Assembly (NCBI GenBank): GCA_001430745.1
Contig: KQ481942.1
Span: forward strand, 333,086-397,085
Length of the DNA: 64,000 nt
Reading direction: 5' to 3'
DNA from: Auxenochlorella pyrenoidosa
Taxonomy: Eukaryota > Chlorophyta > Trebouxiophyceae > Chlorellales > Chlorellaceae
Both the position numbers and the translations under genes were made by a program. This document shows, one piece after another, positions 1 through 64,000 of the stretch (position 1 is its first letter; the number at the start of each line of letters is the position of its first letter). The notes under the pieces are model-generated. The model worked only from the letters and a program-made list of their open reading frames with translations. It did no database searches and was not told the DNA's origin.

Positions 1-161
1 TAGCCCTGTATGCCACAATGCAACCATGTTCGGCTGCCGTCTGCGCTGCCTCGCCGCCACCCTGACCTGAGCACCCTACAGGTAGCTGCACATCCTAGCT
101 AGCTGCACATCCTGCACCTACCCACTCAACCCCACTTGCCCTACTTGCCTGTTTGCTGCAG

Positions 162-400
162 ACATTGACGCCACCGGCATCCACTTCCTTGACGACTTGG
201 TGGACGAGCTGCGGCATGAGGGCGGTGTGACGCTGGTGCTGGGCAACCCCAGCCAGCGGGTGCTGCTGGCCCTGAAGCGGGCGCACCTGGACCGCAAGAT
301 TGGCCGCGCCAACATCCACGTGCACATGGCCGACGCGGTAGTGCGCGCTCGGTCCATCGCTGATGCCAAGCTGAAGCAGGAGACGGTGGCGGGCGTGTGA
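162..400 (+). CDS. SulP-type sulfate transporter, C-terminal exon only (partial)
   Basis: Only the last exon is inside the window. It opens after the acceptor tttgctgcag at 151-161 and ends at a TGA at 398-400. The encoded tail starts DIDATGIHFLDDLVDELRHE and continues through a Val-rich strand (VTLVLGNPSQRVLLAL), which is the pattern of a STAS domain: Asp/Ser followed by a helix, then a beta strand and a second helix. STAS domains form the cytosolic C-terminus of SulP/SLC26 sulfate transporters, where they control trafficking and activity. The membrane part must lie to the left of the window. A stand-alone STAS protein cannot be excluded from this fragment. No TGTAA was seen in the pyrimidine-rich stretch that follows. 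Confidence 0.7.
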
Positions 401-1395
401 GGCGGCTGGTGCACGCAGCGCTGCTCTCAAAACCTCCTTTTCCCCTTGATTCTCTCCTCCGTCCCCTTCTACCCTGGTCGCATAACCCCAGTAGCACCAC
501 GCTGTGCCCGCAGGCGTCCTCCTCCCTTGGCCTCTATCTCTATCAGGTTGTCTCTTCCCAACTTGCTCCCCTCCAAATTCATCTCTGTGCTCCCCCCGGC
601 ACTTGCCAACTGAAACCCCAAAACCCAACCCAGTGCCTTGCTCTACTGTCACTTCCCTGGTTTTCCTCCCTTGGCCTGTGCCAGAAGACCTTCTGTAGAC
701 ACCACCGTCCCGAGCCGGAACCAGCAGCGACATTGGGGTGCGCGAGGTTTACATGTGTGGAGCGCTGGAATGAAACAAAGGCCACCAAATACAGCAGCGA
801 CGTGCAAAATCCCGGGAGTTAGAACACAGGGGCGGGCAGAGGCCACGATACACGCCCCGGGAGGTTCACAGTGCAGAAGATGGGAGAAGAGGCAGCAGGC
901 ATGGGTTGTGCGGGTTGCAGGACGGGGGGAGTGTTTGGGTTGGTTTTCGACAGCGGGCGGTGGGTGCGTGTACACCAGGCGTAAGCGGCGGGGGGGCGTG
1001 CCAGCATTCGTCACAAGCGGGAGAGAAGGGAGGGCAGGCGCCCCGGGGTGGGGAGGGCTCAAAACGCGCCTGTTTGTTGCAGGGCAGGAAAGGGGACACA
1101 TCCAGCGTTCGTCAAACCAAAGCAGCAGGGAGGGCAGGGGGGTAGGGTTGGGAAGGGCGGCGGCCATGGGGCCTGCGCACTGTCAGGTGGGATCGCAATG
1201 GCAGGCAGCGAGGGGGTGCAGTGCCGGTCTAAGCAGGGGCAGGGGGGGCGGGGCGAGAGTGCGCATCTGGGGAGAGGGCCGCAGTGCCAGGCAGGGAGGC
1301 CGTCCTTGGCACAAGTGCAAGTACTGCAGGGGTTCTGGGGTCGGAGGAGTTGGCCAAGTGGAAGACCCCTTCCAACAGGGGCGCCATGCAGCCCT
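401..1395. other. Converging 3' untranslated regions
   Basis: No coding exon is supported here. The left part (about 401-700) is rich in C and T on the + strand and is probably the 3' UTR of the sulfate transporter. The right part is the 3' UTR of MAF1, which runs the other way and reaches a TGTAA signal at 749-753. Open frames in this stretch have no splice or family support. Confidence 0.5.
749..753 (-). terminator. TGTAA polyadenylation signal of MAF1
   Basis: TTACA on the + strand reads TGTAA on the minus strand, about 640 nt downstream of the MAF1 stop. TGTAA is the usual near-upstream polyadenylation element of green algae. Confidence 0.5.
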
Positions 1396-3724
1396 TCAAA
1401 GGTCCATCTCGTTTGCCATGCTGGTCGCAGCATCCACCTCCTCGCCCTCATCGTCTGCACAGCAGGGGCACAGGGGGCCAGCAGGCCGGCTGCAGGTCAA
1501 GGCAGCTCGACGGGAAGTGGGGCAGCGCGCAGCGCGCAGCGCGCACGAACTGCCGTGTGCACAGCAGCAAGGACCACGCGAGTTCAGGGCTGAGCACGCG
1601 CGAGGCAGCTGCTCACAGCCCAGGCAGCACAAGCAGTGTTGCTACTCGGTGCTCCTGCACGCGTGCAGGTGCATGCAGCCTTCGTCCACTCAACTACGCT
1701 GGATGCCCGCTGTGCGCTGCACGCGCACTCGTCATGTGCAGGCCCCCTGCGCCTGCAACCAGACGACATGCCCCCCTCCGGCTCACCAGTGTTGTACTTG
1801 TAGTCTGTTGTGACGCTGAGCTCCACTGCAGTCTTAGAGAGCCCACGACAGGAAAAGTACAGGATGCGCTTGAGCTTCTGCCGGGGGGGAGAGGGGTGGG
1901 GAGTGGGGTGAGGGGCGGGGCAGCCACTGATTGCCCAATTGGTCAACTGGGGCCCGGGCTGGAGGGCGAAAGAGCAATCAGACGTGAGCAGCAGGCGTGG
2001 CGCGTCGCAGGGGAGGAGGGCAGCGACGCCATGGGCACTGCGCATGCTAGGTGCACCGGCGCGCCTGGCGGGACATGAGCACTCTCAGGACCACAGGCAT
2101 TCTGCACGCTGGGTGCACCAGCGCGCCTGGCAGGACACAAGCGCGTCCAGGCTGTCCCTCACCTTGTTGTAGAAAAAGTAGTTGAAGGACCAAACAGAGC
2201 CCTTCTCCCCGAAAGGGTCGGTCTCCATGTCGCTCTTGTAACTGCAGGGCAGGCGGATGGTGCGCATGGTTTCATAGCGTTATGCAGGGCTGCAGGCACG
2301 ACTCAGAACACGCACAGGTGCAGGTCCCCCAGCCATGGCGATGGCCTGGCAAAGGCGTGCAGGCGGAAGCCGTGCGCAAGGAGCGGCGACAGGTGGCAGA
2401 GCAGGAAGCGCAGCCGTGGTTTTGCCGCAGGGCTCGGGTGCAAGCAAGCGCACGAATGCACGCTCTGACCGCATGTGCCACTGCTGGCAAAGCCTACCAG
2501 CGGTGCTGGCCAGCAATGCTATGCAGCACCAGGTCGGAGCCAGTTTGAAAGGCAAGCATCAGGCAGCAAGTGGGCAAAACCAGGATGCGGGGGAGAGCTG
2601 GGCAGGCGCCGCACCTGTACACGTCGCACTCCTTGAGGCAGATGGCCTCATCGATGGACGACCACAGGTTGTCAAGCAGCGGCTCCTCGCCAAACCCTGG
2701 CGTCGTCTCCCACACCTTTGGAACACCAAGCGGGAAAGAGCAGGCGTCTTGTGGACCTCGACGCTGGTGTCTGTGACTCTGCCGGAGAGGCCCCCTGGCC
2801 TGCTGTAGGCCCCCCGGCCTGCTGCGGCATCCCCTGCTGCCGCATACGAGGGGCTGCGGGCACGGCGGGCAGCCGCCGCCGTTAGCGGCCGGCGGCGTGC
2901 AGCGCGCGCACTTAGCACCCACCTTTGAGGCCTCCACCAGGTGCGCGTCGATCAGCTCCTCCACGGCGCTGACCCCCTCCTCCTTGCGGAAGTGGTGCGC
3001 GCGCAGCAGCGAAAAGTCGTAGTCGGGGTATATGTGGTTGAGTGTGAGGATGAGGTACACGAGCGTCTTGCGGCTGCTGCTCTCCTGCAGCGGCCCCACG
3101 GGGCTCTTGGACAGCGAGGAAGGCGAGGCGGAGCCGGCGGCGACCTCCTCCTCCAGGCTGCGGCTGAGCTTCTTGTCCAGGCCGGCAAGCTTGCCTGCAG
3201 CGGGTGGTGGCCGGGCAGGGGGCAGGCGGCGGGATGAGGGTGGTGCACCAGGCAGGCCAGCTGGGCAAAGACGCACAGGGCGCACTTGCTGGTGCTCGGG
3301 TGCGTTGGTGCCACTGGCTGCAGCGAGCGACAGCACCCGCGCGCAGCAAAGCGGGTCAGGAGCGCAGCGACCCGCGCTGTGCTGCCGGCTCAGCGGCCTG
3401 CACGCACAGGAGTAGGCCTCCAGATCGCCCTTGACTATCAGATCTCCCACATCCACGCCATCAAGGAAGGCATTGATCCTGCAGGCCGCCCAGAAGCAAG
3501 GGCAAGGTGGCAAGGGCAAGGTGACAAAGGAGCGCGGGCGCCGCTGTTCGACACCCGTGCACAGCGGTGGAGGGGCCCACTGCCAGCGCCCTGCTGCCCC
3601 ATTGATCACGCTCAGCCGAGGGGTAAGGGTGCAGGTGGGCCTAGCGGGCCGGAGGCTGCCCTGGGGGGGTTTGAGTTGCACTGCTCACTCACCGCGCCAG
3701 CGGCGCTATGTCCAGAAACTTCAT
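1396..3724 (-). CDS. MAF1: MAF1, repressor of RNA polymerase III transcription
   Basis: Seven exons: 3724-3693, 3478-3408, 3194-2923, 2715-2615, 2241-2163, 1877-1787, 1454-1396, giving 234 residues with all phases consistent. MAF1 binds RNA polymerase III and shuts off tRNA and 5S synthesis under stress or TOR inhibition. The start [15 protein letters not shown] followed by [19 protein letters not shown] matches the plant MAF1 N-terminus. The three conserved MAF1 boxes are all present: [19 protein letters not shown], the [13 protein letters not shown] segment, and [18 protein letters not shown] followed by [11 protein letters not shown]. The last exon adds the typical acidic tail DDEGEEVD. 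Length is close to that of plant homologues. The exon 3/4 junction rests on phase and homology; the spacer there is short. The gene converges on the sulfate transporter. Confidence 0.95.
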
Positions 3725-5167
3725 GCTTTACGAGCGTATTGTGTGGGCTTCGCGGCGAGACATAGAAGGGTAAGGCGCTCTGGTGCTGGGGAGCGCTCGC
3801 GGGTCGCTTGTTCGGCTTTACCGAACCTCGCAGCCGGCCGGTTTGAAATGTCGAGGACAGAGAAAGGGATGGAGGCAAAGGGCAGCTGCCTAGCCACAGG
3901 CAGGTGGTCTCGGTGCGACGAGAGGGCGAATGGGAGCGGAGAGGGCGTGTGAAAATGGTCAAGACTGCGAGATTGAGTGAAAGTACGCAGCTGGCGCCAC
4001 CCAGCCCCCCTCCCACACGCTGTGAGCGTCAGCATCCACCGCCGCTGCCGCTGCCAGGCACAGGGAGGGCACCTGCTTTGGGTGGAGATTTGTCCACTTC
4101 CACCTCAGCATTTACCTAAAATCACAGTGCAGTTCCACCAATGCTTTCACAGTGGCTCTGCACCTGGTTCCCGGGGGTGGGGGCTGGTCAGACATACCAC
4201 AATTGCGGCATGACAAGAAGTGTGCAGCATGCGGATCATGGCCATCATAGGAGAGTCTCGTACTAAGTAAGGACCCTCCACCCCCACTATTTGTGGGGCT
4301 GGTCGAATCCTTGACACATCCGTGCTGGAGTAAAGACGATCACCACGTTGCACGCGGGTGCACATGGGTCCACCTGTGGGCAAGCCATCCGCATGGACAT
4401 TCCCTACACGCATGCAGTCTGCATGGTCGTCATTGCACAATCTGTACGCTGCAAATGCTCTGACTGTGCCCTGTCACTGGGTGCTCAGCAGTGGTATGCT
4501 AAAGCCATCGGCATCCGGCATCGGATACCTAGCGCCACCGATGGCCGACCGGCAGGGGCAGCAAGCTTTGGCGATCGGGCCATCCATGCGGATGGTTACT
4601 GTGAGGGTGCAAAGGATCGAGCACATCCCTTCATAGGGCTTGGCTTGGGAGCGCGCTCGAGCGCTCGGCCAACCGGCAGCGGCTGCGACGGGCACTGCTG
4701 GCAGCGGCTGCATCGGCGGCCCAGCCAGGCTGCTGCGCTTGCGTCGGCCGTTCAGGAACCCCCAACGGTGCTCAGTCGTCTGCTGCTTCGGGATCGAGCG
4801 GCGAAACCCTTGGTAAGGGGCGAGGGCAGTCCCTGGGAGAGACTGCAGGGTCACTCCCCGCTGAAGGGCATGCTGGCGGCTGGGAGAGGCTTTGCGACAA
4901 AGTTGCAGGCGGAGCCTGGTGGACCGAGGAGGCTGTCCGGATAGTTGCAGGGATCGTTCTCAGCATGGGCAGCAGCACCAAACTTGGCGGCTGCGTGGAC
5001 CCGCTGTCTCGTCTGTTCGCCTTCTCATTTCCTCATTACCCCGTCCAACTCTTCTGCGTAGTTTGTTGAGCCCTGGAGCGGCCCTTGTAAGAGAGGCGGA
5101 GTGCTCGCTCGCTCCCTGGGCGGCAGGGGCGCTTGGAGCGCAAGATATGCAGTGCCAGCAGGCCACC
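3725..5167. other. Divergent intergenic region between MAF1 and the RhoGAP gene
   Basis: This 1.4 kb holds the 5' UTRs and promoters of two genes transcribed away from each other. No exon with family support was found. An ORF in frame with the RhoGAP start stays open upstream to about 4892, so an upstream ATG (for example at 5147) or an extra 5' exon is possible. Confidence 0.4.
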
Positions 5168-7765
5168 ATGCCGACACAAGCCTTCAGCGCGTCCTTGCGG
5201 GTGAGGATAGCACCGAGCAGCTGTAACAATGCACGCACAGGACCGCCAACCCCTGCCCTGCCTCCCGAGCCCTGAATGGGTCGTTCGAGCTGCACCCGTC
5301 CCCGCTGACGGCCTCCCAGGCCTGCCGCTCGGGCAAGGTCCACTGGTCCTGGTTCCAGCCAGTGCTCTGGGCCTGTGCTGCCCGTCGTTTCCTCAATCTG
5401 GAACCCGCATCGCGGCGATCTCGGCCTGTGGCGCTCAGCGGCTCCTGCGGAGCTTTGACCTGCCTGCGCGCTCAACGCCCGTGGCGCTGACCCCTTGGGA
5501 GTTGGCTAGGGCGTAGCTCGCTAACACTCTTACCCCCCTGCTCTTCCCCTCCCAGGACCTGGCGGCCGCCGGCCAGGCACCGGTGGTGCTGCAGGACTGC
5601 CTGAGGTGGCTGGCGCTGCGGGGCCTGACGACGCCGCGGCTGTTCGCAGGCACGCCCTGCAGCGAAGACCGCAGGCTTGCGGCGCTGCGCCACCTGTATG
5701 ACACGGGGCGCCGCCCACTACGCTCCAAGAGCTGCCGCGACAAGGAGCCGCACGTGGTGAGCTGCCCTGGCTGGGTGCTAAAATGGCTGCCCAGTGCCTG
5801 GTCTGGCCGGGTGCATGGGTGTAGACCGCGCGACGTCGCGTTTGAACAGCTCGAGTATTCAAGCTGCGCTCCAGCAACCCGCCCACTGCGTCGGGCCTGG
5901 CCATCCCACCCCTCCCCCCGCTCCTGCCCTCCCTGCCTGCCCTCCAGGTCGCCAGCCTGCTGCTGCTCTGGCTGCAATCCCTGCCCGAGCCGCTCTTCCC
6001 GGCGGCCCTGGTGCCCGAGCTTGTGGAGTCACAGCAGAGCGACTACTACGAAGAGCGCGTGGCCTCTGTGCGCGCCCTCCTCAAGCGGGTGAGCTGCAGC
6101 CCCTGGCCTGGGGCGTGCCTCGCGCGCCGCCGCGCTGCCTCAGCGGCCCCGGCCTGCATGTCCCCTGCCCAGCAGCGGAGCTGTGCGTGCCCGCTGGCGA
6201 GCATGCAGGCGCACCTGCTTGTGGAGCCGTGCCCGGCTGAGAAGCTGCTGTCCCTCTCTTCCCCGCTGCAGTCGGAGCCTTTTGTGGTGGAGGCGCTCTT
6301 CCCTCTCTTTGAGCTGCTGCACCACTACTGGATCAACCAGGCCGACCGCGACAGCTGCCTGCAGGTGTGGGGAGGGCCCGGGATACCTGCCTGGGCTGCC
6401 TCCCTGGCTCACTGGTCAGCGTTACCTGCCCTCCAGCCACCATATGCTGCCGCAGTTGCGTATGGCCTGGGCGCAGAGGCGTGCCTACAGAGCTGACTGC
6501 AACTCGTCCCTCTGTCTTCCCTGCCCGCAGGAGCTTGGCCGCATGCTAGCCCCCGCTGTGTTTGGTTCCGCCGCCGACCACGGCCTGCCACTGGAGGACG
6601 AGGGCCTGCTCTCTGACACTGGTGCGCCTGCCAGACTTTCTGCCGCGCCGTATTCTTACCCTTTCCTTGGGGGCTGGGAGGCAGTTACCTTTCTGCTATT
6701 AGGGTTGAACCCTCAGCACGCCTGGTGCTATGCCCGAGGTGTGCGTGGGGTCGCCGAATCAACTGGCATCATTGATAATGCGCATCTGGCATGTGGCTTG
6801 CTCGCTCTCATCACCCCGTGACGCCCTCCCCCTTGTTCCTGCAGTGGAGATGCTCATTGCCGAGTACCGCCCGCTGTTCACCCAGCCGTTCAACCTGCGG
6901 CGCTACGAGGCCGACGTGGCTCGCCAGGCGCAGCAGGCCGAGGCGCAGCGCGCCGAGGCGGCGACGTCCGCGTCCGTGCCGCTCGGCTCGCCCCTGCTCA
7001 CGCCCATCCGCTGCGAGCGGCTGTCGGTGATGGCCCCCGAGGGCTCCTCGCCCTTCTCCGACTGCTGCGCCACCCCGCTGCCGGCCAGCCCGGTTTCGCT
7101 CTTCCTGGCCGCCGCCATGGAGGCCAGCGGCGCGTCCCCCGGCATCTCCCCGCCCTTCAGCCCCCTGGCAGCCTCGCCTCGGCTCGGGCTGGCCGCCTTC
7201 CAGGAGCCGCTTGCCGTGCACGACATGCACGACAGCGCCAGCCTGGCAGAGGACTGGCACCTGGAGCAGGCCTTCTCGGAGATGCTCGAGTCAACGGTCT
7301 CGGGCATGCTCTTTGACCTGCCCATGCTGCCTGCTGGCGACGCTGCCCTGGCAGCGGAGGGTGCTGCCTGCGCCGGGTCGCCCTGCGAGCAGCCCGGCTC
7401 GCCTGTGGCGGTGGTTCGCGAGGTGGCCTGCGATGCGGGCGACTCGTCTGACGGCTCAGGTGGGCTGCCAGCCCTTCCCTTGAATGCTGGGCCAGCTGGC
7501 TGCGCCGCTTGCCTGCTTCCGTGAGGCCTGGTTCACCATATCACACCTTGGCTGTCAGGCCGCGCGCAGTCGGTACCCGTGTTTGAGCGACTGCGCACTT
7601 TCAGCACTGTGTTTGCCGGGTTGCGTTCTCTGTGCTCTTCATGTTGCTCACCCCTCGCTTGCCCAGTCCTTGTCCCCTGCAGACTGCGACGTGCCCATGG
7701 CCTGCACTCACCCGTTTTCGTGGGGGCGCCCAATGGTCGCCCGCCCCGTTATCGCAACCCGCTGA
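5168..7765 (+). CDS. RhoGAP-domain protein with a long low-complexity tail
   Basis: Seven exons: 5168-5200, 5556-5756, 5948-6088, 6272-6364, 6531-6621, 6845-7459, 7683-7765, giving 418 residues. RhoGAP domains speed GTP hydrolysis by Rho/Rac GTPases. The start has an ideal context, gccaccATG. Residues about 5-190 follow the RhoGAP fold: AFSASLRDLAA (matching the FG-x-L box), VVLQDCLRWLALRGL, then the signature VVASLLLLWLQSLPEPLFP and the helix FVVEALFPLFELLHHYWIN, ending NLRRYEADVA. The second half is rich in Ser, Pro and Ala with no recognised domain. The usual arginine-finger motif is altered: the segment reads GLTTPRLFAG with Arg39 one position earlier than expected. Catalytic activity is therefore uncertain. 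The first exon is short and is the least certain part. Confidence 0.85.
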
Positions 7766-9129
7766 TGCCGCTGCTGCAACACTGCAGCGGTCGATGCGGG
7801 CCGCACCCGCGGCCCTTTTGACGCCGTGCCGCCCCATTTTGCCGGCGCCTGAGCGGGGCCAACCAGTGAGGCCTGCATCGTTTTCACCTGCACTTGCATA
7901 AACTTGCCCGGCTGGAGCAGCCTCCCCTCTGCCCAGGCCCCCTTGCATGCGCGCCTTGGCCCCCGGTTGGTCGGGGCACCCAACGCCTCACGTTCAAACG
8001 AAACCATTTCTGTCTGCCCCCTCAGCACACTCCCTTTGGTCGCCACGCCTGCAAGCCCTCGCAGCAGGCGGGCCCCCCATTTTGTTGCATTCTTGCCGCC
8101 GGCAGCAGCGCCCTGCAGCCGGCCCGGCCACTGCAGCGCACCTCTTTCAATGCCAAGCCATACTGGGGTCCCTTGGGCTACTGTGCCTCCCCCTTTTGAA
8201 CACCACCCTTTCGTTGGTACGACCCAGCCTGCGTTCCATCTATCACGCGCCCACAGCTTCCAACGTCCGCCCTTTTGAAGCCTGGTGCGCCGTCCTCCGT
8301 CCGCAGCCTAATGCCCCTTTTTCGGAACACTCTGGGTGCCAGGGTGCTCCCCGCCCCACCCCCAGTGCCCCCCGTCAACCGCCGCCCCCTGCCTCTCCCC
8401 GTATCTTGCATGCCCCGCACTCGCCCCTGCCCCCCTCCACATGCACTCGTCCGGCTGTTGAACCGTCCCCTCGCTCGCCCGCCCGCCCTGTGTCGTCCCC
8501 CCTCTCCGCTGTCTAGCCAGCTGGGTGCCCCCTGGGATGGCGGCGACAGGCCATTGCGGTCGCTGTCCTTTTGCTCCCGAGCTGCGTTTTGCACCACCCT
8601 GCTCTGGCCACTGAGCCTTTTCGCTGCTTTCCATCCCATCCAAACGAATGCCTCGGCCCCTCGGGGGGCCGCCCCTCCCTCCCAACGAGTTGTGGCTCAG
8701 CCCCCCTCTGTTGTTTGCACTACACCAGCACTCCCCACCCTGCATGCTTCCAATCACATCGAAAAAAGCCAAAACCAAACCAAGTCCCGCAAGAAACGTT
8801 TTTGTGCCTCTGCCCCTGCCAGAGATCGCCAGCTCTCCCCATCCCCATCCTGCCGCTGGCACACCATTTTGCTCCCCTCCAGTCCCCACCGGACGCGCGT
8901 CGCCTTCCCCTTGTGGGTCCCCTGTACGTTCAAGCACTGCCATCCCGCACTGTACTTTATTCCTGCCCACGCCAGGCTGCGTTGCCCCGCTCGTCCGTTC
9001 CATTTCATCGCCATGTAAGCTGCCCCCAGCCATCGTCGAGTCACAAGATACAGCTCTCAGGCGGGCAGTGGCAAGGCAGGCAGTGGCAAACGTGGAAGCA
9101 TGCTCTGCATCATAGGGTGGAATGCCTCG
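7766..9129 (+). other. Long pyrimidine-rich 3' region of the RhoGAP gene
   Basis: About 1.25 kb without a supported exon on either strand, strongly enriched in C and T on the + strand, ending near a TGTAA at 9014-9018. It is best read as an unusually long 3' UTR. The final 110 nt belong to the 3' flank of the convergent FAM91 gene. Confidence 0.5.
9014..9018 (+). terminator. TGTAA polyadenylation signal, RhoGAP gene
   Basis: The first TGTAA on the + strand after the RhoGAP stop, in the context ccatgtaagc, and the natural end of the pyrimidine-rich region. Confidence 0.45.
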
Positions 9130-12100
9130 TCACGAGGCGGCAGCTGCTGCCAGCAACATGGCACCATCCAGCATCGGTGCCAGGTCGTCAGCCAGTGCAA
9201 GCACCCCGCCCCCAAAGCGCAGGTTGCGGGTGGGGTGGTCGACGTAGCTGCCGAGGTCGTCATCCCGGCTGCCCCCCGCAAAGCCAGTGCTGCACGCGCC
9301 GTAGCGTGCCGCCAGCTCAGCCAGCGCGGCGGAGAGTGCCACCTGGCCCTCGCGCTGCGCGGCACGCGCGGGGGCATCCAGGAACTCTGCCACCAGCGCC
9401 GCGTTGCAAACAGCCTGGCAGAGCGGGCTGGGCGTCATGGGCATGCCCAGCCACAGCGCAAGCGGCAGCCAGGCTGCCCCGCCGCCGTCGCCGCCGCCGC
9501 TGCTGCCTGCCCTGGGATCCTGCAGCAGCCGCACAAAGCCCAGGCTGCGGCCTAGCCCCAAGCGGTGCAGCGCAGGCGCCAGCCCAGGCGGCAGGACAAC
9601 CTCCTGTGCTTCCCCATCAGAGTAAAAGCCCACGGCGCGATCTGGCAGCGCTGCGCTGCTGCTGCTGTCGACTGCTGCCGCGTTCGCAGAGGCGGTGCTG
9701 CCAGCGCTGCCAGCAGATGGAGCGTCTTCGAAAGGGTTCCACCCGCTGCCGCCGCCCTCCAGCCGCAGTGCCGCATCCTGGCCTGGCTGCTGACCCTCCA
9801 CGTGCACAGCAGCTGCGCTCGGCGCAAGCGGCAGTGGAACGTCGATTGTCACAATGCCGGGCGCGTCGCTGAGCTGCCCATGGGCGCCAGGGGCGCCACT
9901 GCCGCCGCCATTGCCAGCGGGCAGGGCCAGTGGCTGAACCAGTACTGCCGTGCGCGCCAGGTGCTCGTTGAGAGTGTACAGCAAGAAGTGGCGCTCCACA
10001 ATGATGGGCAGGTTCTGCAACCAGAGGCAGGAATGCCAGAGTTGGAACCCTGTTAAGAAAGAACTGCAAGGTGCTTCGTTTTGGCACCCGCACAGACACT
10101 TTAAGGCCCGGTGGCAATGGGCAAGCTGATAGGCAGAGCGCGAGAACCCCGAGACAAACACGGGGGTCTACGACAGAACTGTTAGGTGCATTTGGTGCAG
10201 GAAGGGTGGTGTGCTGTCACAAGACATCCAACATAGGAACATGGCAGCACAGCGGTGCACTGGCAGCACCGAAATTGTTGGTACCAACCTGCGCGCGCAC
10301 CGCCGCCGCATCCCACGGCCACAGCAACGCGTGAGTAGCTCCCCCCGAGCCCAGCTCAGCCGGCAGCCGCCGCAGCTGCTGGCCCGCCGCCAGCACCAGG
10401 GATGCCGGCCCCGAGCCTGCGCTGCTGTACAAAAGCAGCTGGAGCCAGGGCGTCTGCGCTGCGGGGGTCGGCCCGTAGTTGACTGGGGATTCCGGCCGCG
10501 CATTGGACAGAGGGAGCGGCGGGAAGGCCAGGCTAGTGATGGGCAGCACCGCGCCGTAGCTGTGGCTGAGGATGCGGAAAGCCTGGGGGGGCGGCATGCT
10601 GGCAAGCGACTCCTTGCGAAGCAGCTCGATGGGGCGGCCGCCCGCGCAAGCACGCACACACTCCAGCACCAGCGCCAGGGACCTGCACAGCATGTGGATG
10701 TGCGTCACTCAGTTTGCTGGTGCAGTGCGGCCGGCGGCCGGTGCAAGTGATGCACTAGACAATTCAAGGCCGTGCATGGCGTCAACGTGCAATTTTATAG
10801 CAAGGCAGCTTAGATGATAATAATCAGTTCTCATAAAAAGATTACCGAGGTTGAGTATGCTTTCACACACTTCCAGCACGCCCAGGCATCACCTGGCATA
10901 GGAGACCAGGTTCTTCATCTCCCCCTCAAAGCCCTCGCTCATCGCCACGCTGGCATGCAGCTCCTCAATCAGCTCAGCGATGACTTCAGCACCATACACG
11001 CGGCCACCCTCGAACAGCGTCACTGCAGCAGAGAAGCGTAGGGTTGGCACGGTCAGCACCAGAATTTCGCAAGCCTCCGCACTCGTCCGCAGACAAAATA
11101 CAGGAGCATACAGATTTGCACCAGAGGCACTGCAGTCGGCATACAGTGCGAGTGCACTGGACCATCATGAGGCCGCCCCTCGCAGCACGCAGGCATATCA
11201 CAAGCACAGCAATCCCACCCTACCCGAGTGCTTCTTGCAGTTGGGGGTGAGGGCGCCCATCATCAGGTAACCAGTCACCTGCAAATTCCACACGTGCATG
11301 CATCTCAAAGTCGCATCATAAAGCAGAGGACAACATGGAACGTCTGTGGGGGGTGCAAGTCTCAAGAAAATACAGCAATGTCGGCAATCCCGCAAACAAA
11401 CTTACTGCTGCTGCCGCTAGCGCACAGCCAGCCTGGATGCAGTTACGCTGCGCAGCACCAGCGAGTAGGCAGCACTAGCACATGCAATCTGCTGCCCACC
11501 TCTGCATCCACCACAAACGCGATGCCGCTGCCGCCGCTGCTTGCTGTGGCGCCCTCGTGCGCCGTCTCAAGGGGAGGTTCAGCAGCCAGGTCGACCGACC
11601 TGCATGTGCGGCAAACACAAACACGTGCCTGCTTTCATAAATGCTTGTGTGCAAGGTTGTTTTTGATGTTTGTACCAGTCCATTCGATGTCATCTCAAAA
11701 TGCATGCCTTCAGGTCACCAGCAGCAATGCACATGTTTGCACAAGTGAGCTGTAATGTGCACAATTGACTTCAGGGCACTTATCCGTGGCGAATCGCAGG
11801 TCCTGCGTGCCCAAAGCTTGCTAGCACTATGGGACTGCGAAAGCTTTGATTTCTCTGCACGGCATGCATCCCTGCGGCATGATGCGCGCACCCAAACCAG
11901 GCGCGCCAGCTGCTGCCAGCACCCACCTGAGCATGGCATCCAGGTCCAGCTGCTCCAGAGGCCCCGGGGCGGTGGTGGGAGAGCCGATGGCGGCGCCATC
12001 CTCCCCCACGTCCAGCTTGCGGCAAAAGCGAAGCCGGCAGGCCATGGAGATGGCCACCCTGTGGTTGGCAGAATGGTAAAAGGCACAAAGAAGATGAAAA

Positions 12101-14586
12101 TAAATTTCCAAGGTAACTACGGAGCTTCTTGAATCGGAGACAGGCCGAGCGCACGGCGTGTGGTCTGGCAAGCTTGCGACGCGATGCAATCGGCGGCATG
12201 GCCCGTGACAGTGTCACGCCAACAGCAACATAAACAGAAACCAACGGCTGGGTGGGCATGCAGGCAGGCAGATTGCTCAGCCTGCATGGCCCACATGCGC
12301 TGTCCATGCATGCAGCACAGGCGCCGTCCATCAATGCACCACGGGCGGCACTGACCTCAGGGTCTAGTCTAGTCTAGTCTTACAACTTGTCGCCCAAAGG
12401 CTTGTGCTACTGACCTGAGGGTGGGCACGTCCACATTCAGGATGTCGGCCAGCTTGGCCACGGTGACCCGGTCCGAGGCGGCCACAAAGATCTGGTACAG
12501 CAGCGTCTCCAGCGGGTCGGCTGCTGCCGCGCCCGCCGTCTTGTTGGACACAAAGCCCTGCAGCGCACAGTCGCAGCAATTTGACGGATCTGTACAGCAG
12601 GAACGGTCGTCGCAACTGTCCGCGGCTCGCATGCACAGCAGGCGCACTGCCTGCTCGTCTGCAACTGCATGCCGGCAGCTTTTTGCCAAAACTTTGCTGT
12701 TGCTTGAAAAGGCACTTGCCTCCAGCGGTGGGATTGACAGGTGGTCCTCCGGCCGCACCGGCACCTCCAGCCAGACAAGCCCACGCTGGTACAGCTGCCG
12801 CACCGCCATACCATTCAGGTCGGCATAGCTGCACCGCAAGCACAGCGAAAAGCGTTTCTGGGCCCAGAATGTTTGGGGGGCAAAAAAAAAAATCACAGCT
12901 CTAAACAGTGGCCATCTCAAGGGCAGCAGTGGTGCACCCATCTGACATGACAGCTGCCCTGAAAGCGCAGCCCTCGGCAGGCGGCTCAGCACTTGGCAGG
13001 CGCCGCTGCCCTGCCGCTGCCCTGCGCAGCTCGCGCACCGTGCGCCCCCTGGCCGCGCCGCGATGTGGCAGACGGTGGCCTCTGTGGGGTCCAGCTGGCG
13101 GTACTCGCCCTCCTGCAGGTTGGCCACGTGCACCACCCACCAGGGGTCTGCGCAGGAGGGCGCATAGAAACGCAGGTGACCTGCCAGGCAAGGCAAACGA
13201 CCAGCGCAATTCAAGCCTTCGGTTTGCAGGCAGCAGCAGCTCGGCGCAAACGGGCTGGCGACAAGCTCTGCACGCAGAAAAAAGTTTAGCAGGCTTGCCT
13301 ATCTGGATGTTCAGTGGCGACTGCGGCAGCAGGTCCTTGACGATGCCCCGGTTCATGCGCCACATCAGCTTCTTGCTCTTGGCCTGCAAACCAGACGCAT
13401 AAGATGAAGGCAGCTGAACCGTCAGTGTGAAACAGGCAAGCAAGCAAGGCAAATTATGAGTGCACACAGTGCTGCCGGCGCATGATTGCGATCACCCAGC
13501 TTTGTTACGGCAAGTACTGCCTGCACCAGGCACTTCAACCCGCCACACCTGAACCATGACGGCTATGTATTCATTTCTGCCGATGCCCATAATGCGCACA
13601 ATGTCGGCCGCCTGCAGAAGCCAGACACAGCGACGCATGCGCAGCAAGATGAAAGGAGGCGCGGCTCGTAGCCAGGGCAATGCGCTGCAGCCACACCCGC
13701 GGCCTGTGGCAGCAGCCTGATCCTGGCATGCGGGGCACATGGCGCAGGCTCAATGTGTGCACAAACAGTCGAACAGTGCATGCTCGCAACTAACGATGCA
13801 TGGCATCAGCGCGGCAGCGAAGCTTTGGGGCTGACCGTAAAGTTGGGGATGGAGTCATAGGGCGCATCCTCCTTCATAGAGTCCACCAGAATAGAGGTGT
13901 AGTAGCGGAAGGGGGAGAGCCGCATCTGGCGGCACACATACTCGCCCAGGTGGTAGGGGAACAGCTGCGACAGGAATTTGTGTCAATAAAAGCAATATCG
14001 GCGACCAGGTGGATGGACCGAAGCATACAGGCGACAGAAACATACCACACGTCTCATGGCCCTGCTTGACTTGGCATTCCAGCCCGTCAGCCGACTCGGG
14101 CAGGGACAACCGCCGCAGTACCCACCCGCTTTTGAGAGCGGTAGTGCCGCATCAGCTCCTCATAGTAATCCTGCACAGGGCATAAGTGCAAGGAAGGTAG
14201 TTTTCAGCACACTTGTCGTGGCCTGCACTCACAACTCTGCACGCTCGCAGCACCCACCCAGCAGTCAAAGCCGCTCACCTGCTCGCTGCAAGCGGTCTGC
14301 GCGGCCGATGCAACCCAGCTGTAGCCACGGATGATGCAGTAGTCCTTCACCCTGCAGATGGGTTTACCAGGTGGCAGGGATTTGCCAGCGTGAGTGGGCA
14401 GCACGAACCTGCCGCCTACGTGGGCAGCACAAACCCGCCGCCTGCTCACGAACATTGCCTGGGATGTGCTGGGCCCCACCTGCGCCGCCACTCCTCCTCT
14501 GATACCGTCAGCCGAAAGCGGTCGGGCAGCTCATGGTAGCGCTTGCCGCTGGCGATGAACTTTGACAGGTACTCCTCGGTGGCCAT
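9130..14586 (-). CDS. FAM91A1: FAM91 family vesicle-trafficking adaptor
   Basis: Fifteen exons: 14586-14480, 14351-14279, 14170-14126, 13964-13836, 13611-13549, 13383-13299, 13147-13039, 12828-12720, 12557-12415, 12058-11927, 11599-11500, 11278-11224, 11022-10893, 10682-10289, 10014-9130; 852 residues, near the 838 of human FAM91A1. In animals FAM91A1 works with TBC1D23/WDR11 to capture vesicles at the trans-Golgi. The sequence follows the family collinearly: DYYEELMRHYRS, LFPYHLGEYVCRQMRLSPF, NFTAADIVRIMGIGRNEYI, DPWWVVHVANL, RQLYQRGLVWLEVPV, PLETLLYQIFVA, TGYLMMGALTPNCKKHS, and the C-terminal RNLRFGGGVLALADDLAP. Introns after exons 6 and 8 use GC donors (gcaagc, gcaagt); phase and homology force this. 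The last exon carries a low-complexity insert. Start codon context is acccATGGCC. Confidence 0.93.
12363..12381. repeat. TCTAG microsatellite in a FAM91 intron
   Basis: Four tandem TCTAG-like units, lying in the intron just 3' (minus sense) of exon 9. Confidence 0.8.
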
Positions 14587-15255
14587 GGGTGCCGCGGCAG
14601 GCGAGAGCCGCTGGCGGCGGTGGCCGAGGCGGCAGTGCAGTCGGGGGCCGCAAGGGCCTGTCCGCTGGCCCCTGTGGTCTGCACAGCGAGCCACCAGGCA
14701 CGCTGCTGCGTCTGCTAGATGGACAAGCGGTGCCGAACCCCCGAAAGTGTTGACTCGCCCCGTCTGCCGCGATGCGGGCTGCAGGGTAAGCGGATGACTA
14801 GCACTTGCGATCGCCGACAAAGGAACGCATCGCCCGCTGTTTGCACCCTGCATGCCGCAGCAGCGTGCCGCCCCCGCAGCATGCCTGCTCAACAGCACAC
14901 ATTCCGTGCTAATCCAGCCTGCATTCAATCTTGTTTTGTTGGCAGCATTTTCTGATTTAGCCATGTTGATACCAGCTTACCTGCTTACCCAGGTATTGCA
15001 GGACACAGACGTGCAATATGAACAGAGCCCTTTATGCTGCGGCACTCGTGTGCATCGGTGCCGCCCGTGGGCAAAATTGTTGAACCATTGCAGGTACACA
15101 GTCTGCAGACAATCACTTGGCCGGGCAGGGAGCGTGCCCAGGGCTAGGTAATACGGGTGCAAACATCAATACGTGCGCATCTGCTGGGCCACGTCTGCAT
15201 GTCTGCTGGTAATCATCACATCACGAGCCCCATACTAATTGCATACACCCGGATG

Positions 15256-15260
15256 TTACA
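15256..15260 (-). terminator. TGTAA signal, likely for the papain-like gene
   Basis: TTACA on the + strand, about 510 nt beyond the stop of the protease gene. It lies inside the duplicated aminopeptidase 3' flank; the other copy (21420s) has a substitution that removes the minus-strand signal. Confidence 0.35.
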
Positions 15261-15447
15261 TGTCAGCTGAAGCTGGTAGGTGAGGGCATGGTGAGGTGGA
15301 GAACCAAAGGATATATACATTATTGCAGGCCTTCAATCAAAGCAGCATGGCCACAGAGGGCTCATGATGTGCAGCAGCTGTACAGGAAGAGGTTGCAGGC
15401 ATGCATCATGAGCCCTCAATTTTGTGCCTAAGTCCTGGCAACTTGCT

Positions 15448-15545
15448 TAACGTTCAGAACACGTTCTTGCTGATGCCCTTGATGTCTGCAATGCGTTGCA
15501 GCTGCGCGCGCATCATGGACTGCATGAACAGAAAGGCCAGCATGC
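15448..15545 (-). pseudogene. Decayed copy of the last aminopeptidase exon
   Basis: The minus strand reads [21 protein letters not shown] and then a premature TGA. The intact gene ends [20 protein letters not shown] before its last nine residues. Similarity continues into the non-coding flank (15160-15552 against 21320-21745; both have atgtcagctgaagctgg). This is a duplicated fragment of the gene's last exon and 3' flank, not a functional exon. Confidence 0.8.
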
Positions 15546-15770
15546 ACGTTCTCTGCAGCATGCCAAAACTGCTGCAAACGCAAAGCGCATGTTCAGAGAA
15601 ACAGATGTCATCGCAGCATAATCAAGTGCACGCTGGGCCACACGCTTGACGCCGTCACTTAAACGGTTGCCCTGGCACTGCCCAGGCAAACCATCCCTCT
15701 TGGCGCATGCACAGATGCTCACCTAGCGCTGACGCAGCAGCCAGCCAACGAGCCTGCACCTCAAACATCC

Positions 15771-18478
15771 TCAGCCGCGGTACTTTGTCGTTGCGCGCGG
15801 CGCCACAGCAGCATACCTGCAATGAATCCAGGGTTGGTTTTTGGGTGGCTGATTTGCACCCATGCTAGCTCTGGTGGCAGCCGAGCTCCAGGCTTGCTTG
15901 CCACTGGAGAAGGCAGTGGCAGCCAGGTGAGCGCCCAATCTCTCCTGCACTGGCGCCTGCTAGCATACTCGTGCACAGCGTGCAAATCGCGCCTGCTTAT
16001 GTCAAACGACCCTCAGCTTTCTCAGACGCTGCGCGGCTGGGCTCTTTCACCTGTACATGTCACAGGTGCCCAGCCCGCCATCCTTCATTTCGATTTTCAT
16101 GTACCCGCCGTCTCCCCAGTCGGTGCCCCTGCACATCACGTGTTGCAAGCAAGCTGACGTCAGCTGACGTCAAGCAAGTCAAGTCGACTGGTACAGTAGG
16201 CTGGTGACATGCAGTGTGCAACATTGCAGCCAGCAACAATGCAGGGGATGCTTTTTTGAGGGATAGACTCAACCCCTGATAGCGCCTCACCATGAATTGC
16301 GCACTGCGGTTCAGGGAAGAGGACGGGGTGGTTTAGCAGCAGAAGAGTGAATTTTGCTGACAAGCACCATGATCCCTGCCCCAGGTGCGCACCTATCCAA
16401 TACTTCTCCGGAAGGCTGTAGCCTACAACCACCATTGCGTGGAGGAGGCCATTACCCGTGCAAGCGCTAGCGGGATAGATGCCTGCATGGGCAGAATGAG
16501 CGTGAGTCAACCTCCCATAGTAGCATCAGGGCATTGCGCTGGGAGCTGTTCAGTGGGATGAAGGCATCAACTACATGGCTGAATGGTGCAATGCTGATGT
16601 GCGCAGGTCTTACCGTTGGAGTACCCCACAAACGACTCCCCCACAGTAAAGTACACGACAGGGGCGCGCCCACGATAAACGGCGCCCATTAAGTTTCGGG
16701 GTGTGGCAGGAATGATGTCGTAGCCGGGGAACCGCAGCACTGAAATGGCACCTTCTTTGGTGGCATTGCTAGATTGGCACACAGAAGCGGTGCCTTTGTT
16801 GGGGTATGCGACCTCCCTGACCAAAAACTTTTTGCTGACATATTCAAATGCATCTTCTGCAGGAGCAGTAGAAAAGTTCCGCACAAAATTAGGCATCCGT
16901 GCCCGCCATGCACAGGGCAAGCAAGCATGCAGATGAGATGCATGTCATATGATGAAATATGCGCACCTGCGAGCCCGCCCTGGCAGCCTGTTCGCCCCAC
17001 ACAGTCAATCAGTTGCTGCTCGCTCAAGTTGGGCCCTGCCAATGTCCTGGCCCTTACGGCCTCCACCTCCAGTGCAGCAACAGCAGCATGCGCCCTGCAT
17101 ATTCAGCGTGATGAGGATGAGCCAAAGGCGCGCAATTGTTGTGCACAGCAATGGGCAGGCAGCAGACGGGGATGGAGGTCAGCTGGCTTGCCATAAGCTG
17201 GTAGGTAAGAAGGCAGAGCCCTGCACAGCCCCCTCTCCTCTTTCTTTGTCACAACAGACACAATGAAACTATCTTCATAGTCTCATAAGCCTGCTGGCTC
17301 CGTGGACTTCAAATGTGATTGATTGATTGATAAAAGGAGCTCCCTCGGCCCTGCTGCTCCCTGGGGACAGGTGAGCAAACCGCAGTCAACCCTGCTTGTG
17401 TGCGCTTACCAGCAGCTGCCACAGTTCCCTTGATGCGGCCGCATTGGCGGGAGTGCGCGCGGCGTATCTCGGATGTCCCACTGCAGAAGCAGCAAGGAGA
17501 TGTTTCAACCAACATTTGCCCACCTGGGCAGCAAAGTGGATTGTTCGAGTGCTGGACACAAGGTGCCGCTGGCCAGTCAAGCAACTAGGTACAAATCAAT
17601 AGACGCATGCTGCCACTCTCTGCCGCCACTCTCTCCCACTTGCTGCTCCAACACGGCGGCCTGCCTCACCTCATCTGCTACGTCAAGTGCTGCTGCTTGC
17701 GGCTGGATGGCGGCCTTGCTTGAGATACGAGGCTTCACCCCACGCATCAGAATCTTGGCAGCTACCTCGGCAAAAGATTTGTCGCTCATGGAGTTGATGC
17801 CTCGGATGAAAGGCACTCTTGCGCGCAGATTCCACTGAATAGTCGCATTGAGGTTGCTGGCCCATGCTTTGTAGCGTGCGTCGTCATAATTCCTGCGGTT
17901 GTCTGAGCACCATTTACGGTACAAATCCCGCAGCTTGCCCCTCTGCAGCAGAAGGTTGAAGGGTGGTGCCATGTGAAGGTGCAGGTCCAGGCACAGCTCT
18001 CATCCCTTTCAGCAGCAATGGCAGGGCAGCGCTCTATCGGGCACGAGCTGCAGCCACTCACGCCTGCAGCGCTGGCAAGTTGTCGGGCCGCTGCTTGAGC
18101 TTGGGCGAGAGTTTGGTAGCCAAAGAGTTGCGTAGAGAGGAGGCCAATGTTGCCAGATGCTGGAGGTGGACGCATCGGTGGAGGAACTCTTGGTGGCGGA
18201 GAGAGGAGGCCAATGTTGCCAGATGCGGGAGGCGGACGCATCGGTGGAGGAACTCTTGGTGGAGGAGAGAGGAAATCAATGTTGCCAGATGCGGGAGGTG
18301 GATGCAACAGTGGAGGAGCTCCCGGTGGGGCAGCCACCTTGTAGGGCATTCCAGGAAGCAGGGCTCCATACCTGCAACACACGTTGTTAACGCACAAAGT
18401 CAACTGCTGGCGATGAGTGTTGCATGAATAAGGCACATCTTTACGATGAAGGGCACAGGACAAACCACGCAGCTGCAT
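15771..18478 (-). CDS. Papain-family (C1A) cysteine protease with intact catalytic residues
   Basis: Nine exons: 18478-18062, 17942-17670, 17480-17410, 17094-16967, 16856-16614, 16482-16393, 16303-16291, 16128-16051, 15816-15771; 452 residues. C1A proteases are lysosomal, vacuolar or secreted endopeptidases made as zymogens. After a Pro-rich N-terminus with three 22-residue repeats comes an I29-type inhibitory propeptide (LRDLYRKW, FIRGINSMSDKSFAEV). The mature domain has WDIRDT, HQGNCGSCWAHAAV (oxyanion Gln247, catalytic Cys253), LSEQQLIDC, GCQGGLAEDAFEYVSKKF, HAMVVVGYS (His392) and RNSWGTDWGDGGYMKIE (Asn410). Asn410 is carried on a 13-nt micro-exon. The N-terminus is uncertain: ATG 18478 is in frame without an intron but gives no signal peptide. 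The last exon is inferred; without it the protein stops just after CDMYR. The start lies 19 nt from the stop of the next gene. Confidence 0.8.
18134..18331 (-). repeat. Three tandem 66-bp repeats inside the protease coding sequence
   Basis: Copies at 18134-18199, 18200-18265 and 18266-18331 are nearly identical; the third is most diverged. Each encodes 22 residues of the type MRPPPASGNIGLLSPPPRVP, in frame, so copy number can change without disrupting the gene. Confidence 0.9.
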
Positions 18479-18496
18479 CAATGATATCCCGAACGT

Positions 18497-20679
18497 CTAT
18501 GCACATGTGTGCATGAATAAAACCCACAGCCTTGCGCATAGAGCATTGACTTGCTTGAACATTGCGCAAGGTCCGTTGGGCCCAGCCGCAAACGCCACGC
18601 GCGCGTAGCCTGCCTCGCCCCAACCCTCACCCCTGCACAGCAAGACAGATGAATAATGAAGGTTGCAACTCTCCTGTGACATTTGCACATTTGCGTAGGA
18701 TATGCATGGCGTGGGGCTGTTTTGAGTCAGCAAGCCTGTTCCCCCACTGCTGTGTAGGACTACTGTTGTCGTTGAGCTACTGCCGCGATGTCTCTGCTCA
18801 CCAACCACTTTGGACCACCCAGTAACCCAGTGGGCGATTGTAGCCGACGAGCAACTGCAGCGGTGTGAAGCAGCACCCGATTGACATCCAGACATTGCAA
18901 CGCTGCCTTATGCTGGCATCCCAAGCTGCTTACCAGTGCACCATTTATATTATTCTGCGGGTTGGCCTGTTCACAAGCGCTCGAATTATAAACACCGCCG
19001 TCATACTGGAAGAAGCTACGCTCAAAAAACCAATAGACCGCGAGTGGCGCAGTCATGAGGGCTTCCATAACCGCTTCAGGAGACTCCGCTCCAATATAAG
19101 AAAAACCAGGTTCCGGTCGCAGTGTGATTGCACCCAGGGAAGTGACGTTCCTGTGAGCAAATGGGCAGCACACAGTCAGCCAGGTGTCCAAGGCAATTTT
19201 AAGTTGCGCATAATCAGCCTTCGCTTGCGGCAATTCAATGCCTGCTTGCCTGCATGCACCAGTAACACCCCGATATGGATAGGCAGACTCGGTTGCAGCA
19301 AATTTCCGACTTGTAAACTCCAGTGCATCTTCTGCGCTGGGTTTGAAAGCCGCGGGGAATGGTGGCTCAATTGCGACTTGTGTACGATATGCAGTCCTCC
19401 TCCAAAACACCAACACACGATGCATGCAGTGGCAAATGCCAGCATGCCACGCTGCACATTATCAACACGCAGCGCACCCATAAAGCCTCCACCACAGCCT
19501 TGAGAATAGAAATCTGGTTCTGTCACACAGTCGACCATTTGCTGTACTGAAAGGTTGGGGTCTGGGTCCACACCTTCTATTCTGGCACGGCTTTCGATAG
19601 CACCTGCTAAAGGGTGGACCAAGCAGAGTGTTATGTCATGCCGCAACACAACACAAATACATAACACAGCTGCAAGGTTAAGGAATGATGATGGTGTGGG
19701 ATACTCACTCATGGCGACTTTTGCCCAACCTGAGCCGCATCCGTCTGGGTCGCGCACCCTGGAGACCTTACCACTAAGACGCCAGTCAATCTGTTGACAG
19801 GGGTTGATGGCATGCAAAAGCTGCTGTTTGGTGGGAAGATGTGGTGCCAGCAAGTGGGTTGCGGCCTTGTTGTAAGGCTGCTCACCTGATCGGGCAACTG
19901 GAGGGATGTTGCCATTGCAGCCTGCGCAGTTGCAGCAACTGCGCCCCGTGGTTTTTGCAATTGACTGGGTTCCACTGCTGAGAATTTTGAAGATACCTCG
20001 TCTGCTGACAGATCGCTGCAGGTGTGGCCACCATGGATTGGTGCAAGGGACCGCAAGGCGTCAGGTTGAGAGGCAAACAACAGCTCCAAGGGCAGGAGTC
20101 ATTTTGGCATGGGCAGCCTGCTTGTGCACAGACTATTGTGCCTGTAAATACCTGAACGCGTTCATACCAATCCAAGAAGCAATGCCAGGCTGCTGGTTCA
20201 CGGCTGCCATGTGCTCCAGGTTGGCTACCCAAATGCTGAACCTGCTTCTTGCCTGCAAAAGCGACAGACTTGGGCTGATGTTTCTGGCGCAAATCCGCTC
20301 AAAGTCTCCAGGCAATGCCTAGGCATGCCCTTACCTCGGCGCTGTCATCCAGATATTGCCGGCCGTGCTGGGCTTTCCACGACAGGAAGAGGCTGCGCCT
20401 CTGTTGCTCGCTCTGCATAGAGCAAGATGGAGCAAGATATGCTGTGCTACAAGGTTGCAGGCAATCAGAATCTGTTTTGCAACAGTGTCCATAAACAAGC
20501 TGCTAGCAGCGCAAGGCGGCACGTACCAGGGAAGCAACCAGCTTGGCAGCAGCGGCCGCCTCCTCCCTGGTGCGGTACCCACTGAGCGGTGGCAGCGTAT
20601 GGGCCAGGCTAGCTGTGGCGAGCACAGCTCCTGCCAGTGCCACATACAGCAGCTTGCGAGAGAGCATGAGCGCCCCCAT
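18497..20679 (-). CDS. Papain-fold pseudoprotease (all catalytic residues replaced)
   Basis: Ten exons: 20679-20527, 20412-20335, 20252-20152, 20015-19886, 19790-19709, 19603-19478, 19331-19250, 19150-18934, 18854-18802, 18632-18497; 385 residues. A clear signal peptide (MGALMLSRKLLYVALAGAV, then LATASLA) is followed by an I29 propeptide (RRSLFLSWKAQHGRQYLDD, GMNAFSDLSADEVSSKF) and a full C1A domain: IDWRLSGKVSRV, LSVQQMVDCV, GCGGGFMEDALEFTSRKF, YPYRGVTGAC, LLVGYNRPLGYWVV, GWGEGWGEAGYARV. The active site reads DPDGCGSGW: Gly175 replaces the catalytic Cys and Pro169 the oxyanion Gln. Gly321 stands where the His should be (INGALLLVGY) and Ser339 replaces the Asn (VVQSGWG). The frame is open throughout, so this is a maintained pseudoenzyme rather than a decayed gene. 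The intron after exon 7 uses a GC donor. It is a tandem paralogue of the active enzyme downstream. Confidence 0.88.
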
Positions 20680-21623
20680 GGGAGTCTGCAGGCGTGATTG
20701 GAGGAAGGCAAGCTATGTCGCAACACTTGGCAGTGGCAGTGGCAGTGGGCGCCCCCAGATGTCGGCGGCAGAGGTGGGAGCAGGGACTCGAAGCTGAATC
20801 ATGCGGTCGCCCCAGTTTAAACTCTTCACTGTCAGTGCAACACATGGCTTGTTCGAAGCGCTCAGTGGTTGCTGGCAGTACAGTTCAGAACTGCGACACT
20901 GTGAAGCTTGTAACGCACCGCACCAGATGGCCGTGACGAACGTGTGTAGAACCGAGAATTGCAGGGCGGATAAGGGCCAACCGAGCTCGCCGACCGGACG
21001 GCTGCTGGAGGGGCTTGTGGAGGCTGTGCAGAGTATTTTTTTCACACAATGAGAGCAAGCTCCACCGAGCGCACCAGATGTCGCAGCTAAGCAGCTAAGA
21101 CACATTGCAGTGCATGCCTGCTTAGCGGGCAGAATCTAGCATGCCCGCAGGCCACAGTTGTGCATGCTCAAACAGAAATCATTTAGGTGCTGCTAGTCCA
21201 TCATGCAATTATCGCATGAACAAGGGTAACATGTCAGTTGCAAGCTCAGGAAGCTGAGAAGTGCAGGTAAGAAGGGATGGACAGCTTAGATACATGGATG
21301 GAGGCAGTAAATGGCCGCGGTGCATACATCAAGGTGCACATCCGCTGGGCTTGCTGTCAATCATCTCACCATGAGTCGAGCAGCTCATGAGTCCCACCCC
21401 ACTATTTATTGCATATACCAGGATGTAACATGTCAGCTGAAGCTGGCAGGTGAATGCATGGCGGGGTGGAGAGCCGAAGGATACATGAATGCAGGCATTC
21501 AATGAAATGAGCATGGCCGCAGAGGGCTGGCGATGTGCGGCAGGTGTACAGGCGGAGCTGGCGGCTCATTTGAAGCTCAGATGTTCATCATGAGCACCCG
21601 GCTGTGTGCGGCAGTCCCGTGCG
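20680..21623 (-). other. Intergenic: aminopeptidase 3' flank and pseudoprotease promoter
   Basis: No exon is supported. The part 21320-21623 is the parent of the duplicated block at 15160-15552. The left part must contain the promoter and 5' UTR of the pseudoprotease. No minus-strand TGTAA was found for the aminopeptidase. Confidence 0.45.
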
Positions 21624-24600
21624 TCAATCCTTGAGCGACTTGCTCACGATTTCGAACACATTCTCGCTGATGCCCTCGGTGTCTGCAATGCGCTGCAGCT
21701 GCGCGCGCATCATGGCCTGCAGCAACGACAGGGCCAGCATGTTTCAGCATGGTCGGTGCCACAAGTTCCATTGGCGCTAGGCAGACTTTCGCTCTGCCTG
21801 GCCACGATCTAAGCCCAAGCACGCACGCAAGCAAGCAAGCAAGCATGCACACACAAAAGCCGACTCAAATGCAGATAGTAACACTGCAATGCAGGTGGGC
21901 GCACAGCATGGACAAGTGCAGACCGGACCACGCGCAGCTCGATGATGTCGCATCGACGATTGCGATGGGAATGCAACGGACAAACCACCACCATTGGCAC
22001 ATTTGCAGCCGCCCACCTGGCGCTCCTTGTCGTACTTCTTGAAGGTGGTGAAGGCAGACACGATGCGGGAGGCCACCTGCAGGGCAGGCGCCGTGGGCAA
22101 GGTGAGGACCTCAGGAGTTGGCAACGAAGGTGCACAAGAGTGCACCAGAAGGGCAATGCAACTGACCATCAGCCAGCCAGTCCTGCTGGCCCCCCGCCTC
22201 TCCTGCCATCTGCCATCTTGTCTTTCTTGTTTAGGTTGAAATTTTACTGCAACGGAACTTCCGGCACAGAGCCATGCGCCTCACCTGGTGGTTCAGCTTG
22301 TCCACCTGCAGCACCCTGTCCGCCAGGAACTCATAGCCGCTGCCGTCAGCTGCAGGAGCGGAAAGAAGGTGGACAAGCAGGCCCACTTGTTAAAAAAATA
22401 GCACATAGGGAAAACAGATGTCGGACCCAAACACACACCCCAATCTCTGCCTCAGAAAAGATGAAGGCAGCCTGGCTCAATGCTGCCTTCTCCTCCTGGT
22501 ATCTTTCTGCAAACCAACACCTTGCGCACCCGCGTGGAAGTTGACGGGGGAGCGCGCAAAGCCCAGGAAGAGGGAGTAGCAGCTGTTGGGGTTGTTGATG
22601 TTGAAGGAGGCGTGCGACATGAGCTCCTTGACGTGCGCCACGTTGCCGGGCACGTTGCTGCCAGCCTGCGGGCATTGGAGCAGCGCAGAAAAACAGCAGG
22701 TGAGACTGCGTCCTGAGACAAGGGCGGGGAGCGACTAGAGGAACATGGTAGGTGACTGAAGGGGGCTGGCATACCTCCTCAACACAATGCACATAAGGTT
22801 GGTCACCCCGGCATGTGGCCAAGTGCTCCCTCAACACCCAAGCCTGCAAACCAAGTCAAAGCCGAGCATCACCTGCAGCGCAATCCACTTGAGCAGCACC
22901 AGCGGCTCGCCCTCCCACTTCTTGTGGAAGTCTGACAGAGCCGAGGCCCGCGCCTCCACGCACCCGGGGGTGGCGCCCACCAGGCCGCCTGCGGCCATCA
23001 ACAAGAATACAAGCGCACCATGCAAGTGTAATAATCGAGGCGCAAGGCAGGCAGCCGACACTGCGAACTCGGAGGCTAGCGCCAGATGGGCCATTGCTCG
23101 CAAAGCAAACAGACCACGGGCAGGGCACGAAGAAATGTCTCGCGCCTGGCTTTTTCCAGGTGAAAGCATTAACCCCAGCACAAGTGTTACCCAGCCGCGG
23201 TGCCGAGCAGGACAAAGACTGTGTGCGCAAGTTGACGACCTGCATGTGGGCCAGGCATGCGCCCACCTGCTCGGTCGAGCGAGGCCAGCGCGGAGATCTC
23301 GTCCGTCATGTTGGTGGCCTCGCGGAAGCGCTGCAGCAGCGACGCGGTCACTGCGGGGTCCCCCAGGGATGCCAGGTAGCCCTGCAAAGTGGGGGAAAGA
23401 GGATACAGGGATAATGCCGGGTTGCGCATATGCATGGATGCTGGAGATGTAATGCAATTGGGTTGCTGAGGGGCCGCCCAGCTGGGCAGCCCTGCAGACG
23501 AGCTTGATGGGTGGGCAGCCCCAGGGAAGGTGGCAACGGCTTCTGCATTGCACGGGCACTGCTATGAGCGACTGCAGATCTACAGGTCAAGGTTCCAGTA
23601 CAAGGCAGGATGCCCACCAGTGCCTTGTTCTTCAGGGCTCTCCGTGCGCAGGCTGCCGCATTGAACTCATACGCCTCCCCAGGGGCTGCATGGGAGGGCA
23701 GGCAGAAGATGTGAGGCAGGTCGTGCGTTGGTTGCTCAGCAGCACATGCTCGCGCATGCTTGATGGGATCCCTGGGGAGGGAACTCTCAAAACTCAACGT
23801 TCAAAATCTTTCAAAATACTGTGCCATACACAAGAATACCTCAGGGCCGCCATGTGGCCCGTGCAATGCTCTGGCAGCTGTGATTCGGCATTCAGGCCGC
23901 CTTACCGGAGTCATTGGCATTCACTGCTGCCTCGAGCTCCGGCCGCAGCTGCTGCGCCAGCTGCCGCGTGACGAAGTCACGAACCTGCAAATAAAGAAAT
24001 TAAAAATAAGCAGATGAAATGATGGGAGGGCGGCACATGTGGTAGCAAGGCTTTAGCAGCAGAGGCAGCGACCCTGGCCAGGGTATGGTTCATTCATTCA
24101 GCTTGCTGCTCAATGCGCTGGACAAGTTACGGACCTCTTGTTAACTGCAACGGCAATGAGTATGCAGTCGGCAGGACAAAAATCACAAACCTGGTACAGC
24201 AGCACGGGGTCGGCCTCAGGGATCCTGTCAATCAGCTCGCTGCTCTCGGGCAGGCTGATGGCAAAGGCCTTGAAGGTGCCGTCCACCGAGGGGTCTGCAG
24301 GAAAAAAAGCAAAACATGAGCACAGAAGCGCAGGGTGAGGGCAGGATGTGCAACGTGCCGCAACTTAAATCGTTCACGCATGACAAGCTGTAAGTCCAGA
24401 GCTGTGAACAATCAGGAGGGCTGCAGCCGGCTCACAGGCACTCACCGTTGAGGAGCGCGCGGAATGCCTCCACAAGGCTGCTCTTGACGCCGCCTGCTGC
24501 TGCCAGCCGCTCATCGACAGTGCCCTACATTGGAGGCAAGGCGCAGAATAAACCCACTCAGCCTCTATAGGGGGGAAAGCCAACCATGCAAGATTACGAA

Positions 24601-27600
24601 TGTGCAAGTGCACAGCAGAGCCAATTTCATTAGTGTGTACTAAATCTAAGGGGCAACATACAGGACCACATCGGTTGCATGCACAGCCCGCCAGCCTGCA
24701 TCTCCTCACCGCGTTGCTGTCCTTGGCTGCCGCATACAGCGCGCGCAGCAGCTTCTTGGCCAGCACCTGGCCCGCCTCCCAGCGGTTGAAAGAGTCTGCA
24801 GGTGTCGAGTGGGAAGCAACCATGTTGAGGAACACCGTTCCCATAACAAATGGGAAAGAAGTGTTTGAAGGTTGAAGGAAATCATATTGCTGGTTTAATT
24901 TGCTCGCTGTACTCCATTCACAGGCAACTTCTTTGCTAGCATTTCCGAGCGGTTAAACGGGTGAGCGCATCATGAGCTTTGCGCACATATACACACGTGA
25001 CTGCAGCAAACAAACCATGCAGCCAAGCAGCCCGCCTCCACCCCAGCCCGAGCAGTCGCGCTCACCAGTGTCGTTGGCCAGCAGCAGCAGCAGGTCCTCG
25101 TCTGTCTGCCCCTCCACGCTGAGGTGCACCGGGGCAGAGAGGCCGCGCAGCAGCGACGGCACCGGCCGCGCCTCGATGCCCTCGAACACAAACTCCTGCT
25201 CCGCCTCGTTCACACGCAGCACAGTCTCCGTGCCCAGCTCTGCGCCGCTGCAGGCAGTCGAAGCGCATGGTGCAATGTGAATACTTCATGACCCCTGAAA
25301 AATGCCATGTAGCTTTGGCATGCCAGGCACAGCAGGTGCTGAACAACTATGTTGATGGCAAGGCAGGTCCTGGCCCTCTTTGAGGTGGAAACCTGCAATG
25401 GTGGTCAGATTGATGTGTCAAATGCACAGGCTGGCATCGCAGCAAGCCCTCACCCGCGCAGCTTGAGCGGCAGCTCCTTGCCGTCGCTGCCCAGCAGGCC
25501 CATGCGCACAGGGATGAGCAGCGGCACCTTGGTGGGCTGCCCAGGGGTGGGCGGGGTCTCCTGCACAACATGCCAGTGCAGAGGCAAGTGTGCTGGGGTC
25601 AGTGCGCATCAGCATGTGCTGTGCATGGGGAAGCGCGTAGCGCACAGGGCCAGGCATGCAGGGGTGTACGTGCTGGGTGGCATCAGCAGGCAGGCAATAT
25701 CATGGCAGCAGTTTTGCTTTTGCAGAAAGCAGGTTGCAAGCATGCGATTGATGCGCACCTGCTTGAAGCGCAACGTGTATGTCTTGTCAGCAGCATTGTA
25801 AGTGGGGGTGACAGTCAGGCGCGGGGTGCCTGCCTGGCTGTACCACCTGCAAAGGGGCAAGCGAACAAATGCAGAAGAGCACGCTTATTATGGTGCCAAC
25901 ATGCTGTGCAATGAGATGCCTGAAACTATTGTGTGCAAGCTGCGTTGCAGGGAGCGAATGCCACATGCTGAGAACACCGACGCGCATCTTTGGGATCACG
26001 GCATCAGTCTGATCGGAATGACAGCCTGCAAAGCACGCACTTGGCCAGCTCAGACAGGTCCTCGCCGTTGGCATCCGCCATGGCCGCCAGGAAGTCGTCG
26101 CAGGTCACCGCCTGCAGGTGTGGATAGCGCAGCACGTATGTTAAGCAGAGAGCAGGAAAAAACAAGAGCGCACCAGCGCAGCAGGCCGAGCATGTGCGCA
26201 CGCCCAGCCGCGCAGCTCCTCGCTGGGCCTGGGAGGGAGGGCTGTCCACAAGAGGCCAGCTGTCCCGATGCAAGGCTAGCCGTACTTTAACATTTTCAAC
26301 ATTCATTGGTTGAAAGCTGTGTTCTCCTTCTGAAAAAAAAATCATTACAATTTTCAACCCGCCGCCCTGCCGCCCCACCTGCCCGTCGCGGCGCCGCCCT
26401 GCCGCCACCTCACCTGCCCGTCGTGGCGCTGGAAGTACAGGTCCATGCCCTTGCGGAAGCCCTCCTTGCCCAGCACCTGCTCGTACAGCCGGATGACCTC
26501 GGCGCCTGCGCGGCAGCCCGACAGAAAAGGTACAATTGTTTTAATTGGTTAATGTTCTGTTGTACCCTTCTTATTATGTATTTTAGTTTTGAGTTTATTG
26601 ATTGCAGATCAGCCCCTGCATGCTTAGTTGAGCACACCATGACTGCGCAGCAGAGCGCGATCAGTTTTGTTTTCAACCCTTATCACAGGCGTGTTGCTCA
26701 CACAGGTTGCTCACCCTTCTCATACACGGTCAGGGTGTAGAAGTTGTCCATCTTGATGTAGGACTCGGGCCGGATGGGGTGCGCCATGGGGCCTGGCGGC
26801 AGGCGACGGGCAAAGGCATGGCATGCAATAAGAAAGAACACAGCACAGGCATGCGTGGCTGCGCCTCCCCCTCACGATGAAGATGCCGTCATTGAAGCGA
26901 CCCTGCATTTGGTCCCCTCTACTTTCCTGCGCAGAGCGCCATGCAGCACTGCATTCCCCTCCATTGCTCACAACCCAATTGCTCACAACCCTCATGCATG
27001 TGCGGTCCATCTCGCCCTCTCACCGCTGTCTTCGGAGAACTGTGCGGCGCGCAGGTGGCACACATCCTCGATGCGCTTCACGGGGCGGCTGTTCATGTCG
27101 GCGCTGAACTCCTGCAGCAGATTTGAAAGAAAAGGCGCTCTTCAGGTAGATTGGCAAACCATGTGGTGAGCCTCCGCTGGCGCACCAGTGGAAGTAGCAG
27201 ACAAAATGCAGTTGCGAAGCAGACCAAGCTTGGCTCGTGACCATCGGCTGGAGTGCATGCTACGTTGCCCGACCCTAGTCTGCAACAGAGTTTCCTCCTA
27301 GTAAGTGACAAACAAAACATCCTCTGCCTTGTGCCTTGGTGCAGCTTGCCTGGTCGCGGTACACGGTCAGCCCCTCCTTCAGGGTGAGCTGGAACCAGTC
27401 GCGGCAGGTGACGCGGTTGCCGGTGTAGTTGTGAAAGTACTCGTGGCCCACCACGCCTGCAGGCGTGCAGCCAGAGGGTTCCAGCCAGAGGCATGAACTC
27501 TGGGTTCGACGCTTGTGCTGCTGTGCTCACGTCTGATAGGAAAGGGCGATGCGACCTGTCTGGTGAAACTAGCGTCGAGCATTGCCCTGAGGAAAACAAA

Positions 27601-30600
27601 ACCACTGTGCGCCCACCTTCGATGCGCGTAACACCTGCCCGGGCGCACCCTCTATGCGCGCAACCCCTGCCCAGGCCCACCCTCGATGCGCGCAAAGTCG
27701 CCGTCGGTGGCAGTGTCCGGGGTGGCGAGCACCAGGCGGGAGTTGAAGATGTTGAGCGACTTGTTCTCCATGGCGCCTGCGGCACCAGAAAAAGAAAAGG
27801 AAAGAAAAAACATTTCGTCAGGGCACCGTAGAAGAGGGGGGGTGCTCAGGCTGAACTACTTTCGCTGGCAATCCTGTCCTGATATGCAGCACCAAAAAAA
27901 GAGGGGAGATTTTCAAGGCCCAGCTGCTGCGGCGGTCCGGCATGTGCAGCACGAGACCGCGCATGCCACAGCCGCAGATAAGGGCCCCAGCCTGCACCCT
28001 CGCTCACCCATGTTGAAGTCGTCCACAGCCACAATGTTGAACAGATCCAGGTCGTACTCCAGGCCAAACACATCCTCATCCCACCTGCAGGTGGGATGCG
28101 GGAGTGCGGCCAGCAAATGAGAGATCATGGACGGCCCAGGAATGCGAAGCTGCACGCCTGGATTCTTTTTACGGACCGCATTGGCCAAGCTTTCGCTCCG
28201 GCACATGTATTGTGTTGTCCACATTCCTAGACAGAGGCAGCCAAGAGAAGGGGAGCCGGGCGCGGCTCACTTCATGGAGCGCTTGAGCGACTGCATGGCA
28301 AAGTCGACCTTGCCGATGTCGTGCTTGCGCGTGAAGATACGCAGTTTGACCTCCTTGCCGCTGCAGGTGGTGAAGGTGTCCTCCTGCAAAAGTGGGTGGG
28401 GTGGGGAAGGGGTGGGGGGGTGGGGGGGTGAGGCAGGGCAGGTGGCGAAGGTGTCCTTCTGCAGGGGTGCTCGGGGAGGGGCGGGCCGACGCGTGCACGC
28501 AAGTCGCTTTCAACAAACAGCAGGGAGCTGCGCCGTGTTCGAAAATGAAACCCTCGGTTCACGCCCTTCTCCTCACGCCCCCACCTTCATCTCCAGGTTG
28601 CCCGCAACCAGCGCAAACAGGTAAGAGGGCTTGCGGAAGGGGTCCTCCCACACGGTATAGTGCCTCCCCGGCTGCCCTGCCAGGTCGCCACTCTCAATCA
28701 GGTTGCCGTTGGACAGCAGCACGGGGTACTGCTGCTTGTCCGCCTCGATGCGGGTGGTGTACCTGCAGCAGGCCAGGCAGCAAAAAAGAGTGCAGCATTC
28801 TCTTTGACTACAGGATGCCTGAGGCAGAGCTCAACTGCCCCCACCTCTTGTCCCACAGCTGGAAAATTAGCAAATGTTCATGCCCCATCTGTGGAGCTGC
28901 TTTCGCCAAGCAGCGCTCACTTGGCCATGACATCAGGGCGGTCCATGAAATAGGTGATGGCGCGGAACCCCTCTGCCTCGCACTGCACAGGCAGCGGCAG
29001 GGGTTGCACAGCACAGGTGGGCGCGCTGCACTGACCAACAAAGAGCACACAGAGGTATGCCCCGCTATACAACCGTATTTCAGAACAGGGGGGAACACCT
29101 CATCTCTTGTGCAAATAGAAATGCACATTGCCTCCAAACGGATCTGTAACAGTTCAGTTCCATGTCATGTCTTCAACCCAGACAATTATTCACTGCTCCT
29201 ACTGGCGAGCCCACCTGGGTGCAGTAGTTGCCGCCGCTCTTGTACAGCCCCTCCAGGGAGGTGTTCTGCTCGGGGTGCACATCGGTGTGGATCTCCAGCT
29301 CAAACTCGCCTGCAGGCATGCACAGCACCGGCGGCGGTTAGGAGAAAATCCGAAATTCAAGCTGCACACCACTGCCTCCACTTTAAATAGGCCAGGTAGA
29401 AGCCATGTGGTAAAATGAAGGCGGAAGGGAAGATCCTGAACATCTGTGGGTGCCTTGTTCACGCCCTCGGCTCAGCAAACCTCAGGCGGTGATTGGACAG
29501 CCTGGGCTCTTGACTGGATATTGCATCTGCTCACGCAAACTATGCGCGGCACACACAACAGGGGGGAAGGCAGTGCACCGCTCACCCTCGGGAGGCGACT
29601 TGATGGTCAGGCCCTTGGGCTCCAGCTCATACGCCTCTGCCGGCAGCGCCTCGCCGTTGACCTTGACGGCCACCAGCTTCACATCTGCAACAACAAGGGA
29701 GCTATCTTGGTGGGTGTGCCAGCCAACCCAACTCCACATGCAGGGGAGTGCGAGGTCAGGCACCCTACCAAGGCGCTGCACTGAACTTAGCGCCTGCTGG
29801 CGCAGGCGGGTGCTTGCAGGCCTGCTCTGCACAGCTGAGCAAGGCCGTGGGCTCACCCTCGCGGCCGTCAAGGAAGAGCGAGGGGCGCTCCCCCGCCGGG
29901 CGGTTGGGCAGCACCCGCATGCGCGACTCCACGCGCGATGCGCCCTCATTCAGGACGAAGTTCAGGTGGATGGTGTCAATCAGGTGCGTGGGCGGCTTAT
30001 AGTCCTGCGATGCAGAAAATTTGCAGCCATGGGGCTGACAACAACTGTCGGCTGCCCGAGGCATTGCTTGCAACGAGTCAGCCCTCAGCACTCTTGCGAC
30101 GGCAGCAGGGCAGCAGGCATGGCAGCCACTTGAAGTGGTCAACAAAATGGAGGGTTGATATTTATGTTACGCACTGCAAATCTAGCTCTGCACTGAAACT
30201 GACTGGCCAGAGAGGAGCGACACCCCTCCTTGCATCACCGAGGGGCAGCAGATGCACAGGAAATGGAAGGGGCGGGTCCCCGATGGGATGCATTTCTAGT
30301 GCAGGAGCCTGGATACCAACTTCTGTAAGACAACCTCCGTAAGACTAAGTCCTGCCCCAGCACGGCCACCACGGCAACTGCATGCCGCAGCAGCCCTGCA
30401 GCTGCAAATGCGAAGCAGGTGTACACCCGGCAGATCCACAAGAAAGTAACCAGCACCATCGGGAGCCCACCTTGCGGAAGTGCTCGACAGGCTGCTGAGC
30501 CCCCATGGCGTCAGCCTCAGCGGCGGCGGGTGCAGCAGCGGTGGCGTAGACGCGGGTGCTGCTGCGTGCGGCGCCGAGCGCGCGGACGCTGGCGGCGGCG

Positions 30601-30779
30601 GTGCGGGCGAAGCGTGCCGGAGCAAGCCGGGCTGCTGCACCGCCAGACGAGGCAGTGGCGCGGGCGCGAAGTGACGGACCTGCAGGCGAGAGCAGAAGCA
30701 CCCCAGTATGGGCGTGCGGGCCTCCCCACACCTTGCTGGCCACAGTTCCAGGCAGCGCCCTGGGTGGCCCCGCCGCCAT
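21624..30779 (-). CDS. pepN: PepN-type M1 zinc aminopeptidase, probably organellar
   Basis: Twenty-eight exons, boundaries (minus sense): 30779-30471, 30004-29857, 29684-29586, 29309-29215, 28982-28921, 28762-28585, 28383-28271, 28084-28008, 27776-27681, 27456-27350, 27111-27024, 26792-26715, 26505-26414, 26111-26041, 25846-25759, 25560-25454, 25247-25066, 24795-24710, 24524-24446, 24294-24191, 23984-23906, 23685-23618, 23381-23267, 22988-22873, 22665-22530, 22349-22285, 22076-22017, 21716-21624; 996 residues, phases closed throughout. The enzyme removes N-terminal residues from peptides. GAMEN (361-365) binds the substrate amino group; HEYFH at 397-401 with Glu420 completes HEXXH-x18-E zinc binding. 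Other PepN hallmarks: [79 protein letters not shown]. The first 100 residues (Ala/Arg/Ser-rich, few acidic) look like a transit peptide. The intron after exon 10 has a GC donor. Confidence 0.96.
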
Positions 30780-32018
30780 TCCCGCCGCTGCCAACTTTTT
30801 GAAGTGCCGCCGAGTGCACAGCCAGAAAGAGTGACCTAGTTACTTGCCGGCGTTACTGGTGAGCCGGCAGCGGGAGAAAGCCCCTGCAGGACGCCGGGCA
30901 ATGGAAGCGCAGGTCAAGTGAGAGCCAACAGGGCCGGCAACACGCTCAACAACTTGCTATCGATACCGATCAGCACTGGGCACTGGCAGAGCGCGCACTT
31001 GAGGAGGCGCGCAGCAATCGCGCACTGAGGTGCCCAGCTGCGGCCGCAAAGACCATCAAAGACGTCTGTTAGGTGGCGGTAGAACGTAAGCAAACGACAC
31101 TTCTGGCGCAGCAGTGGCCCTGGCCGCGAATTTTTGGGGCCTTCTGGTCTGCCTGCTGGGCAGGAAGAATGTCGGGTGCTTGACCTGGTGGAACTGTATG
31201 CAGGTGACGTTGGACCAAATTGCTCAAGACTTCAGGAGCGATGGCAGAAGACTGTGTGCCCGGCCAGGGCAACCGCCGCCCCAACACGCCCTTGGCGGTG
31301 GACGTCGGCGGTTGCATGGGCTCCACAGCTGCCCGCTGTCAAGCCCATGTGAGCAGCGTCTTGCGGCATGCAGTTGTGCTCTGCTCATGGGCAGACACCA
31401 GGCCCTGCATCATGGCGCTTGGGCCTGGCAAACAGCATACGATGTGCGTTGGCAGCAGGTCGGCAGTCCTGCGGATGGTACTGGTGCTGGCACCAGCAGA
31501 GCAGCAGCCATGCACACACAAGGAAGATGAATTCCACCCTGATTGCCCCTGCAAAGCGTCACAACCGTTCTTCCTTGCAGAGGCTGGAACACCTCAGCAG
31601 CAGCATCCCAGTGGGAAAAACCCGCCAGCCTGCACAGCGCACGCTGCGCTCAGCTGTCGCCAGGCAGCATGAACACATTGGCGTTGCAGGGGCTGTCGAC
31701 TGCGCATTCTCTTTGAGCGCATCGCGTGTGCTCTCTGCCTAGGTGCGATGAACCCCCGGGGGATGCCGGCTCGAAGCTAGCTGTCGTTGTTGCGAGCCGG
31801 GGAAAAGCAACGAAATACGCAGCAGTCGATCACCGCGATCGGGCCGTGCTGCAATCGATAGTCTCCATCCAACGCTGCACTGCTGGCTACTTGCCGGCGC
31901 TGTCGGCGGTTGTGCAGAGCTCCCTTGCTGCTGTGCCCCTGCTCTCTCTCCTCCTATCAGAGTCTGATCACGACCGTGGCGCCCATCTGTCACGCACTGT
32001 GCAACTCTGCAGGCCAAG
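30780..32018. other. Divergent promoter region, aminopeptidase and fasciclin gene 1
   Basis: About 1.2 kb between two genes that start away from each other. No coding exon is supported. The sequence ctctgcag just before the fasciclin ATG could be an acceptor, so a 5' UTR intron is possible. Confidence 0.4.
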
Positions 32019-35000
32019 ATGCAGGCCCGCTACGTGGTTGTGCTGCTGCTGGCGGCGGCGGCGGTTGCCAGGGCAGCCAACCCGCCGTCGGTCGCAGTCG
32101 CAGTAGCACGCAACCAGAACCTTCAGGAGTTGGAGGCCAAGCTCAAGCTGGTGAGACATGGCCTGCGTTGTGGGTGGTGACTGGCGCCCACTGCTACTGC
32201 CGCTGTGGAGCGTCACTTCAAGGCCACTTGATGCGTGCCAAAGTGCAATGCTCCTGTGGTTCCGTGCGCTGTCGCTTGCGCGCCAGCCAGTCGCGCTCAC
32301 ATGCCAGTACAATACCCAGCCTGCAATTAAGCCACCTCTGGCTGGTCCTTCTTGCCGGCCCCCTTTTGCAGTACACCGACATCCAAGCTGAGCTGGGCCC
32401 CGGCTTTGCTGGCACGTTCTTCGCGCCCTCTGATGCTGTGAGCGCTTCTTGCCAGGCTGCCCAGGGTTGGGCGCTCCCGACCGCTTGGGCCGCATGACTG
32501 CACTGCATGTGGATGAGCAGCACTCGTAGCGCTTGCCACTTTACATGCCCCTGTCCTGATACAGGCAGTGTGTGCCTCTCGGTGCAGGCCATTCGCAACG
32601 CAGAGAAGGCCGGCGTCGTGGTGTCCAGCGACATTCTGAAGTACCACATCGTGCCAGGCCCTCCTGCGCCTGTGACTGCCCTCAACGACGACCAAATCTT
32701 TGTGACCGACCAGGGCGGCACCATTCAGGCAGGCCTAGGGCAGCAGTTGCAGTAGTTGGCGAGCGGCGCAGGATGTCGGGAGGGCAGGCCTGCAGGAGAC
32801 CTGCCGCGCCTTTGTCACCCCTTCTGCCTGTGTCTGCAGTGACCTGCCGTGCTGTGTTCGCCAACCCTTTTGCCTGTGTCTGGAGCATCCCTTCCGCCAC
32901 CATCCCCCCCTGCCTGCAGGCGCAGTACACCGATGGGAAGCTCACCCTGCACGGAACTGGCTCCATCGCCCACATTACTGACGCCGACACGATGATTGGC
33001 ATCGCTGAGTATGCTGGTGAGCGGCCAGCGCAGCACGGGCGCAGCCCCCCAGTCTTGTTGGCGCAGCATGTCCATGGCAGGTGGACAGCGAATCATGCCT
33101 TCCTGCGGGCCCACATCCATGCTGCGCAGCTCGTGCCTCCACTCATCCATCTGTTTGCCTGCCCCCCTCTTCCACCTTGCAGTTGTGCACGTGATCGACA
33201 ACGTGCTGCTGCCCTACATCCCTGCCTCCCCCCTGCTCCCCGTGGGCACCAAGCCTCAGCCCGGCACCGGCTCTGTCGGCGCCGCCAGCCTCGGCGGCAG
33301 CGGCACTGGCTCCACCTCTGGCGGCAGCACCGACCCTGTGACTGGCAACGTGGGCGCCGAGAGCCTGGACACCACCCCTGCTGCCGCCCCCGAGGCAGCC
33401 TCCCCGACGGCTGAGGAGCCGGTCCCCTCTCCCGAGGCCTCCCCTGCTGAGCCCTCCGGGCCTTCCACTGAGGAGAGCCCCCCTGCTGAGGAGAGCCCCG
33501 CTCCAGAGCCTGCTGCAGAGCCCACGCCTAGCGAGGGCCCAGACTATGCCGACCTTGTTGAGGTAAAGGCAGCTGCTGTTTGCGTGTTCTGCTCCTCATG
33601 TGCGGGATGAGCAGGGAGGATGTTGCAAGCCGCCAGTGCACAGTCTCCGCAAGTCTCCCCGCTCTTCTACCAAGCGTCTGTCACAAGCTCCTCGCAGATC
33701 TGCCTGCCAGCAGGGTGGTGTGTTAACTTGGGTGCCACTCGCGCGCCAGCACTGCTGACCCGCGGACATCTTGCCCCTGCTCTCCCGCCTGCTGCCGCAG
33801 TTTGCCAGTGCCAAGAACCTGACCCTTCTGCTCGACGTCATCGGCGTGAGTTGAGCAAACCCAAGTTTCGGCAACAAATGCTTGCGGCTCCCAGTGTATG
33901 CTGGCTGCATGCACCTGTGCTGGCTGCCTCTCCCCTTGGCGACCCATTGCTCAGCTGGTTCCCCCTTCCCTTCCCTTGCCGTATCCCCCAGGCGTCTGGC
34001 CTGGCCGACCAGGTGGCCGAATTCAACGGCACTGTGTTTGCGCCCACCAACGCGGCCTTTGTGGAGCACATCAAGGAAATGGGTGTCGACATCAACAACC
34101 TCAACGACACGACCCGGCAGCTGGTGATCACCGTGCTGGTGAGGCCCAGATTGATCTAATCTCTTTGAATGTCCAACCTAAGGTTTTGCGATCCCGTGAC
34201 CCATTGGACAGCTTGTGGGGCCCACTGCACCTCAGAGACAGGCGTTGGCACGTGTCTGGCGGCGCTCAGTGCCCTGGCCACGGTAGCAGTCTTGGCACGG
34301 AGCACCCCTGCTTGCCGTGCTTTGGCCGCCCGTAACTCTGTCCCACATTCAACCCCCTACTCCACGCGCCCCGCAGTCCTACCACCTGGTTCCTGAGAAG
34401 GTGTACTCGTATGACCTGGAGAACGGCACCGTGCTGACCACCCTCGAGGGCGAGCCCCTCGTGGTCAGTGCAGCCGGCAAGACTACTGTATGCACCCTGG
34501 CTGTCCCTCCATCAGCCTCCGCTTGCATGCACCCCGCACTGCGCTCAATTCCTCAATCCCCACTTTATTGCACCGGCACATGGACAGACTGCCAACCATC
34601 CCACGCTTTCGGTCGNNNNNNNNNNNNNNNNNNNNNNNNNNNNNNNNNNNNNNNNNNNNNNNNNNNNNNNNNNNNNNNNNNNNNNNNNNNNNNNNNNNNN
34701 NNNNNNNNNNNNNNNNNNNNNNNNNNNNNNNNNNNNNNNNNNNNNNNNNNNNNNNNNNNNNNNNNNNNNNNNNNNNNNNNNNNNNNNNNNNNNNNNNNNN
34801 NNNNNNNNNNNNNNNNNNNNNNNNNNNNNNNNNNNNNNNNNNNNNNNNNNNNNNNNNNNNNNNNNNNNNNNNNNNNNNNNNNNNNNNNNNNNNNNNNNNN
34901 NNNNNNNNNNNNNNNNNNNNNNNNNNNNNNNNNNNNNNNNNNNNNNNNNNNNNNNNNNNNNNNNNNNNNNNNNNNNNNNNNNNNNNNNNNNNNNNNNNNN

Positions 35001-35500
35001 NNNNNNNNNNNNNNNNNNNNNNNNNNNNNNNNNNNNNNNNNNNNNNNNNNNNNNNNNNNNNNNNNNNNNNNNNNNNNNNNNNCCCCCCCCACACACACAC
35101 ACACTTACACACCGCAGGTTGTGCTGAAGGATGGCAAGGCCTACATCCAGGACGGCACCGGCGCCGAGGCCGAGATTCTGGAGGCAGACATCACAGCTGG
35201 TGACGCTGGTGCGCACCCACCAGGCAGGGTTAACGTGCATGCCAGGGCAGTTGTCGCCATGCGCTGGCCGTGCGCCGCCATCCACCCGCCTGCTGCCCTG
35301 GCTGGCAAATGCACCTCCTCTCCCCTTCCATGGCCCCTCTGCCTGCAGTGGCCCACATCATTGACAGGGTGCTCATCCCTGAGAGCATCATCCACAGCGC
35401 CGCCCCTGCCCCGGCTCCCGCCCCAGCCAGCTCTGCCGCCACTCTGACCAGCATTGCCGCTGTGGCCGGCTCTCTGCTGGGCGCTGCCCTGCTGCTGTGA
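32019..35500 (+). CDS. Fasciclin (FAS1) protein 1: two FAS1 domains, predicted GPI anchor
   Basis: Ten exons: 32019-32150, 32372-32437, 32588-32728, 32920-33016, 33183-33562, 33801-33845, 33992-34138, 34377-34463, 35118-35208, 35349-35500; 445 residues. FAS1 proteins are extracellular adhesion or matrix proteins. A signal peptide (MQARYVVVLLLAAAAVARA) precedes the first FAS1 domain (FAGTFFAPSDAAIRNAEKAG, ILKYHIVPG, YTDGKLTLHGTG, VVHVIDNVLLP). A Pro/Ser/Glu-rich linker of about 100 residues leads to the second (FNGTVFAPTNAAFVEHIK, YHLVPEKVYS, VVLKDGKAYIQDGTGAEAE, VAHIIDRVLIPES). The C-terminus, Ser-rich then VAGSLLGAALLL at the stop, is a typical GPI signal. The exon 3 donor must be GC (caggcagg), a weak match. 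A 467-base assembly gap lies wholly inside the intron after exon 8. Confidence 0.85.
34616..35082. other. Assembly gap (467 N)
   Basis: A run of N inside a fasciclin gene 1 intron, followed directly by C and CA runs. Simple sequence probably broke the assembly here. Exons on either side join in frame, so no coding sequence need be missing. Confidence 0.98.
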
Positions 35501-36676
35501 GCAGCGCCGTAGGCTTGCCTCGTTGCCTCTCCCGCCTGTTCTTGACACTCTACCATTGCTGAGTAAGCAAAATAACTTGCCCCATCATGCTGGGGCTTGA
35601 CATGCTGCAGTTGTCTCTCTGAACTGATTCGAATGGCTCGCCATGGGCTTAATGTTTGCATCATATTGAGTGCAGCAGTACTTGTATGACTATACTCGGG
35701 CTTCCACTGCTGCCTGTCAGGGGATCATGGGCAGAAGAGCAGCTCGTTTGGCAGCCCAGCTTGGCATTGAGTGCGTGCACTAGTGTACTGGAGTTGTGGC
35801 TGTGTACGTGCTGCAGAAATGCTGCAAGGTGCTGGGGCACTGGGCTCAGAGCAAGCTGCATGCAGGTGTCAAGCATGGCAATGCACCGGTGGCGTTTTGC
35901 TTTGGAGCATCTGGCAGTTGAGGTGGGGATGATGCTCTAGTGCACAGCCTCAGCGGTCACAACCACCCGGTGGCAGCCCACACAAGAGCACCTTGGGGTG
36001 CAGTGTATCTGGGTTGCTTCAGGCCACATCGGTCCGGGGCAAAACGGCACTTCCAAGAAAGTAGTGAGATGTCACGCAACGTAGCCTGTCAAACAAATAA
36101 AGCAACTGAATGATGGGTGCAGGTTGGTACCCTCACGCTGGCAAACCGATGCCGGTGCCAGCAGTTGTCGGCAGCGGCAGGCGGAGCGGCAGCAGGAGCG
36201 TAGGGCTAATCGTCCTCTCGCCGCAGCTAGCACTTCAACTTGCCTATGACGGCAGTTTTCTCCGATTGGTGCTACAGGATAATCACTGCACCGCAACATG
36301 CGTCAGCACACTCAAACTGAAGTGCCTGCTGAGGGTGCTGGGGGTGACAGCCCGCGGCCTTCTTTAACGCCCGCTCCAACCTGAACAGCACCCATTCTTT
36401 CCGTAGTTCGTCGTAGTGCAGGTGCGTCCGTCTCCCGTGCCTGCCCGGACGTCCCTGCCTGCTGCCAGCTGCTGCACTTGCTGCCCGCCCCGATGGAGAC
36501 GCCGCCCGCACTTGCAGCAGCTGCATTCTCCTCCCGGCACGCTGCAATACCTACTGTGTGGGCCGCGAGGCGTCGCAAGCTGCGCCCGGCAACCGCCTCA
36601 TGTGTCATGGCGTGTCAAGAGCCAGCCGCTGCTCCCCTCCTCCCCCTGCTGCAGGTGCTGGTGTTGGCAGATCACC
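35501..36676 (+). other. Region between fasciclin genes 1 and 2
   Basis: 3' UTR of gene 1, then the promoter and 5' UTR of gene 2. No supported exon was found on either strand, and no TGTAA was recognised for gene 1. Confidence 0.4.
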
Positions 36677-39361
36677 ATGCAGTTCAAGGGGATTGCGCTG
36701 CTGGTCCTCCTGGGCGTGGCTGGCGCCGCTGCCCAGGGCCCCATTGTCAGCAAGAAGGACCTGGTGTCCGCCATCAAGGACAACGCGCAGCTGTCCCAGC
36801 TGTTCACCTTCGCCTCGCAGGTGCGTGCGGGAGCGGCTGCCGTAGGCCTGGCTGTCGCCGACGGCAGTTCAAACCGCCTCCTCCTCCTCTGTGTTTGCAG
36901 CGCCCAGTGCGTCCCCTGCCGATCCTCTTTTTTCCCTCACTCTGTTCAATTCCCATTTCAATCCTTTGCAGTACCCTGCCATCGTGGACACCCTGACCAA
37001 CCTGCAAACTGGCACCGTGCTGGCCCCCAACGACGCCGCCTTTGGCGCACTGCTGAAGGCTGCCACTGCCGCCAACATTGAGCTCGACCCGGCCACCGTG
37101 GAGACTGTGCTGGTGAGAAAGCGTAATTGTTGTGTGCTGGGGAGCTGAAAATTGGCAGTGTTAAGCCTTTGCATGCTCATTTGGTAATGGCACGCATCAG
37201 AGAATTTCCAGTTTGCAAGGCCGAGTCGTCCATTCAGCAGGCACGGATCCACCCTGGCTGCCAAAATGCGCCCTAAAGCCAGGCTGGCAGCACCTGCAGC
37301 AGCGCGCTGAGCGAGCTGCCCCACCTATCTGCTATCCCCCCTGCAGAAGTACCACGTCATCACCGAGGGCTCCTACCTGAAGGCCGACCTGTCCGATGGC
37401 CAGGAGCTGCAGACCGCCGCTGGCGTGCCCGTGACCGTGAGTTCTGCGTGCCTGGCATCAGGCCGCATGGCAGGTGGCGTGCTGTGATTTGCCAACAAGC
37501 TGAATGTCATAGAAAGCCTTGCCAATCAGTCCCTGCTGAAGTGCTTGCAAAGCATGCAACTGCCTGGTATGACCAAACCATGTCCTGTGGCCTTGCCTCC
37601 TTTTTGCAGGCCACCTACACTGACGGCAAGCTCGGCTGGAAGGGCGTGGGCAGCTCCGCCATGGATGTCAAGGAGATGAAGGTCGGCGACGTTGGTAAGC
37701 CAACTCAACCAGGGCAGAGCGCCTGCTATGTCGAGATAAACCTGACGTTCTGCAAGCTGCAAAGCACTTGGGTGCTTTTTACTCCGTCCCGTTGCACTGC
37801 TGCGCTGTGCCAAGCCGATGAGTTTTGTCGCCCTGGCTCACCTCCAGTCCCCCCTGCCTCCCCTCGCCTGCCCGTGCAGCCGTGCACATCATCGACGCTG
37901 TGCTGCTGCCCGTGGAGCTGTCTGGCTCTGCCCCCGCTCCTGCCGAGGGTGGCCCTGCCCCCGCCCCTGAGGAGGCCACCACCTACCCCGACCTGGTCGA
38001 TTTTGCCACCTCCAACAACCTGACTGAGCTGATCATGGCTGTCCAGGCGAGGAAGGGCCTGCAAGTGGGGCCCTGCATGCTTTTGTGTGCTGCCGTGCTT
38101 GTCTTACGGCCTCTACCTGGCTGTACTGCTCACTGCCCATGCACATCCCGGCTCCCCGCCATGAAAGTGACGGCCCACCCTCACCCGCACTGCCCTCTTC
38201 CCTTTTTTGCAGGCTGCCGACCTGCTTGACGAGGTTGTGGGCTTCAATGGCACCGTGTTCGCCCCCACTAATGCGGCCTTTGAGGCTGCCCTGGCTCTCC
38301 TGGGCGTCGGTGCTGCACCCGAGCTGACTGACGCCCTGAAGGCTGCCATCGGCGCTGTGCTGGTGGGCCATTCTCCTGCTTTGACTCGCCTTGCTGGTGA
38401 ACCCTAATGCTGGTGAAGTGCGCAGTCAAAGGGGAGATCACTGGCCTTTGGCTCTGCCCTTGTTTGTGCCCTAACGCGCGATTGTTTTCATCCCCACCCC
38501 AAATGCTCTCTTTCCACCCCGCAGAAGTACCACCTGGTTGCTGAGAACGTGCCCGCCCTGGTGGACGGTGCAATGCTGGAGACTGTGGAGGGCGAGCCCC
38601 TGGAGGCAAGGAGGGGGGGCAGCAGTCTGGCAGATTGGATTTTTTCAAAAAAAACAACATACGCAGCTGGCTATTTCTTGGAGCCTTGCCCTTTTCTGAG
38701 CTCAAAATGTCGTGCTCTGCTTGGTAGCAGCCCCCTCTTAATGCCAGGTCGCGCTGACAAGCCGATGTGGCTCGCTCACGTGGCCCAATGTGCAGGTTGT
38801 GGTGAAGGGCGGCAAGGCATACATCAAGGACAGCACTGGCGCTGAGGCCGAGGTTCTGCTGGCTGCCACTGCTGGTGACGCTTGTGAGTCCAAAGGCTGC
38901 AAAGTTCTTTCAGATGGTTGTTTGTGCAAGTCTCCTCCACAAATCCTTGGAGCCGACAGGTTGCTGTCCATTCCAGGCCTGGCTGAGCTCGAACCAGCAA
39001 CTTCACTCCTTAGCTCAAGCAACACGCAGGCTGCTGAACACGTGTACACCCCAATGACCAGGGCGTCTTTCTTCCCCTCTGCTCCCTTGCAGCTGCCTTC
39101 ATCATCAACAAGGTGCTGCTGCCTGAGGCCCTGGGCTCCCTGCTTGGCGGTGCCCCCGCCCCGGCCCCACCCCCGCCAGCTCGGCATCCACCCTGGCCAG
39201 CGCTGCCGCTGTGGCTGGCTCTCTGGCAGCCGCTGCCCTGCTGCTGTGAATGGACGGCATGCAGCCCCTTGAGCCTCTGTCTCGTTTGCTGTAGCTGCAT
39301 TCGTTTGAGCGCCACGCTGCCCCTTGGCAGCCTGTTGTTGAAACCCAGCTTGCGTTGTTGA
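36677..39361 (+). CDS. Fasciclin (FAS1) protein 2, two FAS1 domains; frameshifted C-terminus
   Basis: Nine exons: 36677-36820, 36972-37112, 37347-37436, 37610-37694, 37880-38046, 38213-38362, 38525-38605, 38796-38883, 39093-39361; 404 residues as the sequence stands. The signal peptide is MQFKGIALLVLLGVAGAAAQ. FAS1 domain 1: AIKDNAQLSQLFTFASQ, TVLAPNDAAFGALLKAA, KYHVITEGSYLKADL, YTDGKLGWKGVGSSAMDV, VHIIDAVLLPVEL. FAS1 domain 2: LVDFATSNNLTELIMAVQ, FNGTVFAPTNAAFEAALALL, KYHLVAENVPALV, VVVKGGKAYIKDSTGAEAE. Donors of exons 5 (gcgagg) and 7 (gcaagg) are GC; for exon 5 a GT donor 18 nt on is an alternative. In the last exon the GPI-type tail (SSASTLASAAAVAGSLAAA...) is readable only in another frame ending at 39249, because the C-rich tract near 39160-39178 lacks one base. 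In the written frame translation runs to 39361. Confidence 0.8.
36770..37920 (+). repeat. Inverted segmental duplication, arm 1 (donor FAS1 domain)
   Basis: Pairs with 42820-43922 on the minus strand. Exons 1 (from gccatcaagg) to 5 (to cgtggagctg) and all four introns between them are closely similar, including unselected intron text such as ggcagttcaaaccgcct and cattcagcaggcacggatcc. Confidence 0.9.
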
Positions 39362-39430
39362 AACAAACACTGCAACCTGACTGCCCTCACATGAGTTGTA
39401 GCACTGACCCTCTCTACTCGCCTAGCAGTG

Positions 39431-39435
39431 TGTAA
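39431..39435 (+). terminator. TGTAA polyadenylation signal, fasciclin gene 2
   Basis: TGTAA at 70 nt after the written stop, or 182 nt after the frame-corrected stop. Confidence 0.55.
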
Positions 39436-39621
39436 TCATTTCTTCCATAACTTGAAGAGGGCGCAGCCAGCGGCATGTGGGCAAGTTGTGAGCCAGGATG
39501 GTTTTGGATGGTGACGGAAATGTGCAAGTGTACAGAAAGCAGTTCTGCATTATCATCATGCGAACGACGGCATATAATACTCTGAGGTGGCACCGATAGT
39601 GAAGGGTGTTTGGCTGCCCCC

Positions 39622-42600
39622 TTAAAGGGGATCTGCCAGCAGCGCCCTCAGCTGGGTGGTGATGGCACCAAACGTTGGGCGGGCCTCTGGCTCCGTGGCC
39701 CAGCATGCCCTGCAACAGGCAGTGTGGGCACATTTTGTTACACTGTTTGTGTGGTTTATGCGAGAATCCAAGGCCATCATGCCAGTAATTTTGCATGGTG
39801 CCAACCTCACCGCATGAGGTTTGAATACGCCTCCAGAGAGGCCGGCGGAGGTGCCTCGATACCCGGAAGTTGCTCGCGCGGCGGCACTGAGGGACGTGCA
39901 CCAGCCACGACCATGCCCACGATCTGGACAGAGAGACCACGACAAGCAGCTTGATATAAAATACTCTGCCCAGGCATGGCAAGGGCAGCAGAAGCCATGG
40001 CATGCAGCTGAATTGAACAGTTCACAATGACCTGCCTAAACGGTGCAGCAATCCCTCAAAGCACCTGCCACGGATTCTCTGTCTCAGCGCCAGTCCAAGG
40101 AAGCTCCCATGTGAGAATCTCCCATAAAACCTGCGACAGCGCAGAGCAAGGACATCAGTGGCACACCGGCACCAGCAACCGGGCCTGGTGCGCCCAAGTG
40201 CAAGCAATCGGCCTGCCGCCAGCATGTACGCACCAGGCCAAAAGCAAAGACGTCTGAAGCCAGCGTGGCACGTGCGCCATGCAACACCTCTGGTGCAAGC
40301 CAGCGCTGCACAGAGGGGGGATCAGGCTCATTGTGAGCGACAACACCAGCATCAAACGGCAGGATTCAATGTGCGTGGGCATGGCTGAGGTAAAGGGCTC
40401 TGCAGCTTACGCTAGCGCAAGGGCCCTCACCGGATTCATAACGGCAGCAGAGCTGGTACGGCTGCCCTCTTGGACTAGTCTACTGAGGTTGAAGTCAGCA
40501 ACCTGCAAGGAAGGAGTAGAGGGCAGCAGAACATACTGCAGTATGAAACCTGTACACGCGTTTGCCGCAAGCCTACCAGCCTGCCCCCTGACAGCTCAAC
40601 ATTGCATACCAAACATACCTTGACGCGCATGTGCTCATCGACGAGCAGGTTGGGTGACTTGAGGTCGCGGTGGCAAATAGGCACAGGCCGGGAGTGCAGG
40701 TAGCTACAAGCAGGACACACATGTGAGCATGAGTAAGCACAAGGACAAGGTGGCAGTGCAACCTTGCACCTGCGTGCTCGCAGCAGTTCCAATGCATCAT
40801 GCGCTTACAGCATGCCAAGGGCCCCATCCAGCGCCATCGAAAGCCGGCAGCGCCATGTCAGCTCTGCCGCCATGGTGGCATCCTGTCGGCCGGCAGCCAG
40901 CACATCTGCCAGGCTGCCACGGGCGCAGTACTCTGCAGGTGATCACCAAGCAGGTAATTTGGAAGGCTTATGGTGGGCAGGGCGATTAAATAGCGCACTC
41001 GAGGATGAGGAGACTTGCATTTGCAAGCGGCAGCAGAAGGTGAGTCCAGAATCTTTTCAAGTAGTGGGCTGGCATCAGCGTGTACCAGGCACAAACGCAG
41101 CTGCCATGCGGCGCTACAATCCAGGGCAACAGGGGGTCATACCTGAAATCATGCAGGGGGGCAGGAAGCAGACGCCCAGGAAGCCCACAATGTTGGGATG
41201 GCGGAGGGAGGCCATCAAGGATGCTTCCTGCAGAAACAGAGGAGTCGGGCGGCCATTTTAAAGAGAGCAGACTCAGAGTGAAGTTGAACAGTACCACGGC
41301 ATGAGGCTCACCAAGCGAAATTAGGCAGCAGGCGGTTGCATACAGAAGCCAGCAGACATCAGGCGAAAGGCACTCAGACAGCAGCGGCGGGTGGACGGGA
41401 GGCAAAATGCATCTGAGGACATGCCTCATCAAGCTTGGAAGCCAGGGATGGGGGTAGGATGAGGGAGGATGCCAGGGAGCCGTCCTTAGTGTCTGACCGC
41501 CCCAGCAGCGCTTCACGGTCTATGAGGACCTTGGCAGCAACCTGGATCTGATGCCACGATGCCAGAAAGACGGTGCCAAAACTGCCACAGCCGACCGGCT
41601 TGATGATGGTGAGCTCTGCAATGGAGGATGCAGGGGTGTATTGAGATGGGGCAAAGAAAGGGTGATCCACTGTGCAGAATATCCCGATTTAAACTCCCGA
41701 TGGGTGCAACAGCAAGAGCGCATGCTACGCTCTTCCTGCACCCTTGCCTGCAAAGTCAAACTGCCAAGGCCGAGGGTCCACACCACTAGATGGGGTGCGC
41801 TGAGAGCTGGCGAGCATCCCGCTGTCGCCACTGCCACCCGAATTGGCCAGCTTGGATGCCTCAGGCAACTGCAGGGATGGCAGGATGTGCGGCAGGGCAC
41901 AGGCAAACACTCGCAGCATGGCTTACTGAACAGCAATCACGGGAACCATGCAGAAATGTGTGCTTTAAGGCGTGCCTGAGACTGGATGAGCGCCAGCAGG
42001 ATGTCATCGCTACCATTGCTGTGCTGCAAGCTGCAGCCAGGACAGGGGCAGCGGAGCATATTATTGAATGGCATGCACAGACGCTCATGCACATCACAAC
42101 AGAAGGACCAGGTGCAGCTATGACTCCTAACCTGGCCGGTTGGCGAATGGTTGTCTCAACAGAAGTTGTACCAGGCACAGACTGGGTGGCAGCTGAAATG
42201 CTGCCGATGCCAGTGAGCCCTGCGCTTTGTGAAGTCATGGCATCCGCAGTTGGCTGCCAGTTGGTGTCTCCAGCGTAGGTGGGAGGCTCGGTAGATACGA
42301 CAAAGTCATCACCAGCAGGTGAAGCAGGCTTGTCTGTCAGGATTTCGTCATGGACATGCTGACGGTGCAGCTTGCGACGGCGCAACATCCAGAACGCGGC
42401 GCCCGCAACAACTGCATGGAGTCGAAAGGCAAAGTGCAAGCACCTCATGATTATTGGCAAGTGCAGGCTGACTGCCCAGCACGCCTCGAAAGCACAACCT
42501 TGCAACAGCTGCCTGCTGGTCAGCGAGAGCCTGAGACATCACCTGCAACGGCCACAAGGCCTCCAACTGCAGCGCCAATAATGGTGCCTGTGCCCCCGCT

Positions 42601-44003
42601 GCTGCTGCCCTCGCTGCTGCCGCCGCTGCTGCTGCCGCTGCTGCTGCTGCCACTGTTGCTGCCGCTGCCGTCGCCACTGCTGTTGCTGCTGCCGCCGGCA
42701 GGTCCCGGTACGAGTGCCACCGGTGGCGGAGGAGCATTGGGAGGGGGGCTGGCACGCAGTACGGGTGCCACCGGTGGCGAAGGAGCATTGGGAGGGGGGC
42801 TGGCACGCGCGGGGCCAAGCAGCTCAACGGGCAGCAGCACGCCGTCGATGATGTGCACGGCTGCACAGCAGGGGAGGGTAGGAAGGGGGACTGGAGGTGA
42901 CCCAGGGCGACAGGGTGTGGGCTTGGCACAGCGCAGCAGCTGCACTTCAAAGGGATGGAGTAAAACGCACCCAAGTGCCTTGCAGCTTGCAGAGCGTCAG
43001 GTTTATGTCGACATGGCAGGCGCTCTGCCCAGGTTGAGTTGGCTTACCGACGTCGCCGACCTTCATCTCCCTGACATCCATGGCGGAGCTGCCCACGCCC
43101 TTCCAGCCGAGCTTGCCGTCAGTGAACGTGGCCTGCAGAAAAGAGACGAGGCCGCAAGGCACGTTCGGCCAAACCAGGCAGAGTCTGTTGTGAGCTTTGC
43201 ATGCACTTCAGCACTGGCTGGCAAGGTTTCTGACAATGCCATTCATTTCATTGGCAACTCACCGCAATGCACTCAAGGCCCTGCACCCTGCTGCCAGGAT
43301 ACAGCACTCACGGTCACGGGCACGTCAGCGGCGGTCTGCAGCTCCTGGCCGTCGGACAGGTCGGCCTTCAGGTAGGAGCCCTCGGTGATGACGTGGTACT
43401 TCTGCAGGGGGGACAGCAGTGAGGCGGGGCAGCGCTCAGCGCGCTGCTGCAGGTGCTGCCAGCCTGGCTTTACGGCGCATTTTGGCAGCCGGGTGGATCC
43501 GTGCCTGCTGAATGGACGAGTCGGCCTTGCAAGCTGGAAATTCTCTGGTGCGTGCCGTATCAAATGAGCATGCACAGCACGACGCACGAGTTTTCAGCTT
43601 ACCAGCACAGTCTCCACAGTGGCCGGGTCGAGCTCAATGTTGGCGGCAGTGGCAGCCTTCAGCAGTGCGCCAAAGGCGGCATCGTTGGGGGCCAGCACGG
43701 TGCCGGTTTGCAGGTTGGTCAGGGTGTCCACGATGCGAGGGTACTGCAAAGGAATGAATGGGAATTGGCCAGGGTGATGGAAAAAAGAGGATCGGCAGGG
43801 GGTGCATTAGGCGGTTTGAACTGCCGCAGGCGACAGCCAGGCCGGCCTACTGCAGCCTCTCCCGCACCCACCTGCGAGGCAAAGCTGAACAGCTGGGACA
43901 GCTGCGCGTTGTCCTTGATGGCGGTCACGACATCCGCGCGAGCCACATGTGCTCTATCCACGAGGGTGAGCAGCAGCAGCAGCGCACAGCTTGCTGCTCG
44001 CAT
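39622..44003 (-). CDS. Fasciclin receptor-like kinase: FAS1 ectodomain, TM helix, protein kinase
   Basis: Sixteen exons: 44003-43872, 43743-43603, 43401-43312, 43132-43048, 42860-42543, 42411-42098, 41868-41748, 41615-41425, 41227-41143, 40932-40809, 40703-40619, 40502-40431, 40305-40234, 40130-40065, 39923-39811, 39709-39622; 698 residues. A signal peptide (MRAASCALLLLLTLV) leads one FAS1 domain (to about residue 160), then a stalk with two SPPPNAP units and a Ser/Gly run, a TM helix (GTIIGAAVGGLVAVAVVAGA then FWMLRRRK) at about 240-264, and a TKL-like kinase. Kinase motifs: GCGSFG 409-414, VAAK with Lys429, EASLMASLRHPNIV (Glu465), HRDLKSPN (Asp547), VADFNLSR (Asp565, DFN in place of DFG), RWLAPE, SDVFAFG, and CWATEPEARPTF near the end. 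Adhesion input and intracellular phosphorylation are thus joined in one protein. Introns after exons 7 and 8 have GC donors. The exon 6/7 junction is the weakest. Confidence 0.85.
42710..42811 (-). repeat. Two 51-bp tandem repeats in the kinase stalk
   Basis: Copies at 42710-42760 and 42761-42811 differ at few positions. They encode the Pro-rich units RASPPPNAP(S/P)PPVA(P/L)V, likely sites of hydroxyproline glycosylation (inference). Confidence 0.9.
42820..43922 (-). repeat. Inverted segmental duplication, arm 2 (ectodomain of the receptor kinase)
   Basis: Minus-strand copy of 36770-37920. Homology begins inside exon 1, after the signal peptide, and ends in exon 5 just before the stalk. The first intron lacks about 25 nt relative to arm 1. 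Confidence 0.9.
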
Positions 44004-45212
44004 CTGCACGCAAGCAAATGGGCAGAGTTGTCTCAGTTTAGTTTGAGTCGAAACAAGTATGTAATCAGCATGCCCAAAGAAGTAATTAGCAGGCGAGACT
44101 GCATTCAGTGCTCATGAAGAACTGCCGGGCAGTGCTGCCCAGCGCCGGGCCTGCGGGCGAGCGCTCAGTGGCAAGAGCGCCGGCTGCGAGACAGGGGCAA
44201 ACCCACATCCTATGGCTTTGGTTCGTTCTTTAGGTCTTGACGAGCACCGGGAAGGTGCTTGGTTGCTCTGGCTTCGCTGAAAGCGCAAAAAGTAGTGCGG
44301 TCTCGGAACGCCCTGCGGCTTTGTTTTTCAGCTAAAATGATTTGTTGAATGGCAGAACAAGGGGAACCTGGGCTCCGCGGCACGCGCAGAGGTGTATGAC
44401 CGCTGGTGGCAAGCTGGCAGCGTGCGGCGTATGCATGCACCTGAAGCCCACCACACAAACACATGTGCTTGTGGCAGCTTGAGGTCGGCTCAAGCGCTAA
44501 CAGTGTCCATGGTAGGAAATTCAAGAGGAGAGGAAACCTTTCCCTGTACTGAATCTTCTTGACCGCCATGCACTGGCGCTGCTTTGCCCTTGCCACGTGC
44601 ATGAGAGGCTGCCGCCGCTGCCTCGTGGCGGCACTGCTGCTGCATCTGCATCTGCACCACCTTGCTGCCCGCTCTGTGCGGGAAGCGTGTTGCACACACA
44701 ACTCGCGTTGTTGAACAAACACTGCAACCTGACAGCCTTTGCGAGGGTGAGGACAAGTATTTTTAGCGTGGACCGTCTTCCTTCCCTCTTTTTAGTTCCG
44801 TGGTAGTGTGAAAAATTGTTTCATCTCTTCAAGATCTGCAAGTCAGGGGGCAGAAGTATGTTGTGAGCATGTCTTCTACAGAACGTCATCGGACAGGTTG
44901 TGCTCTTTCGCACCAGTTGCAACGCAAAATGTGATCACTCTGCAAATCTGTTTGTTTGCTGCCATCAAAGGCATCTGAATGTTGGCTGCTTGTATGATCC
45001 GCAGAAGAAGTGGGATTGCAACTTGCCGCATAAGTGGAATCTCTCCGCTGCACGGGTCGATGCGGCGCAGCGTGGCGGTGCCCTGAATGCGGAAGACGGC
45101 ATGGGCTCCGCAGTCATCCTATTTCCCTTCGATCCTCGTTGCGCTCGCTGTCAGAACCTGCAAGCACGCATCGAGGTCTTCTCGTTCAGCGGTCAGAGAA
45201 CGCGTCTCGAGA
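44004..45212. other. Divergent intergenic region, receptor kinase and membrane protein gene
   Basis: Promoters and 5' UTRs of two divergent genes. No exon is supported. At 44705-44733 it has a near copy of 39352-39381 (gcgttgttgaacaaacactg, then caacctgac), the end of fasciclin gene 2, in the same orientation. Confidence 0.45.
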
Positions 45213-46799
45213 ATGGCGCACCGAGCTACCGAGTCGGGCTATGAGACGCTGCCTGATACAGGTGAAGGCCGTGGTGTGACGCCGACACTGCCTGGATGGC
45301 CCGGCGTTCTTTTGAGGTCGTGCACCGCCGCTCACCTGCCGCCGGTGCTGCCTTCTGGCCTTGTTCGCCAGCACTCACCTGTCTTGCCGTCCTCCCCTTC
45401 AACAGATGATCTGCCTGGGCCTGCGCGCTCCCAGCCGGCGCCTGCTGCGGCGCTATCGCAGCATCGCCCGCAACAGCAGCACCAGGCGTTTGGGCAGCCG
45501 CTGGTCGGGCAGAGAGCGGGTGCAGCGCAGGGAGACCATGTGGTGGGCGTGCCTGCCTTCCCGCAGCCGCAGTACTCACCACAGCCGCACCGCCAGCAGC
45601 AGCAGGGCATCCACTCCTTCCCACCATGTGAGCTGAAGTCTTGCATGCAGCGTGCACATCGAGCCACTTTTTTTCTGCCTGCGCTGGCCACCTGCACTGC
45701 CTGAGTCCTGCTGCATGAAGCTGCATGAACGGTGCTTTCCCCCACGATGCCCTCTGTATCGCGTGCGTCCCGCTGCAACTGCGAGAACGTGCCGCCTTCC
45801 GGAGGGTCCTCACCTCCCCCCTTTGCTGCCCCGCAGACCTGGACAACCTTCCCCCCTCGGCAGAGGCAGAGTGGGATGCAGCTGCGGTGCTCATGTCGGT
45901 GTGGCTGGGGACCTCGGTAGCCACTCTGACCCTCGCCACCCTGACCTTCAATGTGAGTCCACCAGCTGTTGCCACGCTGCACAAAAAATCTTAGCGGGCT
46001 TGCTGCACAGTGCACACCTGGCCGTGGCCCCTTCACAAACGCACGGTGTGCCTGCTGTCTTCAGGTGCTGGGCATGGTCGGCGCGCTGTGCGCCACCCTG
46101 GGCGCCGGCACGCACCGCTTCACCTGGTGCCGCCCTGCCGCGTTTGTGGGCGACCTTGGGGCGCTGGTGGGCAGAGGTGAGCTTGTTGATTGGGCGGCAG
46201 GCCACGATGGGATGTCGCTCACATGCCATCCCTGCCTCTTCCACTCCGTCGACAGCTGAATGCGGGCAGATGGAGCGTGTGCCTTGCCACCTTATTCTCG
46301 TTTACTCATCGAGCGTCGTGCATTCTGAAAAGCTCTTGCCTGTCCATCGTGCCCTCCAAATGCTACCAGCGACAGTGGTGCAACCTGGCCCTCTGTCCCG
46401 GTGCAGTGTTTGGCCTGGCCATTGCTGCCGCCAGCCTGTGCTCAATAGTGGCGCTGCTATTCATGCTGACCGCGTTGGGGCTCTCAGCAACGTAAGTGAA
46501 TGTTGTTTCCTGACAAACAATGCATTTCTTGATTGATGGGGCAGCAGAGACGAGGCTTGCAGAGCCGGCACCATGGACCCCGGCATTCTTGCTCACTTTT
46601 GCCTCCCCCTTCCCCGCCTCCTGCCTGCAGCTGCGGCACCGCCTCCGACCCCACAGGCTGCGCTGCACTGACGGAGGTGGTCGTCTTCTACGCCGTCTGG
46701 TTCTCAGTGTTTACCGCTGTAAACATAGCTGTGATCCGCCGCTCGGCGCGGATGCGGCGGCTGCTCAACCCCGTCAGCAGCGGGGTCGTGGACATCTGA
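45213..46799 (+). CDS. Multi-span membrane protein of unknown function
   Basis: Six exons: 45213-45261, 45406-45627, 45837-45952, 46065-46176, 46407-46491, 46631-46799; 250 residues. I do not recognise the family. The start MAHRATESGYETLPDT has good context (gagaATGgcg). Residues 17-90 are a soluble Gln/Pro/His-rich region (QPLVGQRAGAAQGD, PQPHRQQQQG). The rest has about four hydrophobic segments: AAAVLMSVWLGTSVATLTLA, VLGMVGALCATLG, VFGLAIAAASLCSIVALLFM and VVVFYAVWFSVFTAVNIAVI, ending with a basic RRSARMRRLLN tail. Two Cys lie in the loop TCGTASDPTGCAA before the last helix. Exons were chosen by donors and acceptors whose phases close; a TGTAA follows the stop by 81 nt. Confidence 0.72.
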
Positions 46800-46879
46800 T
46801 GACCAGCGGCAGGCACAGCGACTGCGACAGCTGGGCGCTGCCGCCAGTATCACACAGCACACATCACTTAACTGTAGCT

Positions 46880-46884
46880 TGTAA
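46880..46884 (+). terminator. TGTAA polyadenylation signal, membrane protein gene
   Basis: In the context gcttgtaagtcc, 81 nt after the stop. Confidence 0.6.
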
Positions 46885-47167
46885 GTCCCAATGCTCCAAG
46901 CAGGTTCTGAGATGGGCGTACTCACACGTAGCAGGTGCCAGCAGGTGGCAAGGCCAAACTGGCTCTCAGCATGGTCGCGAACTACAGCCCCAGTGCCAAC
47001 ACACTAGGCGGCGCGCCCAGGCCATATGATGCCATGCATTCTGCAGCCATGTCGTGTGAAATTTCAGCATCGGTGCTGGAAAGATGCACAGCAGAGCATA
47101 CTAAGGCAATGCCAGCGGGTACCCAGTGCGCCTTAAGTAGCAGGCCCAGCAGGCGCCCCAGGCGTTT

Positions 47168-47237
47168 TGAAAGCCTTTTGACCAACTTTCGAAAGTAACT
47201 GTCCCATCTTACAAAGCTGGCAGCAGTTCTCTGTGCC
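47168..47237 (+). repeat. Dispersed direct repeat, copy 1
   Basis: About 70 nt starting tgaaagccttttgaccaact and continuing through aaagctggcagcag to ctctgtgcc. It matches 49223-49293 with a few substitutions and one indel. Confidence 0.85.
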
Positions 47238-47597
47238 TTCTCTGTCCCAGCACCGATGCTGAAACCGATGCTGAGACCCCCGTGGCGGCAGCAGGCCCGA
47301 CCTGCCTGCCTGCTCAGAGGTTTTTGCTGCTATTACTCACAAGCGCCTGCACATCCTGGGAGCGCCTGTCCAGTGGCAAAACGAGCGATCCATGTGCGCC
47401 CCCGCCCTCTCCTCATGACAGCACTTCTGACGGAGAAGGGGTCACAGAAGCAGGCAGGGAAGCGCAGGCAACACTGGCAGTTGAGAAGAGGCAACGGGCA
47501 CTCAATGGGCACACGGGCAGGCAGCAGGCCAGCATCCAGAAGGGAGGATTTAGGCGGGGTGTTGGGGGCGTCGGGCGTGCCATAGGCGCAACACGCA

Positions 47598-48742
47598 TCA
47601 GCCCTGCAGGCCCTGCCGCTGGCTTTTGAAGCTGCGCGCCGCCTCTACGGCCGCCCGCGCCGCCTGCACTGCAGCCGAGTCTGGGTCGGCCTGCGAGGCC
47701 GCCTCCAGTGCGTTGTACGCGGCTTGCCAGGCCGCTGCGGCGCGCTCAAACTTGGCTGCCGCCGCCGCCGCGTGCGTCGCGGGCTGGGACGCGGCGCGCT
47801 GCACAGCTGCCTCGGCGGCGGCTTCATGCCCCGCAGCAGCCGATGCCCAGCTCGTGGCGGCAGCCGCCAGTGCCTCGGCGGCAGCGGCGCGTGCGAGGGC
47901 CGCCCCGGGGTCACACGACTGGGGCATGGGCGGCCAGGGCCTGAGGGGAGGCGGGGCCGGGAGCGGGGGTCCGGCGGCAGGCGCGCTGGGCGCCATGCTG
48001 CGCCCCTCGCGCTGCAGGCGTCGGCGCCTGAGCTCCGCCGTCTCCCGACTAATTCGCTCTATAAACTGGTTCATGTCTGCCATGAAGATGTCATGGCGAA
48101 TCTGCTTCTCCAGCTCCTCCTGCTGCCAGCTGGACAGCAAAAGCGTGGGCCACTGCCAAGGCAACCAGGACCACTGAGGTGCTAGCATGCTCTGTGTGCG
48201 ATGGAGAGAGCGCAGCGGCGTGCACGTCACCGTGCAAGCACAGGGCCTCTGCTGCCACAGCTGCAGCAGGGCAACGAGCCGGGAGGCACAGCCTGCACGC
48301 TCCCCGGCCTGCACCACCTCCCTACCGCCCGCACCGCACTCACAGGGCTGTGCTCCTTGGTGCGTGGACTGGTGCCGCCGTCGCCGCCGCGCAGCGCACC
48401 AGCAGGTGCCAGCCGCGGGAACCGGCGTTGCGCTGCTCTCTGCAAGGACAGGCGTGCCGGCGCGGGCTTGCAAGCTGCCAGCTGGGCCGACTTGCTTGGC
48501 ACCATGCCCGCTCCGCGTGAGGTCCTATTGTCTGCGCGCTCGGGGCGTGTCGGAACGACTCTGCGCATCTCCTGAAGAACGTGCTGGGAGGGTCGCTCCT
48601 CCTCAAACGCCATTTGGAGGTGCTCTGCGTGCTGGGCCGAAACCTCTCCGAGAGTCAACGGCTCCCGGCCCTCTTCAAAACAGCCCTCATATTCTCGCAT
48701 TTCGCCCCCCAGCGAGGCCGCAGCGCCGGCAGGAGCCCGCAT
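47598..48742 (-). CDS. Unknown Ala-rich, partly helical protein
   Basis: Two exons: 48742-48344 and 48122-47598; 307 residues. No family was recognised. The start MRAPAGAAASLGGEMREYEG is followed by a charged region (LTLGEVSAQHAEHLQMAFEE, ERPSQHVLQEMRRVVPT), a helical stretch with heptad-like spacing (QEELEKQIRHDIFMADMNQ, FIERISRETAELRRRRLQRE), a Pro-rich hinge and a long Ala-rich tail with regular acidic residues. The donor is a clear gtgagt; the acceptor could be at 48123 or three bases further on. The tail's composition makes this call weaker than the others. A minus-strand TGTAA follows at 47209-47213. The gene is flanked by the two copies of a 70-nt direct repeat. Confidence 0.45.
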
Positions 48743-49611
48743 TCAAATTCCGACTGACTACGCAGTTCTGCATGCTGCTGCGTTGTACGCAGCAGAGCAC
48801 ACAACATGACCGTGACCACCTGCTCATCCTTCTGGCCGCACTGGCGGCCACCGCACCTGCATGTGTGGCTGGCTGGCTGCAAATGCCGCTGGTGGCCGGC
48901 CAGATCGCGCCCCCACAGCGCGTGGCCATGCTTGCCAGCTCTTCGCAGCGGTATCAGCCTAGCCAGACTGTATGCACCTTCGTTGGGCCTGGCCAGCCCC
49001 CTTCCTCCCTTTCGCGTCCGCTGCTCCTCCACACCCCCCAATCGGTGTTATTCAACACCACCCCACTTTGAGGTGTCCTCGTCGCGGGCTTCGGCCCCCG
49101 GCTCAGCACGCCTGCTATGCTTGCCAGCCGGCCTGTCACCGCAGTGGCGGCCAGTTTGCCGCTTGCTTTTCACGGCCGGCAGGGCGCTGCTCGCCAGCGC
49201 CGCCTGGGGCGCATCTGCACAATGAAAGCCTTTTGACTAACTTGCGAAAGTAACTGTCCCCATTCTACAAAGCTGGCACCAGTGCTCTGTGCCGCGAGGG
49301 CTCACACCTTGCGTTTGGCATGCAGCGTCGAGGCGGCCGCATGCGGCAGAAGCCAGGTGGCTGCACAGCATGGCACATGCGAATAAACGCGGGCCTGCAC
49401 GTCGGCTTCGCAGTGCTTCCAACTCTCGATCAACGGGCGCCTGCCCTCTCGGGGGCAACAGCAGGGCGCTCTGCCCAACAACCAGTCTCACAGTAGCACA
49501 ATGGCCATCCCTCGTTGGTGGGCCCCTTGCTGACTCCCAAGCTCTGCAGAAAGTGTGTACCCACTAGCCGACTTCCAAAAGCCGTCCCTGCGCTTCACAC
49601 CAGGCGCCGCC
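48743..49611. other. Divergent intergenic region with repeat copy 2
   Basis: Upstream regions of the Ala-rich gene (-) and the carrier gene (+). Holds repeat copy 2. No exon is supported. Confidence 0.4.
49223..49293 (+). repeat. Dispersed direct repeat, copy 2
   Basis: Same orientation as 47168-47237, beginning tgaaagccttttgactaact, about 2.0 kb away. Confidence 0.85.
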
Positions 49612-51990
49612 ATGACGCACAGTTCTTTGTTTGAGCTGGAGGCGGAGTTGGACAGAGGTGCTGGGCGTCTGATGGCTGATCGACAACCCAGAGGTGAACC
49701 TACAAGCGAGTGCAAGCCCGCATGCTTGTTGACTTTACTGTAGGTCTGCTCACCCCGCTCTCTGCACCGATCTGCTTGCGCTTTTCGCTGTCTGGAGCTA
49801 CCAGAAGGTGTTGGGGGGCGCACTTGAATGCTTTGCTAATCTGCCAACACCGTCGCCTCGTGCCGCTGTGTGTGCACAGGCATCGCCACACGCACCCTGG
49901 CAGCCAGCATTGCGGCCAATGCAGCGGCCTCCCAGGTGCTGATCCCTGCACTGGCGACTCTGGCTCAGGATGCGCAGCATGGGCTGCTTGTCGCAGCTGC
50001 CATGGCCCGCACATTCCTGGCTCGGGGCAGCGAGCTGCCGCTGCGCCGCCGGCGCCGCAAGCTGGCGCCCAAGCCCGCTGCCGCCTCTGCTGTGGCAGCC
50101 ACGCCAGCGGCCGCCGCAGCAGCACCATCGACGGCGACGCTGGTGGCGCCAGCAACGGCAACAACGGTGGCACCAGCAGCAGGCGCCGGCGCCGCATCGG
50201 GCGTTGTCACGACCCGCGGCCTGCAGCAGTTCCTCGCCGGCGGCGTGGCAGGCGCCATCTCCAAGACCCTAGTGGCCCCCCTGGAGCGCATCTCCACCAT
50301 GCTCATGGCCGATGGGCGCAGCAGGTTTAGCGTGGGGCAGGCCGCGGCGCACGCCTGGCAGGACGGGCTGTACCGCGGCCATGCTGCCACTCTGGTCAAA
50401 ATTGTCCCCGCCTCGGCCATCCAGTTTGCCGTGTTCAACGGGCTCAAGGACCGCATGCTGGCGGCACGGCAGCGGGCCCAGCAGCAACAGCAGCTGCTGC
50501 AGCAGCAGCAAGAGGCCGCCCCGCACCGACAGGGCTCTTCGTCTTCAGCAGCGGCGGCAGCGGCGGCGACCCCTCTGGAGCTGGAGAATCATGAGCGCCT
50601 GCTGGCGGGCGCCGCAGCGGGCGCAGCGGCTGCCTGCGCCTGCTACCCTTTGGAGTCCCTTCGCACCGCGATGAGCGGTGAGTGGGTGTCACCAGCGGTG
50701 GCGGCGTGCAGGAGCATCACGCTGCAGCCAGCATGCTTGCTTGGATGTTTCTCAGCCAGCACCCATGGCTGCATTTCACAGCACTGGCAGTGCAGTGAGC
50801 TGCGCCCAGGTGTCCAGCTTGGCGCGCGCGTCGGATGTACACTCGCCCAGCCAGTTGACCCCACCGGCATGCGCTCCCTGCAGTCGTGGGTGGCGTGCGC
50901 GGCAGCCTGCCGCAGGTGGCGCGCACCGTGGTGGCGGCGCACGGCGTGGGCGCTTTGTACAGGGGCTTCCGGGCCTCGCTGCTTGGCGACATCCTTGGCA
51001 ACAGCCTGGGTGAGCCCGGCAATGTGGCCTACGTCTGGTGCCTGGCTGCGGCAGTCCTGTGCCTGATACCTGTTCTCGTTGTTGTTGTCCTGCCAGCCAC
51101 CTTCAGTCGTGTGTTGCTCTACCTGGCGCCCTGGAATGTCCAACCGGAGGTGCCCTGCCTGAAGTTTTGCTAGTCTTGCTGGTGGGCGTGCGGTGTGCAG
51201 GCGCAACAAGGCTAAGCATTGGACACATCTGAGAGCTTGAGCTAAACCCCTGCTGCAGGCTTCACCGCGTATGAGGTCGGCACCCGGCTGTACACCTCAG
51301 CCGTCGGGGCGCCGCCGCCCCCGCACCTGCGCGGCCTGATTGGCGCCTGCAGCGCGGCCTGCGTGGTGACGCTCACAATGCCTCTGGAGGTTGTGCGCCG
51401 CCGGCTGCAAGTGCAGGTGCGTGGCTTGCAGGGCGCCGGTGCATGTTTGCCAGCCGGCTGGTCGCCTGCAGGGTGGCACATGCCATGCCACAGGGGTTGG
51501 TGCGCTGCTGGCCCCAGGCTGCATCAGGGGGTTGCATGCTGGAGCAAGGTTTCAGCCTTGCAGCAGGAGGCCAGCCTTGGTCTCATCATGGCTTTGGGCA
51601 CACCGCGGGTGCAGGCGCATGCTGCCGAGCACTGCGTGGCCCTCTGTTGCAGCACAGCCAATGCACTGCTGCACCCGGCGCCCCTCCTGCTGGGGCCTGA
51701 TCCATGCGTGGCTCACCTCCCCGCCCGCCAAACTTGCGCTGCAGGGGCTTGCCGGGCGTCCCATCCTCTACCGCGGCACTGTCGACTGCCTGCGCCAGGT
51801 GCTGCGCGCCGAGGGGCTGGGCGGCTTCTACGCGGCCTCCCTGCCCTCGTACCTCAAGGTGGCGCCCTCCCTGGGCATGATGTACTTTTTGTACGAGGCC
51901 ATCATGGCCGCCATGCCGCCTGCCGCGGCTGCCGCGCCTGCTGCGCCTGCTGTGTCTGCCCCAGCGGCAGCGGCGGCCGAGGCCGAGTAG
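49612..51990 (+). CDS. Mitochondrial carrier family (SLC25-like) transporter
   Basis: Five exons: 49612-49693, 49880-50677, 50884-51009, 51259-51416, 51745-51990; 469 residues. Carriers of this family exchange metabolites across organelle membranes, mostly the mitochondrial inner membrane. Three repeat signatures are visible: LQQFLAGGVAGAISKTLVAP followed by LERI (Pro near residue 161), [20 protein letters not shown], and LIGACSAACVVTLTMPLEVV followed by RRRLQ. The later conserved G-x-x-G elements are also present: GLYRGHAATLVKIVPASAIQ, GALYRGFRASLLGDILGNSL and GLGGFYAASLPSYLKVAPSL. Unusual features are an Ala-rich N-terminal extension of about 130 residues and a Gln/Ala/Ser-rich insert between the second and third helices' repeats (QQQQQLLQQQQEAAPH). 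The substrate cannot be told by eye. Start context is gccgccATGacg. Confidence 0.9.
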
Positions 51991-53958
51991 GCGCCTGGCA
52001 GCCGCCAGCAGCTGCCACTTCGCCCTGCTAAACCATCGGCCTTGTGCCGGTGGCAGCTCAGGCCATTGTGCCGTCGTCGTTGCAACCCAGCGCGTCCCTT
52101 TCCATGTCGTTTGCAATTCGCAGTCTTGCTTTTGGCACTTATGCATCCGTGCCGACGGTACCTTTTGCCTATTTGTCCACTCAGTTGCGGGCCCTTGCCC
52201 AAGCTCCATTCCCTTGGTATTTGCGCTGCTCCTTCCCGTCTATGCACTGCCTGTTCGCCCCTTCTTTCACTCACCATTCCTTTATCCGCCATGCGAGCGC
52301 CCTCCTTCAATGCATGGCCTGTACTGCTCTCTTTCAAGCTCCTGGCCTCCCGCCCTGAGCCCCCCGCCTCCCATCTGCACGTGAGAGCTTTCACCGCACT
52401 GCCTCAGAACGAACCACATTGTCCCGCTGCCTCCACTCACCTCTGTGTGCCCCTTCTGCACACCGCCTCCCACACGCCCCACGCTGGCTTTGCCCTGCGT
52501 CCTGCAGATCATCATCCTCTCGGTGGGTTCCGATCTAGCCCGAACCATGAAGAGAAACATACTGGCGTGTTCTGCACTGCCTGCATTCCGCGCTACCTGC
52601 ACTGCCCCTGCATCCTGCTTGTCCCTGTTCGTTCCAGCGCTTGTCTCATACACGAAAGCAGAGAGATGCTTTTTGCAAGGCTCATTCAGAATCCATTGGT
52701 CATAGCATGGCCAGCAGAGAGCGCGCCGCCCATGCAGGGCGATGCTCCGCTGCCCAACAGGCTGGCATTCCGGCCAGGGTGCCGGACTCGGCTGCCTGCC
52801 AGCCCTGCCGAGCTGAGCTGTGCCCGCCCGACGCCTCAGCGCTGCTGGTGTGGGACGGTGGTGTCGTAGGGCCCACGGTCCCCACCCTCGATACCGCCAG
52901 CTGAATGATGAGGCAGTGACGAAAATGTACCTCAGATGCTCGTCATGCATGACAGGCTTGCGGAGGGCCCCGCTTCCAACAGCAGCACAGCACACACCTG
53001 GCAGCCCCCTGAGCGGCACGTGCTACCAGCTGGAGCGCACCAGTGCCCTGATGCACGGGAATCTTTGCGAGCTGTTCTGCGGTTGAGGGGTCGGCGCTGG
53101 CCCCAGGCCCAGCACCAACTTCACCTGCACCGCAGGCGACAGGTGAAAGAACGAAGCCAGCTCAGGGGAGCGGGTGCTGGATGTCCTCTTTCAGCACACA
53201 CAGCCAGGAGGGATGCAGCAAGGGGCACACATGCCACCTCGAGCCAGAAGCCGTGCCGGGAATGCCTCTGCCAGCTGCAGCGCTTTCAGGAACCTTGGAC
53301 CCCCACGCGCCGCCCTCCCTGTGTTGGTCCATCGCCCTTGGACGCTTGTCCCTGCACCTACCCACTTGGCCCTGGCAGTTCCCAGACTCACCAGCCCCCC
53401 TCGCTGCCGCCAGAGTGGGCTTCCTCTCGCCCCCTTCCTCTCGGGCTGCCTGGCTGGCAGTGTTCAGTTCTGTGATATTCATGGCTGCCTCGGCCCACGT
53501 TGCTTCTGTATTGATTAACAAATGAAAATTAGAATCCATTGCAGAGGTGCTGACCTCCTGGCGGCGCTGCACGCTGGATTGATGGGCCTCACTTTGATCG
53601 GTTGGTAATTTCTAGTTTTTATCGGTGTATCACCTGAAATTATCCCGGGCAACAGATTATGATCACCAGATGGACATGATTTAAGGAAGGGGAATCAAGC
53701 AGAAATCAAGGGCGAGGGGCAGCAGGAGACAGAGTACAGAGGGCCGGGGGAAGGGGCACAGGCGAGGTATGGCCTGAGGGAGCTCTGAAAGTGGCTCAAG
53801 GGCTTGCACACTGGCAGCGAAAGATATGCAGAGAGGTTGGGTTTCTCAGTTGTAGTCGGATACATGCAAGGTCATTCAGCGAATGCGCGGGGCGCATCGG
53901 CGGGACTGCGCACAAGATGCAGACAGCAGGCAGAAAGCAGCAAAGCACGGAGCGCTGC
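51991..53958. other. Converging 3' flanks, carrier and EamA transporter
   Basis: Almost 2 kb without a supported exon. The left part is pyrimidine-rich on the + strand, like the other + strand 3' UTRs here; the right part flanks the end of the minus-strand transporter. No TGTAA was recognised on either strand. Confidence 0.4.
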
Positions 53959-55961
53959 TCACTGCTGCTTTGTGTCTGCTGCGCTGGCGGGCTGCTGCGG
54001 CTGATCGCCAGAGGAGGCGATCAGGCCAGCCACCGCAAGGGTGGCGCCGCCGACCCACGTCATGGGACCAAGCTCCTCGCCTCCAAGCAGGAACCAGGCC
54101 AGGCTGGCAGACCACAGCGGCTTGGAGGAGAAGATGACCTGGGCTTGTGCCGGGGCCACTGTCCTCTGGCCCTGCAGGGGAGTCAGGCGCAGAGGCGAGA
54201 TGGAGACACGATCTCTTGTTGATGGATGTCATGGGTGCAGGCTGCAAGGCTGTCTGTTGCCAACGTTTTGTGCCTCTCTAAATGCTAGGCCAATACCAAT
54301 ACGGCATGCTCCCCTCTGCCCTTGATCCGTAAGCCGCCCTCACCATGATGTGAAGGTACGACGCGACAGCGCCTGGGCCGAGCCCCGCCCAGAGCAGCGC
54401 TGCCCAGGCTGCCGGCTCGTGCCACCCACCCCACAGGGACTCAATGCCCTGGCCTTCAGCCGCTGCACTGGCTGCTGCTGCGACCAGCCCTGCGACCGCG
54501 AGGCCGCCGAGCACCAGGCTCTTGCCGGTGGCTAGCTGCACGACACGGTGGTGGGCAGGCAGCAGCTGCGGTCAGCTGCCAGAGGGCAGGCAGCCCCCCA
54601 CGCATGCACGCTTGATTCAGGAGGTGCGAGAAGAGGGCGCATGCCAAGGTGCAATTCGCTGCGTCATGCGGCCCCTGTAGTTCTTGTTTTGGCCCCTCTT
54701 GTTTCTCTGGCGCCCACCTGGACAGGCGGCAGCGAGCGTGCGTAGCCAGAGATTCGCACGACGCCCAGGCTGTAGAACAGGGCAGCCGCCAGGATGGCCG
54801 TGTCGCCACCTGCAGCGGGGCCACGGCGGCAAGCACACGCAGATGCACAGTCAGGTCACGCGATCTCGCTTCTATGCATCGTCCGGTCCCCACCACAAAT
54901 GTGGCACTACAGGTATACGTATACTGCAAGCAGGCGGGTAGCCTACTGTAGGCATGAAAAGGAAACTCACCAATGGACAATCGGGCGTGGTCCCAGGCCC
55001 TGGCTGCCACGTCAGCAGACGCCTCGTCGGCGGTGATGAGCAGGCAGCCCGCCAGCGCCAGCGCGCAGCCGGCCCAGACCTGCCTGGCCGGCTTCTGCCC
55101 CGATGCTGCCGACAGCAGCGGCGTGAGCAGCAGGGTGGCTTGCACAAGGAAGGAGGCCCGTGTGGCGGAGATAAGCTGCAGGCTGATGGTCTGCAGGCAA
55201 GGTGGAAAAGGTGAATCCCAAGGAACGGAGGTTTTTTTAAGGGGCGAGGCATCGTGCCACTGAAAGCGCGCAGAAGACATCAGATGGCATCTGCAGACCT
55301 GATGGCAATGTAACCCTTTCTTCATAAAACGCACCCAAAACAGACACAAAAACAAGCCAAACACATGTAGTTGCAAACCACATGGGCAGACGCACCTGCA
55401 GCGCGGTCGCCGCAAAGTTCCACAGGCCGAGCTCCAGCGCTGCCATCCACAGCGGGGGCGACTCGATCGACAGCCACTGCCTAAAGAGTTCCGCCGCACC
55501 GCCAGGCAGCGCGCCCTGCTGCTGCTGCTGCTGCTGCTGTTGCTGCTCATCTTGCTGAGCCTTGTCTGAAGATTTTTGTTGGTGCTGCAGGGCCAGAAAG
55601 ACGGCCACCAGGACGCCCGCTTGGAAAATGCCGCGCACAGCCAAGATCACCGAGGTGTCAGGTGGGCTCTCCGACGTGTAGAGCAGCCTCACTGCGGGGG
55701 CATAGCTGCCCCACAGGAAGGCAGACGCCAGCAATGCCAGCTTGGGCAGCGCACCCTGCCAGAGGGGGGCCGTGCCAGCTGGGGTCGCTGCTGCTGCCGA
55801 TGTCTGACCGTCCAATTGCGACTGCTGCTGCTGCTGCTGCAAGTCTGCCAGCCTTGAGGGTGCTTCTGCCGCCGGCGTCAATGGTGCAGCGGCTGCTGAT
55901 GGCTGACCGTTCCGCTGCGGCTCCGCCGTCGACGCAGCAACTGTAGGTGCCTGACCGCTCG

Positions 55962-56002
<41 letters not shown>

Positions 56003-56154
56003 GGCTGGTCTGCTAGCTTCAAGGATGCAACAGCGCTGGTACCACTGCGAGTTGTCCGCTTTGCGAGCACATGGTGTGGAGCGCCATGTTGGAGTGTCCG
56101 TGCATTCTGACTGGCGCGGGCAACTATCAAACTACCGCGCAGACAGGTCGCCAT
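53959..56154 (-). CDS. EamA/DMT-type transporter, probably organellar
   Basis: Five exons: 56154-55396, 55190-54971, 54809-54718, 54535-54344, 54171-53959; 491 residues. Drug/metabolite transporters of the EamA type have ten TM helices from two five-helix repeats. The first about 135 residues are a transit-like start (MATCLRGSLIVARASQNART) followed by polyglutamine tracts. Membrane segments: LPKLALLASAFLWGSYAPAV, VILAVRGIFQAGVLVAVFLA, WMAALELGLWNFAATALQ, ATRASFLVQATLLLTPLLSA, VWAGCALALAGCLLI, ILAAALFYSLGVVRI, LVLGGLAVAGLVAAAASAAA, AAWAALLWAGLGPGAVASYL, and the EamA hallmark VAPAQAQVIFSSKPLWSASL with LGPMTWVGGATLAVAGLIA. A polyQ stretch also sits in the loop after helix 2. The substrate is unknown. 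Confidence 0.86.
55516..56000 (-). repeat. Three CAG/CTG polyglutamine tracts in the transporter gene
   Basis: CTG runs near 55516-55546, 55822-55840 and 55962-56000 on the + strand read as Gln repeats in the coding frame; the longest is 13 Gln. All lie in predicted soluble segments. Confidence 0.9.
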
Positions 56155-56830
56155 GAGGGACTAGGCAGGCGCTGGGAGTCGTAGGAGGGCGGCCGCCACA
56201 CCGTGCAGGTCCAGTGCAAGGGCTTGCAGACCTGGGGAGAGAGTAGGATTGACGTGTTGAGTCGATGGAGAGGTGGCGATCACGCGGGGCTTCGGCGAAG
56301 AGGGCAGAACTGATGCATATGCGGCGCAGCGCCGCAGCGTGTGAGATGCATGCACTCGCGGCCGACTGTTCATCCAGCAAAAAGCACCCTTGACTCTGCT
56401 GGGCCCTGGCCCCTGCCCAGGCTCTTTCATGCTGTTGTTGGCTGGAATGAAGCAGTATCATGGGCGCGGCGTGTGTCAGCGCGCAACAGCAATGCTGATG
56501 CACAGCATGGTCCTGCCCAACCGTTCCCTGCGCTTTGCCTATGCACAGCAACATGCAAGAAGCTGCTTACAAGAAAGTCCTGGGCAAATAATGATATAAA
56601 TAAGGAAAGCACCCATGCATCTGAGGATGAAAATCTGCAAATGAAAGCGTGCACGACACAAATGCTGCGCACACACGGTGGGTGAGCTGCGAGCTAGAGC
56701 TGCACCCCCTCCAGCTCGCACACAGCCTGCCAGCCATCGCCACGCTGCTGGGAAAGCAGGTGCTGCATTGCAGCGTGTTCAGGCATCCAAACATGCTGAG
56801 AAGGCTCTGCATAACAGCCGCAGCTGTGCT
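56155..56830 (-). other. Flank between the small membrane protein and the EamA gene
   Basis: 3' UTR of the upstream small gene, with a minus-strand TGTAA at 56567-56571, then the promoter of the transporter. No exon is supported. Confidence 0.45.
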
Positions 56831-57430
56831 TCAGGGGATGTAGGCTTCGGGCGGCGGCGGCAGCAGCTCGCCTCCGCGCATGTCCAGGAAGGAAACCAGG
56901 CCGAGGTAGATCACCTACGCAGGGTGGTGCCGAGTTGGAGGCCATCGAAAGTCAGGGTGAGCCACAGTGAAACAAAAAACCGCAGAGATACGTGTTTTCG
57001 GCACTGCACCACCCACAGTGCAGACAAGCACATGCAGAAACTGCTGGCCATTGTGCAGAGAATTGCCCAGTAGTTGAGGCAGCTACATTTGTCTGCTCAC
57101 CCCAAAAATGATGGAGATTGCTCCAGTGATGATGGCGGTGCGCTGGCCCTTGGCGACGGACGGGTCGACCCGCTTGGGCGCCGCCTCCGCTGGCTGCTGC
57201 TGCTGCTGCTGCCCTGCCTGCTGCTGCGACTGCTGCTCGGCCGCCGGCTGCTGCTCGCCCTCACCGGAGCGGCAGGGCGGCAGGGAGGGCCGTGCAGCCG
57301 CAGGTCCCACCAGCGAGCGCTGCCGCAGGGGAGCTGCGGCCCGCACGGGAGCAGGGCCAGCCTTGAACGGAGCTGCGCTGGCACGCCGAGTGGCAGCACA
57401 GGTCGGTGCGAGGGAGAGCACTGCTGCCAT
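56831..57430 (-). CDS. Small plastid-like membrane protein, conserved C-terminal motif
   Basis: Two exons: 57430-57101 and 56914-56831; 137 residues. The N-terminal 50 residues (MAAVLSLAPTCAATRRASAA, many Arg/Ala, no acidic residues) look like a chloroplast transit peptide. A Gln/Pro-rich spacer leads to one or two hydrophobic stretches, RTAIITGAISIIFGVIYLGL and VSFLDMRG, and a compact end ELLPPPPEAYIP. I believe similar short proteins ending in a Pro-run plus EA(F/Y) occur in plants and algae, but I cannot name the family with confidence. The acceptor cctgcgtag is acceptable. A TGTAA lies 260 nt beyond the stop. Confidence 0.72.
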
Positions 57431-57777
57431 CGTCGTCGTCTGTTGAGGCTGGATTAGACCGAGATCAGTTCAAATGAATGACACAATGTCCGGCACGGGT
57501 GCAAAAGAATACTCTGGCTGGCGCCCCAGCCCCCACAGCGTGATGCGCCGCCGTGGTGTTGCCTTGCTGCAAGTAGGACGTTCATGTCAAGCCGACCATG
57601 CTGCATCTGCTGTTCTTTGTACGCCACACATGCATGCAAGATGGCATGCACCAGGCAGAGGAGAATCGCCCCCAATGAAATGTCTGAGGGTGTTGGCGGC
57701 TTGCCGGGCAGTGATCGAGAGTCACACTATGCGTATGCGAGCATGCCATTACACAGATCCATACGTTGCAATCTACA
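57431..57777 (-). other. Short flank between DHHC gene and small membrane protein gene
   Basis: Contains the 3' UTR of the DHHC gene, whose TGTAA is at 57749-57753, and the promoter of the small gene. Confidence 0.45.
57749..57753 (-). terminator. TGTAA polyadenylation signal, DHHC gene
   Basis: TTACA on the + strand, only 25 nt past the DHHC stop. This implies a very short 3' UTR. Confidence 0.6.
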
Positions 57778-60700
57778 TCAGACGTGTGCATCGCAGCTGC
57801 GGCAGCCGCCATGCGCACAGCCTCCCGCCCCGTTGGCCATCAGCTGCTGCTGCTCTGCTGCATCGGGCTTGACCCCCCCGTACTGCTGCAGCAGCCACTG
57901 CTCTTTTCGCTGCCGCCGCGCAATGCGGGAGGCCTGCAACGCCGCCGCAGCCTCGTCCCACTTGTGCAGAAACCTGGTGTAGCTCAACGCCGGGGGGCGC
58001 CAGCTGCCGGGCTGGCCTGCCGCCTGCTGCTGCGGCTGGCCCTGGCGCAGCCGATCGCCGACCTGCGGCGGCAGGTGCTGGCGCTGCACATACAGCGAGT
58101 ACCAGTCGGGCCTCGCCTCGCTCCAGAACTGCAGGTAGGGAGCACCAGTAGAGCGTGCATTGAGCAGAGCAGAAAAGACGATGCGCATCCAAAAAGAATT
58201 GAAAGAAATGGTTGTCTTGCAAGGCTTGGAATACAATCTCATGTTCCCCAGTTCCTCTTTCGAGGCCTTTCTTGTGTTGCTCCCAGCCAAGGGATGTCCA
58301 GCCATGGCCTGCGTTCCCTGGAGGACCCCCCACCTGCACGCAGTTTGCCACCGGCCCCTCGTCAAAGGGGTTGAGGAAGGTGTGGTCTGCTGCTTTGAGG
58401 TAGCCGTACTTGTGGCGCAGCAGCAGCTCGTTGGTCGTGAGGTTGGCGGCGGCGCACAGGCACTGCCGGATCAGCAGGTAGCTCGTGCCCAGGCTGATGA
58501 GCAGCTGCGTGGTGGGAGGGAGGTTGGCAGTGCCCAGATGGTGGGTTAGTTCTCAGGCGTGTCCAGCACTGGCGATAGGTATGCACATAGCAGAAAGTCG
58601 TGCTGTGCAAAAGCCCACGTTCCGTGCGAACAACCGCTCAGAGCAGCAGCCTGAAACGCGCCAAAAGGCACGCCCAGCCATCTCACCACCACAATCGAGG
58701 TGAACAGCGTGCCGGGCCAGAGGCGCGCCAGCGCTGGGAACTGCCGCAGCGTTGCCAGGGCGCCAGGCAGCACACGGCTGCCCAGCACCTGCTGGCCGAC
58801 AACCCTGCAGCACAGCGGGAGTCGATCAATTACGCATGATGGATGTCCACGGAGCCAGCAGGCTTGTGAGACATGAGGGAAGCGGGTGCGCCAGGCGGCG
58901 CTCGAGAAGCATGCAAGCATACAGGCCGTGCAGACTGTTGCTGCCCATCTTCTGCCTGGCTCACAAGGCTGCAGGCGGCTGAAAGCGGCTTCAGCCCGCA
59001 TCACAAATCGTTCTGCCAAGAAACCAGCAACAGCCCGTCAAGCCGGCCTGTGCACAGCCTCAAGAACTCTACGACACAGCCCCTGCCCCTGGCCCCCTCG
59101 CACCTGCGCCAGAAGCGCCCGGCCAGGCGCAGCCACAGCAGCTCGGCGGACCACAGCGTCATCAGATATCCCAGGAAGGATCGGCGATTGCCCTCCCCCA
59201 CGCAGTTGCCCACCACCGGGCAGTGGTGGTCAAACTCGGCTACGCAGCTGCATGGGGTCGTTCAAGGACTATTCCATTTCTAGGCCAGATGCTGAAGGGC
59301 TGCTAGTGAGCACCCCACGCAGCACACTGGCAGAGCATACCAGCAAAATTAAAAGTGGAGGGTCATCGGGATCCTGGGGCCAGAAATGCAGCAATGCAAC
59401 GGGGCTGCACCGCCTCACGCAAGCCTTCCTTGCTGCCTGCGCGCCCACCGGTCGCAGTTGCTGCAGTGCTTGGTGCGGATGGGCTTGTAAATGTTGCAGG
59501 TGTAGCACCACGAGGGGTTCTGCATGGGTGGAGCATAATGTGGGTTGGTGCCTCACATGATTATCACATAATTGAGCTCATGGCACCCAGATGACTCAGA
59601 ACCAGCGGCGGCGAGACTTGAGACGGGCAAGACAGCGTCTCTGCTGCTCCTGCTGGCAAGATGCGTGCAGTGCAAGTTGCCCCACGCAAATGGACGGTCA
59701 GCATAATATTAGTGAGCCACCACTTAATGATTTTATTAATGCAACCCCTCTGGGCGCACCTGCGCTGCCATCATCATGCGCTGGGCGGGCGTCATGAGCT
59801 GCGGGATGCCTCGGGCTTCGTGGTAACCTGGGTCCAGCTTGTAGGTCCTGCACATAAAAGCACGAGCACCATCATTAGCTAGACATGCAAGCTGTTGGGT
59901 GATGAATGCTGCTCGCCGCGAAGCAGCACGGCGGGCAGAAGACGCCTCCCGCCATTTAGCCCAGGAGCCGTATGCATGCCTGCAACAAGCAGGCAGGCAC
60001 GCAGCGGTGCCGGCAAAGCCCACCTATAGTGCAGGAAGAAGAAGGCGGCTATGAGCGCCACCATCAGCGCGCGCTGCCACGGCACGTCTCGCAAGAGCGG
60101 CCACATCTGCAGGCGGCAAGGAGCAAGGTGGGAGGTAAGAATGCGGCGAGTTGTGACATTCCGGCTGCCTGCACTGCAGGAAGCGAAGCCGGATGCGCAA
60201 CAAGGGAATTGTGCGCTGCAGACAACAAACCAAGCAAACCAAGGCTGGGCTCAAAGCAGAAGAAACTCACCTGCAGTAAGAACACTAGAGAGGCCAAGGT
60301 CTCCAGGCTCGCCACAAACGCCGCCGGCAGCCGTGAGTGCGGCAGCAGGTTTGCCGGGATGCCGGCGCCTGCGGGTGGCAGGTGGCTGCATGAGACGACT
60401 TGCCCGCCAGCATTGCATGGTTTGCCCCGTGTATATGCAGCCTCACCAAGCTGCAACGCATCTTCCTAGTGCATTCATGTCATGCCAACATGGAGACAGA
60501 TGGCCACTAGCTCTGCTGCTCCCAACACTGGATCACGTAAATGCATGGAAAACAATGCGAGCCAGCACATGGAAGCAAATGCGTGTGTGTTGACCCACCC
60601 TTGACCAGGACGAGGTGCATGAACAGGATCAGGCCCGCCGGCACCGCCAGCAGGGCCGCCCAGAAGGGCAGCATGCCCGACCACATGGCCAGGGTGGCAG

Positions 60701-61643
60701 CAGAGACGTACACTGCAGGGAGGCAAAGCAGCAAGACTCAGGCTGTTGATAAGAAGCAACAGTCGCCCGACATGAAGCATGAAGCACAGGTCAGGGTGAG
60801 AGTGCCAGGGAGGAGCAGAATTGGAGTTGGGTGTACAGGGCAGGGCGCACCTGGAGGGTATGCAATGTCCAGGTGACGTCCGTAGGCGCGGCGGTACAGC
60901 TCAAAGCAGCCCTGCTGCTCCTCTCCGTCCAACAGCAGCCGGCTGCCCGCGCCCGGGCCCAGCGTCCCTGCGGCGCCTGCCTCGGCAGCGGCTGCAGCGG
61001 GGAGCGGCCCTGCGCCCGGCGGCAGCAGGGCGGCGCTGGTGTGCGAACCGCCCGACGGCACCGCCGCCTGGCCCAGCAGCCCAGGCTCTGCGCCGGCCGG
61101 GACTGCCGCCGCTGCGGCAGCGCCCATGGGAGGCACCGCGCCCGCGCGCAGCGCCCACTGCAGCTGCATGGCGCGCTGGACCACTTCTTGCGGTATTGCA
61201 TCATCTTGGCCTGAGGCGATGGCAGCTGCAGTGGTGCGCAGCTGCTCTGCCGAGACCCCCATCTTTGCGCTGACCTGGTCCAGCAGGCCCTCGTTGTGCC
61301 CTGTCGCAAGGGCTGCCATGGCCTGCTGCATCATGGCTGCATGCTGCGGTGGCAGCCCTGGGAAGCCAGCAGGGGGCGGCGGGCCGGCTAGCGGCGGGGC
61401 TGCGCCACTGGCGCTGCTGCCACCTGCGGCAGTGCCCCCAGCTGCGGGCGTGATCTCACTGGGGCCACCGCTTTCAGGGGCATGTGCCTGCAGAGGACGC
61501 AAAGGACACAGCATTAGCTTTCGGCGATCACAAAATTGGCGAGAGCACAACAGCAGGACATGGACCCCCTCTCACACACTCAGACATACCTGCTGGGGCC
61601 GTGAAGCTCCCCCCTTCTTGCGGGGCGGCAGCGAGGGCCTCAT
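57778..61643 (-). CDS. DHHC-type protein S-acyltransferase (palmitoyltransferase)
   Basis: Eleven exons: 61643-61590, 61487-60851, 60712-60599, 60368-60271, 60106-60024, 59847-59760, 59519-59449, 59247-59104, 58804-58687, 58504-58334, 58128-57778; 642 residues. These membrane enzymes attach palmitate to protein cysteines. The cysteine-rich domain is complete: WCYTCNIYKPIRTKHCSNCD, RCVAEFDHHCPVVGNCVGEG, with DHHC at 388-391 (Cys391 is the acyl acceptor). The TTxE motif occurs as LTTNELLLRHKYGYL (Thr492-Glu495), followed by NPFDEGPVANCVQFW. TM helices precede (LAMWSGMLPFWAALLAVPAG; ALMVALIAAFFFLHYR) and follow it (FLGYLMTLWSAELLWL; LLISLGTSYLLI). A soluble N-terminal region of about 230 residues, Ala/Pro/Gly-rich (AAMMQQAMAALATGHNEGLL), has no recognised domain. 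The start MRPSLPPRKKGGASRPQQ was chosen by exon phase. Confidence 0.93.
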
Positions 61644-62024
61644 CCCGCCGGAGAGCAGCGCTCAAACAGCTACGCTCCCTGCCTTTGCGTGCAAAGCAGC
61701 GCGAGATTGCCCGTGAGAAGGCGTGGTCAACATCAGACAAGCGCAGCGGGCATAAGTCCTTCCTGCCCTGGGGTGACGGCATCCCGCACATCACAGCTCA
61801 GCACCGTCGATTTGCGTTTCATATCCCATCCTTCCCTTGCCAAAATCACTCTGTTCTTCCTGTTGAACGCTTCTACTTCAATTCAATGCGAACATGGCCC
61901 AAAGGCCGCACTCTAGTGCAAGGGGGAGGGCAGGAGGCTCATGGACGGCAGCTGGATGTGGACCGTGTCGCCGCCTGCAGCTTGTGGCCATCAGCTTCCT
62001 CCATAGTGCCGAGAGCCTGCCAAA
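61644..62024 (-). other. Flank between two minus-strand genes
   Basis: 3' UTR of the small presequence gene and promoter of the DHHC gene. An ORF reading ATGATGTGCGGG at the left is open here but is out of phase with DHHC exon 2. Confidence 0.4.
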
Positions 62025-63399
62025 TCACATAAACTCGTCCGCCGGAGGCGCCAGCTTCCTCAGCCTGCAGAGATGAGCAGTCTGAAAGCTCACACCTGCC
62101 CAACAAAGCAACGCATCGACGCAGCACTGCAGGCACACCATGATGATATGGCAGCAGGGAGCAGCGGCACCGCACCTCTCCACCTCTGCCTCGGCCTGCT
62201 CAGCTGAAAGCGCTTCTCCAGGCACGTTGTGCGACTCAAACATGCTGCAGGTGAGCAGTGCAGCGGAATCAATTGTTGTTGCGGTGGGGTCCGCAGGCAC
62301 GAGCACAGCCAGGTGGGATGGCAGCGCCAAGCACGACGTTGAGCGGACAGAATACAGGTTAATACGTAGAAGCATAGACAAAGCCCAAGCCTGCGGTTTT
62401 GCTCAGGCAAGGGCAGGCAGCAGCATGGACGGATCTTAGGGGCCTCGGCCCCGGGCACAGCAAGGTGGGCAGAGCCTTCACCTGCTCAGCATGGGCACCT
62501 CCGGGTCCTCCACACTGCACCAGAGGGGCCCCACAGACGCCCTTGCGGCTCAGGAAGCGATTGCTTGCACCAAGCACCAGCCGCGACATCCTGGCCCTGC
62601 CTTGCCGCCATGCCCTTGACAGTCCAAGCTGGCCGTGTCGCATGCGTCCGCCTACGCGGATCGCTGCTGCTGCAAAGCACCTCCCCGCCCTTGCTGCGCA
62701 GCACGCTGCCTCACCGGGTGTGCTCCGCCTCCAGGTTGACGGCCACGGGCTCCTGCTTGGGCTTGCGCTCCTCCCTGCACAGATGACAAGGTATTGCCAA
62801 AACAAGGTGTGGCCAAAGCAATCTCGGAAAGATCGAGACTGAGGCCAGCACAGCCGGGCGCAGCACAGCCCTGGAGTCGGGCCCCGTGCCCTCCCGCCAG
62901 CTGCAAGGCGGCGTGCACGAGAGAGGAGACGGACGCTTTTGGAAGGCGTGTAGGATGCGTCAGGGCACACTGACCGGAAGGCGCCCTGCACGTCCTCGAT
63001 GGGCGCTCCAAAAAGCTCCTCTCCCTGCAGAGGGGCGGAGGGCACAGCAAGGTGTGGTGGCGCAGGCAGCAGGAGCGCCGCAGGGGGAAGGTGGGCAGCA
63101 GCGGGTGGTAATGTGGCCGCCGGGCTGCCGGTCTGACCAGCAGGAGACCCAAGGTGGTTTGACAGAGGTTCTCACCCCCTGGACGCTCTCTGCAAACCTT
63201 GGACAGCGCCCATGCCTGCCAAGAGTCGGCTCTCCCTCACCTTCACCCTGTGGGGGGCGGCTGCGGCACGAGAGGTGCAGAAGGGTGCCAGGGGCGCCAG
63301 CAGGCCTGGCATGATGGCACCGCTGGCCACGCGCGCCAACCCTGCCAAGGTGGGGCTGCAGCCGGCCAGCAGGAACGCTGCAGAGCGTGAGACGGCCAT
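62025..63399 (-). CDS. Small protein with organelle-type presequence, unknown function
   Basis: Five exons: 63399-63241, 63024-62975, 62774-62715, 62244-62176, 62064-62025; 125 residues. I do not recognise it. The first about 50 residues (MAVSRSAAFLLAGCSPTLAG, then Arg, Ala and Ser with no acidic residue, SRAAAAPHRVK) look like a mitochondrial or plastid targeting peptide. The mature part is small and charged: EELFGAPIEDVQGAFR, EERKPKQEPVAVNLEAE, RMFESHNVPGEALSAEQAEA, EVERLRKLAPPADEFM at the stop. Four introns with good tgcag acceptors keep one frame. A subunit or assembly factor of an organellar complex would fit this layout, but nothing specific supports it. Confidence 0.65.
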
Positions 63400-64000
63400 C
63401 TCTGGTAACAGAGTATGATGAAATGCACAATGTGAAGTTTGAAGGACTTCACAGGAGAAGAGGGCACAGACGCATGCTGAGCCTGCTGGCCCGCTGCCGT
63501 ACTCTCCCCACCCCATCCCATGTCATTTCTGCTGCAATCTCACGAACCTCGTAGTTGCATTTGCATGTAACGCTCAGTGAAAAAATGTAATGGGGAAGGA
63601 TAATGGGGGTATTCAAGCCTTTCAGAGTATCCTAAATCTTATGGCTTTTGCAAGTTCCTAACCAAGTCATCGCAATGCAGGTCGAGCCGCGTAGCTTGGC
63701 ATGAGCCCTGCTCCCAGCAAGTCCTTCAGGCCCGACAGGCCCCTGGGGCGGGGCTAGCCAGCAAGCTGCAGACGGCAAGCAGCAGGCGGAGGCACATGGC
63801 AGGCACGGCCGCTGCCGCAGCGCATGCATACACAGATGCAGGGAGCACGGCTGCCTCTGCACAGCGCGGTGCGTGCTGGAGCCTCCCGTGCAAGCGCCTG
63901 CCTTGACGAAATGGGGGACAGCTGGGCTGCAAATCCTTGCACGATACATGTCAGCCAAAGGGCAGAATGCACAGTCGGGGAAAAGTCCAGAGGAGGAGAT
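63400..64000. other. Upstream region at the window edge
   Basis: 5' region of the small presequence gene, then sequence I cannot assign. A plus-strand TGTAA at 63566-63570 and a minus-strand open frame at 63632-63958 with a possible acceptor near 63769 hint at another gene at or beyond the edge, but no family is recognisable. Confidence 0.3.

Follow-up and report, generated by a model that had tools for sequence, protein, structure and literature searches.

Fasciclin-like arabinogalactan proteins (FLAs) are GPI-anchored or secreted, and to our knowledge they carry no kinase. In Arabidopsis, FLA4 and the receptor kinases FEI1/FEI2 are placed in one linear genetic pathway by the available text of PMC6032426. 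The FEI kinases are LRR receptors, and the FAS1 domain and the kinase are found there on separate proteins. Among algal FAS1 proteins, the available part of PMC10147662 names two-FAS1 adhesion proteins of Volvox, and it mentions no kinase for these or for AstaP. Kinase-like AGPs (KLAs) of land plants are described as having extracellular AG motifs, a transmembrane (TM) helix and a kinase, and the available portion of that account mentions no FAS1 domain for them (PMC8471777). FAS1-AGPs and kinase-AGPs form separate subclasses in land plants, as far as the accessible sections of two sources describe them (PMC8471777, PMC9223364).

The gene described here, K, combines parts of these systems. Like FLAs, it has a surface-type FAS1 domain and a Pro-rich stretch, recognized as a stalk by inspection, but it continues into a TM helix, the residues RRRK and a kinase instead of a GPI anchor or secretion. 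It shares FAS1 with the algal proteins, and TM helix and kinase with the KLAs. Unlike in the FLA4-FEI pathway, FAS1 and kinase are predicted in one chain. We consider it likely, for the explanation as a whole including its inferred signalling and gene conversion, that K encodes a single-pass TM-TKL receptor kinase with a FAS1-on-stalk ectodomain.

Gene K occupies positions 39622-44003, minus strand, of the 64-kb window, that is, the whole stretch of DNA analysed. It runs from an ATG at 44003 to a TAA ending at 39622 and encodes 705 amino acids; both ends are exactly those given in a preliminary description of this DNA. That description counted 16 exons, whereas our splice model has 17, with 16 introns, and the frame closes across all of them as had been claimed. 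Exons 1-9 lie at 44003-43872, 43743-43603, 43401-43312, 43132-43048, 42860-42543, 42411-42132, 42030-41976, 41868-41748 and 41615-41425, and exons 10-17 at 41227-41143, 40932-40809, 40703-40619, 40502-40431, 40305-40234, 40130-40065, 39923-39811 and 39709-39622 (all minus strand). All 16 acceptors are AG. Thirteen donors are GT and three, after exons 7, 8 and 9 (41976, 41748 and 41425, minus strand), are GC.

The other parts that had been proposed from the translation are borne out, all on the minus strand. Residues 1-23 (43935-44003) look like a signal peptide on inspection, with MRAAS followed by CALLLLLTLV and a c-region ending in ARA. The proposed signal peptide is plausible to that extent, but it scores under the hydropathy cut-off of 1.6 that we used for hydrophobic stretches. 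The FAS1 domain (residues 34-160, PF02469, E 3.2e-15) is spread over exons 1-5 with their introns (42829-43904), and among solved structures AstaPo1 8C18 comes closest to it in sequence (E 3.7e-11). The Pro/Ser/Gly-rich stalk, also identified by inspection, lies wholly in exon 5 (42583-42828). It is followed by a TM helix (residues 243-261, 42395-42582, hydropathy 2.36) that is split by intron 5, and then by RRRK. In exon 5 (42860-42543) the last part of FAS1, the stalk and the larger part of the helix share one frame, and the remainder of the helix is in exon 6. A second, weak hydrophobic stretch (residues 146-164, 1.63) lies within or at the end of the FAS1 domain. Exon 7 contains the juxtamembrane motif DDILLAL (41988-42008).

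The CTR1/Raf-like kinase domain (residues 410-697, PF07714, E 5.8e-48) is encoded by exons 9-17 (39649-41610). By inspection, its catalytic residues are intact, as had been claimed, with the VAAK Lys, HRDLKSPN, RWLAPE and EARP present; the glycine of DFG is replaced by Asn (VADFNLS). The best match among solved structures is CTR1 (3ppz, E 5.8e-50), and no RLK/Pelle chain is named among the best 60 of 2381 such matches. For the predicted protein, this establishes the domain order, the closed splice model, the intact catalytic residues and the family-type TM, juxtamembrane and kinase parts.

The kinase half has many relatives. Among the best 120 of 335 matches there were 119 kinase relatives (P0121-P0239, with P0001 kept apart), 111 with a scorable catalytic loop and 65 with a clear TM helix before the kinase by a hydropathy rule. 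DFN replaces DFG in 106 of the 111. K has the features of the TM-TKL (CTR1-like) family, namely a kinase near CTR1/Raf with DFNLS, preceded by a single TM helix and a juxtamembrane motif, the motif pattern having been defined post hoc. Some of these kinases are annotated as 'CTR1', for example Chlorella vulgaris D9Q98_010312 (P0123) and Micractinium tetrahymenae ABPG75_011445 (P0125). Both resemble K in that their kinase, 58% and 53% identical to that of K, reads DFNLS and follows a TM helix, and the TM-TKL kinases share with K a juxtamembrane motif, D-P-L/I. Unlike K, P0123 and P0125 have ectodomains without a Pfam domain, their relative P0129 has PAN domains, and LRR and other domains, but apart from P0001 no FAS1, occur among the other listed kinases. 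Since close kinases without FAS1 carry other ectodomains, the kinase half of K is of a usual kind in these algae and it is the ectodomain that differs. K is thus less isolated than the preliminary description had it, since green algae have many kinases like its own, and many of these follow a TM helix and a different ectodomain. We rate the FAS1 sensor as new, and the green-algal receptor kinase that carries it as known. Some 130 kb from K, its contig (241195-247049) holds further kinase fragments of this family.

A domain-architecture search for FAS1 plus kinase, as earlier proposed, yielded one protein among the matches listed, and it lacks a TM helix. With the FAS1 query, a kinase domain was found in one of the best 120 of 231 proteins, and with the kinase query, Fasciclin was found in one of the best 120 of 335. 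Both were P0001 (Micractinium sp. CCAP 211/92 ABPG77_010453), which matched at 71% over the first 170 residues and at 91% over the covered part, respectively. When the two FAS1 domains of P0001 served as query, the best 120 of 154 proteins contained no fusion besides P0001 itself. These searches rely on shared short words, and distant or independent fusions could escape them. Kinases of five species, M. tetrahymenae, M. conductrix, C. vulgaris, C. sorokiniana and C. ohadii, were among the listed matches but no fusion from any of them, which counts against our reading of K. In the literature searched, largely outside subscription journals, we found no description of a FAS1-kinase fusion. The earlier remark that no FAS1 receptor kinase had been described therefore holds for that literature, but the Micractinium prediction already joins both domains.

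Like K, P0001 combines FAS1 with the same kinase (91% identical) and a similar signal peptide, and it looks orthologous to K by sequence. Unlike K, it is predicted with two FAS1 domains and without a stalk, TM helix or juxtamembrane part, passing directly from a seemingly incomplete second FAS1 domain into the kinase. Because that second domain lacks its last segment on inspection, we suspect, without proof, that the P0001 model is mis-spliced and probably skipped the exons for the last FAS1 part, stalk, TM helix and juxtamembrane region. As it stands, P0001 fails to repeat the whole layout of K, and this counts against our reading. A predicted structure of P0001, built on a 6-row alignment with no other kinase in it, was too weak to serve as evidence (mean pLDDT 47.9). 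Its first FAS1 domain was fair (block means 62-90) and its kinase was not folded (means about 20-40), with the final strand of its second FAS1 domain (307-314) overlapping the start of the kinase.

Judged by its protein relatives, the source of this DNA is probably a green alga close to Micractinium and Chlorella. The genome itself (51.6 Mb) was searched with the K protein, which gave at least 70 listed matches, with 63 of 165 candidates scored. Fifteen stretches of 9.9 kb were examined, covering four FAS1 loci and 11 kinase loci. At E 0.01, tblastn detected no kinase in the four FAS1 loci. For FAS1 itself this method was not sensitive enough, as the K FAS1 query matched none of these four loci. 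A profile from 195 FAS1 domains matched all four as well as the three FAS1 genes of the window, and none of the 11 kinase loci. No second fusion was therefore found among the 11 paralogous kinase loci and the four other FAS1 loci. The TM/juxtamembrane query of K had no match at E 0.01 in the 15 stretches, which also counts against our reading.

The three FAS1 genes of the window, K, B and A, form a cluster. Gene B (36677-39249, plus strand) is the convergent neighbour of K, with nine exons in our model, a Pro/Ala tail and two FAS1 domains, as called by a domain search of 341 residues ending before the tail. In the frame given by its exons there is no stop by 39249, and a GPI-like tail with its stop sits in another frame. 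Relative to P0240 of M. tetrahymenae and to gene A, this tail loses its frame close to a run of C at about 39170, and the shift may be genuine or an error of the assembly. Gene A (32019-35500, plus strand, start approximate) has a GPI-like tail and contains an N gap of 467 bases (34616-35082). Introns of the GC-AG type are common in the models of both K (3/16) and B (2/8, with donors at 38046 and 38605, plus strand).

K and B share an inverted duplication. One arm covers the FAS1 exons of K with their introns (42814-43928, minus strand), and the other the first FAS1 domain of B (36764-37926, plus strand), with 83% identity over 1186 columns. Exons 2-4 are 96.5, 97.8 and 95.3% identical between the arms, exon 1 is 72% identical, and the introns range from 77 to 90%. 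Outside, identity falls to 47% upstream of the start and to 53% in exon 5, where it drops just past FAS1. These values indicate that the shared block sets in only past the signal peptide and stops where the domain stops. At the protein level, the FAS1 domains of K and B are identical at 135 of 146 positions and those of K and P0001 at 108 of 147, though the kinases of the latter two are 91% identical. Between K and B, dN was 0.027 (NG86) or 0.026 (YN00) and dS 0.088 or 0.166.

Judged from their sequences, the signal peptides of K and B are distinct. In pairwise alignments, K matches P0001 at 16 of 23 residues and B matches P0240 at 26 of 27, whereas K and B share only 9 of 24. Two results count against this argument: in a four-way alignment K and P0001 share only 10 of 24 residues, and the match between K and B also beats all 2000 shuffles, though at a far lower score (23 vs 58). 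The domain-bounded inverted copy suggests gene conversion between the putative receptor K and the surface protein B. Considering that P0001 likewise joins FAS1 to a kinase and has a signal peptide resembling that of K, the fusion probably predates the split from Micractinium. The simplest reading would be that the fusion is older than this split and that K and B came to resemble each other through later gene conversion; the alternative is a newer duplication together with a FAS1 domain that evolves fast.

The near copy of B in the FAS1 exons and introns of K could also mean that the FAS1 part was recently transferred by chance from B onto an older receptor kinase, as a passing product of recombination with no selected function. 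We consider this unlikely, since it leaves P0001 with its similar signal peptide to be explained and since dN/dS between K and B is below neutral, although gene conversion blurs that ratio.

A second concern is that our model merges two genes, of which one would encode a FAS1 surface protein and end within or close to exon 5, and the other would encode the kinase and begin in exons 6-8. Intron 5 interrupts the TM helix, and read-through into this intron meets a stop after GDVSGSR, seven codons on (ORF 42520-42996). An open exon 5 is in itself weak evidence for a single gene, as this exon has 70% GC and a second frame is also open there. The TM helix, though, requires exons 5 and 6 in phase, and a kinase without the FAS1 exons would have no signal peptide and only part of the helix. 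P0001 also joins FAS1 to the kinase. Exon 7 bears the juxtamembrane motif of the family, and since this motif recurs in many of the relatives, the TM helix and kinase of K belong together. The pattern D-P-L-L-x-W/Y-I/V, written only once examples had been seen, occurs in 32 of the 65 TM-bearing relatives against 1.3 expected by shuffling. The spacing between TM helix and kinase is 150 in K and has a median of 142 in the relatives. Local alignment of the exon 7 peptide, run before the pattern test, gave 10 of 65 relatives at a shuffle p <=0.05 with about 3 expected, a weak result that counts against the receptor reading.

The splice sites weigh on both sides. Three GC donors among 16 are counted against the model of K. 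Counted for it are the need for GC donors in 2 of the 8 introns of gene B and the junction SKLDE-EASL, which is produced by the GC donor after exon 9 and is identical in P0001. Two full domain matches in a single phase-closed chain are far beyond chance. Considering the closed model, the juxtamembrane motif, the family layout and the FAS1-kinase prediction in Micractinium, a single gene with a predicted FAS1 ectodomain, TM helix and kinase is well supported, and a merger of two genes appears very unlikely.

As a receptor kinase, K would expose its FAS1 domain outside the membrane, where it may bind the wall, the matrix or a neighbouring FAS1 glycoprotein, possibly the GPI-type protein of gene B. 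Binding or clustering at the FAS1 end could bring kinase domains together and lead to autophosphorylation. The signal might then be passed on, perhaps to a MAPK-like cascade, and would report wall state or contact. Gene conversion across the inverted pair may hold the FAS1 module nearly identical to that of B. In a bolder version, which we put forward as rather doubtful, K and B would be a matched pair: B would set a GPI-linked FAS1 domain on the surface or wall, K would read B homophilically and conversion would keep both matched. Such a pair would offer a self, wall or contact signal that stays specific while diverging between species.

The FAS1 domain of K might instead bind a carotenoid or another small hydrophobic molecule, so that K would sense pigment or oxidative stress and not serve adhesion; this is possible but not favoured and seems highly improbable. 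The contact residues are not specially kept: 6 of 16 are identical in K, whereas 230 other FAS1 matches average 4.0 and 28 of them reach at least 6. A cyanobacterial homologue, moreover, binds no carotenoid according to the available text of PMC10147662. In favour of such a sensor are that, among solved FAS1 domains, the astaxanthin-binding AstaPo1 (8C18, E 3.7e-11) is closest in sequence, and that K has Gln and Leu where Q56 and L57 stand, a combination found in 5 of the 230 other matches, many of which are gapped there.

With FAS1 and kinase in one chain, K would be a direct system for asking what FAS1 binds and whether binding controls the kinase. It would also be a receptor whose sensor module is shared with an adjoining gene. 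No RNA family reached its gathering score within the 64-kb window. A direct repeat of 51 columns (86% identical) lies on both sides of K, at 44688-44737 and 39336-39385.
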